This document shows, piece by piece, positions 1 to 64,000 of a DNA stretch of 64,000 nucleotides. The notes under the pieces were generated by a model. The model was not told where the DNA came from. It was given only the letters and a program-made list of their open reading frames with translations, and did no database searches. A program made the translations under genes and the position numbers. Location of the stretch: NCBI RefSeq assembly GCF_000244895.1, contig NZ_CM001441.1:682001-746000 (forward strand), in the 5' to 3' direction. This DNA comes from Desulfosporosinus youngiae DSM 17734. Its GTDB lineage: Bacteria; Bacillota; Desulfitobacteriia; Desulfitobacteriales; Desulfitobacteriaceae. Each line of letters begins with the position of its first letter. Position 1 is the first letter of the stretch.

Positions 1-560
1 TTGAAGCAACGATTATGGCATCCCCAACGGAACTGAACTTAGTGAATGGACTTATACTCCCAGGAGTTGGGGCGTTTGCCGATGCGATGCAGGCCTTAAG
101 ACAAGGGGGATGGATTGAGCCGCTCATCCGTTTCGCTCGCTCAGGGCGGCCCTTTTTGGGAATCTGTTTAGGGATGCAGATTCTCTTTGAAGTTGGAGAA
201 GAACACGGCGAGCACGCCGGATTAGGACTGTTAGCCGGTCGGGTGGTCAAATTTCCACCGGGCAGAAAGGTTCCGCATATGGGCTGGAATAGTTTGCAGC
301 TGGAGCAGCCTTCGTATTTATTGGAAGGGATTCCTAATGAGTCCTACTTTTATTTTGTTCATTCCTATTATGCGGAGCCTGGCGAGAAGAGGGATGTCGC
401 CGCGACCAGTGACTATGGGGTTGTTTTCCCCGCGGTTGTAAGCAAGGACAATGTCTGGGGGGCGCAATTTCATCCGGAAAAATCAAGTCCCTGGGGTCTC
501 AAACTTCTGACGAATTTTGGAAAGTGGGTGAATGAAAATGCTGCTCTTTCCGGCCATTGA
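1..560 (+). CDS. hisH: Imidazole glycerol phosphate synthase glutaminase subunit HisH (5' end outside window)
   Basis: Glutamine amidotransferase half of IGP synthase. It releases ammonia from glutamine and passes it to HisF in step five of histidine synthesis (cytoplasm). The frame is open from base 3 with no credible start: the first in-frame ATG (15) has no ribosome site and lies inside the domain, so about 30-35 residues are missing upstream of the window. Visible are the class-I amidotransferase nucleophile motif GICLGMQ (bases 162-182), the PGVGAF motif before it and the C-terminal His-Glu pair in FHPEKS. The family is usually about 200-210 residues. The end overlaps the hisA start, as in compact his operons. 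Order hisH-hisA-hisF-hisIE supports the call. Confidence 0.96.
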   Translation, partial: EATIMASPTELNLVNGLILPGVGAFADAMQALRQGGWIEPLIRFARSGRPFLGICLGMQILFEVGEEHGEHAGLGLLAGRVVKFPPGRKVPHMGWNSLQLEQPSYLLEGIPNESYFYFVHSYYAEPGEKRDVAATSDYGVVFPAVVSKDNVWGAQFHPEKSSPWGLKLLTNFGKWVNENAALSGH

Positions 561-1299
561 TCTAAAAGAGGGGAAAGCGGTGCGCCTTTTACAGGGGAGG
601 ATGGAGGATTCTACGGTTTACGCAGATAACCCTGTTGAAGTTGCTCAAGACTTTGAGAAACAAGGAGCCGAGTATTTACATATGGTTGATCTGAATGGCG
701 CCTTTTCCGGAAAGCCTATGAACGATGAAGCCATACGGAGGATTGTCGGCAGTGTTTCGCTGAAAATTCAGGTAGGCGGTGGAATCCGCACGATGGAGCA
801 GATTACAGAGTTATTAGAGTTAGGGGTTGAACGGGTTATTCTAGGCACGATCGCCGTTAAAAATCCGGAATTGGTTGCCGAGGCGGCACGCCGATATGGG
901 AAACGAGTCATCGTGGGGATTGATGCCAAGGACGGCTTGGTCGCCGTTCAAGGATGGGCTGAAACGACAGAAATGCGGGCTGTCGATTTAGGAAAGGCTA
1001 TGAAAGCCGTGGGAATTCAAAGTGTGGTCTTCACAGATATCTCACGCGACGGAATGCTCCAGGGACCTAATCTGGAGAGTACCGTACAGATGGCTCAGGA
1101 AACCGGCCTGTCTGTGATCGCCTCAGGCGGGATTTCTACGTTAGCTGATCTGAGAAACCTGCAGGCCGAAGTGCTTAAAGGAGTTGCTATTGAAGGCGCT
1201 ATTACCGGAAAAGCGCTCTATAGCGGGGCCTTTACCCTGGGGGAAGCCTTGGAGGCTGCTCGTGGAAAAGCGTTAATCTCAGAAGCAAAAGAAGGTTAA
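532..1299 (+). CDS. hisA: ProFAR isomerase HisA
   Basis: 1-(5-phosphoribosyl)-5-[(5-phosphoribosylamino)methylideneamino]imidazole-4-carboxamide isomerase, a (beta/alpha)8 barrel that makes the PRFAR substrate of HisH-HisF. At 255 residues it is slightly longer than typical. The N-terminal catalytic Asp is in PAIDLKEGK and the second catalytic Asp in DISRDGML. Phosphate-binding GGGI and ASGGI loops are present. The start is ambiguous: ATG at 532 or at 538. The second gives the more typical MLLFPAIDL N-terminus, and both overlap hisH by more than 20 bases, which implies translational coupling. Followed 14 bases later by hisF. Confidence 0.96.
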   Translation: MKMLLFPAIDLKEGKAVRLLQGRMEDSTVYADNPVEVAQDFEKQGAEYLHMVDLNGAFSGKPMNDEAIRRIVGSVSLKIQVGGGIRTMEQITELLELGVERVILGTIAVKNPELVAEAARRYGKRVIVGIDAKDGLVAVQGWAETTEMRAVDLGKAMKAVGIQSVVFTDISRDGMLQGPNLESTVQMAQETGLSVIASGGISTLADLRNLQAEVLKGVAIEGAITGKALYSGAFTLGEALEAARGKALISEAKEG

Positions 1300-1313
1300 G
1301 GAGGGAATGAGAC

Positions 1314-2078
1314 ATGTTAAGTAAGCGGATCATTCCCTGTTTAGATGTCCATGATGGGCGTGTGGTCAAGGGAACCAATTTTGTGCAGTTACGTGACGCG
1401 GGAGACCCAGTGGAACTCGCGGCCCTCTACGACCAAGAAGGCGCGGATGAGTTAATTTTCCTGGATATAACCGCTTCATCTGATAACCGGGAAACTATGG
1501 TTGACGTAGTGCGCCGAACCGCTGAGCAGGTTTTTATTCCTTTCACAATCGGAGGCGGATTGCGGACTATTGAGGATATCCGCCGCATGCTCAGAGCGGG
1601 AGCGGATAAAATTGCGCTGAACACGTCGGCGGTTCAGACTCCCAGGCTTATTCAGGAAGGAGCACATGCCTTTGGAAGTCAATGTATTGTAGTAGCTATT
1701 GATGCGCGAAGTACGGCAGCGGGTCAATGGGAAGTGTATATTCATGGTGGAAGAACGGCGACCGGCAAGGATGTTTTAGAATGGGCCGCGGAAGTGGAAG
1801 CTCTCGGCGCGGGAGAGATTCTTTTAACTTCCATGGATCGCGACGGGACCAAGATTGGCTACGAATTAGAATTGACCAGGGCTGTGAGTCGAGCCGTATC
1901 CCTGCCCGTCATAGCGAGCGGTGGGGTAGGAACCTTAGAACATCTCGCGGAAGGGCTAACTGTTGGGGAAGCAGACGCTGTCCTGGCCGCTTCGATCTTT
2001 CATTATAAGGAGTATAGCATTGAGGAAGCTAAACGGTATTTAGCGCAGAGGGGAATACTAGTACGGGGACTTGTGTGA
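1314..2078 (+). CDS. hisF: Imidazole glycerol phosphate synthase cyclase subunit HisF
   Basis: Synthase subunit of IGP synthase. It uses ammonia tunnelled from HisH to convert PRFAR into IGP and AICAR. At 254 residues it is normal length for the (beta/alpha)8 barrel. The N-terminal signature [17 protein letters not shown] carries the first catalytic Asp, and the second is in TSMDRDGT. The FTIGGG and ASGGVG phosphate-binding loops are intact. ATG at 1314 has a good Shine-Dalgarno (aaggaggga). Both strands carry long shadow frames across this gene, but only this frame has family motifs. Confidence 0.97.
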
Positions 2079-2184
2079 CACAGCTCTCAGTTCTATGAGG
2101 CAGAGCAAACTAACCTTTCAAAGCTCCCTTCGAATTACGCTTTAGATGAACGCTAGATGATGGTAAAGAAAGGTAGAGATACAT

Positions 2185-2856
2185 ATGGATGCAAATGAAC
2201 TACAAGCCTTAGACTTATCAAAGATCCGCTGGGATACGCAAGGGCTTATTCCCGCAATTGTCCAGGATGTAGAGACTAAGGAAGTTTTAATGCTGGCCTA
2301 TATGAATGAAGAGTCTTTACGGCGGACTTTACTTGAAGGGAAGGCTTGTTATTTTAGCCGAAGCCGGCAATCCCTTTGGTTGAAAGGGGAAACCTCAGGA
2401 CATTTCCAGGAGATGGTTGATATCAAGTTTGACTGTGATCAGGACGCTTTGCTCCTGACTGTGAAGCAGACCGGTATGGCTTGCCATGAAAACTATTTCT
2501 CATGTTTTCACTATGATCTGACCAGCCAAGGCTTCAAGGGGATTGGAGAAGCAAACCTAAGACCTGAGCCTACCCTGGGAAGGACCCTGGAGCTATTGAC
2601 AGAGGTGATCCATTCCAGGAACCTGGAACGGCCTGAAGGAGCTTATACGACTTATCTTTTCGAGAAGGGCATTGACAAGATTCTCAAAAAGGTTGGGGAA
2701 GAAAGCGCGGAAGTGATTATCGCTGCTAAGAATGCCGATCCGGAAGAGATAAGGTGTGAAGTTTCGGACTTGTTCTATCATGTCTTAGTGATGCTTGAAG
2801 ATCGCGGGGTTGGGATTGCAGAGGTTAGCAGGGAGCTGCTTAAAAGGCGCAGGTGA
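2185..2856 (+). CDS. hisIE: Bifunctional phosphoribosyl-AMP cyclohydrolase / phosphoribosyl-ATP pyrophosphatase HisIE
   Basis: Fusion enzyme for steps two and three of histidine synthesis. Residues about 1-120 form the HisI cyclohydrolase, with the metal-binding FDCDQD and CHENYFSCF motifs. Residues about 130-223 form the HisE pyrophosphatase, with [15 protein letters not shown] and the following EVSDLFYH helix typical of the MazG-like fold. At 223 residues it matches usual HisIE fusions. ATG at 2185 follows a modest ribosome site (gaaaggtaga). A 106-base gap separates it from hisF with no visible terminator, so it probably belongs to the same transcript, which then ends at the terminator near 2952. 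Confidence 0.96.
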
Positions 2857-2951
2857 GATATACTAAAAATTGCTGAGGATGAGGGTATGTGTTGAGGACA
2901 AAGAAGTAACTATAAATTATCAGCATCGGGACCCTTTATAGTGAAGAGGGA

Positions 2952-2988
2952 ACTGCCGGCAGCGTCTTAGCTGCCGGCAGTCGGTTTT
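2952..2988 (+). terminator. Rho-independent terminator of the his operon
   Basis: A 12-bp GC-rich perfect stem (ACTGCCGGCAGC with its complement, 2952-2963 and 2970-2981) closed by a short loop and followed by a T run. It lies about 95 bases after hisIE. The rest of the 2857-3238 gap is AT-rich and shows no gene. Confidence 0.9.
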
Positions 2989-3238
2989 TCAGTTAATCAT
3001 TGGTACAAAACCAGGAGAAGGCGCTCATCTTTGGCTTTGAATCTATTTTAAAATATCAAGGTCATGAAACAGTAACAGGCATTCATAAAACAAGTTTCAC
3101 AATCTCTTGCAATTTATAATAAATATTATATAATAATAAATATCGAAATGTAGTTGTGTAATGAACTCGTTTATAATTGTTTACGTTCTTTTTCAGGGTG
3201 TTTTTCAGGTAGAAATTAAATTGAGGGGAGGAGTCCAT

Positions 3239-3385
3239 ATGGAAGGGCTGGATTTTTTGGTAACATCCATTTGTTTCTCCGTTTTAGGTTATGGATTATG
3301 TTACCTTACTCTTTCAAGTAACAATAAGCTTAAAAGGCCTAACGATACTCAGAAGAATCATTGGCAAGATGAGAGAGCAACCTAA
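3239..3385 (+). CDS. Small single-span membrane protein, unknown
   Basis: A 48-residue ORF starting at ATG 3239, just after a strong Shine-Dalgarno (ggggaggag). The frame stays open further upstream to 3161, but that extension has no ribosome site. Residues about 6-26 are hydrophobic (LVTSICFSVLGYGLCYL) and predict one membrane segment. The tail is polar and charged. No family recognised. The good ribosome site is the main reason to believe it is translated. Confidence 0.45.
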   Translation: MEGLDFLVTSICFSVLGYGLCYLTLSSNNKLKRPNDTQKNHWQDERAT

Positions 3386-3573
3386 ATAATAATTTCTAGC
3401 CTGTTCGTGTAAAGAAATATAATCCCAATACTAGTATGATTAGGACTTTGGTTTTTGTCTTTGTCTTCATAATCCGCACTTTTATTATTTTATCAAGGCT
3501 GCAGCCCTTGAGTTGAGATACAAGGAGTAAGCTCCGGCCTTGAGAATCTTAGAGCGGGATTGAGCCTTCTGCT

Positions 3574-4521
3574 TTGGCTATGAACTTCACTATCCAGTAC
3601 CTGCCGGCATATTCTGCATTAGACGAATTAAGGAAAGGGCGGGCAGATGGAGTGAATGATTTAGCAGCCGAACGGACACCGCTTGTGATTGCGGCTGAAA
3701 TCAATATGATTACCCACCAGACCAAAAAGATCCTGCTGGCCAGTGCCGTTGAAATCGGCTGCCGGCTGAAAGAAGCGAAGAGCCTAGTCAAGCACGGGGA
3801 ATGGGGAAAGTGGCTGGAAGAGTCCGTAAGCTATACCCAGAGAACTGCAGAAAGACTGATGAGGCTCTATGAAGAGTATGAGTCCAGCTTCCCCGATGGA
3901 CAGAGCAGTTCAAATTCGTCACCAGTGTCGAATTTGACATACACCCAAGCCCTCCTCTTGCTGGGTTTACCGGCAGAGGAGAGGGAGGAATTCCTGGCTC
4001 AAAACGATGTGGCCGGCATGACGAAACAAGAGCTGCAGCAGGCTCTGAAAGACAGGGACCAAGCCAAGCAGGAGAAGGCGCAAGCTCTTCAGGAAAAGGA
4101 AGTCCTCAAACAAGAACTGGAACGGATTCACAGAACCATCTCAGAATTAAAAAAGGAACAAGCCAAAGCTTTGGTCCAGCCTGATTATCTGCAAAATGTC
4201 CCAAGGGACGCTTCTGCTGCCGGCGCAAGCTCCTCAGTCAGCAATGCCCCTCCGTCAAGCAATACTTCTTTACCGACGCACAACCTCCAAACGGAAATTG
4301 ACCCGGGCGCTGCCGCCAAGTATGTGGAGCGCTGCAATACCTGCTGTAAGACCATCAGCACGGCCTTTTTCGAGCTGACGACAGCCCTGACCAATCTGAC
4401 GCATCTTGATGCGAAGCTGAAGGAGGAAAAAAGAAAAGAAACCCAGAAACTGCTTGAGACCATAGCTGAGACGATTAAGGAGTGGCCGCCCCCTAAAAAA
4501 CCTCTTAAAGTAATTCACTGA
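3574..4521 (+). CDS. DUF3102 domain protein
   Basis: The region after about residue 27 matches the DUF3102 family: AERTPLVIAAEINMI, an ExGxRLxEAK-type helix and HGEWGKWLEESVSY. This family is seen in Firmicutes genomes and mobile regions and resembles a DNA-binding ParB-like/KorB-like helical module; its function is not established. After it come a predicted coiled coil (residues about 155-195, rich in K, E and Q), a Ser-rich linker and a C-terminal helical segment with a CNTCCK cysteine cluster. Start uncertain: TTG 3574, ATG 3580 or GTG 3652. The last would give an N-terminus close to other members, but none has a strong ribosome site. Confidence 0.7.
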   Translation: MAMNFTIQYLPAYSALDELRKGRADGVNDLAAERTPLVIAAEINMITHQTKKILLASAVEIGCRLKEAKSLVKHGEWGKWLEESVSYTQRTAERLMRLYEEYESSFPDGQSSSNSSPVSNLTYTQALLLLGLPAEEREEFLAQNDVAGMTKQELQQALKDRDQAKQEKAQALQEKEVLKQELERIHRTISELKKEQAKALVQPDYLQNVPRDASAAGASSSVSNAPPSSNTSLPTHNLQTEIDPGAAAKYVERCNTCCKTISTAFFELTTALTNLTHLDAKLKEEKRKETQKLLETIAETIKEWPPPKKPLKVIH

Positions 4522-4604
4522 CTTTGGAACCTTTCGGTGGACAAGGCCATAGGATGGTTGTAGGACAGCCTAGCCTGTCACATTGGCCAAAAGGAGGTGA
4601 TTTA

Positions 4605-4832
4605 ATGCCTGTTGTGGCAACGCCATACAGCGCTGCTCTGGTATTGGTTTATCAGACCGGTATCAGCGACACCGGTGCTCCGATCACCAGGCAGAGAACC
4701 CTGAACAATATTGTCTTCAATGCCTCGGAACAAGCTGTTTATGATGCGGCTTACGCCATCTTCAGCCTGTCGGAGTATACTCTTCTCGATGTCTATTTCC
4801 GTAAAACGGAGGAATTGATCAACGAGGAGTAA
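4605..4832 (+). CDS. DUF1659 family small protein
   Basis: 75 residues starting at ATG 4605 behind a textbook ribosome site (aaaggaggtga, 4589-4600). The frame extends upstream to 4524, but the Shine-Dalgarno decides the start. The sequence resembles DUF1659: an N-terminal beta strand with LVYQTGISDTGAP, then RTLNNIVFNASEQAVYDAAYAIFSL. DUF1659 genes in Bacilli and Clostridia are commonly followed by a DUF2922 gene, as here. Molecular function unknown. Confidence 0.8.
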   Translation: MPVVATPYSAALVLVYQTGISDTGAPITRQRTLNNIVFNASEQAVYDAAYAIFSLSEYTLLDVYFRKTEELINEE

Positions 4833-4860
4833 ACTCGGGTAAATTCAAGGGAAGGGGGAT

Positions 4861-5109
4861 GTGCTTAAGTTGGCTGTAACTACGAACAGAACAGGAAGGC
4901 TATCCTTCACAACCAGCGGAGGGAATACGTTTTCGATAACCTTTCCCCAGCCCCGGGAGGATATTCAGTTGGCTGAAGCCATGAACGTCATGGATTCTCT
5001 GATCGCCAGCGGGATATTCCTTACGGCGCACGGCACCCTTACAGGTGTAAGGGATATAAAGGTCATCGAGACAAAGACCAATGACCTTTATGATCCCCCG
5101 CAAGGGTAA
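4861..5109 (+). CDS. DUF2922 family small protein
   Basis: 82 residues from GTG 4861 with ribosome site gaaggggg. Contains the DUF2922 pattern: LSFTTSGGNTFSITFPQPRED followed by a helix (AEAMNVMDSLIASGIF) and a C-terminal strand. It pairs with the DUF1659 gene 28 bases upstream and is probably cotranscribed with it, ending at the hairpin near 5180. Function unknown. The recurrence of the pair in Firmicutes is family knowledge; a shared role is inference. Confidence 0.8.
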   Translation: MLKLAVTTNRTGRLSFTTSGGNTFSITFPQPREDIQLAEAMNVMDSLIASGIFLTAHGTLTGVRDIKVIETKTNDLYDPPQG

Positions 5110-5179
5110 GCGGGCAGTGTCAGGATAATGAACGGGGGAGGCTGGAGGTAAGCTGGATTTACCAATAAACTTCATGAGA

Positions 5180-5213
5180 AAGGGCGCTGTTCCATGAATA
5201 TGCGCCCTTTTAA
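5180..5213 (+). terminator. Terminator after the DUF1659-DUF2922 pair
   Basis: Stem AAGGGCGC/GCGCCCTT (5180-5187 with 5202-5209) with a 14-base loop, then TT and an A-rich stretch. Confidence 0.7.
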
Positions 5214-5240
5214 ATAAAAAAAGCATTGACATAACCTTGC

Positions 5241-5402
5241 GGTGATGGATATGTGAAGCGCCGAATACTTAACCAACATGAAGCCTGTTCCATCGAAATC
5301 ATCTGTTATCACTGCCAGCAGTCCGCTGAAAAGTATCTGAAGGGCTATCTTGTCCTAAACGGCGTCAATACCTCCGAAAACACACGATGGCATCTTTTTT
5401 GA
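5241..5402 (+). pseudogene. HEPN domain fragment (decayed)
   Basis: Read from about 5241, one frame encodes a recognisable HEPN-domain segment: EIICYHCQQSAEKYLKGY (5292-5345), the central conserved helix of the HEPN fold, followed by LVLNGVNTSE. No start codon or ribosome site precedes it. Just before the conserved T-H-D motif the frame slips: skipping one base near 5379 restores ACA CAC GAT (Thr-His-Asp). Only about 50 residues remain of a normal 120-130-residue domain. Other members usually sit beside a MNT nucleotidyltransferase; none is here. I read it as a relic of a toxin-antitoxin-like HEPN gene. Confidence 0.75.
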
Positions 5403-5627
5403 CCCCGTCGGGGTTTGATTTATTTGTCGATGAACTTACTTCCTAATAAAACCGGCAAAGGGACCTTACAATCTTGTGCTAATGGAATTCTGTGTGTGTC
5501 CTGCGCCTAGTACATCTCAATAGGCTGTGCGATGTTGAATTTTTCTACTATAACATTAGTTATGCCTGCTAAACGCTTAGAAGTTTTTAATTTAACAAGT
5601 TGTAACTTATAAAATCGGTTTTATTTG

Positions 5628-5656
5628 TTGAATTTTCGATATATCTTTGGTATAAT
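5628..5656 (+). promoter_or_regulatory. Sigma-A-type promoter of the ATPase gene
   Basis: TTGAAT (5628-5633), 17-base spacer, TATAAT (5651-5656), ending about 30 bases before ATG 5686. The near-consensus -10 and ideal spacing make this a confident promoter. Confidence 0.75.
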
Positions 5657-5685
5657 TCTAATATGGAGAGGAGGTCATTACCTTA

Positions 5686-6900
5686 ATGATTAAACGGGAA
5701 TTATACATGAGCCGTATCCGTCCTTTCATCGGAAGCGAGCTTATTAAGGTTTTGACAGGCCTTCGCCGCAGCGGAAAGTCTGTCATGCTGGATTTGATCC
5801 GCGAAGAGCTGATTGCATCTGGTATTTCCGACAAGCAGTTTATATCCCTTAACTTTGAGAATATGAGAAACGCTCGACTGTGTACTGCCGAGGCACTGCG
5901 TGATGAGATTCAGAAACAGGTATCCGCAATTACTGGAAAGGCCTATCTCTTCTTTGATGAGATTCAGGAGGTTGACGGGTGGGAGAAGTGCGTTAATTCC
6001 TTCCGGGTTGAGTTTGACTGCGATATTTATATCACGGGTTCAAACGCCAAGTTGCTTTCGGGGGAGCTTGCCACCTATCTTGCCGGACGTTATGTTGAAT
6101 TCATCATTTATCCTTTCTCATTTGGCGAATTAATCGAGTTGTACCAAACAATCTTTCCGAAGACTTCTCGAAACGACATTTTTTCAAAATATCTTACTAT
6201 CGGCGGTATGCCGTATCTGAGCAATCTCCGGTATGCAGATCAGCCGAGCCAACAATACTTGCAGGACCTTTATAATTCCGTTGTCCTCAAGGATATAGTC
6301 AAGCGGAACAATATAAGGGATGTTGATCTGCTTGAGCGAATTATTGCCTATATTACGGCAAACGTAGGAACTGCCTTCTCCGCAACGTCGATTTCAAAGT
6401 ATCTTAAGAGTGAAAGCCGGACTGTTGCGCCGGAGACAATCTTGAACTATGTGAAGGCATGTGAGGAAGCGTTCCTGTTTTATCGCGTCAAGAGGCAGGA
6501 TTTACAGGGAAAAAGGATCCTCACAATAAATGAGAAATATTTCATTGCCGATCACGGAATACGTGAAGCCGTTTTTGGCGGAAATATGAAGGACATTAAC
6601 CTGATCCTCGAAAACATTGTTTTTATGGAGCTACTGCGACGCGGGTACAAGGTTACAGTAGGAAAAACCGCTGCAAAAGAGATTGATTTTGTCTGCGAGA
6701 AGCAAGGACAAAAACTGTATGTTCAGGTATCCTATTTGCTTGCATCAGAAGAAACCATTGAGCGTGAGTTCGGTGTATATAATAGCATCCGAGATAACTT
6801 CCCCAAGTATGTCATATCACTTGACGAGTTGGACATGAGCCGCAACGGTATCAAGCACAGAAACATCCGCGACTTTCTCTTGTCCCCTGATTGGGGCTAA
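5686..6900 (+). CDS. AAA_14/DUF4143 family ATPase
   Basis: 404 residues, the usual size of the family. Walker A is TGLRRSGKS (residues 24-32) and Walker B YLFFDEIQE is near residue 90. The N-terminal AAA_14 ATPase is followed from about residue 200 by a DUF4143 domain, which ends in a PD-(D/E)XK-like stretch (KEIDFVCEKQGQKLYVQVSY). These proteins are widespread, patchily inherited and of uncertain role; a nuclease-like C-terminus and links to defence or plasmid functions have been suggested. ATG 5686 has ribosome site gagaggagg and its own promoter. It stands alone next to a HEPN relic, in a segment flanked by a short repeated sequence. Confidence 0.88.
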   Translation: MIKRELYMSRIRPFIGSELIKVLTGLRRSGKSVMLDLIREELIASGISDKQFISLNFENMRNARLCTAEALRDEIQKQVSAITGKAYLFFDEIQEVDGWEKCVNSFRVEFDCDIYITGSNAKLLSGELATYLAGRYVEFIIYPFSFGELIELYQTIFPKTSRNDIFSKYLTIGGMPYLSNLRYADQPSQQYLQDLYNSVVLKDIVKRNNIRDVDLLERIIAYITANVGTAFSATSISKYLKSESRTVAPETILNYVKACEEAFLFYRVKRQDLQGKRILTINEKYFIADHGIREAVFGGNMKDINLILENIVFMELLRRGYKVTVGKTAAKEIDFVCEKQGQKLYVQVSYLLASEETIEREFGVYNSIRDNFPKYVISLDELDMSRNGIKHRNIRDFLLSPDWG

Positions 6901-7229
6901 TTTTAAAAGGCATTCTCTGCCTTTCAACGAAAGCTATTGATTATTAAAAACCAAAAATCCAAACATGTTCGGGTAGCATCTTTTTGACCTAACTTTCCAT
7001 GAATATTAAGGCTTTAGGGCCTTTTTTTGCTTTACATGAATTCGGCTTGAGAACAATATGTATACATGGGTAAATCAGAGAAAATGCGAAAGTAGCTGTG
7101 TGACCATTATTGTGGGTTTGGAGGGGAAGAGCCTTTAGGCTGAAAAAAACCGGTGTGGCCCAAAATGGAGCAATCGGTCAGATAGTCTATAAGTTTATGG
7201 GCTAAATAAACAGAAATCATCTCTTTCTG
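6901..7229. other. Gene-free stretch after the ATPase gene
   Basis: Contains a weak terminator-like hairpin, AAGGC/GCCTT followed by seven Ts (7008-7028). Base 6976 onward reads GCATCTTTTTGACC, nearly the same as 5390-5404 on the other side of the ATPase gene. No open frame with a ribosome site was seen. Confidence 0.5.
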
Positions 7230-7832
7230 TCAGATCAAAGACTTTATGTCTATTTGTAATGAATCTAATATCTGTTGTATAACCTCTTCCAACATATTTG
7301 GGAAATCAGCGGTATCTGTCAAAATTGATAGTCTGACCACTTCCTTAGTATTGTTGATTTTCAACCAATACTCTTTTCCGCTGATCAATCCTTCTCCAAA
7401 TTCGGCGGTCCATTCGGTTATGAATCCTTGATATTCACTTTTTTCGATATTACTAACCTTATAAGATTTAAAATCAAAGGGACTTAAGGATTTACTATAA
7501 CTAAGGAAACGCTCTAGATCCTTAATTTCCCATATTTGTAGATATCCTCGAAATGCCAAATCCTTATTTACCAGATAGATACTAAATCGCATCTCATTTC
7601 CTTTGTCAGAACTACCATAGATCTCTGTAGCAGCCGGAACTACTAACATTATATTATAGTCGTCTATATCACATCGCAGAGGTTTGTAATTAGTTATCGT
7701 AGTTTCATCACTCTGTACTGGGAAATAGCCATGTTTTATAGTTTTCACTGAGCCTCTGTATGAAAAGCTTAGAAATACAAGTATTGTAATAATCGAGATT
7801 ATAGTTAAAATAATAAGCATTTTTTTCCTCAT
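7230..7832 (-). CDS. Membrane-anchored extracytoplasmic protein, unknown
   Basis: 200 residues. A short positive N-terminus (MRKK) precedes one hydrophobic segment (about residues 5-24) with no lipobox or clear cleavage site, so it is probably a membrane-anchored protein facing outward. The remainder is a mixed alpha/beta soluble domain (IMLVVPAATEIYGSSDKG, FITEWTAEFGEGLISGKEYW). The overall shape recalls small secreted domains that measure or bind surface components, but I do not recognise the family. ATG 7832 has a good ribosome site on the minus strand (aaaggagga). Single gene, with no partners nearby. Confidence 0.65.
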   Translation of the reverse strand: MRKKMLIILTIISIITILVFLSFSYRGSVKTIKHGYFPVQSDETTITNYKPLRCDIDDYNIMLVVPAATEIYGSSDKGNEMRFSIYLVNKDLAFRGYLQIWEIKDLERFLSYSKSLSPFDFKSYKVSNIEKSEYQGFITEWTAEFGEGLISGKEYWLKINNTKEVVRLSILTDTADFPNMLEEVIQQILDSLQIDIKSLI

Positions 7833-7919
7833 CTAATCCTCCTTTCGTTCTTTTATAACCTATTGAAATACATACACAATAATTACTGATGAATTCGTCT
7901 GATCTTCATAATAAAAAAA

Positions 7920-7962
7920 TACCCTACAGAATAAACTTTCTAGTGTCTACTCTATAGGGCAA
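7920..7962 (-). terminator. Terminator of the aminotransferase gene
   Basis: On the minus strand: CCCTATAGA...TCTGTAGGG (arms 7951-7959 and 7922-7930), then ATTTTTTTA. It lies about 75 bases downstream of the aminotransferase stop. Confidence 0.65.
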
Positions 7963-8036
7963 AAATCCTTAGATTATTTTATTATTTGGATTCGAAGGTC
8001 AGGCTTAACGACTCGTTTACCATTATCTAAAGAGCT

Positions 8037-9329
8037 TTACTTCGATAAGTCTTTACAGCCTTGATAAATAAGATCAAAAAGGTCTTTAATCCCTCGTTCC
8101 TCAACGCAGGAGAAGGCTACTCGAATATCGCTTTCTCCCAGTGCGATGACTCCTACACCATAATGTTCAAGGAGATGAAGGCGCAAGGTTTCTGCATCGA
8201 CTTCTTTGAGTCTAAGACACATGAAGTATCCTGAATTAAATGGATAGTAGTCCCAAGCATCTTTATACTCCCCATGATCAAGGATTTGTTTAACCTTACA
8301 AGCACGGGCTTTCAAAACCTCGAATTTCTCTTGTTTTTGGATCTGGAAAGCAGTAGATTTCAGAGCATTTAAAACAAAGGTTTGCGAGGGATGAGAAGCA
8401 CTGGAAATCGTTCCGCGAAGGATGCCCATCGTCTTTTGTTGTAAGGCATCCAATACAGCGGGAGAGTCTGACCCATAGGTAATAAACCCGACACGAAAGC
8501 CCCACATATATTCCTCTTTTGTCGCCCCATCCACTTTAATGGCTAATATTCTCGGATGAATATTAGCGATTCGGCCAAACATTGACTCCTTAATAGAGTT
8601 CTCATAGAATAATCCGAAATAGGCGTCATCGCTGACTACTGCCAAGTTCATTCCTTGTTCGGCGACTTCTCTTAGAGCTTCAACGATCTCTGCCGCTTCT
8701 TGTTCTGTTGGAGTATATCCTGTGGGGTTATTTGGGAAATTGAGCAGCAAAACTGCTTTTCCATGGTCTTTCTTACTAAGCAAGGCTTCTTTCATGCCTC
8801 TCGTGTTAAAGGACCCTTCCTCGGTATAGAAAGGGAAGGTAACATTTTTTGCTCCTCTACGGACTCCAAAGATAAAGTTATAATTACCCCATAATTTGTC
8901 AGGCAGAACCAAAGGGTCGTTTTCGTCAATGAATAAATCGGAGACAATACTAAGACCATGGGTTAAAGCATTAGTGACAATGGGATCACTAAAGGATTTA
9001 TCGTTCAAGGATGGGTTTTCCTGCAGCATCTTTTCCCGCCAAACCTTAATCAGCTCAGGTTTCCCCGCAGGGGGGGCGTAAGGATAAAGGTCTTTAGGAT
9101 CGTAATTGGTCAATGTATCCTGGATTACCGGCAAGAACATCGGTTGCTCTTTCTCAGTCGCAATTCCTATTGTGGCGTTAAAACGATAAGCTTTCTGCTT
9201 AGCCTCAGCAGTTTGAGTTAAGATCCCCTTCGGATAGAACAGGTTTTTTCCGAGTTTTGATAATAATTCATAAACATAGGGATTCTCTTGTTGTATCTGA
9301 TGATTTAAGTTTTGGGCAATCTCATTCAT
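8037..9329 (-). CDS. PLP-dependent aminotransferase, class I/II fold
   Basis: 430 residues. The PLP-binding Lys lies in DGATKEEYMWGFRVGF. NFPNNPTGYTP is the fold-type-I Asn motif and SDDAYFGLF carries the Asp that pairs with the PLP pyridine. The YPYAPPAGKPEL segment is typical of aspartate/aromatic-type class I enzymes. Substrate cannot be told from sequence. ATG 9329; the ribosome site is AAGGGAG (minus strand). The upstream region carries several copies of an operator-like sequence (9351-9428), so expression is probably controlled. The adjacent Nudix gene is divergent. Confidence 0.88.
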   Translation of the reverse strand: MNEIAQNLNHQIQQENPYVYELLSKLGKNLFYPKGILTQTAEAKQKAYRFNATIGIATEKEQPMFLPVIQDTLTNYDPKDLYPYAPPAGKPELIKVWREKMLQENPSLNDKSFSDPIVTNALTHGLSIVSDLFIDENDPLVLPDKLWGNYNFIFGVRRGAKNVTFPFYTEEGSFNTRGMKEALLSKKDHGKAVLLLNFPNNPTGYTPTEQEAAEIVEALREVAEQGMNLAVVSDDAYFGLFYENSIKESMFGRIANIHPRILAIKVDGATKEEYMWGFRVGFITYGSDSPAVLDALQQKTMGILRGTISSASHPSQTFVLNALKSTAFQIQKQEKFEVLKARACKVKQILDHGEYKDAWDYYPFNSGYFMCLRLKEVDAETLRLHLLEHYGVGVIALGESDIRVAFSCVEERGIKDLFDLIYQGCKDLSK

Positions 9330-9350
9330 TAATATTACTCCCTTGCTTAA

Positions 9351-9428
9351 TCTAAGTATATCTAAGTATATCTAAGTAGTTCGTAGAATAAGAAAGCATA
9401 AACTCATCGTTATACTTTCTAAGTATAA
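9351..9428. promoter_or_regulatory. Cluster of repeated operator-like motifs upstream of the aminotransferase
   Basis: TCTAAGTATA occurs at 9351-9360 and 9361-9370 in tandem, with a partial copy at 9371-9378. A fourth copy (9418-9427) forms the right half of a perfect palindrome, TTATACTT-TCT-AAGTATAA (9410-9428). The shared half-site AAGTATA suggests a dimeric regulator bound at several sites before the aminotransferase start at 9329. Confidence 0.5.
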
Positions 9429-9729
9429 GTGCGACTAAGGCGATTCCTTTTCGCCTGAAGGATCATTTTCCTCATCACGGCATCTACTTATCCCTGGCGA
9501 TGCACCAACCGGAACATCCTTGTTCAAGCTTAATAGCTGAGCAACTAAATTGTACACTAAAATGTCGATTTCCTCTACTATATTCCTGAATAGAGAAGGT
9601 TTTTACAAAAAAATAGAGAAATTTATTTAGTTAAATAATAGTATAGAGTAACTTACTCACACTTATTCGGCGGAGATGCTTATGATCAAGTAAACAGGAG
9701 TTATACGAGAGGACGAGTGAAGTGATGAT

Positions 9730-10389
9730 ATGGATAAATCTGAGCTGAAAGATTTAACAAGAAAACTACCATTGGTACCTGGAATAGATGGCAAAGATGA
9801 ATATTTTAATTCTGCTGTAATAGTATTGATGATGTTTCTCAACGAAGAATACCATTTTGTCTTTCAAAAGAGATCAGCGACTATAAGGCAAGCCGGAGAG
9901 ATTTGTTTCCCGGGAGGAAAATTTGACCCGGATAAAGATGCGGACTTTGAAGAAACAGCAATAAGAGAAACTGCAGAGGAATTAGGAGTTTCTTCTAATA
10001 AAATAAGGGTTATTGGTAGGCTGGACACGATTATTTCAACAGGTACTACGGTAGATGCATTTTTAGGTGTTATAGATATAAGCAGTCTGGATGATTTAAA
10101 TATTAACCCTGATGAAGTGGAAAGGATTTTCTCAGTTCCGGTTTCCTACTTTGAAACCACTGAACCAGAACTATATAAAGTGAAAATTGTCGCCTATCCT
10201 TCATACATTAATCAAAGTGGTGAAGAAGTTATTCTCCTCCCGGTGAAGAAATTAGGATTACCGGAACGGTATGCCAAGCCATGGAGTAATACTTTAAATA
10301 ATGTTTTTGTATATAGGGTTGCAGGAGTAACAATATGGGGGATTACGGCAAGATTAATCAGGAATGTTATTACAAAAATTAACCTGTAA
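9730..10389 (+). CDS. Nudix hydrolase, CoA pyrophosphatase (NudL/UPF0035) type
   Basis: 219 residues. The sequence GEICFPGGKFDPDKDADFEE followed by TAIRETAEELG is the Nudix box with the CoA-pyrophosphatase variant (GGK..D..D.D...TA.RE..EE.G). These enzymes hydrolyse CoA or oxidised CoA to 4'-phosphopantetheine and 3',5'-ADP; the CoA substrate is a family inference. ATG 9730 follows a weak site (gaggacgag). Single gene ending at the hairpin near 10399. The upstream gap 9429-9729 is AT-rich with no other feature recognised. Confidence 0.87.
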   Translation: MDKSELKDLTRKLPLVPGIDGKDEYFNSAVIVLMMFLNEEYHFVFQKRSATIRQAGEICFPGGKFDPDKDADFEETAIRETAEELGVSSNKIRVIGRLDTIISTGTTVDAFLGVIDISSLDDLNINPDEVERIFSVPVSYFETTEPELYKVKIVAYPSYINQSGEEVILLPVKKLGLPERYAKPWSNTLNNVFVYRVAGVTIWGITARLIRNVITKINL

Positions 10390-10398
10390 ATGGAACCG

Positions 10399-10424
10399 GC
10401 TCCATGTAAGCAATGGAGCATTTT
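10399..10424 (+). terminator. Terminator after the Nudix gene
   Basis: GCTCCAT (10399-10405) pairs with ATGGAGC (10413-10419), followed by ATTTT. Confidence 0.65.
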
Positions 10425-10605
10425 AAATAGACCCATTGTTTCATTCTCTTCATTAAAAGTTGCTGTTTATTTATAGCTTACTAAACAATTTCAGAGATTT
10501 ACAAAAGGTTGTTCGACATTGAGAGTTAGGTTTTCCTGTTAAAAAAAGAGGTTTTTTTCATGTATTCATTATTCATTAAAGACACAGAATAAAATAAAGT
10601 TATTC

Positions 10606-10634
10606 TTGAAATATGAGGGACAGAGTGCTATTAT
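10606..10634 (+). promoter_or_regulatory. Promoter of the T-box leader
   Basis: TTGAAA (10606-10611), 17-base spacer, TATTAT (10629-10634). It would start transcription near 10641, exactly where the T-box fold begins. Confidence 0.7.
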
Positions 10635-10639
10635 TATAT

Positions 10640-10912
10640 AAACCGTTGAAAGGGAAGTAAAACCGCATGACCAGCCTCACAGAGAGTCGAGTAAGGTGGA
10701 AGCTCGACAGGTAACGGAGCGTGTAAATGGGCCCTAGAGGGTGGTGTGAAAGAGCTTAAGCTTCAGTAGCTGCCAACGCAAAGCCAGCGTTAAAGGGCTA
10801 AGGGTGTGTTGGCACTCTGCATGAGAGGATGCATTAGCTTTATGCATCAACTAAGGTGGTACCGCAGATTAACGTCTGTCCTTATTTAAGGATAGGCGTT
10901 TTACTTTTGTGT
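10640..10912 (+). ncRNA. T-box riboswitch, candidate tryptophan specifier (UGG)
   Basis: tRNA-sensing leader. The T-box antiterminator sequence AAGGTGGTACCGC is at 10853-10865. The competing terminator is an AACG...CGTT stem (10871-10900) followed by TTTTACTTTT. Stem I carries the AGAGAGT motif (10681), a GTCGAG/CTCGAC apical stem and the GGTGGAAGC loop. In the descending side, GTGTAAA-TGG (10721-10730) puts UGG at 10728-10730 in the usual place for the specifier. The downstream genes are a TrpXYZ-type importer, which independently predicts tryptophan. The specifier position is inferred by eye. Confidence 0.9.
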
Positions 10913-10998
10913 CCACACTTCGTCTCATTTAACGAAGAATGGGGCGTGCAGAGAAGGAAACCCTCAAATTTTATAATTAGAATAGGGAGGTATCTTCT

Positions 10999-12006
10999 AT
11001 GAAAAAGCGATTGGCGGTAATGATCTCAACTATTATGACCTTGGCTCTGGTGCTCTCTTTAACGGCATGTGCACCCAGTAAACCTCAAACCCCGGCAGGC
11101 AGTACAGAAGCGAAAAAGACAATAGGTATCATACAAATTGTCGAACATCCCTCATTAAACACAATAAGAGAGTCTCTTATTAACGAGTTGCAGGCACAGG
11201 GCTTTAAACATGGTGAAACGGTTACAATCGATTATAAGAATGCTCAAGGTGACCAAACAAATTTAAAAACAATTGCTCAAAAATTTGTCAGTAATAAGTA
11301 TGATCTCATTGTGGCTATTGCAACTCCTTCAGCTCAGGCAGTGGTCAGTGAGACTAAGGATATTCCCGTTCTTTTCTCAGCCTGTACAGATCCTCTAGGA
11401 TCCGGATTAGTTAACAATATGGAAAAACCGGGTGCTAATGTTACCGGAACCTCAGATGCTGTGTCGGCAGAGAAAATTATGGAGCTCGGCAAACGTATTA
11501 CGCCTAATATCAAAACAATTGGTGCATTATATAATTCAAGTGAAACAAATTCTGTGTCAGTCATTAATGAACTAAAGGTTTATGCTCAGAAAAACAATAT
11601 GACAGTGGTTGATGCTACTGTAACAAATTCCTCGGAAGTACAGCAGGCTGTGACGTCACTGGTAGACAAGGTTGATGTGCTCTTTTCTCCTATTGATAAC
11701 ACAGTAGCCTCAGCCATGCCTGTTGTCACTCAGATAGCCAATAAAGCCAAAAAACCCATCTATGTAGGGGCGGATTCCATGGTTAAAGACGGAGGACTTG
11801 CAACTTATGGAATCAATTATACAGTCTTAGGTAAAGAGACCGGTGTTATGGCAGCGGAAATCTTAAAGGGTAAAAAGCCTGGAGATATTCCGGTAAAAAC
11901 CATGACAGATATGGATATTTATCTTAATAAGACGACAGCAGAGGCAATTGGAATTAGTTTATCAGACGAAGTATTGAAAGAAGCTGCTCAGGTTTTTGAG
12001 AATTAA
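10999..12006 (+). CDS. trpX: ABC transporter substrate-binding lipoprotein, TrpX-like
   Basis: 335 residues. The signal peptide ends in lipobox LTAC (Cys24), so it is a lipid-anchored receptor outside the membrane. The body is the ABC_sub_bind (type 1 periplasmic-binding) fold: IGIIQIVEHPSLNTIRE at the first strand, ATPSAQAV, PVLFSACTDPLGSGLV, VLFSPIDNTVASA. In Firmicutes this family with its permease and ATPase, placed behind a Trp-specific T-box, is the tryptophan uptake system TrpXYZ. ATG 10999 with ribosome site ataggga. First gene of a three-gene operon. Confidence 0.87.
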   Translation: MKKRLAVMISTIMTLALVLSLTACAPSKPQTPAGSTEAKKTIGIIQIVEHPSLNTIRESLINELQAQGFKHGETVTIDYKNAQGDQTNLKTIAQKFVSNKYDLIVAIATPSAQAVVSETKDIPVLFSACTDPLGSGLVNNMEKPGANVTGTSDAVSAEKIMELGKRITPNIKTIGALYNSSETNSVSVINELKVYAQKNNMTVVDATVTNSSEVQQAVTSLVDKVDVLFSPIDNTVASAMPVVTQIANKAKKPIYVGADSMVKDGGLATYGINYTVLGKETGVMAAEILKGKKPGDIPVKTMTDMDIYLNKTTAEAIGISLSDEVLKEAAQVFEN

Positions 12007-12027
12007 GCAAACAAGGGGTTTAAAGTA

Positions 12028-12942
12028 ATGAGTGTCATGGTGTTTATGGGTTCCTTCGAACTAGGTATAATTTATGCTATTATGGCTTTAGGCGTTTTTA
12101 TCTCCTTTAGAACGCTTAATATGCCTGACCTAAGCGTGGACGGAAGTTTTGTCCTTGGTGCAGCGGTGTCGGCGGTTATGACACTGGGCGGACATCCCTT
12201 TCTTGCCTTGGGGATTGCATTTATTGCGGGATGCGGAGCAGGGTCTATCACGGCCTTGCTTCATACCAAACTAAAGATTCAACCGCTTTTGGCCGGAATC
12301 CTGACCATGTTAGCTTTATATTCTTTAAACCTGAAGGTAATGGACGGCAGGGCTAATATTCCTCTGATCAATAAGATAACCGTTTTCAGTTCTTTACAAG
12401 GGACAGCTATTGGAAATTATAGCAAGTTGGTATTTTCCTTAGTTGTGCTGATCTTAATACTCCTATTATTGTTCCTTTTTCTAAAGACGAGACTTGGATT
12501 TGTTTTAAGAGCAACAGGGGACAATGATCATATGGTGAGAGCTCTAGGCGTTAATACGGATTCAGTCATCTTAGTGGGATTAGCTATTTCCAATGGTTTG
12601 GTAGCAGTCGCCGGTGCGCTGATTGCCCAGTCTCAATCCTATGTTGATGTAGGTATGGGCATAGGTATGGTCGTCATTGGACTGGCCTCAGTAATTATTG
12701 GAGAAGTAGTTTTCGGTATCAGTTCTCTTCTGAGACGGCTTATTGCGGTTGTCCTGGGGTCTGTTCTCTATCGCTTAATTATTGCTGCCGCCCTTGAAAT
12801 TGGGATGCCTACCACTGATTTGAAACTCGTTTCTGCGGTGATTGTAGCTCTGGCAATGGCTATGCCTGTTATTAAGAAGCGCCTTTCGTTTGTGAAGCGG
12901 AAATTATCAGTGACGCCTTATGAAAGGAGCAATAAAACCTGA
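12028..12942 (+). CDS. trpY: ABC transporter permease, TrpY-like
   Basis: 304 residues, about eight to nine hydrophobic segments, BPD_transp_2 type (like LivH/branched-chain permeases). MPDLSVDGSFVLGAAVSAV near residue 32 and the ATGDNDHMVRALGVNTD cytoplasmic loop (ATPase contact) are characteristic. ATG 12028 is 21 bases after trpX. The stop overlaps the start of the ATPase gene (TGATG), giving coupled translation. Substrate predicted as tryptophan only from the T-box and neighbours. Confidence 0.87.
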   Translation: MSVMVFMGSFELGIIYAIMALGVFISFRTLNMPDLSVDGSFVLGAAVSAVMTLGGHPFLALGIAFIAGCGAGSITALLHTKLKIQPLLAGILTMLALYSLNLKVMDGRANIPLINKITVFSSLQGTAIGNYSKLVFSLVVLILILLLLFLFLKTRLGFVLRATGDNDHMVRALGVNTDSVILVGLAISNGLVAVAGALIAQSQSYVDVGMGIGMVVIGLASVIIGEVVFGISSLLRRLIAVVLGSVLYRLIIAAALEIGMPTTDLKLVSAVIVALAMAMPVIKKRLSFVKRKLSVTPYERSNKT

Positions 12943-13736
12943 TGCTTAAACTACGATCCTTAAGTAAAACCTTCGGAAAAGGGAGCAATAATGAAAAACT
13001 GGCTCTAAATAATATTAACCTATCACTTCAAGAAGGTGAGTTCGTAACAATCATTGGCGGCAATGGTGCTGGAAAATCGACGCTTCTGAATTGTATCTCA
13101 GGGGTCTATGAGATTGATGAAGGCAGGATCATTCTTGATTCCGCGGACGTCACCTTTGATCCGGAGTATAAACGGTCAAAACATATCGGCAGGGTCTTTC
13201 AGGATCCGCTGAGGGGAACAGCCCATGATATGACCATCGAAGAAAATTTGGCCATCGCCTTTGCTAAGGGAAAATCCGTAGGACTGCAATCCGGCGTAAC
13301 CAAAAAGGATACAGCTCTATTTAAGGAACGCCTTGAACTGCTGGACCTCGGCCTTGAAAATCGATTAAAGCAGAAAGTGGGACTTCTTTCCGGAGGACAG
13401 CGTCAAGCCCTCACGCTTCTGATGGCCACGCTTATAAAACCCAGGCTCCTGCTTTTAGATGAGCACACGGCGGCCCTTGATCCGACCATAGCACGGAAGG
13501 TATTGAGCCTGACTCGTAAGCTTGTTTCTGAGGAAAAGCTCTGTACCTTAATGATTACGCATAATATGAAGGCCTCGTTGGAATATGGGACAAGGACGAT
13601 TATGATGCACGAAGGAAAGATCATGATGGATCTTCAGGGCCAGGAAAGAAAGGACATGACCGTGGATCGGTTGATCGAACAGTTTGAGAAACGCAGTGGA
13701 GCTGAGCTGGATAACGATAGAATGTTATTAGGCTGA
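12942..13736 (+). CDS. trpZ: ABC transporter ATP-binding protein, TrpZ-like
   Basis: 264 residues. Walker A GGNGAGKST (about residues 39-47), signature LLSGGQRQ, Walker B LLLLDEHTAALDP and the H-loop ITHN are all intact. Overlaps the permease stop by one base. Energises uptake of the ligand bound by the lipoprotein. The operon ends at the strong hairpin 13773-13811. Confidence 0.92.
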   Translation: MLKLRSLSKTFGKGSNNEKLALNNINLSLQEGEFVTIIGGNGAGKSTLLNCISGVYEIDEGRIILDSADVTFDPEYKRSKHIGRVFQDPLRGTAHDMTIEENLAIAFAKGKSVGLQSGVTKKDTALFKERLELLDLGLENRLKQKVGLLSGGQRQALTLLMATLIKPRLLLLDEHTAALDPTIARKVLSLTRKLVSEEKLCTLMITHNMKASLEYGTRTIMMHEGKIMMDLQGQERKDMTVDRLIEQFEKRSGAELDNDRMLLG

Positions 13737-13772
13737 CTAGAAGCATAGGATGAGCAGAAAATTGATAAGATC

Positions 13773-13812
13773 AAAACGCCGCCAGCGAAAATAATCGTTA
13801 GCGGCGTTTTTG
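13773..13812 (+). terminator. Terminator of the trpXYZ-like operon
   Basis: AAAACGCCGC (13774-13783) pairs with GCGGCGTTTT (13801-13810), followed by a further T. Confidence 0.88.
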
Positions 13813-13975
13813 GCAAGTTTTCCACAGAGTGCCGATGTTGAAAATTCCCTTCCATGTCATATAATAGATACCGAATAAAAGGAAAAATTGCAATCTTGCG
13901 TTTCATTATCGGATTAGACAAAAAGGAAGCTAAAATTGAATTTAGGATGTAATAGGGGAGGGTTGGAGCATTATT

Positions 13976-14647
13976 ATGAAGAAACGATTGAAACAGTTTT
14001 TAGTCTCTATGGTCCTGATCATGATACTTGGCTGTACTACTGTTTTAATGATTAACAGCCATGTCGAATCAGTCGGTACAGCCTACATCTTAAATGCGAG
14101 TGACATTCCTGAAGCGGATGCTATACTCGTCTTAGGAGCCTATGTTTTTCCAAGTGGAACTGTGTCCACTATGCTGAACGATCGTTTGACCGTTGGGTAC
14201 GAACTCTATGAACAAGGAAAAGCGCCCAAGCTATTAGTTAGTGGGGATCATGGCCGGAAGGATTATGATGAAGTCAATTCTATGAAGGACTTTTTGAAAA
14301 ACAAGGGGGTACCCGGTGAGAATGTCTTTATGGATCATGCTGGTTTTAGCACCTATGAGAGCATGTACCGGGCGCGGGACATTTTTAAAGTACAAAAGGT
14401 CATTATCGTTACCCAGGAATATCATCTTAAACGAGCAGTTTTCGTAGCCAGAGAGCTTGGGCTGGATGCCTACGGAGTAGCGTCCGACAAACGTGACTAT
14501 GGACAGGCTATGACTATGTATACCTTTAGAGAGATTGCAGCCAGGAACAAAGACTTTTTCTGGGCGAAGATCATTAAACCTGAACCAACCTTTCTGGGGG
14601 ATTCAATCCCGGTTTTTGGTGATGGCAAGGCGACAGATGATAAATAA
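13976..14647 (+). CDS. SanA/YdcF-like DUF218 membrane protein
   Basis: 223 residues. N-terminal hydrophobic segment (residues 9-27), then a DUF218 domain with the family motifs AILVLGAYV, RLTVGYELYEQGKAPKLLVSG and the conserved EEYHLKRA-type segment (here QEYHLKRAVFVARELG). SanA-like proteins are linked to envelope barrier function and vancomycin sensitivity at high temperature in enterobacteria; the biochemical activity is unclear. ATG 13976 with ribosome site gggagggttgg. Monocistronic by position. Confidence 0.85.
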   Translation: MKKRLKQFLVSMVLIMILGCTTVLMINSHVESVGTAYILNASDIPEADAILVLGAYVFPSGTVSTMLNDRLTVGYELYEQGKAPKLLVSGDHGRKDYDEVNSMKDFLKNKGVPGENVFMDHAGFSTYESMYRARDIFKVQKVIIVTQEYHLKRAVFVARELGLDAYGVASDKRDYGQAMTMYTFREIAARNKDFFWAKIIKPEPTFLGDSIPVFGDGKATDDK

Positions 14648-14718
14648 ATTATTTTTACAGAAATAAGGGTATAGGAATAGAGGAATATAATAATTTTCGG
14701 CGAATTCTAATTTATCAG

Positions 14719-14740
14719 ACTATGAATGACCATTCATAGT
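14719..14740 (+). promoter_or_regulatory. TetR-type palindromic operator upstream of enoyl-CoA hydratase
   Basis: ACTATGAATG-AC-CATTCATAGT: perfect 10-base half-sites around two bases, 46 bases before the ATG. The half-site TGAATG/CATTCA is that used by TetR-family fatty-acid-degradation repressors such as Bacillus FadR, though the spacing is shorter here. It lies in front of an acyl-CoA enzyme, which fits. Confidence 0.6.
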
Positions 14741-14785
14741 TGTAGCTGATAATGCTCACGCATTTAAGAAAGGCGGAGGAAACTG

Positions 14786-15571
14786 ATGAATTGGAAAACA
14801 GTCAAACTTGATATCATGGAAAGCGGAGTAGCAGTGCTTACTATGAACCGACCTGAAACTATGAATTCCGTCAACGATCAATTTTGTGCAGATGTCCAGG
14901 CAGCTTGCAAAGAAGCTTCGGAAAATGATGCTGTCAAAGTCTTGGTCATTACCGGAGCAGGTAAAGCATGGTCTAGTGGTGGAGATATTTCGCTGCTGGC
15001 GAAAATAAAGGACCCAATCAGTGCCAAAGAGATCTATGATGCATCAGGTGAACTTGTGACGGCAATCTATGAAATTAAGAAACCTGTGATAGCTGCTCTC
15101 AACGGAGTAGTAGCAGGTGCTTCTGTGGCTGCCTGTATGGCTTGTGACCTGATTATCGCCTCAGAAAAGGCACGTATGGGTTTTACCTTTATGCAGTTAG
15201 CATTCTGTCCGGATAGTGGAGCTTCGCATTTTCTTATTCAAAAAGTGGGTTATCATAAAGCTTTGGAATTACTCTGGTTTGGCAAAATCCTTAACGCTGA
15301 GGAAGCGGAGAAACTAGGGTTCTTTAATAAAGTAGTGCCCCATGAAGAGTGCTTGCCGGAAGCCATAAGGTGGGCAGAAGCGCTGGCCCTTCAACCATTA
15401 ATGACAGTAGGTCTCGATAAGAAACTCTTGCGTGAGGCAGTCCGGAACGATTATTATCAGCAGACTGAGTTAGAGGCAATGTATCAGGTTCTGACGTGGT
15501 CTTCAGAGGATTTTAAAGAAGGTTGTGCGGCGTTTGCCGAGAAACGTAAACCTGTGTTTAAGAATAGATAG
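14786..15571 (+). CDS. Enoyl-CoA hydratase/isomerase (crotonase family)
   Basis: 261 residues, normal for crotonases. The oxyanion-hole motifs are AWSSGGDISLL (about residues 68-78) and GVVAGASVAACMACDL (about 109-124). CPDSGASHFL carries an acidic residue at the second catalytic position (usually Glu), and the first catalytic Glu of classic hydratases is replaced around ASVAAC. It could therefore be an isomerase or another crotonase rather than a true hydratase. ATG 14786 follows a strong site (aaaggcggagg). Alone between its operator and terminator. Confidence 0.85.
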   Translation: MNWKTVKLDIMESGVAVLTMNRPETMNSVNDQFCADVQAACKEASENDAVKVLVITGAGKAWSSGGDISLLAKIKDPISAKEIYDASGELVTAIYEIKKPVIAALNGVVAGASVAACMACDLIIASEKARMGFTFMQLAFCPDSGASHFLIQKVGYHKALELLWFGKILNAEEAEKLGFFNKVVPHEECLPEAIRWAEALALQPLMTVGLDKKLLREAVRNDYYQQTELEAMYQVLTWSSEDFKEGCAAFAEKRKPVFKNR

Positions 15572-15599
15572 TATAGAATTTCTGGATTGAATTAAAAAG

Positions 15600-15650
15600 C
15601 TCGTAAGACAAGGTCACCATGACCTGGCTTACGGGTTCTTTGTTTTTGGC
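15600..15650 (+). terminator. Terminator after the enoyl-CoA hydratase gene
   Basis: CGTAAG (15602-15607) and AGGTCA (15611-15616) pair with TGACCT (15620-15625) and CTTACG (15628-15633), followed by a T-rich run. Confidence 0.8.
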
Positions 15651-15751
15651 GGAACAGTAGAATCGTCCCTGTACTTCTCTTTACTTTGGGAGTGCAGAGG
15701 GATATATTAGGTATCAGCGGTTGATGAGGAGTGCAAGGAGGCCTATCTTAA

Positions 15752-16402
15752 ATGAAAGTTACAGATTTGACTCATATGATCCATACAGAAATGCCTGTTT
15801 ACCCAGGAACAGAACGACCGGTTCTTCAGAAAGCCAATACCTTGGAGAAGGATGGTTTTCAAGAGGCAAAAATCACCATGTACTCACATACAGGGACTCA
15901 TATAGATGCGCCGGCACACATGCTCAGAGATGGATTATATCTGGATGATTTTAAAATCGATCAATTTATTGGAAAGGCTCTGATCCTTGATTTTTCAAAA
16001 ATTAATGTTCCCTTAGTTGAGCTTGACAATTTAAGACCCTATGAGGAGAAAATCAGAAAGGTTGACTTCATTATCCTCAGAACGGGATGGAGCAATTATT
16101 GGGGAGAGGATAAGTACTACGAAAATTTCCCCACTTTAAGTGAAGAATCGGCCCAGTGGCTATCGGAATTCGCTTTAAAGGGAATTGGAATTGATGCGAT
16201 ATCCATTGACGGCATGAATACGGATACATTTGCAATTCATAAAATGTTCTTAGGAAAGAACATCCTGATTATTGAAAATCTAACTAACTTAGAATCCATT
16301 GGTCAGGAATCCTTTATCTTAAGTATAATGCCTCTGAAAACTAAGAATGCTGACGGTTCTCCGGTACGGGCTTTTTCAATAGAAGATTGGGACGATTTTT
16401 AG
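15752..16402 (+). CDS. Cyclase family protein (kynurenine formamidase-like metal hydrolase)
   Basis: 216 residues. The metal-binding motif HTGTHIDAPAHM (HxGTHxDxPxH, about residues 48-59) and the N-terminal DLTH...PVYPG motif define the Cyclase/arylformamidase superfamily (KynB-like). No tryptophan-degradation neighbours are present, so the substrate is open. ATG 15752 with ribosome site aaggagg (15736-15742). Confidence 0.86.
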   Translation: MKVTDLTHMIHTEMPVYPGTERPVLQKANTLEKDGFQEAKITMYSHTGTHIDAPAHMLRDGLYLDDFKIDQFIGKALILDFSKINVPLVELDNLRPYEEKIRKVDFIILRTGWSNYWGEDKYYENFPTLSEESAQWLSEFALKGIGIDAISIDGMNTDTFAIHKMFLGKNILIIENLTNLESIGQESFILSIMPLKTKNADGSPVRAFSIEDWDDF

Positions 16403-16554
16403 GATGAGAGATTTTGATTTATAACATAATATGACTGAAATGATTAAATGAGGGCAAAGGCCTTTATATTTCCAACGGCAGATAAAGATAATATAACACC
16501 TTCCTGGAGACTTTAAGTTTATATTATTTAAAGTCAAATGGGAGGTGGTCTTTA

Positions 16555-18087
16555 GTGTTCAATCGATTCTGGGCTATTTTCGTAACTCTGATGTTAATTT
16601 TTGGACTTTCGGTTCAAGTTAAAGCAGCGGAGGCAGCTATTCACTCAGCCAAGAGTATGGGTGTTAAAAATAAGGCTGATTTTGTAGATGTTCAGCAAAT
16701 TATTCCATCTGTAGTGTTAGACATAAAGTATGCGACGGCGGATAATTTTACCCACACCAAGCTTTATGAGCGTCCCCAGGCGCTTCTTCGTCAAGGAACC
16801 GCGGATAAACTCAAAGAGGTCGCCGACGAAGTAGAAAAGAAAGGGTATCGATTAAAGATTTGGGATGCCTATAGGTGTCCTGAAGCTCAGTTTGAGATGT
16901 GGAATCACGTTCCCGATGTACGGTATGTAGCGAACCCGTATAAGGGTTATTCCAACCATTCCCGGGGGTCTGCTATCGATTTAACCCTTGTGGACATGGA
17001 GGGAAAGGAACTTGCTATGCCGACCGGTTTTGACAGTTTCACGCCGGATGCAGCGCGAGCCAATCAAAATGAAAATGCCAGGTACTTAGAAAATGTCATG
17101 GTTAAGCATGGATTTAAACCATTAGCCACTGAGTGGTGGCATTTTGATGATAAAGATACCTATCAGCCTGCCGATTCTGTCCAGGTTTTAGCGTCCACAG
17201 TGTCACCTCAAACTAAGGAAACGAGTATTACCATTAGTGCCATTGGTGATGTAACACTTGGCCAGGATGAACGATTTTTATATGAAGGTAGTTTCGATCA
17301 TTATTACCAACTGAAAGGACCCAATTATTTTTTCTCAGGGGTAAAGGAGATTTTAAGCGAAGATGATTTAACGATAGCTAACCTGGAAGGGACATTGACT
17401 GACGCAATAGAAAAACCCGACAAAAGGCACCAGGGAAATGGAGCATTTTTCTTCAGGGGAAATCCCCATTATACGTCAATTTTGAAGGATGGGAGCATAG
17501 AGGCCGTTAACTTAGCCAATAACCATAGTATGGACTTTCTGAATAAGGGTCTTGCCGATACTCAATCGACGTTGGATCATGCGGGGATAACCCATTTTGG
17601 GGATAAAAAGGTCGCTGTTTATGAAAAAAACGGAGTTAAAATAGGGCTGATAGGGGTTAATAGCTTAGGTCCGTTGGAGGAAGGGGTCGATATAGGAGAC
17701 CTTATGTCCGAACTAAAGGCTAACATTCAGACGTTGAAAGGAAGAGCTTCCTTAATCATAGTAAGTTTCCATTGGGGGATAGAAAACAACTATAATCCAA
17801 CTCAGGAGCAGCGTCAATTAGGTCAGTTTGCTGTTGATCAAGGGGCTGATTTAGTCCTTGGCCACCATCCGCACGTTCTCCAGACCTATGAAACTTATCA
17901 AGGTAAATGTATCGTTTATAGTCTGGGAAACTTTGTGTTTGGAGGGAATTCAAATCCAAAGTATAAAGACACGGAGATTTTTCGCCAAAAATATAGCTTT
18001 GTGAATGGTAAACTTGTTGAGATAAGTTCGCCTCAGGTAATACCATGCCGGTTATCAACCAGTTTTAGACCAGAGCCGGTAAAGTAA
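16555..18087 (+). CDS. Exported fusion: VanX-type D-Ala-D-Ala dipeptidase plus CapA-type phosphoesterase domain
   Basis: 510 residues. Signal peptide (residues 1-24, ending VKAAEA). Residues about 35-205 are peptidase M15D (VanX/DdpX): DIKYATADNF, WDAYRCPEAQFEMW, the zinc-binding SNHSRGSAIDLTL and the catalytic EWWHFD. After a Ser/Thr linker, residues about 223-490 form a PGA_cap (CapA-like) metallophosphatase: ISAIGDVTLGQ, ANLEGTL, NLANNHSMDF, VSFHWGIE, LGHHPHVLQ and YSLGNFVFGG. GTG 16555 follows ggaggtgg. Both domains point to the cell wall or capsule. I do not recall this pair on one chain as a standard architecture. Confidence 0.9.
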   Translation: MFNRFWAIFVTLMLIFGLSVQVKAAEAAIHSAKSMGVKNKADFVDVQQIIPSVVLDIKYATADNFTHTKLYERPQALLRQGTADKLKEVADEVEKKGYRLKIWDAYRCPEAQFEMWNHVPDVRYVANPYKGYSNHSRGSAIDLTLVDMEGKELAMPTGFDSFTPDAARANQNENARYLENVMVKHGFKPLATEWWHFDDKDTYQPADSVQVLASTVSPQTKETSITISAIGDVTLGQDERFLYEGSFDHYYQLKGPNYFFSGVKEILSEDDLTIANLEGTLTDAIEKPDKRHQGNGAFFFRGNPHYTSILKDGSIEAVNLANNHSMDFLNKGLADTQSTLDHAGITHFGDKKVAVYEKNGVKIGLIGVNSLGPLEEGVDIGDLMSELKANIQTLKGRASLIIVSFHWGIENNYNPTQEQRQLGQFAVDQGADLVLGHHPHVLQTYETYQGKCIVYSLGNFVFGGNSNPKYKDTEIFRQKYSFVNGKLVEISSPQVIPCRLSTSFRPEPVK

Positions 18088-18107
18088 CGTATTCTTTCCC
18101 GGACGTA

Positions 18108-18148
18108 AAAAAGGCTCCTCAATCCTATGGTGATTGAGGAGCCTTTTG
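18108..18148. terminator. Bidirectional terminator between the VanX-CapA gene and the lactate permease gene
   Basis: Perfect 14-bp stem AAGGCTCCTCAATC (18111-18124) and its complement (18132-18145), with T runs on both strands. Confidence 0.92.
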
Positions 18149-18171
18149 CCTGCTTTTTAAGTTAGGAGAAA

Positions 18172-19977
18172 TTACTTTGCAGCGGCACGCTTTAGAGCGG
18201 ATTGCTCGGAAAGCTTTTTGAGCCTGCCATTGTTCGTTGCAATAATATAGATTACACCAGCCCATATTGCTGCAGCAATAATCGTTCCAATATTAAAGAA
18301 TCCTTTTTGTGAAGAGTAGAGGATGGAATAACCGATTGCGCCGGGCAGTAAAGCGTAATAGGTGAATACAACCGCTGTTTTACGGATAACATAACCTTCT
18401 TTGCCAAGCAGACCTACGACGGCTGCAGCTGCAACAACATTGTGTACGCAAATAACGTTACCTGCTGCGCCCCCAATGGCTTGAAGTGCTACAATCCAAG
18501 TAGGATCAACCAGAATTCGTTCTCCGACACCGAACTGGAACAAGGAGAACATCATGTTGGAAACGGTGTTACTTCCAGCTACGAAAGCTCCAAGGCCGCC
18601 AATCAACGGAGCAAAGATCGGCCATGCAGCTCCAGCTAACCCGGCAACGGCTTCAGCAAGGACGATTGGCATTTTTTCAAAGCCGGCTGCACCACCTGCT
18701 GAATTCATAAACACTTGAACCATCGGAACGGTGAAGACTAGAGCGGAACCTGCACCAAGCATCGTCTTTGCTGAGCCTTTCCATGCTTTGGCATAAGCTG
18801 CGCCACTCATTTTATGCAGGAAGAAAGTGATGATGGTGACAAGGATAAAGGCTGAACCTGGTGAGAAGAGAATTTCCCAAGAGGCAGAAATACTCGTTCC
18901 GAAAATATTAGGCCAAGTAATTTTAGCGCTTTTCAGGAAATTAGTCAGTGGGACTACAGTTCTGGTAAGAACAAGGACCAGTCCAATCAGAACATAAGGC
19001 ATCCAGGCCATTATACTGCTCATCCTGGTTTTAGCGGAAACATCCTGAATTTCGATCGTGCCGGACCACTCTGGATCCCACTGGTCTTTCGATTCAAAAT
19101 CCCAAGCTTCTCCTTTTGGCATCAAGAAACCAGCCTTAGCAGCAGGAACAACAATTGCTAGACCGATTAATCCGCCGAAAATGGAGGGGAATTCCGGTCC
19201 GAGTAAGTTGGCTACAGCAAGGTAGGGAACGGTCATACAAAACGCTGCAAAAAGCGCAAATTTCCAAATTTGAAGACCTTCACTAAACGATTTATTTTTA
19301 CCAAAGTAACGAGTCATGAAAGATACAACGAAAAGAGGAATAAGGGCGCCTGCGGCAAAATGCAGGAATGCAACTTTGGTAGCGACAGCGAATCCGATAA
19401 ATGAATGCCAGTCTGTGTAACCCAAGGATGCTGCATACGCTTGTAATTCAGGCGTGTTGAGTCCAGTGCTGACTCCGACGAGCATCGGTGTTCCTACAGC
19501 TCCGAAGGAAACAGGGGTGCTTTGAATCATCATTCCGGCTACGACGGCAGCCATTGCAGGGAATCCGAGTCCAACCATTAGAGGAACAGCTACGGCAGCG
19601 GGCGTTCCAAATCCGGAGGAGCCTTCTACGAAGGAGCCAAAAAGCCAAGCAACAATAATAACTTGAATTCTGCGGTCTGCAGTGATTCCAGTAAAGCCTC
19701 TGCGAATAGCTTGAAGGCCGCCACCTTCTTGCAAGGTATTTAAAAGTAGAATGGCTCCAAAAATAATGTACATAAGCGTAATAGCAGTAATAATTCCATT
19801 AACAGTTGCGGCACCAACTTGGGCACCAGGAATTTTCCAAACAAAAAGTGCAAGTACTACGGCTGTAATGTATGAGAGCGGCATGGCCTTGCTAGCAGGC
19901 CATTTTAAACCTACAAGAAAAATTGCTACAACCGCAATGGGAAGTATGGATAGTAAAGCTAATAATCCTGTGCTCAT
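18172..19977 (-). CDS. lctP: L-lactate permease LctP
   Basis: 601 residues with some 13 hydrophobic segments, the usual size and layout of the LctP family (lactate/glycolate:H+ symporters). Family motifs seen: [64 protein letters not shown] and [20 protein letters not shown]-type C-terminus. ATG 19977 with aaggaggtt on the minus strand. In a lactate-oxidising sulfate or metal reducer this is the entry point for the main electron donor; that role is inferred. Confidence 0.95.
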
Positions 19978-20638
19978 TAATAAACCTCCTTGATTTTTGT
20001 TATCTCTGTTCTATACCAATAATTTAAACATTCCCCCCTTTCCCATAGACTATACCTCTTTCATAAGTTAACAGAACAGCAGGTGGCCGACCTGTCAGAC
20101 CGGTTTGAGCCAAAAATAACTTTTCAAAAGGTTATACATATAATAAACTATATTGAAAATATTTTCAATAATTGAGTTTATTTTCACTAATAAATAGTGT
20201 AAGTTTATTTTAAATATATTATTTATTAGAATATTTACATTTAAACAATTGGGAAAATTTTAAAGAGGCTGAATTATTCTGAATAACTATTGGAATTTAT
20301 TAAATAGTTTTTATTTTGTAGATTATTTTTAGTTTTGTCGCAAATATTTGCAGTTAACGCGAATATTATTTATAATTACCATGTATTTATTAAATTTGGT
20401 TTCTCGCTAGATTTAGCAATTTAGCTTGAAATTCTCACCAATTATAAGAAGAGTAGCCCAATTCTAAGATCAATAATTTCGGACTTTAGTTCAGTAACGT
20501 CAGAAGAATACTTCTTTCTTCGTCTATAATTATTAAGGAGTGATAACATAATATTTGACCTGTTTTTGATTTGGGTTCTGCTCTGCAGGGGGAACTCTAA
20601 AACGTATACTCCCTTTCGGAAAAAATGATGAAGAGAGG
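19978..20638. other. Long AT-rich intergenic region between lctP and the DUF4309 gene
   Basis: 660 bases, very AT-rich. Contains the GntR-like site at 20091-20103 and an ATAAT-rich central stretch; no open frame with a ribosome site was found. Presumably holds promoters for both divergent genes. Confidence 0.6.
20091..20103. promoter_or_regulatory. GntR/LldR-like operator upstream of lctP
   Basis: CCTGTCAGACCGG, which on the minus strand reads CCGGTCTGACAGG. It approximates the TGGTCNGACCA type of dyad bound by FadR-subfamily GntR regulators such as LldR, about 115 bases before lctP. One half-site is imperfect. Confidence 0.35.
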
Positions 20639-21307
20639 ATGAAAAATATGATAACAACCATTAAAAAGAAAGCCGTAATGGGGGTAATAGCTACTCTTTT
20701 TCTAGCCCTTATTGGCGGTTGTTCACCATCGAGTTCCGAGCCTCCGGCCCCACCTTCGCAGGCGGATTCTATATCTCAGACGGCTCCCCCTTCAGAGACG
20801 ATTCCGCCATCATCTTCATCTCAAACTACGGATGCAAATCAAGCGCTATTAGTAAATATGAGGCAGTTAGCGGAGCAAGGAAAAGTGATTAACAGCGATT
20901 TTCCAGTGAAGTCAATTGTAATTGAAGATGTGATAGAAAAATGGGGGAAGGCTGATAAAACGGATTGGGTTGCAGCTGCCAAAGGAAACTATGCCACCTA
21001 CTCTAAACATGCCATTGTTTTTGGGTTCAACAAAGGCTCTCAAATTTTTGAAGTCCGTTCATTTGATAAACAATTGAAGAATCTTTCACTTGCTGAAACC
21101 AAAGAGGTCTACGGAACTCCGGCTTATGATGTGAAAGTCAATGGAGAAGAGATTATTGGGTACACTGCAGGGCCAGAGTTCAAGATTGAATTTGTATTCC
21201 CGGAACCAACTAATAGTAATTCCAACCCTATGATGGATCACTATCTCGTTCTTTATCCTAGAGGAACCGTAAATTTGATGGCGGATGATCCTGGCAGAGA
21301 GTGGTAA
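20639..21307 (+). CDS. DUF4309 lipoprotein (YjgB-like)
   Basis: 222 residues. The signal peptide ends in a lipobox (LIGGC, Cys about 29). A Pro/Ser-rich linker (about residues 30-65) leads into a DUF4309 domain (VIEDVIEKWGKAD, ATYSKHAIVFGFNKGSQIFEVRS, EVYGTPAYDVKVNGEEIIGY), as in B. subtilis YjgB. Surface lipoprotein of unknown role. Two close starts: ATG 20639 and ATG 20648. The second has the better placed agagg site. Confidence 0.82.
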   Translation: MKNMITTIKKKAVMGVIATLFLALIGGCSPSSSEPPAPPSQADSISQTAPPSETIPPSSSSQTTDANQALLVNMRQLAEQGKVINSDFPVKSIVIEDVIEKWGKADKTDWVAAAKGNYATYSKHAIVFGFNKGSQIFEVRSFDKQLKNLSLAETKEVYGTPAYDVKVNGEEIIGYTAGPEFKIEFVFPEPTNSNSNPMMDHYLVLYPRGTVNLMADDPGREW

Positions 21308-21336
21308 GCATTAAGCAATTTAGCACATAAAGCTTT

Positions 21337-21375
21337 AAAGCAGTTCAGCCTATTATGACGGCTGAACTGCTTTTT
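21337..21375 (+). terminator. Terminator after the DUF4309 gene
   Basis: AAAGCAGTTCAGCC (21337-21350) pairs with GGCTGAACTGCTTT (21360-21373), then TT. Confidence 0.92.
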
Positions 21376-21435
21376 GTGTTATAGCGCTTCTCCTTGACAG
21401 CAGGATTCACATCGATTATATTATTCTCAAATAGC

Positions 21436-21566
21436 TTACTAAGTTAATAAATTTACTTACATAATAAGTTTACTCAGTTAACAAATTTGCTTAGTTATTA
21501 TATTTGTAAAGCTTATAAACCAGGCAGGAATATATTTACTGATTTATTAACTTACTAAATTTAATG
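21436..21566. repeat. Repeated TTRCTNA-type motifs upstream of the TetR gene
   Basis: Five copies of a TTACTAAGTTAATAA-like sequence start at 21436, 21470, 21487, 21536 and 21552 (variants TTACTCAGTTA, TTGCTTAGTTA, TTACTGATTTA, TTACTAAATTT). They lie 50-180 bases before the regulator start and look like an operator array for autoregulation. Confidence 0.5.
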
Positions 21567-21615
21567 AGCTGATAGTTGATTCTTATTATTTCAGACTCTT
21601 GAAAGGGAGATCAGA

Positions 21616-22260
21616 ATGGATCATTTTACAGATTCAAACCGGTTTGGAACCTCAGGCAGGAACTCAATAAGCCGCCGTGAACGAAAAAAAGAAGAAACTA
21701 AAACCAGAATCATTGATACAGCAATCAAGCACTTTCAAAACCAAGGGTACGAGGCAACGACCATGGAACAAATAGCAGAGGAGGTTGATATTTCTAAAGT
21801 CACGCTGTATAACTACTTCTCCTCGAAAGAAGTGATCGTGAGTGAGTTTTTTCAAAGAATGAGCCATGAATTTGTGGATTTAGTATTAGCAGCTTTAGAA
21901 GAGCAACCAAATACTCCTTCGAAGATTTTTGAAATGTTTCGCCAACAGTTTGAGTGGAATGCTCAGTACCGTGAACTTCTCCAGGTTTACTTTGTACATC
22001 AGTTTCAATCTATGCTAAAACCAGAGAGTTATCAGGGAAGCGGATTAGATATTGTTTTGGCCCAAATCATACGGCACGGACAAGAACAGGGTGAAGTGCG
22101 AACAGATATGTCCACTGAGTACCTGGCAAAACACCTGGAAATGATGTATATCATGCAGTTTCTAGTATGGGTATTAGAGCCTGAAGCCTGGGATGCTGAG
22201 AAAAATCTTGGAGCGATGGTCGACTTATTTATGCACGGCGTCGAAAGTCGAAGAGAGTGA
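21616..22260 (+). CDS. TetR family transcriptional regulator
   Basis: 214 residues. The N-terminal TetR helix-turn-helix is at about residues 30-75: TRIIDTAIKHFQNQGYEATT, MEQIAEEVDISKVTLYNYFSSKEVIV. The C-terminal ligand domain is divergent, so no ligand is predicted. ATG 21616 with ribosome site aaagggagatc. The downstream radical SAM gene follows after seven bases, so the two are probably one transcript controlled by the repeated motifs upstream. Confidence 0.92.
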   Translation: MDHFTDSNRFGTSGRNSISRRERKKEETKTRIIDTAIKHFQNQGYEATTMEQIAEEVDISKVTLYNYFSSKEVIVSEFFQRMSHEFVDLVLAALEEQPNTPSKIFEMFRQQFEWNAQYRELLQVYFVHQFQSMLKPESYQGSGLDIVLAQIIRHGQEQGEVRTDMSTEYLAKHLEMMYIMQFLVWVLEPEAWDAEKNLGAMVDLFMHGVESRRE

Positions 22261-22267
22261 GGAACAG

Positions 22268-23632
22268 ATGATGAAAGTAATGTTGATCCAACCTCCCAGC
22301 AGTACTTTGTTTATGGATAAAGTGTATATGTATGAACCCCTTGGGCTGGAGTACCTGGGGGCGGGTCTTAAAGAAGATGGTCATGAGGTCTTGCTCCTGG
22401 ATGCTCGTCTGGAACCTGATTTTGTCTCCGCTTTCCTGTCCTTTCAACCAGACATCGTAGGATTAACGGGATATACTAACCACTTAACGATCGTCAAAGA
22501 CATCGCTATTCGTCTGAAAGAGATCGACCCAAGGGTCTTTATCATCGTGGGAGGACATCACGCCACCGTAAAGCCTAAGGATTATAATGTCCCGGCCATT
22601 GATTTAGTGGTATTGGGAGAAGGAGTTTTTACCCTTCGCGAGGTCATGAAACATCGATCACTCCAACGAGCCCTCGATGATATACCGGGTCTGGCGATTC
22701 CCGGAAGTGAAATGGTGTTTACGAAGGATCGCCCCTATACTAATCTTGATGACTTGCCCTTTCCGGATCGTTCCCTTACTGCCCAATACAGAACATCATA
22801 TTTCAGTGATTGGATGAAACCCATAGCCTCTATTCGAACCTCCCTGGGTTGTTTTGCCCGCTGTAACTTCTGTGCTCTCTGGGCAATTACGGGAGGCAGA
22901 TATCTGCAACGACAACCGGAAAAAATTGTGGAGGAGTTGCAGAACGTTCGGGAAGAGATTGTTTTCTTCTGTGATGATGAATCCATGTGTGATACTCGCA
23001 GGATGGATAGATTGGCAGATTTAATTATCGAAGCAGGAATTAAAAAGAAGTATTTCCTTTATGGTCGTGTGGATACGATTATCAAGCACCCAGAACTCTT
23101 TGCTAAGTGGAAGAAAGCTGGTTTAACACAAGTCTTCGTAGGTTTTGAAAGTTTTTCAGATACAAGGCTAAAGGAATTGAACAAAGGAATCACTGTCGAA
23201 CAGCAAAAACAAGCGGTTAAGATTTTAAATGACCTTAAAGTGGATATCTATGCAGCCTTCGTCATTGATCCATCCTTTACACGCCAAGAGTTTAACCAAT
23301 TAACTGACTATGTTCGGAAACTCAATGTGTCCTATGCGGCCATTTCAATTCTTACCCCCTTACCGGGTACTCAGTTATTTGAACAGACAGAGCATCAGCT
23401 AATAGCGACAGATCCTAAATTTTTCGACTTTATGCATACAGTCTTGCCCACAACCCTGCCTCTGAAAGAATTCTACAGCGAATATGCCAGGACCATCATG
23501 AATGCGACGCCTACTCTGCGTTATCTTAAGTTCTTATCAAAATTCGATTGGAAGAGGAGACTGCCAATCATGAAAGATCTGCTAGGTATTGTGAAGGACG
23601 TCCGAGAAGGCTATAAGTGGCATCAGTTATAA
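22268..23632 (+). CDS. B12-binding radical SAM protein (BchE/HpnP-like)
   Basis: 454 residues. Start at ATG 22268, just after the TetR stop, with gagg as ribosome site; the open frame extends upstream within the TetR gene. The N-terminal cobalamin-binding domain (residues about 1-130: PLGLEYLGAGLKEDGHEVLLLDAR, VGGHHATVKP) precedes a radical SAM core with the cluster motif CFARCNFC (CxxxCxxC, about residue 196) and FCDDESMCD. The fold is that of cobalamin-dependent methyltransferases or cyclases, which act on unreactive carbons or phosphinates. Substrate unknown; HpnP-like hopanoid methylation is only one possibility. Confidence 0.88.
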   Translation: MMKVMLIQPPSSTLFMDKVYMYEPLGLEYLGAGLKEDGHEVLLLDARLEPDFVSAFLSFQPDIVGLTGYTNHLTIVKDIAIRLKEIDPRVFIIVGGHHATVKPKDYNVPAIDLVVLGEGVFTLREVMKHRSLQRALDDIPGLAIPGSEMVFTKDRPYTNLDDLPFPDRSLTAQYRTSYFSDWMKPIASIRTSLGCFARCNFCALWAITGGRYLQRQPEKIVEELQNVREEIVFFCDDESMCDTRRMDRLADLIIEAGIKKKYFLYGRVDTIIKHPELFAKWKKAGLTQVFVGFESFSDTRLKELNKGITVEQQKQAVKILNDLKVDIYAAFVIDPSFTRQEFNQLTDYVRKLNVSYAAISILTPLPGTQLFEQTEHQLIATDPKFFDFMHTVLPTTLPLKEFYSEYARTIMNATPTLRYLKFLSKFDWKRRLPIMKDLLGIVKDVREGYKWHQL

Positions 23633-23649
23633 TTCGTCAGTTTCGTCAT

Positions 23650-23687
23650 AAGGGCTCTCACAGCTCAAAGCTGAGAGAGCCTTTAAT
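23650..23687 (+). terminator. Terminator after the radical SAM gene
   Basis: AAGGGCTCTCACAGCT pairs with AGCTGAGAGAGCCTTT (stem about 15 bp, one mismatch and one wobble), followed by AATA. Confidence 0.85.
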
Positions 23688-23776
23688 ACTAAACCAGCCG
23701 AGTTTTTTAGTGATTTTGGATATTAGTGCTTGACTGGAGTACACTGTAGATATTAAAAGTTACAGGAGGTCGTTGG

Positions 23777-24064
23777 ATGGATCGATTAGCACTGATTCTA
23801 CTTGGAATTGCAGTATTCTTTGCGGGTATAACCTATTTTCTTGGGCGAGTATTGCCGCGTGTAAAGAGTATCAAATATTCACCAGCCGTACTGTGCTTAC
23901 TTGTAGGTCTGTATTACCTTTACTTAGCTATGATTGTGCGCAGCGGTGAAGGATTTGAAGACTTAGCGAATCTATTACTATCAATAATGTCTCTCACAGG
24001 CTTTGTCTCGGCGCTGATTACAGCTTTGATCCTGGATTTTTTATTGCCTCGGTTTAAATCTTAG
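23777..24064 (+). CDS. Small three-span membrane protein, unknown
   Basis: 95 residues, three hydrophobic segments (about residues 4-23, 37-55 and 63-90). ATG 23777 has ribosome site acaggaggtcg. No catalytic residues or recognised domain. It precedes the MerR gene by 82 bases, but that gene has its own promoter, so a link is not shown. Confidence 0.65.
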   Translation: MDRLALILLGIAVFFAGITYFLGRVLPRVKSIKYSPAVLCLLVGLYYLYLAMIVRSGEGFEDLANLLLSIMSLTGFVSALITALILDFLLPRFKS

Positions 24065-24096
24065 CTGGGAGTTTATAAAAAAGTTTCAATAACCTC

Positions 24097-24127
24097 TTTA
24101 CATTGACGTTACGTAAAGGTGTATATT
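24097..24127 (+). promoter_or_regulatory. MerR-type promoter (19-bp spacer with dyad)
   Basis: TTTACA (24097-24102), 19-base spacer, TATATT (24122-24127). The dyad CTTTAC...GTAAAG (24096-24101 and 24113-24118) overlaps the -35 hexamer and the spacer. Over-long spacers spanned by a dyad are the hallmark of promoters untwisted by MerR regulators, so this is a likely autoregulated promoter. Confidence 0.7.
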
Positions 24128-24146
24128 TGTTTCAGGAGGTGATCAC

Positions 24147-24911
24147 GTGGAATACACAGTGCAAAAATTAGGTCGGCTGGCAGGCGTCAGCACTCGTACT
24201 CTGAGATATTATGATGAGATAGGAATCCTTAAGCCGGCAAGGATTAACTCGTCAGGGTATCGCATTTATGGTCAGGCGGAGGTCGATCGGCTGCAGCAGA
24301 TTCTTTTTTACAGAGAGTTGGGTGTGGGCTTGGACAGTATTAAAAACATCGTTACAGCACCGTCCTTCGACGGAACAAAGGCACTGAGAGAACATCGTGA
24401 GAAGCTTCTTGAAAAAAGAGAGCAGTTAGATGCATTGATTTCCAATGTTGACAAAACTATTGCGCTAACCGAAGGGAGAATTACAATGACGGATAAAGAA
24501 AAGTTTGAAGGCTTTAAGCAAAAGCTTGTAGATGACAATGAAGCAAAGTATGGTAAGGAAATCCGCGAAAAATATGGTGATGAAACGGTTAACAAATCCA
24601 ATCAAAAGCTTATGGGTTTGTCACAAGAGCAATACGACGAAATGATGAAGCTTGCTACAGAGGTTAATGAGACCCTTTATGCTGCCTTTAAAACGGGGGA
24701 TCCTGCAGGAGAACTTGCTCAAAAAACAGCGGATCTCCATCGTCAGTGGCTATGTTATTCGTGGAATAGCTATTCAAAAGAAGCTCATGCCGGGCTTGCT
24801 CAGATGTATGTAGATGATCCGAGATTCACAGCTTATTATGACGAGAAACAACCGGGTGCTGCAGAATTCTTAAGAGATGCAATTTTCATTTATACTGGAA
24901 GCAAGAAATAG
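24147..24911 (+). CDS. MerR family regulator with TipAS drug-sensing domain
   Basis: 254 residues. Residues 1-70 are the MerR winged helix (VQKLGRLAGVSTRTLRYYDEIGIL, KPARINSSGYRIYG). A coiled-coil linker (about 75-110) leads to a TipAS domain (about 135-250: KYGDETVNKSNQKL, HRQWLCYSWNSYSKEAHAGLAQMYVDD). TipAS domains in TipAL bind thiopeptide antibiotics; here the ligand is unknown. GTG 24147 with ribosome site aggaggtgat. No efflux gene is adjacent. Confidence 0.92.
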   Translation: MEYTVQKLGRLAGVSTRTLRYYDEIGILKPARINSSGYRIYGQAEVDRLQQILFYRELGVGLDSIKNIVTAPSFDGTKALREHREKLLEKREQLDALISNVDKTIALTEGRITMTDKEKFEGFKQKLVDDNEAKYGKEIREKYGDETVNKSNQKLMGLSQEQYDEMMKLATEVNETLYAAFKTGDPAGELAQKTADLHRQWLCYSWNSYSKEAHAGLAQMYVDDPRFTAYYDEKQPGAAEFLRDAIFIYTGSKK

Positions 24912-24912
24912 G

Positions 24913-24975
24913 GAAACAAGGGGACAGGGCACTATTTGCCGAAAAAGCAAAACAGTGCACCTGTCCCCTTGTTTC
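24913..24975. repeat. REP-like long palindrome
   Basis: GAAACAAGGGGACAGG (24913-24928) is perfectly repeated inverted at 24960-24975. The interior GGGCACTATTTGCCG...CAGTGCAC also pairs in part. This 'ggggacag...ctgtcccc' type of palindrome recurs in Clostridia genomes from memory; only one copy is in this window. The right arm overlaps the last two bases of the DUF401 gene and probably also terminates both flanking genes. Confidence 0.75.
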
Positions 24976-26188
24976 AAGAAAGAAGTAAATAGGACAAGAT
25001 GGCCGTTCCCACAAGGATGCTCTCAGGAATGATCAGCATTCGTAAAACTTTATTAAGGTTAGTCTTGAAATAATCAATCGTTAGGGATAGGCAGAGGTGC
25101 ATAGGACTAAGCATTGTTCCCGCGGATCCCGCCATAAAGACCAACACTGCCAGCGGTAGGCTAACCTGTCCCTTAGAAGCCGCCATAACGATCGGAAAGG
25201 CTATGCCGATGTAAGAACCGGTTTGTCCGGTCAAGAAAGCGAGCAAGAAGGCAATTAAAGCGAAGATTAGAAACTCAGGTACGGGAAGTGATCCTAATAA
25301 GGCGGGCAATTCATCAAATGAACCGACGGTTTCCATCACCTGCTTAAAAAGCATAATCCCCCAGATCATGATTAAAGTTTTAATAACAATAGCTTTGCGA
25401 GTAAGTTTATACAATTCTTTAAGATTAATTTTGTGTCTCAGGATGAGTACTGCAATAATTATTGTAATGGCCAAGGTTATAGGGACTTTAGCAAAAACAA
25501 GGCCCACAAGTGCTAAGACAGGGAGGGTACTGAAGAAAACGTCTTTTACTGAGCTTTGAGGCATTTCTTCAGCGTACGATTGAGGAACTATGGCTAATTC
25601 CTCGTCAACTTTGATACGGAACAGAAAGGGAAGTCCTAAAAGAATGACTAAGATACCATAAGGCATAAGCCCCAGAAGTACGTGAGTTAGTGGTATACCC
25701 GTAATGGTTGAGACTAGAAGTACTCCCGTATACAGAGGCAAAAAGAATTCCCAAATGTGACGGTAATAGAAATTGATAAAGGTTTTTTGCACAGCGGGGA
25801 CGCTTTTACCCACCGCTTGCTCAACTAAGGGGGCGGAGAAAAGAGCCCCTCCGGCACTGGGCATGAGTCCGATAAAGGCGGGTATGATTGCCATCACAAT
25901 TCGGCGGTCTTTGATTAGCCGGGTTAGGGAGTTGAGCATGCGTTCTAAATAACCTTTTTGTCTCAACACTTGCTCCAGAATCATGATTAAGACTAAAATT
26001 GCTTCAATCTCTATAGTTGAAGGGTCTTTGGTCGCATCCCAGGCCATTATGAGAAGACCCGTCATATCAGTCCCGAATAAAAAGGCCAAAACAATTGAGG
26101 CTCCGATCACCACATAGACTAAAGGAATCTTTCTCCATAACAGTACCATCATAATCAAAAATACAATCAGCAATTTTGCAGTTTCCAT
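24974..26188 (-). CDS. DUF401 family membrane transporter
   Basis: 404 residues with about ten to eleven hydrophobic segments. Related to the DUF401/GntP-like ion transporter superfamily: AFIGLMPSAGGALFSAPLVE, FLTGQTGSYIGIAFPIV and MLSPMHLCLSLTIDYFKTNL are the conserved loops. Substrate unknown, and no linked enzyme gene. ATG 26188 with ribosome site aaggcg on the minus strand. Confidence 0.85.
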   Translation of the reverse strand: METAKLLIVFLIMMVLLWRKIPLVYVVIGASIVLAFLFGTDMTGLLIMAWDATKDPSTIEIEAILVLIMILEQVLRQKGYLERMLNSLTRLIKDRRIVMAIIPAFIGLMPSAGGALFSAPLVEQAVGKSVPAVQKTFINFYYRHIWEFFLPLYTGVLLVSTITGIPLTHVLLGLMPYGILVILLGLPFLFRIKVDEELAIVPQSYAEEMPQSSVKDVFFSTLPVLALVGLVFAKVPITLAITIIIAVLILRHKINLKELYKLTRKAIVIKTLIMIWGIMLFKQVMETVGSFDELPALLGSLPVPEFLIFALIAFLLAFLTGQTGSYIGIAFPIVMAASKGQVSLPLAVLVFMAGSAGTMLSPMHLCLSLTIDYFKTNLNKVLRMLIIPESILVGTAILSYLLLS

Positions 26189-26424
26189 TAATAACGCCTT
26201 CTTTTTCCTTTAATAATTGCACTAGTCTTTATTCGGGATCATTTTGCAAATTCCTTCGCCGAGCTGAAGATTTAGTAGCCAAGTGGTTCTTTACATCTCA
26301 AAGGTTACATCTCTGGTAGAATAAGGTATAATGAAGATACTTCTAAGTTCGAATATAGTTCTTAAATACAAAGAACAAGTAATGCTTACTATGTAAAAAG
26401 CAGCTATGATTTGGAGGCTTTACA

Positions 26425-27390
26425 ATGGTCATTGAAATTTACCCGCATATTTTCAAGAATGAAATACCTCTTCCTAATAATCCCTTAAAAGCTATTAATA
26501 ATTACATAATTGTTTCCGAGAGCAAGAACTTGATCATCGATACAGGTTTTAACACAGCAGAGTGCTTGACCGAATTAATGAACGGTCTTAGAGAATTAAA
26601 TATTGATCTGAATAAGACTGATCTGCTTATAACCCATATGCATGTTGATCATTCAGGACTTGCGCATGTTCTCAAAGATTACGGAGTAAGAGTCGTATAT
26701 TTTAGTCAGATTGATGGAGAAATCTCAAATCAAACGTCTCAAAGGGATGTGTTTTTCAAATCACTCAATCAACTATTGGGCTTTCAAAGCGACTTTACTA
26801 TAAAGTTTGGCAAAGAGTTTGGGGTTAGGCGGAGTGGGACTCTTGATTTCAGTCCATTGTATGAAGGGGATATACTAGTCATCGGGGATTATTGTTTTGA
26901 AGTAGTGGATATTCCCGGGCACACGCCGGGGCATATTGGTTTATATGAGAGACAACATAAGCTGTTTTTTTGTGGAGACCATATACTGGATGAGATAACC
27001 CCTAATATAACCTTTTGGGGATTTGAACAAGACATTTTAGCAACTTATTTCAAAAGCCTGAATAAGGTATATGATTATGAAATTGATTACTTATTCCCGG
27101 CCCACAGGAGAATCATTACGGATCATCACAAAAGAATTAATGAACTTCTGCACCATCATGAAGAACGTCTCAATGAGATTTTAGGTATTTTAAAAGAAGG
27201 CAGAAAAACTCCGATTGATGTGGCTGCATCCATGCACTGGGATATAGGTCATAAGAAATGGTCTGACTTCCCTTCGTCCCAAATGTGGTTTGCTTCCGGC
27301 GAAGCTCTGTCCCATTTAGAATGTTTAGTGCATAGGGGACTCGTTGAGCGAACCAATAAGGACGGGGTACTTCTTTATGGGCTTAAATAA
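26425..27390 (+). CDS. MBL-fold metallo-hydrolase
   Basis: 321 residues. Metal site THMHVDHSG (HxHxDH, about residues 71-78), later GHTPGHIGLYE, CGDHIL and the C-terminal FPAHRR are the five metallo-beta-lactamase motifs. The C-terminal part (about 240-321) looks like a small winged-helix tail found in the LACTB2-like branch. Substrate not predictable. ATG 26425 with ttggagg. Confidence 0.88.
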   Translation: MVIEIYPHIFKNEIPLPNNPLKAINNYIIVSESKNLIIDTGFNTAECLTELMNGLRELNIDLNKTDLLITHMHVDHSGLAHVLKDYGVRVVYFSQIDGEISNQTSQRDVFFKSLNQLLGFQSDFTIKFGKEFGVRRSGTLDFSPLYEGDILVIGDYCFEVVDIPGHTPGHIGLYERQHKLFFCGDHILDEITPNITFWGFEQDILATYFKSLNKVYDYEIDYLFPAHRRIITDHHKRINELLHHHEERLNEILGILKEGRKTPIDVAASMHWDIGHKKWSDFPSSQMWFASGEALSHLECLVHRGLVERTNKDGVLLYGLK

Positions 27391-27472
27391 TTCATTATAA
27401 TGAGAGAAATTTACCGACCGTAGATTTGATTCCTTCGCCAAAAGAATACACAGTGAAGAAGGTTGGGGAATT

Positions 27473-28285
27473 TTAGTAAAGATCATCCCGGCGTTGTTTT
27501 AAGATCGGCAGGGACTCTCTAACCTCCTCAATCTGGGTCAAATCGAGATCAACGATCAGAATTCCCGGCTTTTCGTCCAGTTGTGCAAGGACTTGGCCCC
27601 ATGGATTGACAGCTAAGGAGTGACCATAAGCTACATAGGAAGCCTGAGGATTGCGAGCGGGCGAAGTGCCCAGCATGAAGACTTGGTTGTCTAAGGCACG
27701 GCTCCTAAACAGCAATTCCCAATGAGCCGGCCCCGTAGTCATGTTAAAAGCGGCAGGTACAATAACTACGCTGGCTCCGTCTTTAGCCATTTTTCTTGTC
27801 AATTCCGGGAAGCGAATATCATAGCATATTTCTACTCCGAATTTGCCCCAGGGTGTTTCAAACACTGTGGCAGTATTGCCCGGGGACAATACCTTTGATT
27901 CAGTAAACTCGATACCATTTTTGACATTTATATCGAATAGATGGGCTTTGCGATGGGTGGCAATAATCTCCCCTTTTGGGTTAAATATAACACTGGTATT
28001 GTAGATCAGTTCCCCATCTAATTCCGGAATCGAGCCACCTACGAGAAAAAGGCCGTGGGTGCGAGCCAGGTCAGCAAGAAGGTTTGTTGTTTCTCCAGAG
28101 GGTATTATCTCAGCATAGTCCCGAAAGGAATGTATATCATAGGGGCAATTGAACATTTCCGGTAAGACTGCCATATGCGCACCGCCTGCGGCGGCGGCCT
28201 TTAACATCAGTGCTGCTTGGTTAAGATTTTCTTGCTTGTCTTCCTTAACAGGCAATTGACATAATGCTGTTTTTAGCTTCATCAC
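27473..28285 (-). CDS. Carbon-nitrogen hydrolase, omega-amidase (Nit2)-like
   Basis: 270 residues. The nitrilase-superfamily catalytic triad is Glu43 (LPEMFNCPYD), Lys (HRKAHLFDI) and Cys (GVEICYDIRFPEL). DIRFPEL and RARALDNQVF-type segments fit the omega-amidase/Nit2 branch, which hydrolyses alpha-ketoglutaramate or alpha-ketosuccinamate made by glutamine or asparagine transaminases. An aminotransferase gene lies 600 bases away, which is at least compatible. Two adjacent ATGs at the start (28285, 28282). Confidence 0.88.
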   Translation of the reverse strand: MMKLKTALCQLPVKEDKQENLNQAALMLKAAAAGGAHMAVLPEMFNCPYDIHSFRDYAEIIPSGETTNLLADLARTHGLFLVGGSIPELDGELIYNTSVIFNPKGEIIATHRKAHLFDINVKNGIEFTESKVLSPGNTATVFETPWGKFGVEICYDIRFPELTRKMAKDGASVVIVPAAFNMTTGPAHWELLFRSRALDNQVFMLGTSPARNPQASYVAYGHSLAVNPWGQVLAQLDEKPGILIVDLDLTQIEEVRESLPILKQRRDDLY

Positions 28286-28493
28286 TAGTAACCCCCTAAA
28301 ATGATTTTCTTACACATCATATAGGTAAATAGCAGACGTTTATGTAAATATTACGAAAGCCTTCGTCTTAAGTGTAAGCTCGATGACTATCTCTGGACGC
28401 TAAAAAATGGTTTTAGAAATTACGGATATTTAAGAATGAAAATCAAATTTAATGCCATACTAACCATTAGTTTAGTAACAGGAGGGTCTGACA

Positions 28494-28721
28494 ATGAAAA
28501 ATGTAACTATGTTTACCAACAACACCTGACCATATTGCACCGTAGCGAAGAAGTTTCTTTCGCAGAACAATATCCCTTTTGAGGAAAAGAATATTAGTAC
28601 GGATCAAGATGCTTTACAAGAATTACAACGCCGTAATATCAATAGTGTACCAACTTTCTTAGTAGGGGATGAAACTGTCGTAGGTTTCAACAAGGATAAG
28701 ATCCTCGCTCTTCTCCACTGA
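28494..28721 (+). CDS. Glutaredoxin-like selenoprotein (Sec encoded by in-frame UGA)
   Basis: Reading from ATG 28494 behind a clear ribosome site (aggagg, 28480-28485), the frame meets TGA at 28527-28529 and then continues to a second TGA at 28719. Read through, it gives 75 residues with active site T-U-P-Y-C, where U (residue 12) replaces the first Cys of the glutaredoxin CPYC motif. Downstream are the thioredoxin-fold landmarks SVPTFLVGD (cis-Pro loop) and VVGFNKDKIL, all in one frame with no other lesion. Size and layout match short NrdH/Grx3-like glutaredoxins. A candidate bSECIS follows the UGA. Selenocysteine is inferred, not proven. Confidence 0.85.
28545..28563 (+). promoter_or_regulatory. 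Candidate bacterial SECIS hairpin of the glutaredoxin gene
   Basis: GCGAAGA-AGTT-TCTTTCGC: four upper base pairs (28548-28551 with 28556-28559), one bulged U (28560), three lower GC pairs. The apical loop AGTT has G in its first two positions and lies 22 bases after the UGA, within the 16-37 base range known for bacterial SECIS elements. Confidence 0.55.
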
Positions 28722-28736
28722 ATATAATGGTATTGT

Positions 28737-28766
28737 ACCGCTGGGCTTTAAGGCTCAGCGGTTTTA
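28737..28766 (+). terminator. Terminator of the selenoprotein gene
   Basis: ACCGCTGGGC (28737-28746) pairs with GCTCAGCGGT (28753-28762), followed by TTT. A complete expression unit supports the gene being real. Confidence 0.85.
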
Positions 28767-28805
28767 AATTGCCGTGATCAATTGTTTTCACCAAATTCTT
28801 AAAGA

Positions 28806-28842
28806 ACAAGACTGGAAGCTTTTATCGCTTACCAGTCTTATT
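28806..28842 (-). terminator. Terminator of the aminotransferase gene
   Basis: Minus strand stem AAGACTGGTAAGC with GCTTCCAGTCTT, followed by GTTCTTT; lies 10 bases after the stop. Confidence 0.7.
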
Positions 28843-28850
28843 CTTGACGG

Positions 28851-30026
28851 TTATCGTAGTTTCTTTAATGTCGTTTCTATACGTTCTAAGGCTTTTTGAA
28901 TATTCTCCACAGAATTTGCATAGGAGAACCGGAGATATCCTTCACCGTAGGAACCAAAAGCGGTACCTCCTAAACAAGCAACGCCTGCCTCGTTTAAAAG
29001 ATAATCTGCAATTTCTTTGCTATTCTTACCGAAGGATTTTATATTCGGAAATACGTAGAATGATCCCTCAGGCAACAAGCAGCTTACTCCAGGGATCGAG
29101 TTTAAGCCATTTACCATAAGATCGCGGCGCTTTTTAAACTCAGCAACCATACTATCGACGTCGTTTTGGGGCCCTGTGAGTGCTTCTTTACCAGCCATCT
29201 GTGTAAAGGCCGAGGTACAAGAGTTAGAATTAACCATAAGCTGAGCAATACGAGCAGAAATTTCCTCATGCATCACCCCATAGCCTAACCGCCATCCAGT
29301 CATAGCATAGGTTTTAGAAAATCCATCTAAGATAATCGTCCAATCCTTCATTTCCGGCAATGAAGCAATAGAAAGTGGATGTGTATCTCCATACACGATG
29401 CGATCATATATTTCATCGGAAAGAACCAGGATTTCTTTTCCTCGAACCAAGTCCGCAATAGATTTGATATCTTCATTTGTGAGAACACCGCCGGTAGGGT
29501 TACCTGGAGAATTAATAATGAGCATTTTTGTTTTGGGTGTAATCAACTGAGCGAGCTCATTGACATCTAAACGGAACTGGTTTTCTTCCCGCAAGGGTAT
29601 GGGGACGGGCTTTCCGCCAACAAAACGAATGACGGATTCATAGATCGGAAAGCCAGGATTCGGATAAATAACTTCATCACCTGGATTGACGGTTGCCATA
29701 ATGGAGAAAAACATAATGGGTTTTCCGCCGGGGACGATAACAACTTCCTCGGCAGAAGCATCAACGTTTTTATGATTACGAATATAGGAGGCGATTGTTT
29801 CTCTTACTTCCGGAATGCCGGGCGCGGGGGTATAGTGGGTGTATCCGCTGGTTAGAGCATGGCATGCGGCTTCAATAATATTCTTAGGAGTATCAAAGTC
29901 CGGCTCGCCAATCTCCAGGTGAACAATATCCATTCCCTGCGCTTCCAACTTTTTAGCCTTGGCTAAAACTTCAAAAGCTGTTTCGGTGCCAAGCAACGCC
30001 ATTCTATCTGCAAGTACTTTTTTCAT
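28851..30026 (-). CDS. Pyridoxal phosphate aminotransferase, aspartate/alanine type
   Basis: 391 residues, class I family Igamma. Signatures: LEIGEPDFDTP, the Asn motif INSPGNPTGG, SDEIYDRIVY and the PLP-Lys motif GFSKTYAMTGWRLGY. Substrate range of this group is broad (Asp, Ala, aromatic). ATG 30026 follows aaaggatg. It lies 66 bases downstream of the D-2-hydroxyacid dehydrogenase on the same strand, likely in the same operon. The pair could interconvert an amino acid, its keto acid and its hydroxy acid. Confidence 0.88.
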   Translation of the reverse strand: MKKVLADRMALLGTETAFEVLAKAKKLEAQGMDIVHLEIGEPDFDTPKNIIEAACHALTSGYTHYTPAPGIPEVRETIASYIRNHKNVDASAEEVVIVPGGKPIMFFSIMATVNPGDEVIYPNPGFPIYESVIRFVGGKPVPIPLREENQFRLDVNELAQLITPKTKMLIINSPGNPTGGVLTNEDIKSIADLVRGKEILVLSDEIYDRIVYGDTHPLSIASLPEMKDWTIILDGFSKTYAMTGWRLGYGVMHEEISARIAQLMVNSNSCTSAFTQMAGKEALTGPQNDVDSMVAEFKKRRDLMVNGLNSIPGVSCLLPEGSFYVFPNIKSFGKNSKEIADYLLNEAGVACLGGTAFGSYGEGYLRFSYANSVENIQKALERIETTLKKLR

Positions 30027-30092
30027 CGGCTACCCATCCTTTTAACTTATTTGTAATTATCCAATCGTTGCCACCCACTTCTGCAAATGGGT

Positions 30093-31070
30093 TTACTTTT
30101 GAAAAACCTCGGGATTCAGACAAGTGGGGGGAAGTTCCCCCTTCATGGCAGCTATGATGTTGGAGACAGCGATCATACCCATTTTTGTGCGAGTGTCGAT
30201 TGTGGCACTGGCTATGTGAGGACAAACTATAGCATTGTCTAATTCCAATAGGCCTTCAGTAAACTCAGGTTCGAATTCATAGACATCCAGGCCTGCACCC
30301 CATATTTCTCCGGATTGTAAGGCCTTTACCAGGGCGGATTCATCAACGACCGGACCGCGGGAGGTGTTAATCAGAATTGCAGTATTCTTCATGAGTTTGA
30401 ACTCTTTCTCGCCCAGTAAGTGATGGGTTTCAGGGAGAAGAGGAGTATGGATAGAAACAAAATCTGATTCTTTGAGAAGAGTATCTAGACTGACAAATTG
30501 ACCGCCGGTTTCTTGTTCGAATTGAGGGTTAGCCGCTACATCGGTGTAGAGTACTTTCATATCAAAGGCTTTTGCCCTTTTAGCAAAGGATAAACCTATC
30601 CTTCCAGCGCCTATTACGCCAACGGTTTTATTCATTACGTCCTGTCCCAGGAAGAGCATCGGACCCCAACCTGTATACTTTCCCATTCTTGAGTACTTAT
30701 CTGATTCAACGACTCTTCGAGCTACAGAAAACAACAATGCCCAAGCCATTTCAGCGGTTGTGTCCGTAAGTACACCGGGAGTATTAGAAACCATAATTCC
30801 CCGTTCCGTTGCAGAGGGGATATCTATGTTATTGTAGCCGACAGCATAGTTAGCAAAAATTTTAACCCCTTTAGCTGCATCCATTACCTCAGCATCTATT
30901 GGATCAGTCAGTAAGCTTAAAACGGCATCTCTGCCTTTAACCTTTTCTAATAACACGGATCTTTCAAGGACAAGTCCCGTACGATTGACTTCAATGTCAC
31001 AATATTCTTCTAGTTTGTCAAGAGCTGGTTTAGGAATTTCATTAGTAACATAAACATTCCATCTAGTCAT
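30093..31070 (-). CDS. D-isomer-specific 2-hydroxyacid dehydrogenase (glyoxylate/hydroxypyruvate reductase type)
   Basis: 325 residues. NAD-binding Rossmann motif VGVIGAGRIG (about residues 150-159); catalytic Arg in NTSRGPVVDE, Glu in VYEFEPEF and His in CPHIASAT. Best fits the GyaR/glyoxylate reductase branch (ANYAVGYNNIDI, NTPGVLTDTTAEMAW). ATG 31070 with ggaggttaaac on the minus strand. Cotranscribed with the aminotransferase downstream. Confidence 0.9.
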   Translation of the reverse strand: MTRWNVYVTNEIPKPALDKLEEYCDIEVNRTGLVLERSVLLEKVKGRDAVLSLLTDPIDAEVMDAAKGVKIFANYAVGYNNIDIPSATERGIMVSNTPGVLTDTTAEMAWALLFSVARRVVESDKYSRMGKYTGWGPMLFLGQDVMNKTVGVIGAGRIGLSFAKRAKAFDMKVLYTDVAANPQFEQETGGQFVSLDTLLKESDFVSIHTPLLPETHHLLGEKEFKLMKNTAILINTSRGPVVDESALVKALQSGEIWGAGLDVYEFEPEFTEGLLELDNAIVCPHIASATIDTRTKMGMIAVSNIIAAMKGELPPTCLNPEVFQK

Positions 31071-31206
31071 GTTTAACCTCCCAAATTAGTCTAATAAGCA
31101 TAGGAGTATTATACCAAATGTATTGTGGAATATTACTTGTTTTAGTTATAGACAGAAGAGATTTTTACATTTACCCGGAAATGTTATAGAAGCATACATT
31201 AATGAA

Positions 31207-31238
31207 TAAACCGGCTTTGAAGATTAACTTCTAAGCCG
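31207..31238. terminator. Terminator between the small gene and the dehydrogenase gene
   Basis: AACCGGCTT (31209-31217) pairs with AAGCCGGTT (31233-31241 region, allowing the loop TGAAGATTAACTTCT, itself partly paired TGAAG/CTTCT). Serves the minus-strand small gene at 31267. Confidence 0.7.
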
Positions 31239-31266
31239 GTTAAAAAGGGATTTTATATCATAAGAA

Positions 31267-31425
31267 TCAAGAGTAGGAATTTGGATAAAGAGTTGTCCAT
31301 TGGCAGGCATGTTCAAATGCTTTGTTGTCTTTTCCAGCGAGGATTTTTTTCTGGGTATCGGTATCCAATGGCTCAATACATTCCTGATAGAGATCCAGTC
31401 CAATCATTTCGTAAGCGTTTGACAT
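31267..31425 (-). CDS. 52-residue microprotein, unknown
   Basis: A short minus-strand frame starting at ATG 31425, eight bases after a strong ribosome site (aaaggaga), ending at TGA 31267. It encodes MSNAYEMIGLDLYQECI followed by an acidic-basic helix (EPLDTDTQKKILAGKDNKAF) and a Cys-Trp tail. A terminator lies 30 bases downstream. Soluble, no signal peptide, two cysteines, family not recognised. Ribosome site plus terminator make translation likely. Confidence 0.6.
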   Translation of the reverse strand: MSNAYEMIGLDLYQECIEPLDTDTQKKILAGKDNKAFEHACQWTTLYPNSYS

Positions 31426-31496
31426 TTTCTAATCTCCTTTTAAACCTTTTTGATCTATTTTAAACTGTGTTAGTTACGAAGATTTTATTCATGACG

Positions 31497-32720
31497 TTAA
31501 GTTGAAGCCAGCTCTCCTAAAGTTACCTCAACCTGCTTTGTCTGTTCATCGCGAATATAGGTTATTGTAACTTTATCGCCGACATTCTTTTTATAGAGTT
31601 CGCGAATAAGGTCCGAAGAATTTTCTATTTGAACATCGTTAACCTTGGTGATGATATCCCCTTTCGCAATTCCAGCCTTCGAGGCTGGTCCATTCGGTGA
31701 TACGCTTGCAATGTAAGCTCCTTGGGGCTTGTTATTAATTTTAGCGTAGGAGTTATATTGATCGTCTGTACTTACTAAAAGGGCTGGATGTTTAGCCACA
31801 CCCGAATCAATTAATTGATTGATGGTTGGCAGAGCGTCGGAAATTGGAATAGCGAAGCCCATTCCTTCGAAACCGGTTACCGCGTATTTAACCGAGTTGA
31901 TGCCTATAACCTGACCTTGATAATTCACAAGGGGTCCGCCGCTATTTCCGGGGTTGATGGCGGCGTCGGTTTGAATCAGATTATAACTTGCTACCCCTTG
32001 GAGGTTTATGGAACGGTTGGTTGCAGAGATGACTCCTGTGGTCACAGAACGTGCAAATTCGTCTCCGCCGGGATTTCCAATGGCAACGACAGATTCTCCA
32101 ACTTCGACTTTTGAAGAATCCCCAAGAGTAACCGCCGTAAGATTAGTTGTATCCGAAATTTGTAATACGGCAAGATCTGTGCGTGGGTCGGCACCAACGA
32201 GTTTTGCATCAAGAGTACGTCCGTCGCTCAAACTAACGCTGATTTTTTGTGCGCCCTCAATCACATGATTATTCGTTACGATATATCCTTTTTCAGCATT
32301 AATAATAAAACCGGAACCACTGCCGGCTTGTTGAAGACTTGAGTTTCCTGAAAAGCCCCGACCGGTTTGGAAATTAGAAACCCCCACAACAGCGGGACCG
32401 GCATTCTTGGCAATTTGTGCTACCGGGAAATTGGTTTCAGGGGCAGTAACACTCGAAACTTGTGTAAACGGTGAATTTGTTGTTTGCGTTGGAGAGGTTA
32501 TATTAGTAGGATATATATAGGGGACAGCAGCAACTGTAGTAAGACCACCGATGACGGCGCTAATCAGACAAAGGCTGGCCAGGGCAGCGACATTCCTCTT
32601 TGGTTTATGATAGGGTATGTGTGGTTGCTTAGAGGAGTCTGATTCAATGTCCTTGTTGTCGTCAATATTGATATCTGTAAGGTTATTGTTATTGAGTTCT
32701 GAACGAATTTCTTCTTCCAT
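31497..32720 (-). CDS. htrA: HtrA/DegP-like membrane-anchored serine protease with PDZ domain
   Basis: 407 residues from ATG 32720 (ribosome site caaggagg); the open frame extends eight codons upstream without a site. An acidic cytoplasmic N-terminus is followed by one membrane segment (about residues 48-70), then a trypsin-like S1C domain with His (TNNHVIEG), Asp (DPRTDLAVLQ) and Ser (NPGNSGGPLV), and a C-terminal PDZ domain (SPNGPASKAGIAKGDIITKV). Degrades misfolded proteins at the outer face of the membrane. A single gene by spacing; divergent to the molybdopterin gene. Confidence 0.93.
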   Translation of the reverse strand: MEEEIRSELNNNNLTDINIDDNKDIESDSSKQPHIPYHKPKRNVAALASLCLISAVIGGLTTVAAVPYIYPTNITSPTQTTNSPFTQVSSVTAPETNFPVAQIAKNAGPAVVGVSNFQTGRGFSGNSSLQQAGSGSGFIINAEKGYIVTNNHVIEGAQKISVSLSDGRTLDAKLVGADPRTDLAVLQISDTTNLTAVTLGDSSKVEVGESVVAIGNPGGDEFARSVTTGVISATNRSINLQGVASYNLIQTDAAINPGNSGGPLVNYQGQVIGINSVKYAVTGFEGMGFAIPISDALPTINQLIDSGVAKHPALLVSTDDQYNSYAKINNKPQGAYIASVSPNGPASKAGIAKGDIITKVNDVQIENSSDLIRELYKKNVGDKVTITYIRDEQTKQVEVTLGELAST

Positions 32721-32928
32721 AATTAAGCCTCCTTGTATAATCAAGCTCCTTGCTGGATTTATGTATTAAGGATATCCGAAACGTGTTAAGGAAAATGGTA
32801 CAAATTATGAACGTTTATTGGGACTTAAGTGGGGATTTTGTGAAATTTGATCTAATGTTCAGCTTTAGCCGAACGAGTTCACCATAAGGTTGCTCTTATC
32901 AAAATTTTGACGGAATAGGAAGTGTACT

Positions 32929-34941
32929 ATGAATTCTGAAGTAAAACGATCTGTATGTCCTTACGATTGCCCCGACATGTGTGGACTTTTAGTAGAAGTG
33001 GTCGATGGTCAAGCAGTAAAGGTAACAGGTGACCCGGAACATCCCTTTACCAGAGGCACCTTATGCCCCAAGATGCATCACTATGAGAGAACGGTTCATT
33101 CCCCTCAGAGGCTAACTCAGCCTTTACTGCGTATAGGGGAAAAGGGAGCGGGGCAGTTTAAGGCGATTACCTGGGATGAAGGAATTCAACGTATCACCGA
33201 CATTTGGAAGAAGATGATCTCAGAATACGGGGCGGAAGCAATCTTACCCTATTCTTATGCAGGAACCATGGGGCTTGTCCAACGCAATTGCGGAGAAGGG
33301 TTTTTCAATCGCTTGGGAGCCTCAAGACTGGCCCGCACAATATGTTCCTCTTCAAAAGGCTATGGCTGGGCCACAGTTATGGGGAGAACGTTAGCGCCGC
33401 ACCCGAATGAAGTCGAAAAAAGCGACTTTATACTTCTTTGGGGTACGAATGCTCTGGCGACAAATATTCATCTGCTGCATAAGGTCCGAGCAGCAAAAAA
33501 ACGTGGCGCCATGGTTTGGCTGATTGACACCTATGAGAATCCGACAGCTCAAATAGTTGATAAAGTCCTGTTAGTAAGGCCTGGAAGAGATGGTGCTTTG
33601 GCCTTAGGCCTAATGCACATCCTAGTTCGTGAGGGGTGGATAGATCAGCCTTTCATTGCTAGGTATGTCCAGGGGTTTGAACAGCTCCAATCGGAGGTTT
33701 TGCCTGATTATACGCCGGATAAAGTAAGCCGGATTACCGGAATAGAAGTAAGTTTGCTGGAAGAAATGGCACTTCAATATGCCAGAGCCAGCGCACCCTT
33801 TATTGCTTTGGGGTCAGGGCTTTGCCGTTATGGGAACGGTGCAATGACGGTGAGGACGATTGCCTGTCTCCCTGCATTCGTAGGGGCTTGGAGCAAGCCG
33901 GGGGGCGGACTGCTGGCTAGTATTTCCTCTGGTTCCGCTTTTAACATGAGTCAAGTAACACGTGAAGACTTCTTACAAAGGCCTACCCGTGTTGTAAATA
34001 TGAATCAGCTGGGCTATGCCTTGACGGAATTAACTGAACCTCCGATCATGGGCCTGTATGTATACCACTCCAATCCTGCCGTTGTAGCCCCTGACCAAAC
34101 TAAAATTATCAAGGGACTGAAGCGAGATAACCTGTTTACGGTTGTTCATGAACGATTTATGACGGATACGGCTCGCTATGCCGACATTGTTTTGCCGGCT
34201 ACAAGTTCCTTAGAACATCCGGATCTATACAGATCCTATGGGCATTATGGCATCCAGAGAGCGGCAGCGGTTGTTCCGCCGGCAGGTGAGGCTAAATCCA
34301 ATTGGGAGGTTTTTCAGTTGCTGGCCCAAGCAATGGGTTTTAGCGAGCGGTTTTTCGATCAAAAGGTTGACGACTTAATTAGTCAACTGATTGATCCGCC
34401 GAAACCATGGCTGGAAGGGGTTGATTTGGTAAAGCTGCAAGCAAGCTATCCTGTAGAACTCTCCCTTCCCGAGAATTATAAGACAACCTACCTTACTCCA
34501 TCAGGTAAGATCGAATTATTCAATCCTTTAGAAGCGGAGCCATTACCGCGCTATTTTGAACCTTACGAGGATGACGCTCCTTTTTATTTAATGAGCGCCC
34601 CTAGTGTTTATTCCTTGAATTCTTCGTTTACCGAGCGACCGGATTTACTTCGGAAAAAAGAGGCGTCCTATCTCCAAATGAATCCGGAAGATGCCGGCGG
34701 CAAGAATTTGCAAGACGGTCAGAAGGTAATTGCTTTCAATGAGCGGGGAGAGGTTCAGTTTATTCTTAAGTTGACAACCACCGTTCCCCAAGGTGTTGTG
34801 GTTACCGAAGGTTTATTTTCCAGTGAAACTCAACCCGGAGGCAGTACCGTAAATGCCCTGACCTCCCAACGCTTAACGGATAGAGCTGAGGGCAGCACTT
34901 TATATGATGTTAAAGTGGATGTACGTTCAGGGGAGAATTAA
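32929..34941 (+). CDS. Molybdopterin-dependent oxidoreductase, cytoplasmic DMSO-reductase family
   Basis: 670 residues. The N-terminal [4Fe-4S] site is CPYDCPDMCGLLVEV with the fourth Cys in GTLCPK. Residues about 60-520 are the molybdopterin-binding core (ARTICSSSKGYG, LLWGTNALATN, VHERFMTDTARYADIVLPATSSLEH); the C-terminal molydop_binding domain starts near 555. There is no twin-arginine signal, so it acts inside the cell. The residue after ARTIC does not follow the Sec/Cys pattern of formate dehydrogenases. No electron-transfer subunit is beside it. Substrate unknown. Confidence 0.9.
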   Translation: MNSEVKRSVCPYDCPDMCGLLVEVVDGQAVKVTGDPEHPFTRGTLCPKMHHYERTVHSPQRLTQPLLRIGEKGAGQFKAITWDEGIQRITDIWKKMISEYGAEAILPYSYAGTMGLVQRNCGEGFFNRLGASRLARTICSSSKGYGWATVMGRTLAPHPNEVEKSDFILLWGTNALATNIHLLHKVRAAKKRGAMVWLIDTYENPTAQIVDKVLLVRPGRDGALALGLMHILVREGWIDQPFIARYVQGFEQLQSEVLPDYTPDKVSRITGIEVSLLEEMALQYARASAPFIALGSGLCRYGNGAMTVRTIACLPAFVGAWSKPGGGLLASISSGSAFNMSQVTREDFLQRPTRVVNMNQLGYALTELTEPPIMGLYVYHSNPAVVAPDQTKIIKGLKRDNLFTVVHERFMTDTARYADIVLPATSSLEHPDLYRSYGHYGIQRAAAVVPPAGEAKSNWEVFQLLAQAMGFSERFFDQKVDDLISQLIDPPKPWLEGVDLVKLQASYPVELSLPENYKTTYLTPSGKIELFNPLEAEPLPRYFEPYEDDAPFYLMSAPSVYSLNSSFTERPDLLRKKEASYLQMNPEDAGGKNLQDGQKVIAFNERGEVQFILKLTTTVPQGVVVTEGLFSSETQPGGSTVNALTSQRLTDRAEGSTLYDVKVDVRSGEN

Positions 34942-34954
34942 CCCTGTTTGCCTA

Positions 34955-34998
34955 AAAGCCCGATCGATTGATGTGCTGACATCAATCGATCGGGCTTT
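34955..34998 (+). terminator. Terminator of the molybdopterin oxidoreductase gene
   Basis: 20-bp perfect stem (34955-34974 with 34979-34998) around loop GCTG, flanked by A and T runs. Confidence 0.93.
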
Positions 34999-35192
34999 CA
35001 TTATAGACCCTCGTTTTCAGAGGACTCCTTCAGATTGGTCTATGCAGAGGATATATCACTATGTGAATCTGAGACAGGGCATTGTAATTCTTTTGTAATA
35101 TTCGCTTAAGGGTTTTGAGAGAGAATCGTTGATGAATAGTAATTCTTCTTTGCTAATCTATCTATGGAGTCAATATTGAGGAGGAGATCACT

Positions 35193-35570
35193 ATGATGAA
35201 AAAACATGTAATTATGATTATGCTCGCTGCAGCCTTCGCGTTCCCATTAAGTGGGTGTGGAAGCGACAAACAGACTATGGGAAACGGAGATTCTATGAAG
35301 CAGGAGGAAATGAAGCAGGACCAAGACACCATGAAGGATGATAAGGACGGGATGATGGAAAACAAAGACACGATGAACGATGGCAAAGATGGGATGACGG
35401 AAAGCAAAGACACGATGAACGAGGGTAAAGACGGGATGATGGAAAGCAAAGATACAATGAACGAGGGTAAAGATGGGATGACGGAAAGCAAAGACACGAT
35501 GAAAGACGATAAAGGTTCCATGATGGATAAGGCTCCGATGAAGGATGATATGAAAAAGGATAAGATGTAA
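35193..35570 (+). CDS. Small repeat-rich lipoprotein (Met/Asp/Lys-rich)
   Basis: 125 residues. Signal peptide with lipobox LSGC (Cys22). The mature part is almost entirely D, K, M, E and G. Residues 51-106 are four 14-residue repeats of the type KDGM(M/T)E(N/S)KDTMN(D/E)G, encoded by 35343-35510 with near-identical DNA. Methionine occurs every few residues. Likely surface-exposed, unstructured or helical, perhaps metal-binding; that is inference. ATG 35193 with gaggaggaga. Reverse-strand open frames here only mirror the repeat. Confidence 0.8.
   Translation: MMKKHVIMIMLAAAFAFPLSGCGSDKQTMGNGDSMKQEEMKQDQDTMKDDKDGMMENKDTMNDGKDGMTESKDTMNEGKDGMMESKDTMNEGKDGMTESKDTMKDDKGSMMDKAPMKDDMKKDKM
35343..35510 (+). 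repeat. Four tandem 42-base coding repeats
   Basis: Four units of 42 bases inside the lipoprotein gene, differing mainly at the second-half codons (MMEN/MTES/MMES/MTES). Copy number may vary between strains by slippage. Confidence 0.8.
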
Positions 35571-35695
35571 TAAGGAAGGATGAAGGGGTATTCTCGCCGG
35601 TTGCCATGCTTTGAGTCCTGACAGTATAATTAAGACTTATAAATATCCTAACGCTGTTTGGTGTAAACTTAAAGCGGGTCAAGGAGGAATAGCTG

Positions 35696-36415
35696 ATGGC
35701 TGCAGGCATTGTGGTTGCGGATGATGAACAAAATATAACAGATGTATGTCGTCGTTACTTAGAACGGGAAGGGTATGTGGTATGGGTTGCTCATGATGGA
35801 GAAGGAGCTCTGCGTCTTTGGCAGGAGCATAGCCCCGATCTGCTGGTGCTTGACCTGATGATGCCTAATATGGACGGCTGGGAAGTATGTGAAAAGGTGC
35901 GGGAGTCGGGAGAGACGCCTGTCATCCTGTTAACCGCACGAGGAGAGGAACGGGACCGGCTGTTGGGACTTAGTATGGGTGCAGACGATTACATGACTAA
36001 GCCCTTCAGCCCGCGGGAGCTGGTGCTGCGAGTCAAAAATATCTTGAGACGTGTAGCCCAAGTCCAAATCCCTCAGAGAGGATTGGAGGCGGGAGAAGAG
36101 CAGGATGCCCTGTATTTTGATGGATTATCGATTTTTCCAGCCCAGCGCCGAGTGATAGCAGCAGGAGCCGAAGTGGATTTGACGGCTAAGGAGTTTGATC
36201 TCCTGTTCTTGTTGGCTTGCCATTCCGGGCAGGTTTTTTCCCGAAGTCAATTGTTAAAACGAATTTGGGATACGGATTATAACGGGGATACAACCACCGT
36301 TACTGTGCTGGTAAGACGATTAAGGGAAAAGGTGGAGCCTGATCCGTCTCAACCCCAGTGGATAAAAACAGTATGGGGTATCGGATATAAACTGGATGGG
36401 AAAGAACGATCATGA
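35696..36415 (+). CDS. OmpR-family response regulator
   Basis: 239 residues. Receiver domain: acidic pocket VADDEQN, phospho-acceptor Asp in LLVLDLMMPNMDGW (about residue 55), Thr in VILLTARG and Lys in ADDYMTKPFSP. C-terminal winged helix of the OmpR/PhoB type (DLTAKEFDLLFLLA...VTVLVRRLREKVE...TVWGIGYKL). ATG 35696 with caaggagga. Stop overlaps the kinase start (ATGA), so the two are coupled. Confidence 0.95.
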   Translation: MAAGIVVADDEQNITDVCRRYLEREGYVVWVAHDGEGALRLWQEHSPDLLVLDLMMPNMDGWEVCEKVRESGETPVILLTARGEERDRLLGLSMGADDYMTKPFSPRELVLRVKNILRRVAQVQIPQRGLEAGEEQDALYFDGLSIFPAQRRVIAAGAEVDLTAKEFDLLFLLACHSGQVFSRSQLLKRIWDTDYNGDTTTVTVLVRRLREKVEPDPSQPQWIKTVWGIGYKLDGKERS

Positions 36416-37452
36416 AGCTGCGTAATTATCTGCTAATTGCCAACTTAATCAGCATTCTGACCATTGTTTTGGTACTATTAGTTTTCTACAATTACATGTT
36501 GTTATCTTCAGAACAGTTGATTTTGCTTACTATCGCCGCAATTGCAGCAGGGTGCGTCGCTGCCGGTTTCCATTTATTAATCATGCGGCCGGTGGTGGAT
36601 GCAGTTCGGCGCATCGGTGCTGCTGCCACCGAATTTGCTTCGGGAGCATTGCGAACCCGTGTGCCGGTCGTTGGACCTGTTGAACTGAAAGTTCTGGCGG
36701 AGCAGTTTAACGCCATGGGTACTGAGCTGGAAGAGAGTTTTCGCCAAGTAAAAGCATCGGAAACGTCAAGACGTGAATTGGTGGCAAATTTGGCCCACGA
36801 TTTGCGGACGCCACTGGCCTCAGTGCAGTCCTATGTGGAGGCCTTGGAGGATGGGGTGGTGGAGGATGAAGAGACGTTCCGGCGATATTTAGGAACCATC
36901 CGCAGCGAATCGCTGCGGCTTGGGGCGTTAATTCAGGACCTTTTTGAGCTTTCTGTCTTGGATGCCGAGCAACGTACTCAGGCTCAGGAAGCTGTGTCGG
37001 CACTGCTGGATGATGTGCTGGTAGAACTGCTGCCTCGTTTTGCCAAGCCACTAGAGGATAAAGCTCTCGATCTTCAGGTGAAGCTGCCCGAGCAGTTTCT
37101 GCCCTGTCGGATGGTGCCTCAGCAGGTGCAGCGTATTTTGCAGAATCTGCTGGAGAATGCTATACGACATTCTCCCAGTGGGGGAACGATTGGCATCGAA
37201 GTAAGTGCGGCGAGGGGTTTTGTTCAAGTCAGGGTTACGGATCAAGGAAAAGGGGTTCCGGATCAGGAAAAAGAACAAATCTTTGAACGTTTTTACCGGC
37301 TTGATCGCTCACGCAGCCGTATAGGAGGAGGATCAGGATTGGGGCTGGCAATCGCAAAATCATTAGTTCTGCAGCAAGGTGGAGAAATTGGGGTCTTCAA
37401 TAGGCCGGAAGGGGGGAGTTGCTTTTGGTTCACATTACCCAAAGGAAATTAA
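36412..37452 (+). CDS. Membrane sensor histidine kinase
   Basis: 346 residues. Two membrane segments (about 7-27 and 34-55) with almost no extracellular loop, so it probably senses the membrane or an intramembrane signal rather than a soluble ligand. HAMP (about 57-108), DHp with phospho-acceptor His in ANLAHDLRTPLASV, and the catalytic HATPase domain with N (LENAIRH), G1 (DQGKGVP) and G2 (GGSGLGLAIAK) boxes. Overlaps the response regulator by four bases and the downstream oxidoreductase by 34. Confidence 0.94.
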   Translation: MKLRNYLLIANLISILTIVLVLLVFYNYMLLSSEQLILLTIAAIAAGCVAAGFHLLIMRPVVDAVRRIGAAATEFASGALRTRVPVVGPVELKVLAEQFNAMGTELEESFRQVKASETSRRELVANLAHDLRTPLASVQSYVEALEDGVVEDEETFRRYLGTIRSESLRLGALIQDLFELSVLDAEQRTQAQEAVSALLDDVLVELLPRFAKPLEDKALDLQVKLPEQFLPCRMVPQQVQRILQNLLENAIRHSPSGGTIGIEVSAARGFVQVRVTDQGKGVPDQEKEQIFERFYRLDRSRSRIGGGSGLGLAIAKSLVLQQGGEIGVFNRPEGGSCFWFTLPKGN

Positions 37453-38597
37453 CAAAACTTCATTTATGGAATGCTTTGTTCGTTACCTTATTAACCTTGT
37501 CCGGCCTGTTATTGTACAGCAGTTTTTGGCGGGCAGTGCTTGGGGAAGCTAAGGTTTGGATCAAGTGGTTACATATAAGTATCGGATTGGTTTCGATCGT
37601 TCCTGTGCTTTACTATTTAGGGTTTGCAGCCAGACACTGGAAGCAGCTCAAGGGTAAGTTTTGGCAGCGGTTGAACCTCATTGTTGTCTTCACGCTGCTA
37701 TTGGGCTGTTTTTTTTCAGGGGTTCTTTTGTGGCAGTTCCAAGCAGCGGGACCTATAGTTTCTAATGTTGCCCTGGCAGTTCATGATCTGCTGGTTTGGA
37801 TTGGGCTTCCCTTAATCCTTTATCATTCTCTAACCAAGCTCGGACGACTTAAGGAACCTCCGCGCTATCAAAGCAAGGGGGAAGGATCGTTCTATACCCG
37901 CAAGGCCTTCATTCGTACCGTCATCGGTGCTGGATTGACAATTTCGGTTATCCCTTCAATGATCAAGTGGATCGGCGACCTCGGATCAGGGCAAGGGGTT
38001 CAGGTTAATAAGGAGGGAGCTAACAAGCTTCTGCCAACCCCTCAACCGTTAGCAGAGTCTGCTCCGCCGATTGGTGGAGGGGCGAGTGATTCATTTCGCA
38101 GCTATTCGGTAACCAGGCTCCCGTTCTTTAACAATGATAACTGGTTTTTTACAATTGATGGATTGGTTGAGGAACCAATAACCTGGAATTGGGAGCAGTT
38201 TGTCGCACTGAAGCGTTCTGTGCAAGTCAGTGATTTTCACTGTGTCACAGGCTGGTCGGTATATAACAATACCTGGGAAGGCATCCCCCTTAAAGAACTG
38301 CTGGAGAAAACTGGTGTTAAGCCGGCGGCGAGGGTGGTCAAGCTGTACTCAGGGGATGGTGTGTATACGGACTCACTCACGTTGGAGCAAGCTGATATGG
38401 ACGACATTATGGTGGCAGTGATGCACGATGGCAAACCTATTCCAAACGAGCTGGGTGGCCCGGTTAGATTAATAATTCCGAAGATGTATGCTTATAAATC
38501 AGTCAAATGGCTGAATCGTATTGAGTTAATTGAAGAGAATTATATCGGCTATTGGGGCCAACGTGGATATGAGCATGACGCTTGGGTGCAGGGATAG
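37419..38597 (+). CDS. Membrane protein fusing a cytochrome b-like anchor to a YedY/MsrP-like molybdopterin domain
   Basis: 392 residues. Residues about 1-150 hold four membrane segments with His-containing helices (HLWNALFV, HISIGLVS, HDLLVWIGLPLILYHS), a cytochrome b561/FdnI-like haem anchor. A second hydrophobic segment (about 168-183) leads to the sulfite oxidase-fold Moco domain (about 230-385): the Moco-ligating Cys is in VSDFHCVTGWS, and LGGPVRLIIPKMYAYKSVKWL is the family motif. Start TTG 37419 follows ggaaggggggag inside the kinase gene. Likely a membrane quinol-linked Moco reductase controlled by the adjacent two-component system. Confidence 0.87.
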   Translation: MLLVHITQRKLTKLHLWNALFVTLLTLSGLLLYSSFWRAVLGEAKVWIKWLHISIGLVSIVPVLYYLGFAARHWKQLKGKFWQRLNLIVVFTLLLGCFFSGVLLWQFQAAGPIVSNVALAVHDLLVWIGLPLILYHSLTKLGRLKEPPRYQSKGEGSFYTRKAFIRTVIGAGLTISVIPSMIKWIGDLGSGQGVQVNKEGANKLLPTPQPLAESAPPIGGGASDSFRSYSVTRLPFFNNDNWFFTIDGLVEEPITWNWEQFVALKRSVQVSDFHCVTGWSVYNNTWEGIPLKELLEKTGVKPAARVVKLYSGDGVYTDSLTLEQADMDDIMVAVMHDGKPIPNELGGPVRLIIPKMYAYKSVKWLNRIELIEENYIGYWGQRGYEHDAWVQG

Positions 38598-38604
38598 GGA
38601 AATT

Positions 38605-39891
38605 TTACGAGGAATGCTTGCGAAATACGATGTGTTCCATAATCAGCACGACTATTACCCCGACAACAAAACCGTTGCCTAAGACAGGCTTTAGAATAGA
38701 GGGGAAGGTGTTAAGCACCGCAGGGGGCAAATAGGATATCAGAACTCCTAAGATCATAGGCAAGCCAATGGTCAGCCCTTTTTCAAACCTATAGTTCTGG
38801 CTCAGGGCTACTTGAAGACCACCCGCGATCTGTGAGCACATCAGATAAACCATAGAACTGCCGATCACTACGGAAGGGATGCTGCCTAAAACGGCGATTG
38901 TTTTAGGTAAAAAGGACAAAGCTAATAGTCCAATGCTTGTGGGAATCAGGGTATATCTGGAGGCTGCTCCGCTAGCAATAATTACCCCGGAACTGAAGGA
39001 AAAGTTCACGGAACCGATGACTCCGAGAAAACCGGATAAGACATTGATTAATCCGGTCACTGTAACCCCTCTTGTAATCCGCCGTTCCATGTTATCGGGT
39101 TTGATAAGTTCATCGACTGATTGAATTGACCCCAGATCATTGACGGAGAGTGCGAGAAAACAAATTAAAAAGGAGAGGAAGACTCCTGAATCGAAGACGA
39201 AGGAAGGGTGTAGACCTTGCCAAAAGGCGGCCACTGTGGGAAGGTCATAAGTGGGAAGAGATGATTGAGGGAAAATAAGGTAGTATGCTAAACTTCCTCC
39301 GAGTATAGCCCAAAAAATGAGGGTTGATTTCCACAAACCGCGTATATTGTTTGCTGCAATAAACATGCTAAGTACCATGACTAACGAAAAGCACAGGTTG
39401 GCAAATGAATCAGCCTGAGGTGTGGGAGTGGTAATTAGATTAAGAATCATCGGTGTCAGGGTAAGCGCAACCAGAATCAAAATAACGGCTACGACGGTTG
39501 AAGTAAAAAGTTTCTTAAGGTGGGCAAATAAACCGGTAATACTTATGGCTGTCAATAGGAGTCCGCCTAAGAAGATTGAGGTATAAACTGCTTCGAGGTT
39601 GCTTTTCCCTCCGGCCGCCATCCCTACTAAGAAGACCGTCGCCGGTCCGATGATAATTGGCAGGCGGTGGCCCCAGATTACTTGTGAGAATAAGGCTACG
39701 GCGACTACGAAAAAAAGTCTTTGAATATAAACAACTTGTTGGCCTAGCCCGTTGGGATGAAGGCTCGTTACAGCAGTCCCCATAATAAGTATAATGGGGG
39801 CTAATATTGCAAGCCACTGTACACCAAACAACAAGAGATGCCCCAAAGGGGGGATTTCATTTAGAGCGTATTTAAATTTCATGTGCTTCAC
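38605..39891 (-). CDS. NCS2 family xanthine/uracil permease
   Basis: 428 residues with about 12-14 hydrophobic segments. NCS2 landmarks: GHRLPIIIGPATVFL, LALSVNDLGSIQSVDELI and NVLSGFLGVIGSVNFSFSSGVI (the TM10 loop). Nucleobase specificity cannot be told. Start ATG 39891; weak ribosome site. Converges with the YedY-like gene, 7 bases apart. Confidence 0.88.
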   Translation of the reverse strand: MKHMKFKYALNEIPPLGHLLLFGVQWLAILAPIILIMGTAVTSLHPNGLGQQVVYIQRLFFVVAVALFSQVIWGHRLPIIIGPATVFLVGMAAGGKSNLEAVYTSIFLGGLLLTAISITGLFAHLKKLFTSTVVAVILILVALTLTPMILNLITTPTPQADSFANLCFSLVMVLSMFIAANNIRGLWKSTLIFWAILGGSLAYYLIFPQSSLPTYDLPTVAAFWQGLHPSFVFDSGVFLSFLICFLALSVNDLGSIQSVDELIKPDNMERRITRGVTVTGLINVLSGFLGVIGSVNFSFSSGVIIASGAASRYTLIPTSIGLLALSFLPKTIAVLGSIPSVVIGSSMVYLMCSQIAGGLQVALSQNYRFEKGLTIGLPMILGVLISYLPPAVLNTFPSILKPVLGNGFVVGVIVVLIMEHIVFRKHSS

Positions 39892-40071
39892 CGCTTAACT
39901 TTCAAGTTAATTTAATCACCTTAGCAGACCATTATTTATTATAGCTTAAAAAGGGGCTATGTACATCCTTAAGATGTTTCTCATTTGTGTCTTTTTTCTT
40001 TGTTTAGGCGCGTAACCAACTTTCTGAACATAAATTAAAAAAGATGGTGCGTACTTAGAGGAGGATAGATC

Positions 40072-41355
40072 ATGCAAATACATGTGGTAAGTTCGGGGGA
40101 AACTCTTGCTAAAATTGCCCAAGGGTATGGTGTCTCTGTCCAAGAGATTGCGGAGGCAAACGAAGTCCCGGATCGAAATAGGCTGGTTGTCGGACAAACT
40201 CTGGTAATCCCAACTTATGGAGAATACCATCGGGTTCAACCTGGAGAAAGTCTGTGGTTGATCAGCCGGCGCTATAATGTAACAGTAGAAGAACTAGTTC
40301 GAATTAACAATATCCAAAATCCTGATAACCTTCCAGTTGGTTTACGCTTATACTTACCCCAGAAACCGAAGCGGACAGTAGAGACGAATGCTTACATTGA
40401 CCCCAGGATGACCAGGGCCCGGTCTGCGGGCGCCGTTGATAAAGTAGGAGAACACCTTACTTACTTGGCTATTTTCAGTTATGCCGTAAATCGGAACGGA
40501 GAGCTTACTCCCGTCGAGGACCAGCCTTCGTTGGATGACGCTTTTAAGAATAGGGTTTTGCCGCTCTTAGTATTAACGAACCTTGAGGAGGGACAGTTCA
40601 GTACTGAAGTTGCCACCGCAATTCTGACAAACGAAGCCTTACAGGATCGTGTTCTGAACCAAGTGCTTGAGATAATGGAGGAAAAAGGATATCGGGGTCT
40701 TGACTTTGATTTCGAGTATTTAGGTGCGGAGAATAGGGAACCATATGTCCGTTTTTTGCGGAAAGCCAGGCAACGCTTAAAACCTCGCGGCTATTATCTT
40801 TCTGCTGCGCTGGCACCAAAGTATAGAGCTGACCAGCGCGGGGTTCTGTACGAAGGGCATGATTATCAAGCGATTGGGCAAGTTGTGGATTTTATTTTCT
40901 TTATGACTTATGAATGGGGATGGTCCGGAGGCAAACCAATGGCAGTGTCGCCGCTGCCTCAAATGAGGCAGGTAATGAAGTATGCGGTATCAGTCGTACC
41001 TAGGGAAAAGATTATGATGGGGATGCCCTTATACGGCTATGACTGGACTCTGCCTTATGTGCCCGGAGGCAAATTTGCCAGATCTATAAGTCCTCAACGT
41101 GCTTTGGAGCTGGCTCTTCGCTATGGGGTTAGTATCAACTATGATCAAACCTCTCAAGCCCCATGGTTTAGATATACAGATGAACAGGGAAAACAGCATG
41201 AGGTTTGGTTTGAGGATGCGCGAAGTATGCAGGCTAAGTTTGATTTAGTCAAAGAACTCGGGATTCGAGGCTTCTATTACTGGGTATTAGGCAATGACTT
41301 CCCGCAGAATTGGCTTCTGATACAAGGTAACTTTGTGGTACGTAAACTAATGTAG
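40072..41355 (+). CDS. LysM-GH18 hydrolase, SleL/YaaH-like spore-cortex enzyme
   Basis: 427 residues. Two LysM domains (residues 2-47 and 52-98: HVVSSGETLAKIAQGYGVS, HRVQPGESLWLISRRYNVT), then a glycoside hydrolase family 18 barrel (about 110-427) with catalytic YRGLDFDFEYL (DxxDxDxE-like) and the SXGG-type strand. No signal peptide, like SleL/YaaH, which are loaded onto the spore from the mother cell and cut cortex peptidoglycan during germination. ATG 40072 with gaggagga. Confidence 0.9.
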   Translation: MQIHVVSSGETLAKIAQGYGVSVQEIAEANEVPDRNRLVVGQTLVIPTYGEYHRVQPGESLWLISRRYNVTVEELVRINNIQNPDNLPVGLRLYLPQKPKRTVETNAYIDPRMTRARSAGAVDKVGEHLTYLAIFSYAVNRNGELTPVEDQPSLDDAFKNRVLPLLVLTNLEEGQFSTEVATAILTNEALQDRVLNQVLEIMEEKGYRGLDFDFEYLGAENREPYVRFLRKARQRLKPRGYYLSAALAPKYRADQRGVLYEGHDYQAIGQVVDFIFFMTYEWGWSGGKPMAVSPLPQMRQVMKYAVSVVPREKIMMGMPLYGYDWTLPYVPGGKFARSISPQRALELALRYGVSINYDQTSQAPWFRYTDEQGKQHEVWFEDARSMQAKFDLVKELGIRGFYYWVLGNDFPQNWLLIQGNFVVRKLM

Positions 41356-41490
41356 TATAGTGCAGACGAACGTTAATCAATTCAGAGATTAATAAGAGCC
41401 AATAGTACGTTCTATGGTATGCTTCCCTAAAAGTTTAACAGGTCAAATAAAACTGTTACCGGAAAGTGAGCTTTTTATAAGAAGTGAGTG

Positions 41491-41546
41491 TCTGAAGGAT
41501 AATTGTAGGGGCAATTTATGAATTGCCCCTACAATTATCCTTCAGA
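41491..41546. repeat. Perfect 26-bp inverted repeat (REP-like)
   Basis: TCTGAAGGATAATTGTAGGG plus GCAATT (41491-41516), loop TATG, then its exact complement (41521-41546). The core GTAGGGGCAATTNATGAATTGCCCCTAC is a dispersed repeat type I recall from several bacterial genomes. It may also terminate the two converging genes. Confidence 0.85.
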
Positions 41547-41588
41547 TGGAATTATTAGGTTTCGAGGAAGATCAAACAATATTATAGC

Positions 41589-42941
41589 CTATTGTTTAGG
41601 TGCCGGGCTTTGACCGGTTGCATCAACGGCAGTACCTGCACCAGGGGTTTTTCCTGCTTCAGGTCCTGACGTACCTCCAACGGCTGCGCCTACTGCTAAA
41701 TTTGCTTTAAGCTGTGCCTGCCGGGCTAAATCAAGTCCTTCGCTAAGTACTCTTAAGGCTTCTTTAGGGCTGTGCCAGCCCATGCTATTTTCAGCGGAGA
41801 TGTAATCCCAGCGCCACTGAGCCTGACGGTGCAAGGTTCTGGCTTCATTCATCATATCAGCTTTGGCGGCGGGGTTATTGGCTGCGCTTGCAATGGCATT
41901 GATGGCGTCTGTGAGCGCAGTTTCTAAAGATACTTTAGCTTTAAATACTGTATCCTGTGTTCCTATAACTTGATTCTTTAAGTAATCTTCACTTTGCTTG
42001 TGACATGTTTGACAGGATTGAGAGATGTGATTGAGCGGACTTTGGAGATGATGTGAAGAGATTTTTGTTTGTCCCTGTTTAACATAGGGCATATGGCAGT
42101 CTGCACAGGCGACACCATTGGCGGCATGAACACCTGTAGAAAAAAGTTCATAATCCGGATGCTGAGCTTTAAGCATAGGGGCTTGGCTTTCTTTATGATT
42201 CCAGTCTTTGAAGTTTATTTCAGTGTATAGCTTTTCTGCATCGTCCATTTTCAGACCGTAATTCCAAGGGAAGGTGACTTTCTTGTTATCAGGTTTGAAA
42301 TAATATTCAACATGGCATTGGGCACAGACCATGGTCCGCATTTCTTGCCGGCTAAAGTTAGCGGGATCAATTCCCCGGGTTTTTAGAGCATCGAGAAGCG
42401 GAACACTGGTGATGGTTAAAGCCATGGTTTTTGGGTCATGACAGTTGGCGCAAGAGATCGGATGTTTCATCTCATCCTTTAAATCAGCGAATGGAGTTGA
42501 CCAGAAGGAGTCCCCCATCTTATCGACCAGCGGCTTTACATTAGGGCTCTTACAATTCCAACAGGAACCAATGGTGGTTGCTCCCACACGTTGGGTGTTG
42601 ATAACATCCTCCAATGCCCAAACATGCCCCCGTTCATCATTATAGTCCTCAGAAAAAGGATATCCGGCGAATAGTTTTACTTGGGCGGGGGATTCTTTGA
42701 GATGGGATTCAGGAACAGAACCCCCGTATTTAGAATTACCTTTGGTTTGCTCCTTTTGCTTAAGGTAACTGGCATACTGATCAGGATATACCTTCCCCCA
42801 GACGGCAGGATCCAGTTCTCCTTCAGGTATGGAAGCTGCTGTTGGAGGAGTTTGTGATTGTTGATTACAGCCAATTGCCAGGACTGCTATCATGATTAAC
42901 ATAAGACCGAGTAATAGAGAGCTTTGCCAAAATCGTTTCAT
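41589..42941 (-). CDS. nrfA: Ammonia-forming cytochrome c nitrite reductase NrfA
   Basis: 450 residues. Lipoprotein-type signal (AIGC, Cys25) anchors it outside the membrane. Five haem sites in order: CWNCK (lysine-ligated catalytic haem), CANCH, CAQCH, CADCH and CQTCH, which is the pentahaem NrfA pattern. Reduces nitrite to ammonium with six electrons from menaquinol through NrfH. A long Gly/Ala/Pro-rich tail (about 420-450) is unusual. ATG 42941 with gaggtcac, 18 bases after nrfH. Confidence 0.96.
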   Translation of the reverse strand: MKRFWQSSLLLGLMLIMIAVLAIGCNQQSQTPPTAASIPEGELDPAVWGKVYPDQYASYLKQKEQTKGNSKYGGSVPESHLKESPAQVKLFAGYPFSEDYNDERGHVWALEDVINTQRVGATTIGSCWNCKSPNVKPLVDKMGDSFWSTPFADLKDEMKHPISCANCHDPKTMALTITSVPLLDALKTRGIDPANFSRQEMRTMVCAQCHVEYYFKPDNKKVTFPWNYGLKMDDAEKLYTEINFKDWNHKESQAPMLKAQHPDYELFSTGVHAANGVACADCHMPYVKQGQTKISSHHLQSPLNHISQSCQTCHKQSEDYLKNQVIGTQDTVFKAKVSLETALTDAINAIASAANNPAAKADMMNEARTLHRQAQWRWDYISAENSMGWHSPKEALRVLSEGLDLARQAQLKANLAVGAAVGGTSGPEAGKTPGAGTAVDATGQSPAPKQ

Positions 42942-42959
42942 TTATTGTGACCTCCATTC

Positions 42960-43445
42960 TTAACGTATGGCCGTATAGACAGGTTGACTACTGAAAGGTT
43001 GAGTGGGCGTATCGTGTGGTTCACCGCGATGACACTCGAAACATTGTTTTCCATCACTGGTGTTAATCCGGGCAACGACAGAGGAATGACAGCGCAGACA
43101 GTTGCGTTGAAGTATGTTGCGGCTCCATTCCTTTGTATGCAGCGCGTCAGGCGGATCAAAGGTGTTTTTATAATAATCCCTGGCCCCTGAATAGCCTTTG
43201 TAAACAATTTGTTCCAAGATATTATCATGAGGAATGTGACAGTCCTTGCAGCCGACTCCGTTTGTCTCGCGGTGTACACTGTGAAAAGAGGTTTCGTACG
43301 GCGGCTTCATGATATGACAGGTCGTTCCGCAATAATGGGTGGTCGATGTTCGTTTGTATTGACCTACAAGAAAAACTCCAAAGATTATCAGAATCGGCAA
43401 GCCTATTACCAGCCACTTTTTTGTCCTTGACGATAAGTTTTTCAT
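42960..43445 (-). CDS. nrfH: NrfH tetrahaem menaquinol dehydrogenase
   Basis: 161 residues. N-terminal membrane anchor (about 12-28), then four haem sites: CGTTCHIM, CKDCH, CLRCH and CFECH. NapC/NirT/NrfH-type proteins take electrons from menaquinol and pass them to NrfA. The first site is written CX3CH, not the usual CX2CHxM; the following Met is kept. The other three are standard. ATG 43445 with ggaggttctt. First gene of the nrfHA pair. A candidate FNR-type site lies upstream (43520-43533). Confidence 0.94.
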   Translation of the reverse strand: MKNLSSRTKKWLVIGLPILIIFGVFLVGQYKRTSTTHYCGTTCHIMKPPYETSFHSVHRETNGVGCKDCHIPHDNILEQIVYKGYSGARDYYKNTFDPPDALHTKEWSRNILQRNCLRCHSSVVARINTSDGKQCFECHRGEPHDTPTQPFSSQPVYTAIR

Positions 43446-43519
43446 AAGAACCTCCTCTCACTTTAATCCGTTTTAGTATAGATTGATTATTATGATATTA
43501 TGTAGAGGTTCCTCAAATA

Positions 43520-43533
43520 TTGTTATGTGACAA
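43520..43533. promoter_or_regulatory. FNR/CRP-like palindrome upstream of nrfH
   Basis: TTGTTATGTGACAA, an inverted repeat with TTGT/ACAA ends (14 bases), about 75 bases before the nrfH start. Resembles sites of CRP/FNR-family activators, which often control anaerobic respiration. A possible -10 (TATACT, 43475-43480 on the minus strand) lies between. Confidence 0.4.
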
Positions 43534-43546
43534 TGGGAACTTGAAA

Positions 43547-43588
43547 AGGACCCTAGGGCAAAGCATAGAACTTTTGGCCCAGGGTCCT
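43547..43588 (-). terminator. Terminator of the cation/proton antiporter gene
   Basis: AGGACCCTAGGGC (43547-43559) pairs with GCCCAGGGTCCT (43577-43588); TTTTC follows on the minus strand. Confidence 0.8.
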
Positions 43589-43623
43589 GATAAGGAAGGC
43601 TATGGGAACTAGTCGGAAGGTCT

Positions 43624-44661
43624 TCAAACAAAAAGAAAAGCCAGAGCCATGATTGAATAGGCGGCTAAAAGCTGTGCTCCCTCTAACCAGTTAGAACGGC
43701 CATCCATGCTAATAATCGCGGTGATCACGGTTCCCATGATGATGACAATGAGTTCATAACCTGTAAACAATAAGTCAAGCGGCTGCCCCATAAAGTAGCC
43801 TAGGAAAACTAAGAGGGGTGCTACAAAAAGTGCAATTTGAGTACTTGAGCCGATAGCAATTTCCAAGCTGATATCCATCTTATTCTTCATAGCCATTAAT
43901 ACGCTGGTGGAATGCTCGGCCGCATTACCGATGATGGGGATGACTATGACTCCAATGAAAAGTTCACTGATACCCAAAGCCTTAACCACAGGGTCAATAC
44001 TTTCCACTAGAAATTCACTTTCTATAACGACAAAAAACGTAGCAATAAGTAAAACCGCTAAAGATTGAGCCTTTGACCAACTGGGAGAATCTGAACACTC
44101 CTGACTGGGACGAAAAACATCCTTGTGTGTATGAAGAGAAAAAACTAAACTAAGTATATAGACAAGCATCAAAATTCCGGCTACTCCCAGGCTTAAGGGT
44201 TCTGCAGCAGGATTGGAGTGTGTATTGAGAAAGACTGCGGGTATAATTAATCCTGTTACAGCCATCAGGAGCATTGAGGTATGCATGCCGGCAGCCGCCC
44301 GGTTGAAACTTTGTCTCTTATATTTAAAACCACCAAGAAGCATGCTTAGTCCTAATACCAGTAGAAGATTGCCAATGATAGACCCTGTTATGGATGCTTT
44401 GACAACTTCCAGAAGCCCTGCTTTCAGAGCAAAAATCGTGATGATGAGTTCCGCGGCATTACCAAACGTGGCATTAAGCAAACCTCCGACTCTTGGGCCG
44501 ACATAGATTGCGATTTCTTCGGTGGCTTTGCCCATGTATCCGGAAAGGGGGATAATACTTAAACAGGCAGTAAAAAAAAGTAAGACCGGCGAGTGGCCTG
44601 ATAGATGTACGAAAATACTGACCGGAATTGCCAAAAGCAATGGATTGAGATATTTCACCAC
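43624..44661 (-). CDS. cax: Ca2+/H+ antiporter (CaCA/Cax family)
   Basis: 345 residues with about 10-11 hydrophobic segments. Two alpha repeats: GGLLNATFGNAAELIITIFAL (about residues 50-70) and GNAAEHSTSVLMAMKNKMDI (about 235-255) with the conserved acidic residue of the exchanger site. Exports calcium or other divalent cations in exchange for protons. ATG 44661 with a ggaggtaaa site. Alone between terminators. Confidence 0.92.
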   Translation of the reverse strand: MVKYLNPLLLAIPVSIFVHLSGHSPVLLFFTACLSIIPLSGYMGKATEEIAIYVGPRVGGLLNATFGNAAELIITIFALKAGLLEVVKASITGSIIGNLLLVLGLSMLLGGFKYKRQSFNRAAAGMHTSMLLMAVTGLIIPAVFLNTHSNPAAEPLSLGVAGILMLVYILSLVFSLHTHKDVFRPSQECSDSPSWSKAQSLAVLLIATFFVVIESEFLVESIDPVVKALGISELFIGVIVIPIIGNAAEHSTSVLMAMKNKMDISLEIAIGSSTQIALFVAPLLVFLGYFMGQPLDLLFTGYELIVIIMGTVITAIISMDGRSNWLEGAQLLAAYSIMALAFLFV

Positions 44662-44785
44662 ATTTACCTCCCAAGATCATTCGAGATTATTAAGTCAATT
44701 ATTCAGTATGGAACACTTGACACGTGATACATTATTCATAGATTGCTTGTTGATCGACTAAATCAGAAAATAATAAGGAGCGAGT

Positions 44786-45292
44786 ATGAAAACGTTCATA
44801 GAAACGAGTTTGCCCAATTTCAAATTACGATTCGCTGATACCGGGGATGTTTCACTCATTCTTGGTTTTATCAGAGAATTGGCAGAGTATGAAAAAATGT
44901 TGCCGGAGGTTGTGGCAACTGAAGATGTTTTAAAAGAGTCCCTTTTTGACCGGAAAATGGCGGAAGTAATTATTGGCGAATATCAGGAAGAACCGGTTGC
45001 CTTCGCCTTGTTCTTCCATAACTTTTCAACCTTTTTAGGGAGACCTGGCATTTACTTGGAGGATTTATACGTAAAACCTAAAATGAGAGGTAATGGGATG
45101 GGGAAAATTATCCTCTCCTATCTCGCAAAATTAGCTATTGACAGGAAGTGCGGAAGATTAGAGTGGTGGTGCCTGGACTGGAACCAACCTTCGATTAAAT
45201 TTTACAAAAAGTTGGGGGCTGTGCCAATGGATGATTGGACAGTCTATCGAGTAGCGGATGAAGCTCTTTACAAATTAGCAAGTGATTTGTAA
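44786..45292 (+). CDS. GNAT-family N-acetyltransferase
   Basis: 168 residues. The acetyl-CoA pyrophosphate loop is KPKMRGNGMGKIIL (R/QxxGxG/A type, about residues 103-116). LEDLYVKP precedes it and WCLDWNQPSIKFYKKLGA is the C-terminal motif, as in the spermidine/diamine acetyltransferase-like branch. Acceptor unknown. ATG 44786 with aataaggagcg. Confidence 0.88.
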   Translation: MKTFIETSLPNFKLRFADTGDVSLILGFIRELAEYEKMLPEVVATEDVLKESLFDRKMAEVIIGEYQEEPVAFALFFHNFSTFLGRPGIYLEDLYVKPKMRGNGMGKIILSYLAKLAIDRKCGRLEWWCLDWNQPSIKFYKKLGAVPMDDWTVYRVADEALYKLASDL

Positions 45293-45343
45293 GGAAAGGC
45301 TTAAAGGAAAACAGACTAAGCTTAAGCTGAGAATATTGAAAGA

Positions 45344-45380
45344 AACAAGGCTGGAAGCCCTGAGCTTCTAGCCTTGTTAT
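45344..45380. terminator. Bidirectional terminator between the GNAT gene and sufB-like gene
   Basis: AACAAGGCTGGAAGC (45344-45358) pairs with GCTTCTAGCCTTGTT (45364-45378), with one mismatch; A and T runs on both sides. Confidence 0.85.
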
Positions 45381-45410
45381 ACTTTCTGCACGTTCCCTTA
45401 TTGTCATTAG

Positions 45411-46331
45411 CTATTTAAGAAAGCCGTTAAGAATTGTGTCTTCAGCTTCCTGCTCCGAGAATCCCAGGGACATTAATTTGATTAGCTGTTCGGACTCTAT
45501 TCTGCCAATGGCTGCCTCATGGACTAGTTGTGCTTCACTATGATGAGCAGAAATCCTGGGAGTTGAAAGGACCTGGGCATTATGCATGATGATAGCATCA
45601 CATTGAATATGTCCGCGGCCTTTATTCCGCCCCACTAAATCAAAATAAAAGACTTGCTTCGAATCGTTCTGAGCAACCGACCGGGATATTATTTGGGCAG
45701 AGGAATCTACTCCATGTAATTCTACAACGATATTTGATTCAGCCTCTTGATCTTTGTAAGTAAGAAGTCTTTCAGTGACGACAAGCTTTGCATTATCCAT
45801 TAAGCGAACTTCAGTATCCCTTTTAGTATGGTCAATCCCTTTTATTTGAATCAGTTCAAGTTCGACCACGGCACCTTCTTCTATCTCAAGAATGGTCTTA
45901 GGATTGAGAACTCGTTGTCCCTCTCCGTCACCCTGTCCGTAATGTTTTTCCACATATTTGAGTTTGGCGCCTTTTCTAACATAAAAGGTATGAATTCCGT
46001 CATGCTGAGATTTGTGATGTCCGGAATTATGTATTCCACATCCTGCGACGATCAACACGTCCGAATACTCTCCCACTTCAAAGGTATTATAGACAACATC
46101 GTTAATGTTTTCCTCTGTTACTATAACCGGAATATGGACACTTTCCCCTTTAGTATAGGGTTTGATAATTACATCAATCCCTGATTTGTCCGCCTTGGTG
46201 ACGATATCAATATTTGCGGTTGTGTTACGCTGTACTCCCGCTCCATTTTTACGGATGTTAAAAGCTCCTTGGGGAATCTCGTGAAGATCGGCCACTTTCT
46301 CAAGCATTAGTTTATCCAACGCATTCAGCAT
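45411..46331 (-). CDS. SufB/SufD-family Fe-S assembly protein
   Basis: 306 residues from ATG 46331 (ribosome site aaagggg). This is the short form of the SufB/SufD beta-helix scaffold: GCGIHNSGHHKSQHDGIHTF, AQNDSKQVFYFDLVGRNKGRGHIQCDAI (with the conserved Cys) and the C-terminal ISAHHSEAQLVHEAAIGRIE with Glu and His used for cluster assembly. Overlaps sufC by 20 bases. Forms the SufBC (SmsCB-like) assembly unit. No SufS or SufU gene is next to it. Confidence 0.9.
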   Translation of the reverse strand: MLNALDKLMLEKVADLHEIPQGAFNIRKNGAGVQRNTTANIDIVTKADKSGIDVIIKPYTKGESVHIPVIVTEENINDVVYNTFEVGEYSDVLIVAGCGIHNSGHHKSQHDGIHTFYVRKGAKLKYVEKHYGQGDGEGQRVLNPKTILEIEEGAVVELELIQIKGIDHTKRDTEVRLMDNAKLVVTERLLTYKDQEAESNIVVELHGVDSSAQIISRSVAQNDSKQVFYFDLVGRNKGRGHIQCDAIIMHNAQVLSTPRISAHHSEAQLVHEAAIGRIESEQLIKLMSLGFSEQEAEDTILNGFLK

Positions 46332-47064
46332 TTTGACCAACCCCTTTCACACATTTAGTACTACAGGCACAATCACCGTTATTCATGATTCCGGCGAGAA
46401 TTATATCCCGTTCGGATTGCGCGCTGATCGTTCCATTGGACATGATAATAATTTCGTCCGCCAGCTCCATGATTCGTTCTTGGTGGGAGATAATGATGAT
46501 CGTAGTATCATACTTCATGTGTATATCTCTAAAGGTTTCGGCAAGCTTTTGAAAGCTCCATAAATCAATCCCGGCTTCCGGTTCATCAAAGACCGCAACC
46601 TTTAGATTTCGGGCAAGTACTGTAGCAATTTCGATTCGTTTCATTTCTCCGCCTGAGAGACTGGCATCCACATCTCTGTTCAGATAATCCTGAGCACACA
46701 AGCCGACATCATACAGCAAATCACAAATATTGACTTTTTCAGGATTATGTGAGGCGGCCATTTTTAGAAGTTCTTTGACTTTTATACCTTTAAAGCGCGG
46801 AGGGCTTTGAAATGCATACCCTATACCCAAACGTGCTCTCTCCGTAATACTCATAGATGTAATAGCTTGTCCATCAAGCAGAATTTCACCTGAAGTCGGA
46901 TTATAGACTCCCATAATAATTTTAGCCAGTGAAGATTTTCCTCCACCATTGGGTCCGGTAACAACATATATTTTTTTATCATGGAATTTCAGATTAATAT
47001 TCTTTAGAATCTCAAAACTTGTATCTCCTTCTATTTCCAGAGATACTTTTTGAAGCTCAAGCAT
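46312..47064 (-). CDS. sufC: SufC-type Fe-S assembly ATPase
   Basis: 250 residues. Walker A GPNGGGKSSLAK, the Suf-type LSGGEMKRIEIA signature and Walker B AVFDEPEAGIDLW mark SufC, an ABC ATPase that drives cluster assembly on SufB. The last ten to twenty residues form a Cys tail (DCACSTKCVKG...AEC) not usual in SufC. ATG 47064 with ggaggagt. First gene of the pair. Confidence 0.92.
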   Translation of the reverse strand: MLELQKVSLEIEGDTSFEILKNINLKFHDKKIYVVTGPNGGGKSSLAKIIMGVYNPTSGEILLDGQAITSMSITERARLGIGYAFQSPPRFKGIKVKELLKMAASHNPEKVNICDLLYDVGLCAQDYLNRDVDASLSGGEMKRIEIATVLARNLKVAVFDEPEAGIDLWSFQKLAETFRDIHMKYDTTIIIISHQERIMELADEIIIMSNGTISAQSERDIILAGIMNNGDCACSTKCVKGVGQNAECVG

Positions 47065-47152
47065 TCAGACTCCTCCTTTATGTCACTTATTTTCACAATA
47101 ACATAATTCTGCATTTTATTATAGATAAATTGTTAAAGTAGTTGCCAAGATG

Positions 47153-47797
47153 TTACGTAGAAAAATGAATAATCCATTCTTTAAAGGATTCCACTGTGTC
47201 AAAGGCAAATGCAGGATTCATAGCTAATACTTTTTGAGACTGAGCGGTTTCAGCCCAAAGTGCGCTAATCGGTAAAACGCCGGCTTCTTTGGCGGCCTGA
47301 ACATCGTAGGCAATATCACCTATATAGGCCACTTCATCCGGAGAAAGGTTCCATCCTTCTAAGATTTGCCGAATATGTTCCGGTTTACTCGCTCGGTCCT
47401 CTGAGCCGGTTAGAATAATTTCAAAATATGCCTTCAATCCCGAATGTTTCAGAGAGATTTCCATGCTTCCGGCACCTTTTCCAGAGACAAGAGCTAACTT
47501 AATATTTCGTTCTTGCAATAGATTGAGGATCTCGACAATACCAGGAAAGGGCTCGGCATAGTCCACATGAAGGCGGTCATATTCGTCAAGATAAAACTGC
47601 AAGCTTTCTCTCCAGGAATCAGGAAACAGTTTCTTAAAGATACCATCTTCTGATGGTCCAAATAAACCCGATAATTCTTTGTCTGAGTATTCACGACCAG
47701 AGAATTTTGACACAGTACGGCTCAAGCTGGTGCGTACTACTGGCAAAGAATTGATTAATGTTCCGTCCAGATCAAATATAAATCCTTTGATTTTCAT
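47153..47797 (-). CDS. HAD-superfamily phosphatase (phosphoglycolate phosphatase-like)
   Basis: 214 residues. HAD motif I FDLDGTLINS, motif II LVSGKGAG, the Lys in RASKPEHI and motif IV IGDIAYDVQAAKEAG. The cap is the small helical (C1) type, as in Gph/PpaX. ATG 47797 with aaggggta. Substrate not predictable; phosphoglycolate or pyrophosphate are the usual cases. Confidence 0.9.
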   Translation of the reverse strand: MKIKGFIFDLDGTLINSLPVVRTSLSRTVSKFSGREYSDKELSGLFGPSEDGIFKKLFPDSWRESLQFYLDEYDRLHVDYAEPFPGIVEILNLLQERNIKLALVSGKGAGSMEISLKHSGLKAYFEIILTGSEDRASKPEHIRQILEGWNLSPDEVAYIGDIAYDVQAAKEAGVLPISALWAETAQSQKVLAMNPAFAFDTVESFKEWIIHFST

Positions 47798-47959
47798 AGT
47801 TTACCCCTTTATGAACCTGTAGTTGCTTATTTTCTGATTAATTTTATAACATATTTAGGATAAACGCCATACTTATTTGTGAAAAGAAGAACCTGCTGCC
47901 AGAGTATTTCGGAGTATTATGAAGAAGGCATTTTTAGTCTGAAAAAGGTTTATTCAGCA

Positions 47960-49039
47960 CTATTTTTTGGGTTTCTTTTTAGATTGCTTATTAATCATAT
48001 TAAGCAAGGTTATTGTACGGCGATTTGCCCAGCGTAGTTCCGTTGCAACGACGGATACTTCCATCAAAGCTCGTAAATAGAAAACGCCGCTGACTTTACG
48101 GTTCCACTCATCAATAGCTTGATCAAATAATTCCCAATAGACAAGGTCTTCCTCATAGGAACTTGAACTCTTTTTCTCTGAGATTCCGAGGTGCAGAGAA
48201 CTAATAAGCTCAGCAAGCTTATCGTAACCAATCGATAAGACTTCTAGTATTCCCTGAAATTCTTCTGTGATTTTTTTCAATTCTTCAGGAGAATAAGATT
48301 CTCTTCGTCTCGTGACTCGTTGAGCAGTCATTTGATTAATGCTTTCTCCCCGTTCGATAAAACCGCGGCAAATTTCCAATAATCGTTCTATAAAGCCAAG
48401 ATTGTCTTCAAGGGTCATTTCTTCTCGAGCATGCTCATAGAGGAGCGTTATCTCATCAAACAGGTTTTTCTGTTCTTGAGGATCCGGCTTCTCATAGTAA
48501 GTCAAGTTTCCGGCATGAATGAAGGTGCGTAGACTATCTAAAAAATAGTTTGAAGTGACAAGTACAAGAGAGGGAAGACTGCTGAGAAATTTAGATTTGT
48601 ATCTGGGCGGGGCTAAAACCCGGTTAATAAGCAAGGCGACCGCAAGACCAACAAAGATACTTAGAGATCGGGACAGGGCGTTGGTGAGAAACGTTTCTCC
48701 CGGAGAATCAAGGACGAAAATGATGGAAACAATCCCCATGACAATCCCGCTCGACCAGCCTATCCAATTACACAAAAGAATAAGAAACATCACCATAATA
48801 CCAATGAATAAAGGATTTGTTCCCAAAAATAAACCAACTATCAAAGAGAAAATGACGGCGAGTAAATGGACTCCGATTTGTTCCCAAGCGTTGGTCAGGG
48901 ATTTGCTGACGGAAGGCTGCATATTTACTACAGCTGTAATGGCGGCAAAGGATGCAGGTTCAATTTTAAAAACCTTACAGATAAAAAGTGTCGTAGCTAC
49001 TGCAAGTCCTGTTTTAATAGTGCGTGCACCAAAAAGCAA
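47960..49039 (-). CDS. ArAE/FUSC-like membrane protein (aromatic acid exporter family)
   Basis: 359 residues. Residues about 1-145 carry about six closely packed hydrophobic segments (IKTGLAVATTLFICKVF, EQIGVHLLAVIFSLIVGLFLG, LSIFVGLAVALLINRVL), the FUSC/DUF939 half-channel. The C-terminal half is a soluble helical domain. Relatives are exporters or uncharacterised; substrate unknown. Start: TTG or the downstream ATG, with aaaggaga upstream on the minus strand. Confidence 0.82.
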   Translation of the reverse strand: MLFGARTIKTGLAVATTLFICKVFKIEPASFAAITAVVNMQPSVSKSLTNAWEQIGVHLLAVIFSLIVGLFLGTNPLFIGIMVMFLILLCNWIGWSSGIVMGIVSIIFVLDSPGETFLTNALSRSLSIFVGLAVALLINRVLAPPRYKSKFLSSLPSLVLVTSNYFLDSLRTFIHAGNLTYYEKPDPQEQKNLFDEITLLYEHAREEMTLEDNLGFIERLLEICRGFIERGESINQMTAQRVTRRRESYSPEELKKITEEFQGILEVLSIGYDKLAELISSLHLGISEKKSSSSYEEDLVYWELFDQAIDEWNRKVSGVFYLRALMEVSVVATELRWANRRTITLLNMINKQSKKKPKK

Positions 49040-49313
49040 TTTTAACGTCTCCTTTCAAGTTACCAAATGAATAGTCTACCACAGGATTTGAGTAGAAGCC
49101 AACTATAATTTGAGAATCGTTTTGCAAAAAAAGGAGAGAATGTCGCTTAGGGTAATACTTTTTCAAGTCCGGAATAAATAAAGGAATTTCGCGATACCTT
49201 GCCGAATATCAGTATTTTAGTTTTACGCATGTATAATTTACTCAAATTTGGTAACTTAACGGTGAAGTTAAAGGTTCCTTATTTGGCAATCGGGAAGGAG
49301 AACATGGACATCT

Positions 49314-50645
49314 ATGCGTATTGTCATTGTTGGAGCAGGAAAAGTAGGGTTTAGTCTAGCCCAGCGATTATCCGAAGAGGAACATGAGATTACTGTGATA
49401 GAGCAGGATGAAGAGCGGCGTCTTATCGTTCAGGAGAGCTTGGATGTGATGACAATCAGCGGAAACGGAGCCAGTCCGCAATTCCTGGCGGATTATGGTT
49501 TGTTGAAAGCTGATTTAATGGTAGCAGTGACGGATAGTGATGAAGTCAATATGATTGCCTGCATGGCTGCTAAGCGAGCAGGGATATCTCGAACCATTGC
49601 CCGGGTAAGGAATCAAGAATATGCGGGAAAAAACCAATTAGAATTCAACAGAGCCTTAGGAATTGATCTTACCATTAATCCGGAGATGGTAACAGCGGTT
49701 GAAATTAGCCGCATTCTTCTTACCCCAGCAGCTTTAGATGTCGAAGATTTCGGAGATGGCAAAGTTCGTCTCTTAGAAGTCCGCGTTAGAGCCGAGTCTC
49801 CCTATGTTAATGTACCATTGAGAAAATTGACGTTGCCCAATGGAATACTTGTTGTCGGAATCCTGCGTCAGAATCGAATGATCATTCCTCATGGTACGGA
49901 TCACATATCCCCTCAAGATAGTGTTTTCTTTGTCGGAGCACAGGAGGCTATTGAAGAGTTCAGCGAACAATTCTCTGAGCGGAAAACGAAGATTCAACGA
50001 GTGATGATCATCGGCGCCGGCCGTATCGGCAGACATCTGGCAAGAATTTTAAACGATGTCGGTATATCAATCAAGGTGATCGAGAAAAGCCGGGAACGCT
50101 GTAATGACTTAGCAAAAGTTATTGATAAGGGACTTGTGCTCTGTGGGGATGGGACAGATATTGATCTTCTGATAGAAGAGGGAGTTGGGGAAACGGATGC
50201 TGTCGTTTGCCTGACCAGTGATGATAAGCTGAATTTATTACTTGCTCTTTTGGCTAAAGATTTAGGAACTCAAAAGACCATTGTCCGTGTAGGCCGTTCC
50301 GAATATATGGGCCTCATGGGTAAAGTAGGAGTTGACGTGATACTTTCTCCCAGACTCTTAACGGCAGGAGTTATATTGCGCCAAGTGCGCCAAGGGGAAG
50401 TTGTTTCAGTGTCGCTGCTGGAAGGTGCGAAAGCTGAGGCGATGGAAATAGTGGTTTCCGCGAAGTCTCCGGTTATCGGACGTAAACTTAAAGATGCTAA
50501 AATACCGGACAATATCTTGATCGGCGCTCTTATGCGAAAGAATGAGCTTATCATTCCTGATGGTAATACAGTGCTTCAGCCGGGAGACCATATAGTAATC
50601 TTTACTCTCCCCACCCTTATTAAAAAAATAAGCAGAATCTTTTAA
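49314..50645 (+). CDS. trkA: TrkA potassium uptake regulatory subunit
   Basis: 443 residues, the full two-RCK form: two Rossmann RCK_N domains (VGAGKVGFSLAQRLSEEE at the start and IIGAGRIGRHLARILND from about residue 232), each followed by RCK_C. NAD(H)-binding glycines are intact. It gates the TrkH channel. ATG 49314; ribosome site ggaaggag (49293-49300) is a little far. Operon with trkH 16 bases downstream. Confidence 0.95.
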   Translation: MRIVIVGAGKVGFSLAQRLSEEEHEITVIEQDEERRLIVQESLDVMTISGNGASPQFLADYGLLKADLMVAVTDSDEVNMIACMAAKRAGISRTIARVRNQEYAGKNQLEFNRALGIDLTINPEMVTAVEISRILLTPAALDVEDFGDGKVRLLEVRVRAESPYVNVPLRKLTLPNGILVVGILRQNRMIIPHGTDHISPQDSVFFVGAQEAIEEFSEQFSERKTKIQRVMIIGAGRIGRHLARILNDVGISIKVIEKSRERCNDLAKVIDKGLVLCGDGTDIDLLIEEGVGETDAVVCLTSDDKLNLLLALLAKDLGTQKTIVRVGRSEYMGLMGKVGVDVILSPRLLTAGVILRQVRQGEVVSVSLLEGAKAEAMEIVVSAKSPVIGRKLKDAKIPDNILIGALMRKNELIIPDGNTVLQPGDHIVIFTLPTLIKKISRIF

Positions 50646-50661
50646 GGCAGGGTTAGTTCAA

Positions 50662-52113
50662 ATGAACTATTTATTTGTAGAACATATTCTTGGACGCTTG
50701 ATGATTGCCTATGCCGGATTTATGGTAATCCCTTTTCTAGGAGCTCTGATATGGCGGGAGAAAAGCATGCCGGCATTTCTGTTCTCTATTATTGTAATCA
50801 TGGTTATTGGGCTCGGATTATTGCACCACGGACAGAAAAACGGACGCATGGGTGTAAGGGAAGGATTTGTCATTGTTGCCGGGGCATGGCTGCTAACGTG
50901 CTCAACAGGGGCAATGCCCTTCGCTATGAGTGGAGTAGTACCAAACTATCTTGACGGATTGTTTGAATCAGTTTCAGGTTTAACAGCAACAGGTGCAACT
51001 ATCATTGACAATGTTGAAATCCTCCCTAAAAGCATTCTCCTTTGGAGAAGTCTAACCCATTGGCTCGGAGGTATGGGGATTATTGTATTATTTATTGTCT
51101 TCCTCCCTAATATGACGGGTGCAGTTCATTTGTTTAAGGCGGAGGTTACCGGAGCAACCTCCGAACGGGTTCTTCCCAGAATTCGAGATAATGCTCTGAA
51201 ACTCTGGCAAATCTATTTGGGTTTAACAGCTGTGCAATTTTTTCTATTGCTGCTTGTGGGCATGAATTGGTTTGATGCTGTCAATCATACCTTTTCTACC
51301 ATGGCTTCCGGAGGTTTCTCAACAAAAAATGCCAGCATCATGTACTATGACAGTCTGTGGATCGAACTCATCACCATTGTTTTTATGATCATTACTGGAA
51401 TTAACTTTGGATTATATTCTCTGGCTTTAAGATCTGGGATAGATAAGATTTTTAAAGATCTTGAATTTCGATTTTACCTTATCATAATTGCCGTATCAAC
51501 CTTCGTTGTGACTCTCAGCTTGTGGTGGACTTTGGGTCTTGGCGGCGGCAATTCACTGAGGCAGGCGCTCTTCCAAGTTGTTTCTATTATAACTACCACA
51601 GGGTTTGTTACAGCCGACTATGACCAATGGCCTTCTGTAAGTAAAATTATCCTCCTGCTCCTCATGTTTATCGGCGGTTGTGCAGGTTCTACAGCAGGCG
51701 GAATAAAGGTTTCCAGGATAATTCTGCTTTTCAAACTTGGTTGGGTAGAGTTGAAAAGAGCCATTCATCCGAAAGCTGTTATCAATGTACGCTTTGCTAC
51801 AAGGTCCGTTGATCCTCAGATTTTTAATACGGTTGCCGTTTTTTTCTTTCTCTTTTTCGCCATTTTAGCATTGGCTACACTTCTTCTTGCTTCAACGGGA
51901 TTAGAGCCATTTGACGCGATATGTGCGGCGGCTGCCGCTTTAGGGAATGTCGGACCAGGTTTTGGGGTAGTAGGTCCATCCACCACTTTTTCTTCAATTA
52001 ACTCCTTCGGGGAAATTGTCCTTATTATTTGCATGCTGCTAGGCAGATTAGAGCTCTTCACTTTGTTAGTGCTTATTCAGCCCGAATTCTGGCGCAGCAG
52101 AAAAGGGTGGTAG
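50662..52113 (+). CDS. trkH: TrkH potassium channel subunit
   Basis: 483 residues with ten or more membrane segments and four TrkH/KtrB P-loops: SVSGLTATGATIIDN, TFSTMASGGFSTKN, SIITTTGFVTADYDQW and AAALGNVGPGFGVVGP. GGCAGSTAGGIKVSR is the conserved gating loop. Brings in K+ under control of TrkA. Ends at the terminator near 52240. Confidence 0.95.
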   Translation: MNYLFVEHILGRLMIAYAGFMVIPFLGALIWREKSMPAFLFSIIVIMVIGLGLLHHGQKNGRMGVREGFVIVAGAWLLTCSTGAMPFAMSGVVPNYLDGLFESVSGLTATGATIIDNVEILPKSILLWRSLTHWLGGMGIIVLFIVFLPNMTGAVHLFKAEVTGATSERVLPRIRDNALKLWQIYLGLTAVQFFLLLLVGMNWFDAVNHTFSTMASGGFSTKNASIMYYDSLWIELITIVFMIITGINFGLYSLALRSGIDKIFKDLEFRFYLIIIAVSTFVVTLSLWWTLGLGGGNSLRQALFQVVSIITTTGFVTADYDQWPSVSKIILLLLMFIGGCAGSTAGGIKVSRIILLFKLGWVELKRAIHPKAVINVRFATRSVDPQIFNTVAVFFFLFFAILALATLLLASTGLEPFDAICAAAAALGNVGPGFGVVGPSTTFSSINSFGEIVLIICMLLGRLELFTLLVLIQPEFWRSRKGW

Positions 52114-52232
52114 AGTTTGGAGGAGTGCCGCGTCAGCGGCATGGGCAGCTACTCTGGATAAGAGGAATTTAGAGCTAACCAGTTAGCATCTACTATTAAA
52201 ATTTGATATGCTCCCTGCAATACGGAAGTGTA

Positions 52233-52283
52233 ATAAAAAGGGTCTGTAACTTGACTTAGGTTAAGTTAGCAGATCCCTTTTTG
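52233..52283 (+). terminator. Terminator of trkAH
   Basis: AAAAAGGGTCTG and AACTT pair with AAGTT and CAGATCCCTTTTT (52235-52252 with 52262-52282). Confidence 0.88.
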
Positions 52284-52634
52284 TTTCAATAATTTATCGC
52301 GAAAAATAAGGATTCTCTGCCTGGCTATGAGCTATAAGAAGTGATACTTAGTTTAAAAATACTTAAAAAACTTTAAGTTACCTTATAAGCAAAACAGTTT
52401 TTCCACACGCACACTATTTGCGCCGATTGTACGAGGAGTAATTTTAAAGAACCTGATCCTCTAAAACCAGGAACATAGCAATTCCTCCATAACGACCTTT
52501 TATGGTTGTAAAACTAAAAGGATTAACATTACAAATAATACCATTGTGAATCATGTCGCATTATGTTAGATTATCGTAGAAAGAGCGATTATTTGTCTGT
52601 TTTACACATGATATGTGAAAGGAGTTGTAAAGAG
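52284..52634. other. Leader region before the nrfC-like gene
   Basis: Mostly AT-rich. The frame upstream of 52635 stays open from 52563 but without a ribosome site. No RNA fold or operator clearly recognised. Confidence 0.4.
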
Positions 52635-53294
52635 ATGCCTCAAAATAAGGATATAAACTTATCTCGTCGTTCCGTGATTAAGGGTGGAGTACTGCTTGGA
52701 ACGGTTGTTGCAATTGGACTCAATCCCTTAAAGATAGTAGGGGCAGAAGAAAGCCTAAAAGATAGTGCGGCAGCAACTGGGAAAAAACAAATTGGTTTCT
52801 GCTATGATGAAGGTAAGTGTATTAAGTGTAAGGCCTGTGTATTAGCTTGCCAAGAAACTAACAAATGGGAGAAGGATGCTCCATGGAGAACTCTTCTTCG
52901 CAGTAAAAAAGGTGACGCTTTATCTATGAGTTGTAATCACTGTGCAGAACCGGCTTGTGCTAAAGTGTGTCCGGTTAAAGCCTATACGAAGAGAGAAAGC
53001 GATGGCATTGTCATTCACGACGCTTCTAAATGTGTAGGGTGTGGCTATTGTCTCTATGCCTGCCCTTATCACGCGCCTCATATCGATAAGAAAACAGGTG
53101 CCGCTTCTAAATGTCATTTTTGTTACAAGCTGCAGGATGCTGGATCAGGTCCTGCTTGCATAGGAGCTTGCCCTACTCAAGCGCTGACGATGGGGGATAT
53201 GAAAGAATTGTCGAAAAAGGGAGATCTGAATTTTAAAGGGCTTCCTGATCCTAAGATCACGAACCCATCTATGATTGCGATTCCTAAGGAATAA
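52635..53294 (+). CDS. Tat-exported ferredoxin-like electron transfer subunit (NrfC/PhsB/DmsB type)
   Basis: 219 residues from ATG 52635 (aaaggag). Twin-arginine signal LSRRSVIKGGVLLGTV (about residues 9-24). Four [4Fe-4S] sites, four Cys groups: CIKCKACVLAC, CNHCAEPACAKVC, CVGCGYCLYAC and CHFC...CIGAC. Moves electrons between a quinone-oxidising NrfD subunit and a catalytic subunit on the outer face. Followed 22 bases later by an NrfD-like gene. Confidence 0.92.
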   Translation: MPQNKDINLSRRSVIKGGVLLGTVVAIGLNPLKIVGAEESLKDSAAATGKKQIGFCYDEGKCIKCKACVLACQETNKWEKDAPWRTLLRSKKGDALSMSCNHCAEPACAKVCPVKAYTKRESDGIVIHDASKCVGCGYCLYACPYHAPHIDKKTGAASKCHFCYKLQDAGSGPACIGACPTQALTMGDMKELSKKGDLNFKGLPDPKITNPSMIAIPKE

Positions 53295-53316
53295 TAAACG
53301 AGAGGGGGATTTTGAA

Positions 53317-54249
53317 ATGGGACATTGGGGTTGGCTCATTGCTATATACCTATTTTTAGGTGGACTTGGTGCAGGCGCATATTTGACGTCTTTTGCAGCT
53401 GAGAAAGGACTATTAGGCAAGACAACTAATTTAAATCGAGTGGGTTATTATGTTTCAGCACCTCTTGTTGCTATTGGGGCATTTCTATTGATTTTTGATT
53501 TGGGGCAAGGCTTAAAGAAGCCTTGGTTAATCATAAACATGTTTCTCAATTTTAGTTCGGTTATGACCTGGGGAATTTATATTCTCAGTGCCTTTATCTT
53601 TGTAGGGCTTATTAAGGGGTATTTTGTTTGGAAGAAAAAACAAACTCCGGATATATTAACTTATGTTGGCGCGATATTAGCTTTATCGACCGCTGCTTAT
53701 ACAGGAATGCTGTTAGCAGTTGTTGAAGGAGTGCCTTTTTGGAACTCGTATCTAATGCCAGTGGTTTTTGTCGTATCGGCTCTTTCCACAGGTCTGTCGT
53801 TGACATCATTATTAGCACATTTATTTGAAGAACACCAAGCTCATGAGGCTCGGGTTAACCAAGTCCATTTAGGGTTGGTTGGCACTGAAATCGCAGTACT
53901 TGCCGCTTTCTTCGCACTCATTTATTCTGGAAGCCAGGGAACGGTCGCTAAGTTATCCGCTAATCTTTTACTGTCCGAATCCCTTGCCATACCTTTCTGG
54001 CTGCTGCTCGTAGCAATAGGTTTAGTTGGACCGTTGGTATATTACGTTCAACAGTCACGCGGCCAGAAAAAAGTGCTTTCAGCGATGAAAGAAAACGATT
54101 CCCAGAGTTCAGAGGTTTCTAAATCAGGAGCCGGGGGAAGTTCAAAAATAGTATTGCTTTGTGACGGAGCGGTAATGATAGGCGGGCTCACTTTACGCTG
54201 TCTGATTGTTTTTGCGGCACTTCCTGTTTGGAATGGGCTATTGGGTTAA
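53317..54249 (+). CDS. NrfD/PsrC-type quinone-interacting membrane subunit
   Basis: 310 residues from ATG 53317 (ribosome site gaggggg); the open frame begins earlier at 53275 within the previous gene. About eight to nine membrane segments. Starts WGWLIAIYLFLGGLGAGAYL, the NrfD family N-terminus. Works with the adjacent ferredoxin. No molybdopterin or other catalytic subunit is in the operon. Confidence 0.9.
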   Translation: MGHWGWLIAIYLFLGGLGAGAYLTSFAAEKGLLGKTTNLNRVGYYVSAPLVAIGAFLLIFDLGQGLKKPWLIINMFLNFSSVMTWGIYILSAFIFVGLIKGYFVWKKKQTPDILTYVGAILALSTAAYTGMLLAVVEGVPFWNSYLMPVVFVVSALSTGLSLTSLLAHLFEEHQAHEARVNQVHLGLVGTEIAVLAAFFALIYSGSQGTVAKLSANLLLSESLAIPFWLLLVAIGLVGPLVYYVQQSRGQKKVLSAMKENDSQSSEVSKSGAGGSSKIVLLCDGAVMIGGLTLRCLIVFAALPVWNGLLG

Positions 54250-54282
54250 TGTATAATTTCATAAAGTCATTTGCTTGGATCT

Positions 54283-54312
54283 GAGGGGGAAGTATAACTT
54301 CCCTCTTTTTAT
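54283..54312 (+). terminator. Terminator after the NrfD-like gene
   Basis: GAGGGGGAAGT (54283-54293) pairs with ACTTCCCTC (54297-54305), then TTTTT. Confidence 0.8.
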
Positions 54313-54592
54313 TGTACAGGAAAGTATATGATTTCTGACTTGTGGATAACTGATTTGGGCGCGTCCAATAGCACGCTTTTTTATTTTGATGATTTGTTTT
54401 CTATTTGCTCTATGTTTGATTAATGACCAAGGGATTGTTTCCAAGCTGATTTCTAGGTAAACTAATAAAGCGGACCAATTATTTTTGACTATGTTTCATT
54501 AATTGAGTTACTTATTATCCGCGTTCGGGAAACCTGATACGGTTTCAGAGGATGATCTATTAAGTTTTGAGAAAGTTTAAGGAGGTTTTTCA
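54313..54592. other. Gene-free stretch before ridA
   Basis: AT-rich; a short minus-strand frame (54259-54444) overlaps the terminator and has no motif, so it is not called. Nothing else recognised. Confidence 0.5.
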
Positions 54593-54979
54593 ATGCTGCG
54601 CAAAGCTTATACCGCTGATGGGGCGGTAGCAATTGGTCCCTACTCCCATGCAGTCGAATCAGGTGATCTGATTTACCTTTCCGGTCAAACCCCTATCGAT
54701 CCGACAACCGGGAAACTTGTCACGGGTGATATCATGAATCAAACTGAACAATGCTTTAAGAACTTATTTAACGTGTTATCAGATTCAGGTCTGACCCAGG
54801 CTAATGTTATTAAGGTTAATGTTTTTCTAACGGACATGAGTCACTTTGGGGCTATGAATTCAGTCTATCAAACTCAATTTTCTTCTCCTTATCCCGCTAG
54901 AACGACTATTGGTGTTGCCTCATTGCCGCTGGGGGCCAAGGTGGAAATCGAAATGATTGCAAGAAGAGGAAATCACTAA
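54593..54979 (+). CDS. ridA: RidA (YjgF/YER057c) family enamine/imine deaminase
   Basis: 128 residues. The RidA signature IGPYSHAVESGDLIYLSGQTPIDP opens the protein, and ARTTIGVASLPLGAKVEIEMIA ends it, with the conserved Arg that holds the substrate carboxylate. Deaminates reactive 2-aminoacrylate and related imines. ATG 54593 with aaggaggt. Confidence 0.95.
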   Translation: MLRKAYTADGAVAIGPYSHAVESGDLIYLSGQTPIDPTTGKLVTGDIMNQTEQCFKNLFNVLSDSGLTQANVIKVNVFLTDMSHFGAMNSVYQTQFSSPYPARTTIGVASLPLGAKVEIEMIARRGNH

Positions 54980-55060
54980 GTTTATTGTCAAAAGTCTGGG
55001 TGCTATAGTATAAGGATTGAACTATTTGTTAAATGAAAAGACGGAAAGGGATTATTGGAC

Positions 55061-56185
55061 ATGCTTGAGCGTCACATCATAAAATACTTGGCACCCGGGT
55101 GGTTCGCCGTAGTTATGGGTACAGGAGGTCTCGCAAATATCCTATATCAATGGCGGTATGTTTTTCCTGCCGGACAGACGCTGGGTTTAGTCGTCGCAGC
55201 ACTGGCGGATCTCCTTTACTTTGTAGTTCTCGTTCCTTGGGTTATGCGCTGGCTCTCTTTTTTTGAGTATGCTCAAAGAGATCTTCATCATCCGGTGGCA
55301 GGCAATTTCTTTGTCACTATGCCTGTTGCAACTATTATTGTAGGAACTAATGTCTATACAATCTGGAGCCCATATCTTGGGGGATCCACGACGTTCATGA
55401 TTGCGATAATTGCCTGGATGATAGGGGTAGCAGGAGTTTGCTTCTTCTCTTTTTATACGACCTTTAGGATTATTCAGGTTGAAGCGGCACCTAAGCCGGA
55501 AACCACAAACTTCTCCTGGATTATGGCACCCATTGCTAATATGGCCACCTTATTATTAGGGAATGCCGTAGTAATTCTAAGTCTGAACTTTAAGCCGGCC
55601 TGGAGTATGTCTATACTAATTGTCAACATAATTATGCTGGGAATAGGTTTTTTATTGTTTGTATTTATCAGTGCCGTGATTTTTGTTCGGCTTGTCCAGC
55701 ACGCGCTTCCTCCTGCAGAGTTAACCCCTTCTTTTGGAATCTTATTAAGCGCGGTTGGTCTCGCTGTTATTGCTATCATCGATGTTGCTAAAAGCGCCCA
55801 AAGCCTTGGAATATTGACATCCGTTGATCTAGCCGACTTGGGAGCGGCAATCATATGGGGGTTTGGAATTTGGGTGATTGGAATAACCATCCTTATTTCA
55901 ATCCATCATATGCGAAGAGGTGGAATCCCTTTTGGCTTGGGATGGTGGGCGTTTATCTTCCCCTTGGCTGCCTATACAATAGCCAGCCAGAAAATAGCGT
56001 CCATTTTTCTCTCGCCCCTTACTTACGGCTTTAGTTTGCTTTTAACATTATTGCTCGTTCTGCTCTGGGTGTACGTTTTTATAAAAACTGTGGCAGGAGC
56101 GTTCAGTGGTAAGCTTTTTATGGGCAGCCCAATTTCTCAACCTATAGGGAAAACTATCCCCGGGAAATCACAAAGGAGGAAGTGA
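55061..56185 (+). CDS. TDT/SLAC1-family transporter (TehA/Mae1-like)
   Basis: 374 residues from ATG 55061 (a TTG six bases earlier is also possible). Ten hydrophobic segments; starts HIIKYLAPGWFAVVMGTGGLA, the family N-terminus, and has the VPWVMRWLSF and LHHPVAGNFFVTMPVATI loops. Family members move malate, tellurite, sulfite or chloride. The siroheme reductase gene 1.7 kb downstream makes sulfite a reasonable guess but no more. Confidence 0.87.
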   Translation: MLERHIIKYLAPGWFAVVMGTGGLANILYQWRYVFPAGQTLGLVVAALADLLYFVVLVPWVMRWLSFFEYAQRDLHHPVAGNFFVTMPVATIIVGTNVYTIWSPYLGGSTTFMIAIIAWMIGVAGVCFFSFYTTFRIIQVEAAPKPETTNFSWIMAPIANMATLLLGNAVVILSLNFKPAWSMSILIVNIIMLGIGFLLFVFISAVIFVRLVQHALPPAELTPSFGILLSAVGLAVIAIIDVAKSAQSLGILTSVDLADLGAAIIWGFGIWVIGITILISIHHMRRGGIPFGLGWWAFIFPLAAYTIASQKIASIFLSPLTYGFSLLLTLLLVLLWVYVFIKTVAGAFSGKLFMGSPISQPIGKTIPGKSQRRK

Positions 56186-56281
56186 AGGGCTTAAGTTGGC
56201 GTTTAATGATAAATACTGTATCATTTAAGTATTAATACTGCCCTGAAAAACACCCCAAAAAATCTGTAGACCTCAAAGGAA

Positions 56282-56461
56282 GGCAGCTTCTCCCACAGGA
56301 GTGAACTCATCGCATGGAGAGGCGATAAAAGCCCACAAGCTGGTGCGGGGACACGGAGCCACGGGTTCACATCAGGTACTGCCCAGAGGTTTGGCGGAGT
56401 CCCGCGCCGGTGAGTGGGCGAGCCTCGGAGTGCTGAGTGAACGGATGTGGGAGAAGTTGCC
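56282..56461 (+). ncRNA. Candidate large structured RNA, HEARO/OMEGA-like, orphan
   Basis: GC-rich island of about 180 bases in an AT-rich gap. A 16-bp outer helix closes it: GGCAGCTTCTCCCACA (56282-56297) with TGTGGGAGAAGTTGCC (56446-56461), one G-U pair. Inside, GTGAAC pairs with GTTCAC (56301-56306 with 56365-56370), ATCGC with GCGAT (56309-56313 with 56322-56326), GCCCA with TGGGC (56381-56385 with 56415-56419) and GGCG with CGCC (56393-56396 with 56405-56408). The AAGCCCACAAGCTGGTGCGG segment resembles, from memory, HEARO RNAs that guide IscB/IsrB nucleases; no such gene is here. Orientation assumed +. Confidence 0.5.
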
Positions 56462-56533
56462 CGACCCGAGGGACCTATTTTCATTCATAAGTGGTAGTTT
56501 AATATTATTATTTTGAAAGGCGTGAGATAAAAC

Positions 56534-57163
56534 ATGGCACTTAAGGCGCAGCGTATCTATTCTGAAGAGTGGAATCCCTCTGAGGAGGCAATCAAGAGTC
56601 TCTTTCCTGCTGATGAGTTAAAAGCTGAAATTGGAAGGGACCCTGGCCTAAAAGTACTGCGTGATGACGAAATACGACTCCAATATCCCGGACAATATAA
56701 CATCTCTGTTCAGGCCAGAGCATATACTCAAAGGCTTGTTCAACTCTTGCAGGAGTACTATACTACATACTGCAATAGTCCTGAGCTTGCAGGTTTGCTG
56801 GGAATACAAATACCACAAATTATGTGGTTGGATACCTTAGGATTTGAGGAACCGATCATTAGTCTTCATATTTCAAAGTTAAATAAAAATGAAATCTTTA
56901 TCAATGATATCGTCCTGGTCAAAAATGAGGACTTTGATTTATTAAGTGACGACCTTATTGAGAAAATCCTTAATAATTTAAAAGCTTTTTCAAAAGAACA
57001 AGGAGTTAAGTACTTATCCGGATATGCAGCTAACCGCAGCACGTTAAACCTATTGAAAGGTAAGGGATTTTCAGAAGATAAAAGAGAAGTAATGGGCAAT
57101 GATTACCTATGGAGAGTGGCCTGTATTCAAGGGGAACAATTGCCTTTCTATGTAGAGTTGTAG
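56534..57163 (+). CDS. Hypothetical protein with GNAT-like C-terminus
   Basis: 209 residues, soluble, no signal. Residues about 1-70 are charged helices. The middle has IISLHISKLNKNEIFINDIVLV. The end (VKYLSGYAANRSTLNLLKGKGFSEDKREVMGNDYLW) is shaped like the last two strands of a GNAT fold with its alpha helix, but the acetyl-CoA loop is not seen. ATG 56534 with gaaaggcg. The selenoprotein gene starts six bases after its stop, so the two may be cotranscribed. Confidence 0.6.
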   Translation: MALKAQRIYSEEWNPSEEAIKSLFPADELKAEIGRDPGLKVLRDDEIRLQYPGQYNISVQARAYTQRLVQLLQEYYTTYCNSPELAGLLGIQIPQIMWLDTLGFEEPIISLHISKLNKNEIFINDIVLVKNEDFDLLSDDLIEKILNNLKAFSKEQGVKYLSGYAANRSTLNLLKGKGFSEDKREVMGNDYLWRVACIQGEQLPFYVEL

Positions 57164-57168
57164 ACCTT

Positions 57169-57771
57169 ATGAGCAATAAAATAATTGTTTTCTCGGATTT
57201 TTTATGACCCTATTGCATGATAGGGAAGGTCCCCCTTGACCAGTTGGCCAGGGATAAAAATTTAACTGTAGAGTGGAAAGCGTTTGAACTTAGGCCCGAG
57301 GGGATTGAACTCCCCGTGAAATCGGCTGATTACCTGGCCAAAGCTAAGGCGGGAATCGAAGCTTTAGGTCAGAAGTACGGGCTCCGTATGACGTTTAATG
57401 AAAAGAGCAAGCACTCAAGATTAGCTCTGGAAGGGTCTAAATTTGCAGAAGAGCATGGGCTTGGCAACCCATATCATGACGCAGTTTTTAGAGCTCAATT
57501 TCAGGAACAAAGAAACATTAATGACCTGAGCGTCTTAAGTGATATAGCGGGACAAATCGGATTGGATCAGGAGGAATTTAAGCAGGCTCTCTTAACTGGA
57601 AAATACGGGCAAGCCGTATCGGACGATGTAGAGGAAGCGCAACGCTTAGGAATTCAAAGTGTTCCATGTTTTATCGCGGATGGCCGCGCTGTCCATGGTG
57701 CTCAGAGTTATGAAGCACTGGAGAAATTTATTCAGGGAACCACGGGCGGGTTTCCTTTGGATGTTAAGTGA
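57169..57771 (+). CDS. DsbA/FrnE-family selenoprotein (Sec encoded by in-frame UGA)
   Basis: Starting from ATG 57169, the frame reads MSNKIIVFSDFL, then TGA (57205-57207), then PYCMIGKVPLDQLARDK and on to TAA-free sequence until TGA 57769. The result is 200 residues with motif U-P-Y-C at residues 13-16. FrnE-type DsbA proteins begin with a beta strand, D-F-x-C-P-(W/Y)-C and an IGK helix, so U sits exactly on the first active-site Cys. The later IQSVPCFIADGRAVHGAQSYE (cis-Pro) loop is intact. Calling from ATG 57217 instead would delete strand one and half the active site. Start site weak. Confidence 0.85.
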
Positions 57772-57847
57772 ACTTAAGGCTTACCTTAAAAGCGAAGCCA
57801 AAAACTTGGGAGCTATAGAGTATAAGGAGAGGAGAAAGTACTGAACT

Positions 57848-58549
57848 ATGGAATTGACAGATGAACAGAAGAAGGCTTTAAAGGGGCAGGGATACATTGC
57901 CTATAAGGATGGTGTCCATTTTTCTTGCAGAGTTTTGACACAAGCAGGGAGAATAAATTCTCAGGAATCTCGAAAGATAACAGAGATCTGCGAGAATTAT
58001 GGCAGGGGGTATTTTACCCTAACCCAACGCCTGAATGTGGAAATTCCTTGGATTAAGTATCAGGATCTGGAGACAGTTACTCGTGAACTTAAGGAAGCCG
58101 GTTTATCGATCGGAAGCACGGGAATGAGGGCCAGGCCCGCCCTTGCTTGTAAAGGGGATGTTTGTCAACTTAGCTTTTTCGACACAGCAGAAATAGCTGG
58201 ACAGATTAACGAACGGTTTTATAAAGGGAGGTACGACGTTGCGCTCCCGAATAAATTTAGAGTAACAATAAGCGGGTGCAGAAATGGCTGCTCAAAGCCT
58301 CAGTTGGGGTGTATAGGATTACAAGGGCGAAAACCTGGCGAAGTCGCGATTATCATCGGTGGGATGTCTGGTAAGGAGTCCTTTATAGGAAGGGAATTGC
58401 CAGGGGTATATCCAGTCAGTGAGGCGCTGGATATGGTGGAAAGGGCGATGGATTATTACCTCGAAAACGGTCAAAAAGGAGAACGATTCGCCGAGACCGT
58501 GGAAAGAATTGGTTTCGAAACTGTTATGAACTTTCTTTCAAGGGAGTAA
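57848..58549 (+). CDS. Small siroheme/[4Fe-4S] sulfite or nitrite reductase-like protein
   Basis: 233 residues, single-unit form. N-terminal ferredoxin-like half (GRGYFTLTQRLNVEIPWIKY, GLSIGSTGMRARP), then the cluster/siroheme site CKGDVC and CRNGCSKPQLGC (two Cys pairs). Length and layout match the small assimilatory-type sulfite reductases of sulfate reducers rather than dissimilatory DsrAB. ATG 57848 with aaggagaggag. Immediately upstream is the Sec-DsbA gene; downstream mqnB follows within five bases. Confidence 0.85.
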   Translation: MELTDEQKKALKGQGYIAYKDGVHFSCRVLTQAGRINSQESRKITEICENYGRGYFTLTQRLNVEIPWIKYQDLETVTRELKEAGLSIGSTGMRARPALACKGDVCQLSFFDTAEIAGQINERFYKGRYDVALPNKFRVTISGCRNGCSKPQLGCIGLQGRKPGEVAIIIGGMSGKESFIGRELPGVYPVSEALDMVERAMDYYLENGQKGERFAETVERIGFETVMNFLSRE

Positions 58550-58553
58550 GATT

Positions 58554-59255
58554 TTGAATTTAGAATTACAGGGGCCAAAGAGTATAAAGGGTTACTCACA
58601 GCAATCTAACTTGCGTGTCTTAGTAGTGACCGCAGTTCCAACTGAGAAGGAGACCGTATTACAGGCTTTACAAGGGGATCCAAGGTTTGATGTTTTAGTT
58701 GGGGGTGCCGGTTCGGTGGCTGCCGCAGTGAATACGGCCAGAACTCTTGCCGCAGCTGAATACAGTTTAGTTATTTGTGCAGGTATTGGCGGAGGCTTTC
58801 CTGGCAGAGCAGAGGTAGGTTCACTCGTAGTAGGAACAGAGATTGTAGCTGCTGATTTAGGTGCGGAGACTCCGGACGGATTCGCTGGTCTGGAAAAATT
58901 GGGCTTCGGTTTTACCCGAATTCAATCGGATGCTTATTTGGTAGAGCGTGTTGCTAATGCCTTACAAAGGGCCAAGCTGCCCGTTATTACAGGCCCGGTC
59001 CTGACAGTCTCAACTGTTACAGGTACGGCGGAGACTGCTGCGGAAATGGCTGCCCGGGTAAAGGGAGCTTCAGCGGAAGCCATGGAGGGATTCGGCGTTG
59101 GATTTGCAGCGCTTGACCGCGGTCTGCCTGTTCTGGAGATTCGCGCGATCTCAAATATGGTAGGCCCTCGTGATCGGTCCGCCTGGCAGATTAAAGAGGC
59201 ATTAGAGGTTTTGAAGGCCGCCTGCGAAGTATTAACGGAGGTATTTGCAGTATGA
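58554..59255 (+). CDS. mqnB: Futalosine hydrolase MqnB
   Basis: 233 residues from TTG 58554 (ribosome site agggagt). MTA/SAH nucleosidase-like fold: LRVLVVTAVPTEKE (start of the fold, about residue 22), CAGIGGGFPG, TVTGTAETAAEMA and AEAMEGFGVGFAAL-type ligand loop, ending EIRAISNMVGPRDR. Cuts futalosine or its aminodeoxy form in menaquinone synthesis. Stop overlaps the mqnD start (four bases). Confidence 0.92.
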   Translation: MNLELQGPKSIKGYSQQSNLRVLVVTAVPTEKETVLQALQGDPRFDVLVGGAGSVAAAVNTARTLAAAEYSLVICAGIGGGFPGRAEVGSLVVGTEIVAADLGAETPDGFAGLEKLGFGFTRIQSDAYLVERVANALQRAKLPVITGPVLTVSTVTGTAETAAEMAARVKGASAEAMEGFGVGFAALDRGLPVLEIRAISNMVGPRDRSAWQIKEALEVLKAACEVLTEVFAV

Positions 59256-60094
59256 ACATTGCGTTCTCTCCTTGCCCCAATGACACGTTTGTTTTTCATG
59301 CCTGGGTACACGGTCTTGTACCCGGTGCACCTAAGCTTGAAGTAACCTACGCGGATATTGACATCACGAATAGTTTAGCTGCCGGTTCTAACGGTCCGGA
59401 TGTGGTTAAGATCTCATACGCAGCGCTGCCGTGGGTATTGTCGGAGTACGCTTTGCTGCCATGTGGAGGTGCGTTGGGTAAAGGTTGCGGGCCATTGTTG
59501 CTGACCTCAAACAGGGCAGGGAGTTTTATTGATCCGGCAAAGCTGCATCATAGCAGGGTGGCGGTTCCAAGTGAACGTTCAACCGCGTATTTACTTTTCC
59601 GGTTATGGGCGGCTCAGCATGTACCGGGAGGAGTGGGCGAGATTATTGTTCTGCCCTTCCACGAGATCATGCCGGCGGTGCGGGATGGTTTGGTTGATGC
59701 CGGGCTTGTGATCCACGAGGCTCGTTTCACCTATCCTTCGTACGGGTTAATCCTAATGGCGGACTTGGGAAGCTGGTGGGAGCAAACGACGAATCTGCCG
59801 ATTCCTTTGGGGGCGATTATTGCCCGCCGGTCGCTCGATCTTCCGGCAATCACCGGCTGGATTCAGGCTTCTGTCAGATATGCATGGGCTTACCCCGAGC
59901 GGTCAAGAGAATACGTGCTTCATCACAGCCAGGAACTGTCTGCCGAAGTCACTCAAGCGCATATTAAGCTTTATGTTAACGAATTCACCGAAACTATTGG
60001 TGAGCTCGGTTATAAAGCGGTAGAAACTTTGCTCAGTAAGGCTTCCTTGGAGGGGCTGGTACCGAAGGTGGATCCGGAGAAGCTGCGTTTTTGA
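59252..60094 (+). CDS. mqnD: 1,4-dihydroxy-6-naphthoate synthase MqnD
   Basis: 280 residues. Periplasmic-binding-like fold of MqnA/MqnD: NIAFSPCPNDTFVFHAWVHG at the start, then KISYAALPWVLSEYALLPCGGALG, LPFHEIMPAVRDGLVDAGLVIHE and NLPIPLGAIIARR. Makes the naphthoate ring in the futalosine pathway. Together with mqnB this shows menaquinone by the futalosine route. Other mqn genes are elsewhere. Coupled to mqnB by an ATGA overlap. Confidence 0.94.
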   Translation: MNIAFSPCPNDTFVFHAWVHGLVPGAPKLEVTYADIDITNSLAAGSNGPDVVKISYAALPWVLSEYALLPCGGALGKGCGPLLLTSNRAGSFIDPAKLHHSRVAVPSERSTAYLLFRLWAAQHVPGGVGEIIVLPFHEIMPAVRDGLVDAGLVIHEARFTYPSYGLILMADLGSWWEQTTNLPIPLGAIIARRSLDLPAITGWIQASVRYAWAYPERSREYVLHHSQELSAEVTQAHIKLYVNEFTETIGELGYKAVETLLSKASLEGLVPKVDPEKLRF

Positions 60095-60224
60095 CAAGAG
60101 AATAGGAATGGAAACCTCCTTAACCCAAGCGATAAATGCTGAAAATAAATACCAAATAAAAATGGAATATTATAGCAACATCGCGACATGATGCATATAT
60201 TGGAGTTAAGGAGGTGAGTTTCTA

Positions 60225-60497
60225 ATGAGTGGATCCGGATGCAGACCAATTTGTTGTCCCCCGCAATATCGCGTTCAAGATTTTTACGCTCAAAGATTTA
60301 TTCCCGTTATTCATCCTATCGTGACTATTAATCGTCAAAATATTGTTGATGTACCTCAGCATATTTTTCAACAGACTTCAAGAAACGTTGTTGTTAATCA
60401 AGGGTTTCAGCCTCAACCTGCTCAAGGCCGGGGTTTCTTAGGCCAAGGTCAAGGGATGTTTGGCAATCAAGCTTTTGGCAATCGCCTTTTCTTCTAA
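60225..60497 (+). CDS. cotD: CotD-like spore coat protein
   Basis: 90 residues. Cys-Pro start (CRPICCPPQYRVQDFY), then IPVIHPIVTINRQNIVDVPQ, as in CotD-family coat proteins, and a Gly/Gln/Phe-rich tail. ATG 60225 with taaggaggtgag. Own terminator downstream. Expect expression late in the mother cell. Confidence 0.87.
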   Translation: MSGSGCRPICCPPQYRVQDFYAQRFIPVIHPIVTINRQNIVDVPQHIFQQTSRNVVVNQGFQPQPAQGRGFLGQGQGMFGNQAFGNRLFF

Positions 60498-60516
60498 ATT
60501 TTAAATGTTGAACAAC

Positions 60517-60546
60517 GAGCCACGCTTCTTTAAGCGTGGCTTTTCA
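60517..60546 (+). terminator. Terminator of the coat protein gene
   Basis: AGCCACGCTT (60518-60527) pairs with AAGCGTGGCT (60532-60541), then TTT. Confidence 0.9.
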
Positions 60547-60661
60547 TGATTTCTATGATAAAGTGTCATGAGATAGGTAAGGCTTAAATGTTGAGATGTC
60601 TGGTTTTTGTGTACTTAAACGATTATAATATTTATCAAATCTTAGAGAAGGAGTATGATAA

Positions 60662-61558
60662 GTGAATAAAATCGAAAGAATTCTGGCGTCGGTACGTTTT
60701 GAGAAGGTTGATCGCATACCTAAAGGGGAGTTTCATCTTGAAGATGATTTTATAGCAGAATTATTAGGTCTCAAGGAGAAGGTGAGGTTCAAGGACAGAA
60801 TTGAGGCTTGTGAACGTTGTGGGCTCGATGCCTTGGCTTTTACCCCAACCTGTTCTCAAGATAACAACCCGGGAGGTTGGGAAGAATTAGAACAATGGCG
60901 GAAAGAGACTGATTTTTTTATCTTTGCAATTATTGATGGCCCTTTTCAAGGAACGGCTAAGCTATTTACTTCATTTACGGATTATTTGATGGCAATAGCA
61001 AAACATGACCCGATCATCCAGGAGCTTGTCACTAAATCTGTGACCGCTAATCTTGAGCTTGGGCACAAAGCTTTGGCTTTAGGGGCTAACGGAATAATCG
61101 TTGCGGATGATATAGCGTATCAAAGTGGAACGTTCGTTTCGCCAACGGCTCTGCGTAAGGGCTTTTTTCCTGGACTCGCGGAACAGGTGGATAGTTTCAG
61201 AGCACAAAACATTCCGGTTTTTTTCCATGCCGATGGAGATTTACTGCGAGTGATGGAGGATATTGTTGATATTGGTTTCAGCGGACTGCATTCCCTGGAT
61301 TTTCCTTCCCTTGTTGACATTGCGAAGGTCAGAATGATGACAAAAAACAGACTCTGTATGATGGGCGGATATGATTTGAGCTGGTTTGCAGGAACGGACA
61401 GGCTTGAAAAGGTTTCGGAATTATTAAACGCGGTTTCCGGAGGGGAGATGGGGAGCGGATATATCTTTGGCAGCAGCGCAGGAATTCTGGGAAGTACGGT
61501 ACGGGCCGAGCAGGTTCTTGATGTTTATCAGCACGTAAGTAAACTATCGGTAGAATAA
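60662..61558 (+). CDS. Uroporphyrinogen decarboxylase (URO-D) superfamily protein
   Basis: 298 residues from GTG 60662 (ribosome site agaaggag). URO-D barrel features: RIPKGEFHLEDDFIAELLG, VADDIAYQSGTFVSPTALRK, PVFFHADGDLLRVMEDIVDIGFSGLHSLD and MGGYDLSWF. True HemE lacks these; the branch includes methyltransferase-like (MtbA/CmuA) proteins that act on methyl groups of corrinoid proteins or on unknown metabolites. No corrinoid protein is adjacent, so function is open. Confidence 0.82.
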   Translation: MNKIERILASVRFEKVDRIPKGEFHLEDDFIAELLGLKEKVRFKDRIEACERCGLDALAFTPTCSQDNNPGGWEELEQWRKETDFFIFAIIDGPFQGTAKLFTSFTDYLMAIAKHDPIIQELVTKSVTANLELGHKALALGANGIIVADDIAYQSGTFVSPTALRKGFFPGLAEQVDSFRAQNIPVFFHADGDLLRVMEDIVDIGFSGLHSLDFPSLVDIAKVRMMTKNRLCMMGGYDLSWFAGTDRLEKVSELLNAVSGGEMGSGYIFGSSAGILGSTVRAEQVLDVYQHVSKLSVE

Positions 61559-61884
61559 GGCAGAGGGTGAACATACGGCGGTAAAAAAACTCTGGACAAT
61601 TAGGCAATAGTTGGTTAGAATATGAAATGTAGAAATCCTGTGTACTGATTCACAGGGCTGTAGTGGGGTAGAAACAGTAGCTTGAAAATCTGGTTTGGAA
61701 CAAATTAATAAGATGGAAGGATGGTAGGATGGTAGGATGTAGTTATTTTGTGTGTAATAGCTATCCTATTTAGGGTAGCTATTTTTGTCTTTAAAATGCC
61801 TGCAGCAGGCGATGCATGAATTGTGCTGGTTAAGGAGCATGATTAGCTATAGGATAAATAAAATGAGACGGGGTGTAAATTATA
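61559..61884. other. Intergenic region before the second LctP-like gene
   Basis: Holds a terminator (AATAGCTATCC/GGGTAGCTATTTTT, 61756-61786) and a short GGATGGTA tandem at 61713-61738. No gene seen. Confidence 0.6.
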
Positions 61885-63480
61885 GTGTCTATCAGTTCAC
61901 TTTTATTAACATTGACGCCGATTGCCGTTATTATAGCGATGCTGGTCATCTGGAAAAAACCCGCGGATATAAGTGGTGTGGCCGGCTGGATTGTTGTTTC
62001 CCTGATCGCGTTCTTATTCTTTCAAACGAGTCTTGAAGTGATTTTTCGGTCCACCATAGCAGGAGTTGTTCGCTCGTTTACGGTTTCTTTAGTGGTTGCG
62101 GCTTCCCTGCTGCAGATGGCTTTTATGGAAAAAACCGGGGCTCTTAAAAGGATCATCATTTTTATCAAAACCATTGCCTGCGAAAATAAAGCAGTACAAA
62201 TCATGATGATTAACATTGGTTTTGGGACGCTTATGGTGTCCGTAGGGGCAACTCCTGTCTCATTGCTGCCGCCTATTATGCTGGCCCTGGGCTATTCAAC
62301 CTATGTTTCCATTGCTCTTCCGTGCATCGGGTATGATGCTCTTTGCACTTATGCATTATTGGGGGCACCTATTGTTGTCTTTGTCGATGTAGCCAATTCC
62401 TTTCTGGGTAAAGGCCACGAAATAAGTTTATCCCAGGCGGGCAGCGTTTTTTTCATGTTCTTACCGATTATTTCTACCATGATTGGGTTTTGCATGCTCT
62501 GGATTGTCGGACAGTGGCAGGCAATTAAAGAGGGTTGGCTGCCGGTTGTTATTACCGGAGCAGCGATAACAGCCGTTTCATATTTTACGAACAAAGTCGA
62601 CAGACTAGTCGTTCTGACGGGTATCATGTGCGGTGCCGCAGTTATTATTGTTATGGCAGTTTATCTATTATCCACAGGAAAAAAGATCATTGATAGACGC
62701 CGGCTTTCTCGTGAAGAGCTAGACTACGAGAGAAGCTATCCTTTATGGAAGGCTTTATCCCCCTGGGGCCTCCTGATTATTGTCATCCTGGCTCTCAACC
62801 TGCCAACGGATATGTTCAATCTTCTATACCGAAAGTTTACCCTTCCGATCGCAGGCTTGGCGGCTGATGGCAAGCCTATCATGACAAGAGCTTTATGGAA
62901 TGCTTATACATGGATTTTTGTAAGCACCTTTGTTTCTATGATCTTTATCAAGCCAACAGCATCTCAAGTAAAAGAGACCTTCAGTTTGTGGTGGAAGAGG
63001 GCTCCCAGACCGGTCTTTGCAGCAGCAATTTTCTTCGTTATCGGAGAAATAATGAATATGACCGGCTTTGATATGGCATCAAATAAGTATGTTGTGCCAA
63101 GTATGGTCCAAGTATTGGCGAATTTCTCATCTCAGATTTTTAGTGATGCTTATGGTGCCGTCGTTGCTTTTATCGGCTTATTGGGAGGATTTATAACAGG
63201 CAGCGAAGCCTCTACCATAGCTATGTTTGCAACTTATACTTTGAAAACCTCAAATATGCTTCATATGGGATTGCTTGAAATGTTAATTATTACTGCCGGC
63301 TTAGCCTTTGGAGGGGGATTGGCGAGCGTTGTTTCCCCGGCAAAACTGCAGAATGCTTCGGCAGCAATTGATAAATTGGGGGAAGAAACCCAGGTTATCA
63401 GAATTGCCTTTGTTTTTGCCTTGCTTTTAACGGCAATGACGGCAGGAACGGTCATGGTGCTCTTGGGTATTTATGCTTAG
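61885..63480 (+). CDS. L-lactate permease family transporter (divergent)
   Basis: 531 residues, about 13 hydrophobic segments, LctP family but more distant than the copy at 18172: STIAGVVRSFTVSLVVAASLLQMAF, INIGFGTLMVSVGATPVSLLPPIMLAL and LLGGFITGSEASTIAMFATYTLK match the family blocks. Substrate could be lactate, glycolate or another small acid. GTG 61885 with gacgggg. Own terminator downstream. Unlike the first copy it has no adjacent regulator. Confidence 0.82.
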   Translation: MSISSLLLTLTPIAVIIAMLVIWKKPADISGVAGWIVVSLIAFLFFQTSLEVIFRSTIAGVVRSFTVSLVVAASLLQMAFMEKTGALKRIIIFIKTIACENKAVQIMMINIGFGTLMVSVGATPVSLLPPIMLALGYSTYVSIALPCIGYDALCTYALLGAPIVVFVDVANSFLGKGHEISLSQAGSVFFMFLPIISTMIGFCMLWIVGQWQAIKEGWLPVVITGAAITAVSYFTNKVDRLVVLTGIMCGAAVIIVMAVYLLSTGKKIIDRRRLSREELDYERSYPLWKALSPWGLLIIVILALNLPTDMFNLLYRKFTLPIAGLAADGKPIMTRALWNAYTWIFVSTFVSMIFIKPTASQVKETFSLWWKRAPRPVFAAAIFFVIGEIMNMTGFDMASNKYVVPSMVQVLANFSSQIFSDAYGAVVAFIGLLGGFITGSEASTIAMFATYTLKTSNMLHMGLLEMLIITAGLAFGGGLASVVSPAKLQNASAAIDKLGEETQVIRIAFVFALLLTAMTAGTVMVLLGIYA

Positions 63481-63510
63481 CTTAAGGGGCAGGAGTTGAT
63501 TTTAATAGTT

Positions 63511-63556
63511 TGAAGAGTCCGCTTCCTTTAGACGGGGAGCGGACTCTTCTTTATTT
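63511..63556 (+). terminator. Terminator of the second LctP-like gene
   Basis: AAGAGTCCGCT (63513-63523) pairs with AGCGGACTCTT (63538-63548), then CTTTATTT. Confidence 0.88.
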
Positions 63557-63668
63557 CTCTGGCGGTTAATGTTACAATTTAGTATAAAATTCAAATAGTC
63601 TCCGAAATTTACGAATGACTTGAACTCATGATAGTTCTATATGTGTGAGGAGGCAACTCGGGTTAAAA

Positions 63669-64000
63669 ATGACAATAGATGCTTATAGAAGTTTAAGTGA
63701 CAAAGCGAAAGAGGAGATCCTTGACCTGGAAAGTAGTTGTATTGAACATGATAATCTAAGAGGAAGCTTCTTTTTAGATCCGTCTTTGAACTTTGAGCCG
63801 CAGATAAACAGCTTTTTTCTTTATTACCAAAAAGGTCAGTTAATAAGCATGCTGTCTATGTTCATTCCCACAAAACATGAGGCTGAGATTACGGCATATA
63901 CGCTGCCGGCATGTAGAGGAAAAGGGTATTTCAAGTCTTTATTAGGCAAGGCAGTTGAAGAATTAACAAAATTTGATATCCCTGAGCTGCTGTTTGTCTG
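63669..64000 (+). CDS. GNAT-family acetyltransferase (3' end outside window)
   Basis: 110 residues visible from ATG 63669. After an N-terminal helix comes FFLYYQKGQLISMLSMFIP, then AEITAYTLPACRGKGYFKSL, where CRGKGYF is the acetyl-CoA loop (Q/RxxGxG/A). Cut off at the window end. The ribosome site (gtgaggagg) is 15 bases upstream, rather far, so the start is not certain. Confidence 0.75.
   Translation, partial: MTIDAYRSLSDKAKEEILDLESSCIEHDNLRGSFFLDPSLNFEPQINSFFLYYQKGQLISMLSMFIPTKHEAEITAYTLPACRGKGYFKSLLGKAVEELTKFDIPELLFV

Follow-up and report, generated by a model that had tools for sequence, protein, structure and literature searches.

A UGA-interrupted glutaredoxin gene of Desulfosporosinus youngiae very probably encodes a selenocysteine enzyme kept across the genus

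Glutaredoxins with selenocysteine (Sec) in a UxxC active site are among the published selenoproteins, and bSECIS-like hairpins accompany them in the relevant passages of PMC1794560, PMC1088965, PMC13188914 and PMC9312934. One such protein, cGrx1, is described in the parts of PMC7642778 that bear on it as a selenoprotein in its native form, bearing a U(or C)PXC motif as well as Cys13 and Cys16; it is proposed to reduce Sec-MsrA, and its crystal structures have Sec replaced by Cys (PMC7642778). A 2026 review, in its passages on distribution, places Sec-glutaredoxins in a limited number of species, and its main text does not name Desulfosporosinus (PMC13188914). Among the papers searched, none joined Desulfosporosinus, selenoprotein and glutaredoxin; 8 combined Desulfosporosinus with selenocysteine. 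The gene described here shares the UxxC motif and the bSECIS-like hairpin with the Sec-glutaredoxins that the survey passages list from Geobacter, Alkaliphilus metalliredigenes, Moorella and the Sargasso Sea, and it is well supported that it joins an established family as a further case and is not a new kind of system.

The window, which is the whole 64,000-nucleotide stretch of the D. youngiae DSM 17734 genome that was analysed, contains at 28494-28721 on the plus strand what is almost certainly the gene for a small selenocysteine glutaredoxin, Sec being put in, as we infer, at an in-frame UGA. Its features, in window positions, are as follows.

28480..28486, plus strand: ribosome-binding site AGGAGGG, read from the sequence; most of the orthologues printed are also purine-rich upstream
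28494..28721, plus strand: predicted Sec-glutaredoxin gene, 75 residues with UGA as Sec, TGA stop included
28527..28529, plus strand: in-frame UGA (predicted Sec) opening the UPYC active site; the codon is shared by all 16 short-form orthologues compared
28545..28563, plus strand: bSECIS-type hairpin within the codons of residues 18-24 (AKKFLSQ)
28552..28555, plus strand: apical loop AGUU of that hairpin, its G (28553) invariant in Sec forms
28737..28762, plus strand: intrinsic terminator, an 11-pair stem followed by TTTAAATTGC

The original prediction, made from the letters alone, had called this a hidden selenocysteine glutaredoxin with UGA at the first catalytic Cys; what it had observed is confirmed and its interpretation is supported. 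The ribosome site precedes the ATG at 28494, the TGA at 28527-28529 is followed by 63 sense codons up to the final stop (TGA, 28719-28721), and the translation with TGA as Sec begins MKNVTMFTNNTUPYCTVAKKFLSQ. The terminator it had attributed to the gene is likewise present, as the single one found in the search against a shuffle mean of 0.3; no sigma-70-type promoter was found in 28286-28850 (shuffle mean 2.0). The hallmark of glutaredoxins is a C/U-P-x-C active site and a conserved Val-Pro ahead of the third strand. Here UPYC occupies residues 12-15 and VP residues 52-53, V52 and P53 are invariant in a 17-row alignment, and the read-through protein matches Pfam Glutaredoxin (PF00462) with E 5.3e-15 and 55.8 bits, the gathering score being 22.9. 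The best PDB match, over window-protein residues 2-74, is 7c10 (phmmer E 7.7e-21; chain segment YTSNTCPHC...VKEFLSEN), which from its residue numbering we take to be cGrx1 of Clostridium oremlandii; the two Cys of 7c10 fall on the Cys13 and Cys16 positions given for cGrx1, within CPHC where the window protein has UPYC. The NCBIfam UXX-star (seleno)protein families are also glutaredoxin-like, but the motif here is UxxC and the score against NF041212 is 52.5 bits, below the curated cut-off of 66; the YruB-type model TIGR02196 (72.7 against 88.55 bits) and the NrdH model TIGR02194 (57.4 against 85.75 bits) likewise gave scores under their cut-offs.

Under the standard code, without recoding, no ORF of at least 50 residues overlaps the gene, as would be expected of a glutaredoxin pseudogene stopped by a nonsense mutation or of a sequencing error at 28527. 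Comparison with relatives makes either origin vanishingly unlikely. All 16 short-form orthologues compared, counting the window, have TGA as the internal codon; as final stop, 8 use TGA and 8 TAA. They belong to one genus, judged by named relatives to be Desulfosporosinus, and comprise the window and 15 of the 17 short forms found. Excluded were L037, which lies at a contig edge, and L038, which lacks an ATG and has an altered end; TGA occupies the site in these two as well. The 15 further genomes thus carry the same TGA in a gene that is otherwise undamaged, so that the disabling changes named in the original prediction as contrary evidence are missing and a base-calling error at 28527 is very unlikely. 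Across the 15 orthologue pairs, dS relative to the window starts at 1.07 and reaches saturation, dN lies between 0.020 and 0.210, and after the TGA dN/dS is 0.015-0.080 in the 12 of 15 pairs with estimable dS. These ratios indicate that the frame after the TGA is evolving as protein under purifying selection, which, like the selenocysteine genes described below, argues against a pseudogene or an error. What looks broken under the standard code is thus very probably, from this sequence comparison, a working Sec-glutaredoxin kept across the genus, and an apparently broken gene would be a conserved, selected redox enzyme gene of sulfate-reducing Desulfosporosinus.

In the wider family, 35 of 45 genomes match the window protein, and the 39 matches with E below 1e-19 comprise 36 with one TGA and 3 with none. 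Each of the 36 TGAs falls on the first residue of the active site, where reading of the loci gave TGT, TGT and TGC in the other 3; for one of the 36 (L049) locus reading gave a stop without its codon, and its TGA is taken from the family search. A sample of 398 genomes of the phylum contained 100 with a match at E 1e-15, and the 107 matches divide into 62 with one TGA and 45 without, the position of the TGA having been checked in the window's family and in 20 fetched loci (active site in 20/20). The comparison of homologues proposed in the original prediction gave U at the site in 20 of 20 UGA-bearing and C in 20 of 20 UGA-less homologues fetched, so that the UGA does fall on a catalytic Cys position. 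UGA forms of glutaredoxin are common in this branch, as against the limited number of species in the passages of the review that treat them (PMC13188914). A single such gene is therefore less surprising, and the branch is useful for the study of Sec gain and loss.

The genome, a single contig of 5.66 Mb, encodes the machinery that selenocysteine would require, and the original prediction's call to look for sel genes was answered by selA, selB, selD and a tRNA-Sec. The selA match scores 556.8 bits, and that of selB 360.9 bits, or 387.4 when its in-frame neighbour is included (the whole 636-codon frame). Two selD matches lie above the cut-off: one of 406.4 bits, with an in-frame TGA of its own in KAGUGCKIG, adjoins selA (L021), and one of 370.2 bits, free of stops, is elsewhere in the genome (L022). 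The tRNA-Sec (L004) has anticodon UCA, was called by ARAGORN and scores 65.1 bits against the Rfam tRNA-Sec model; of the three matches that pass the Rfam cut-off it is the only tRNA-Sec, as L005 and L006 are tRNA-Ser according to ARAGORN. Among the 45 family genomes, selA has a match in 38, above the cut-off in 36, and it is present in 28 of the 30 with a UGA glutaredoxin (E below 1e-19). The two in which it was not found, G030 (85% complete) and G041 (90% complete), go against the rule but are incomplete; the other five selA-less genomes have no match to this protein, whether UGA or Cys.

That UGA might be read here as Trp or Cys, or passed by near-cognate read-through, in either case without Sec, is favoured to some extent by the Cys that stands at the site in all the fetched UGA-less homologues. 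The gene itself also ends in UGA, as do 7 of the 15 other short-form orthologues, and for this reason a general reassignment of the codon is ruled out. Against the narrower possibility stand the encoded SelB and tRNA-Sec and a hairpin that tracks the UGA, and we consider a reading as another residue very unlikely.

The hairpin, 19 bases long, starts 15 bases past the UGA and has seven pairs; a single U of the 3' arm, at 28558 in the minimum-energy fold, stays unpaired. The published bSECIS model, in the portions that set out its parameters, has a G in the first two positions of a loop of 3-9 nt lying 16-37 nt from the UGA, a stem of 4-16 bp and an energy cut-off of -7.5 kcal/mol. In geometry the hairpin agrees with that model, its loop AGUU lying 22 nt past the UGA on seven pairs with one bulge; its energy of -6.2 (33 nt) or -6.9 (54 nt) kcal/mol falls short of the cut-off. 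Taken alone, folding energy does not reach significance (z -1.11, with folds as good in 33 of 200 shuffles), and single-sequence folding is ruled out as proof of a SECIS. Of the SECIS-like element originally proposed, the loop G, the unpaired U and the 22-base spacing thus held up. The exact UGA-plus-hairpin pattern occurs at only two places in the genome, both of them UGA glutaredoxins, and a control pattern at none.

It is by comparison among relatives, and not by its own energy, that the downstream hairpin convinces, and there it behaves as a bacterial SECIS. Taken over 110 rows, all 66 with TGA have the loop G, against 9 of 44 with Cys, and where the residue concerned is K or E, G is the third base in all 66 Sec rows and in 8 of 15 Cys rows. 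All five outer pairs are intact in 33 of 46 TGA rows against 0 of 24 Cys rows in a set of 70, made up of the window, its own paralogue and 68 named loci. Those loci were drawn by two peptide patterns, one of them AK[EK]FLSQ[NH], so that the peptide they share is partly a product of the search; their codon choice is not. The 110 rows are these 70 and the 40 of a recoding test described below; many are close relatives, L101/L144 and L096/L136 are apparently the same loci, and because the rows are related the p values given here are guides only. L048, L056, L057 and L058 were read separately and stand outside both counts under those ids.

Codon choice in the hairpin points the same way. At residue-invariant positions of the 16 orthologues a single codon is used at 3 of 6 hairpin positions (Ala GCG, Phe TTT, Ser TCG) against 0 of 28 elsewhere (Fisher p 0.003). 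When folding is measured against random synonymous recodings, the mean z is -1.31 for 20 Sec loci and -0.13 for 20 Cys loci (one-sided Mann-Whitney p 0.0006), with p 0.05 reached singly by 6/20 Sec and 2/20 Cys rows. These 40 loci were drawn from the phylum sample's 107 matches by profile rather than by peptide, the Cys set being the 20 best and the TGA set 20 of the 30 best outside the window's family; G394, G302, G253, G167, G349, G147, G293, G317, G411 and G391, together with five rows of the window's family, were passed over by hand for the TGA set. Distinct hairpin strings number 21 for Sec and 41 for Cys. When one arm is slid, pairing in the 21 Sec hairpins falls from 82% to 43-68%, whereas the 41 Cys hairpins pair at 52% in register and at up to 61% when slid, with no such peak. 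At pairs 2, 3 and 4 there are Sec hairpins in which both partners have changed and pairing is kept (e.g., GCAAGAGAGTTTCTCTTGA, ATGCGAGAGTTCCTCGCGC).

In these sequence patterns the loop G and the stem fade where Cys replaces Sec. Most of the stem is kept in several Cys rows (L092, L112, L120, L155 and L162), and L092 has exactly the hairpin found in the Sec form L096; near-intact hairpins in Cys forms such as L092, L120 and L162 could reflect a recent loss of Sec. It may also be, although we would place this a little below an even chance, that an AKEFLSQ-like segment is kept near-constant across several phyla, in divergent UGA proteins, by the SECIS that its codons form, and that it is freed upon the change from Sec to Cys. 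If so, the family would document the loss of Sec to Cys and would let RNA constraint be separated from protein constraint. Paired Sec and Cys homologues would also be a natural test of what a bacterial SECIS requires.

The second UGA glutaredoxin of this genome (L002, 2462664-2462885, minus strand) has UPHC at its active site, is 55% identical to the first and carries the same hairpin. It is longer, with a C-terminal CxxC...CxxC (Cys4) tail that gave only matches below the Pfam cut-offs with zinc-ribbon models. Both UGA forms, short and long, occur in six genomes of the genus Desulfosporosinus. Long forms with Cys (CPSC or CSSC) are found in three genomes of the Desulfosporosinus family (L056, the same locus as L085, L057 and L058) and in L083; all four have lost the loop G, and their peptide has become AKNFLFQ.

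By homology the window protein would be a thiol-disulfide oxidoreductase in which Sec is the nucleophile and Cys15 resolves. On the machinery, codon and hairpin read from the sequence, SelB with Sec-tRNA(UCA) would recognise the hairpin 15 bases past the UGA, and Sec would be put in at residue 12 in place of termination. By analogy with the mechanism described for cGrx1, the Sec selenolate would then attack disulfides of client proteins, and the adduct would be resolved by Cys15. The client proposed for cGrx1 is Sec-MsrA, but the sole MsrA found in this genome is of the Cys type (GCFW, no in-frame stop), and so the cGrx1/Sec-MsrA pairing is not reproduced here. As for glutathione, the one model tried, that of the bifunctional glutathione ligase (TIGR01435), gave two partial matches in the genome, both below the cut-off. 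The better of these is an 885-residue ORF with an ATP-grasp part (L175) beside a 309-residue ORF, which we presume to be cyanophycin synthetase and cyanophycinase.

Sec insertion competes with termination at UGA, and from this it follows that the codon might also serve as a selenium switch, giving a stop after 11 residues without selenium and the enzyme with it. Such a role is compatible with the reading of UGA as Sec; the findings give no sign that the ratio serves as a control or that the 11-residue peptide has any activity, and we think this role rather unlikely.

Among plasmids, 24 records match the protein, all at less than 60% identity, the highest among the best 10 of the 24 being 49.3% (Acetoanaerobium noterae). 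The viral_contigs set contains no exact UGA-plus-hairpin match, and a profile search of it gave one weak locus (28% over residues 1-46). Nearly the same hairpin, with AKEFLSQ, is also seen in divergent UGA glutaredoxin-like proteins (L113, L116, L121 and L124-L131, a set partly chosen by peptide), whose records are labelled Chloroflexi, a delta proteobacterium, Riflebacteria, Bacillus-like genera and one Pseudomonas sp.

Both flanking ORFs, 27473-28285, which we read as a nitrilase-type hydrolase, and 28851-30026, which we read as an aminotransferase, are on the opposite strand, and the Sec-glutaredoxin gene therefore stands alone. Near 34 named loci, which take in the long paralogue, other genera and short contigs, the available sequence contains an aminotransferase at 10 and a hydrolase at 7. 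Elsewhere in the window, a T-box leader lies at 10637-10886 on the plus strand (Rfam RF00230, 98.4 bits).
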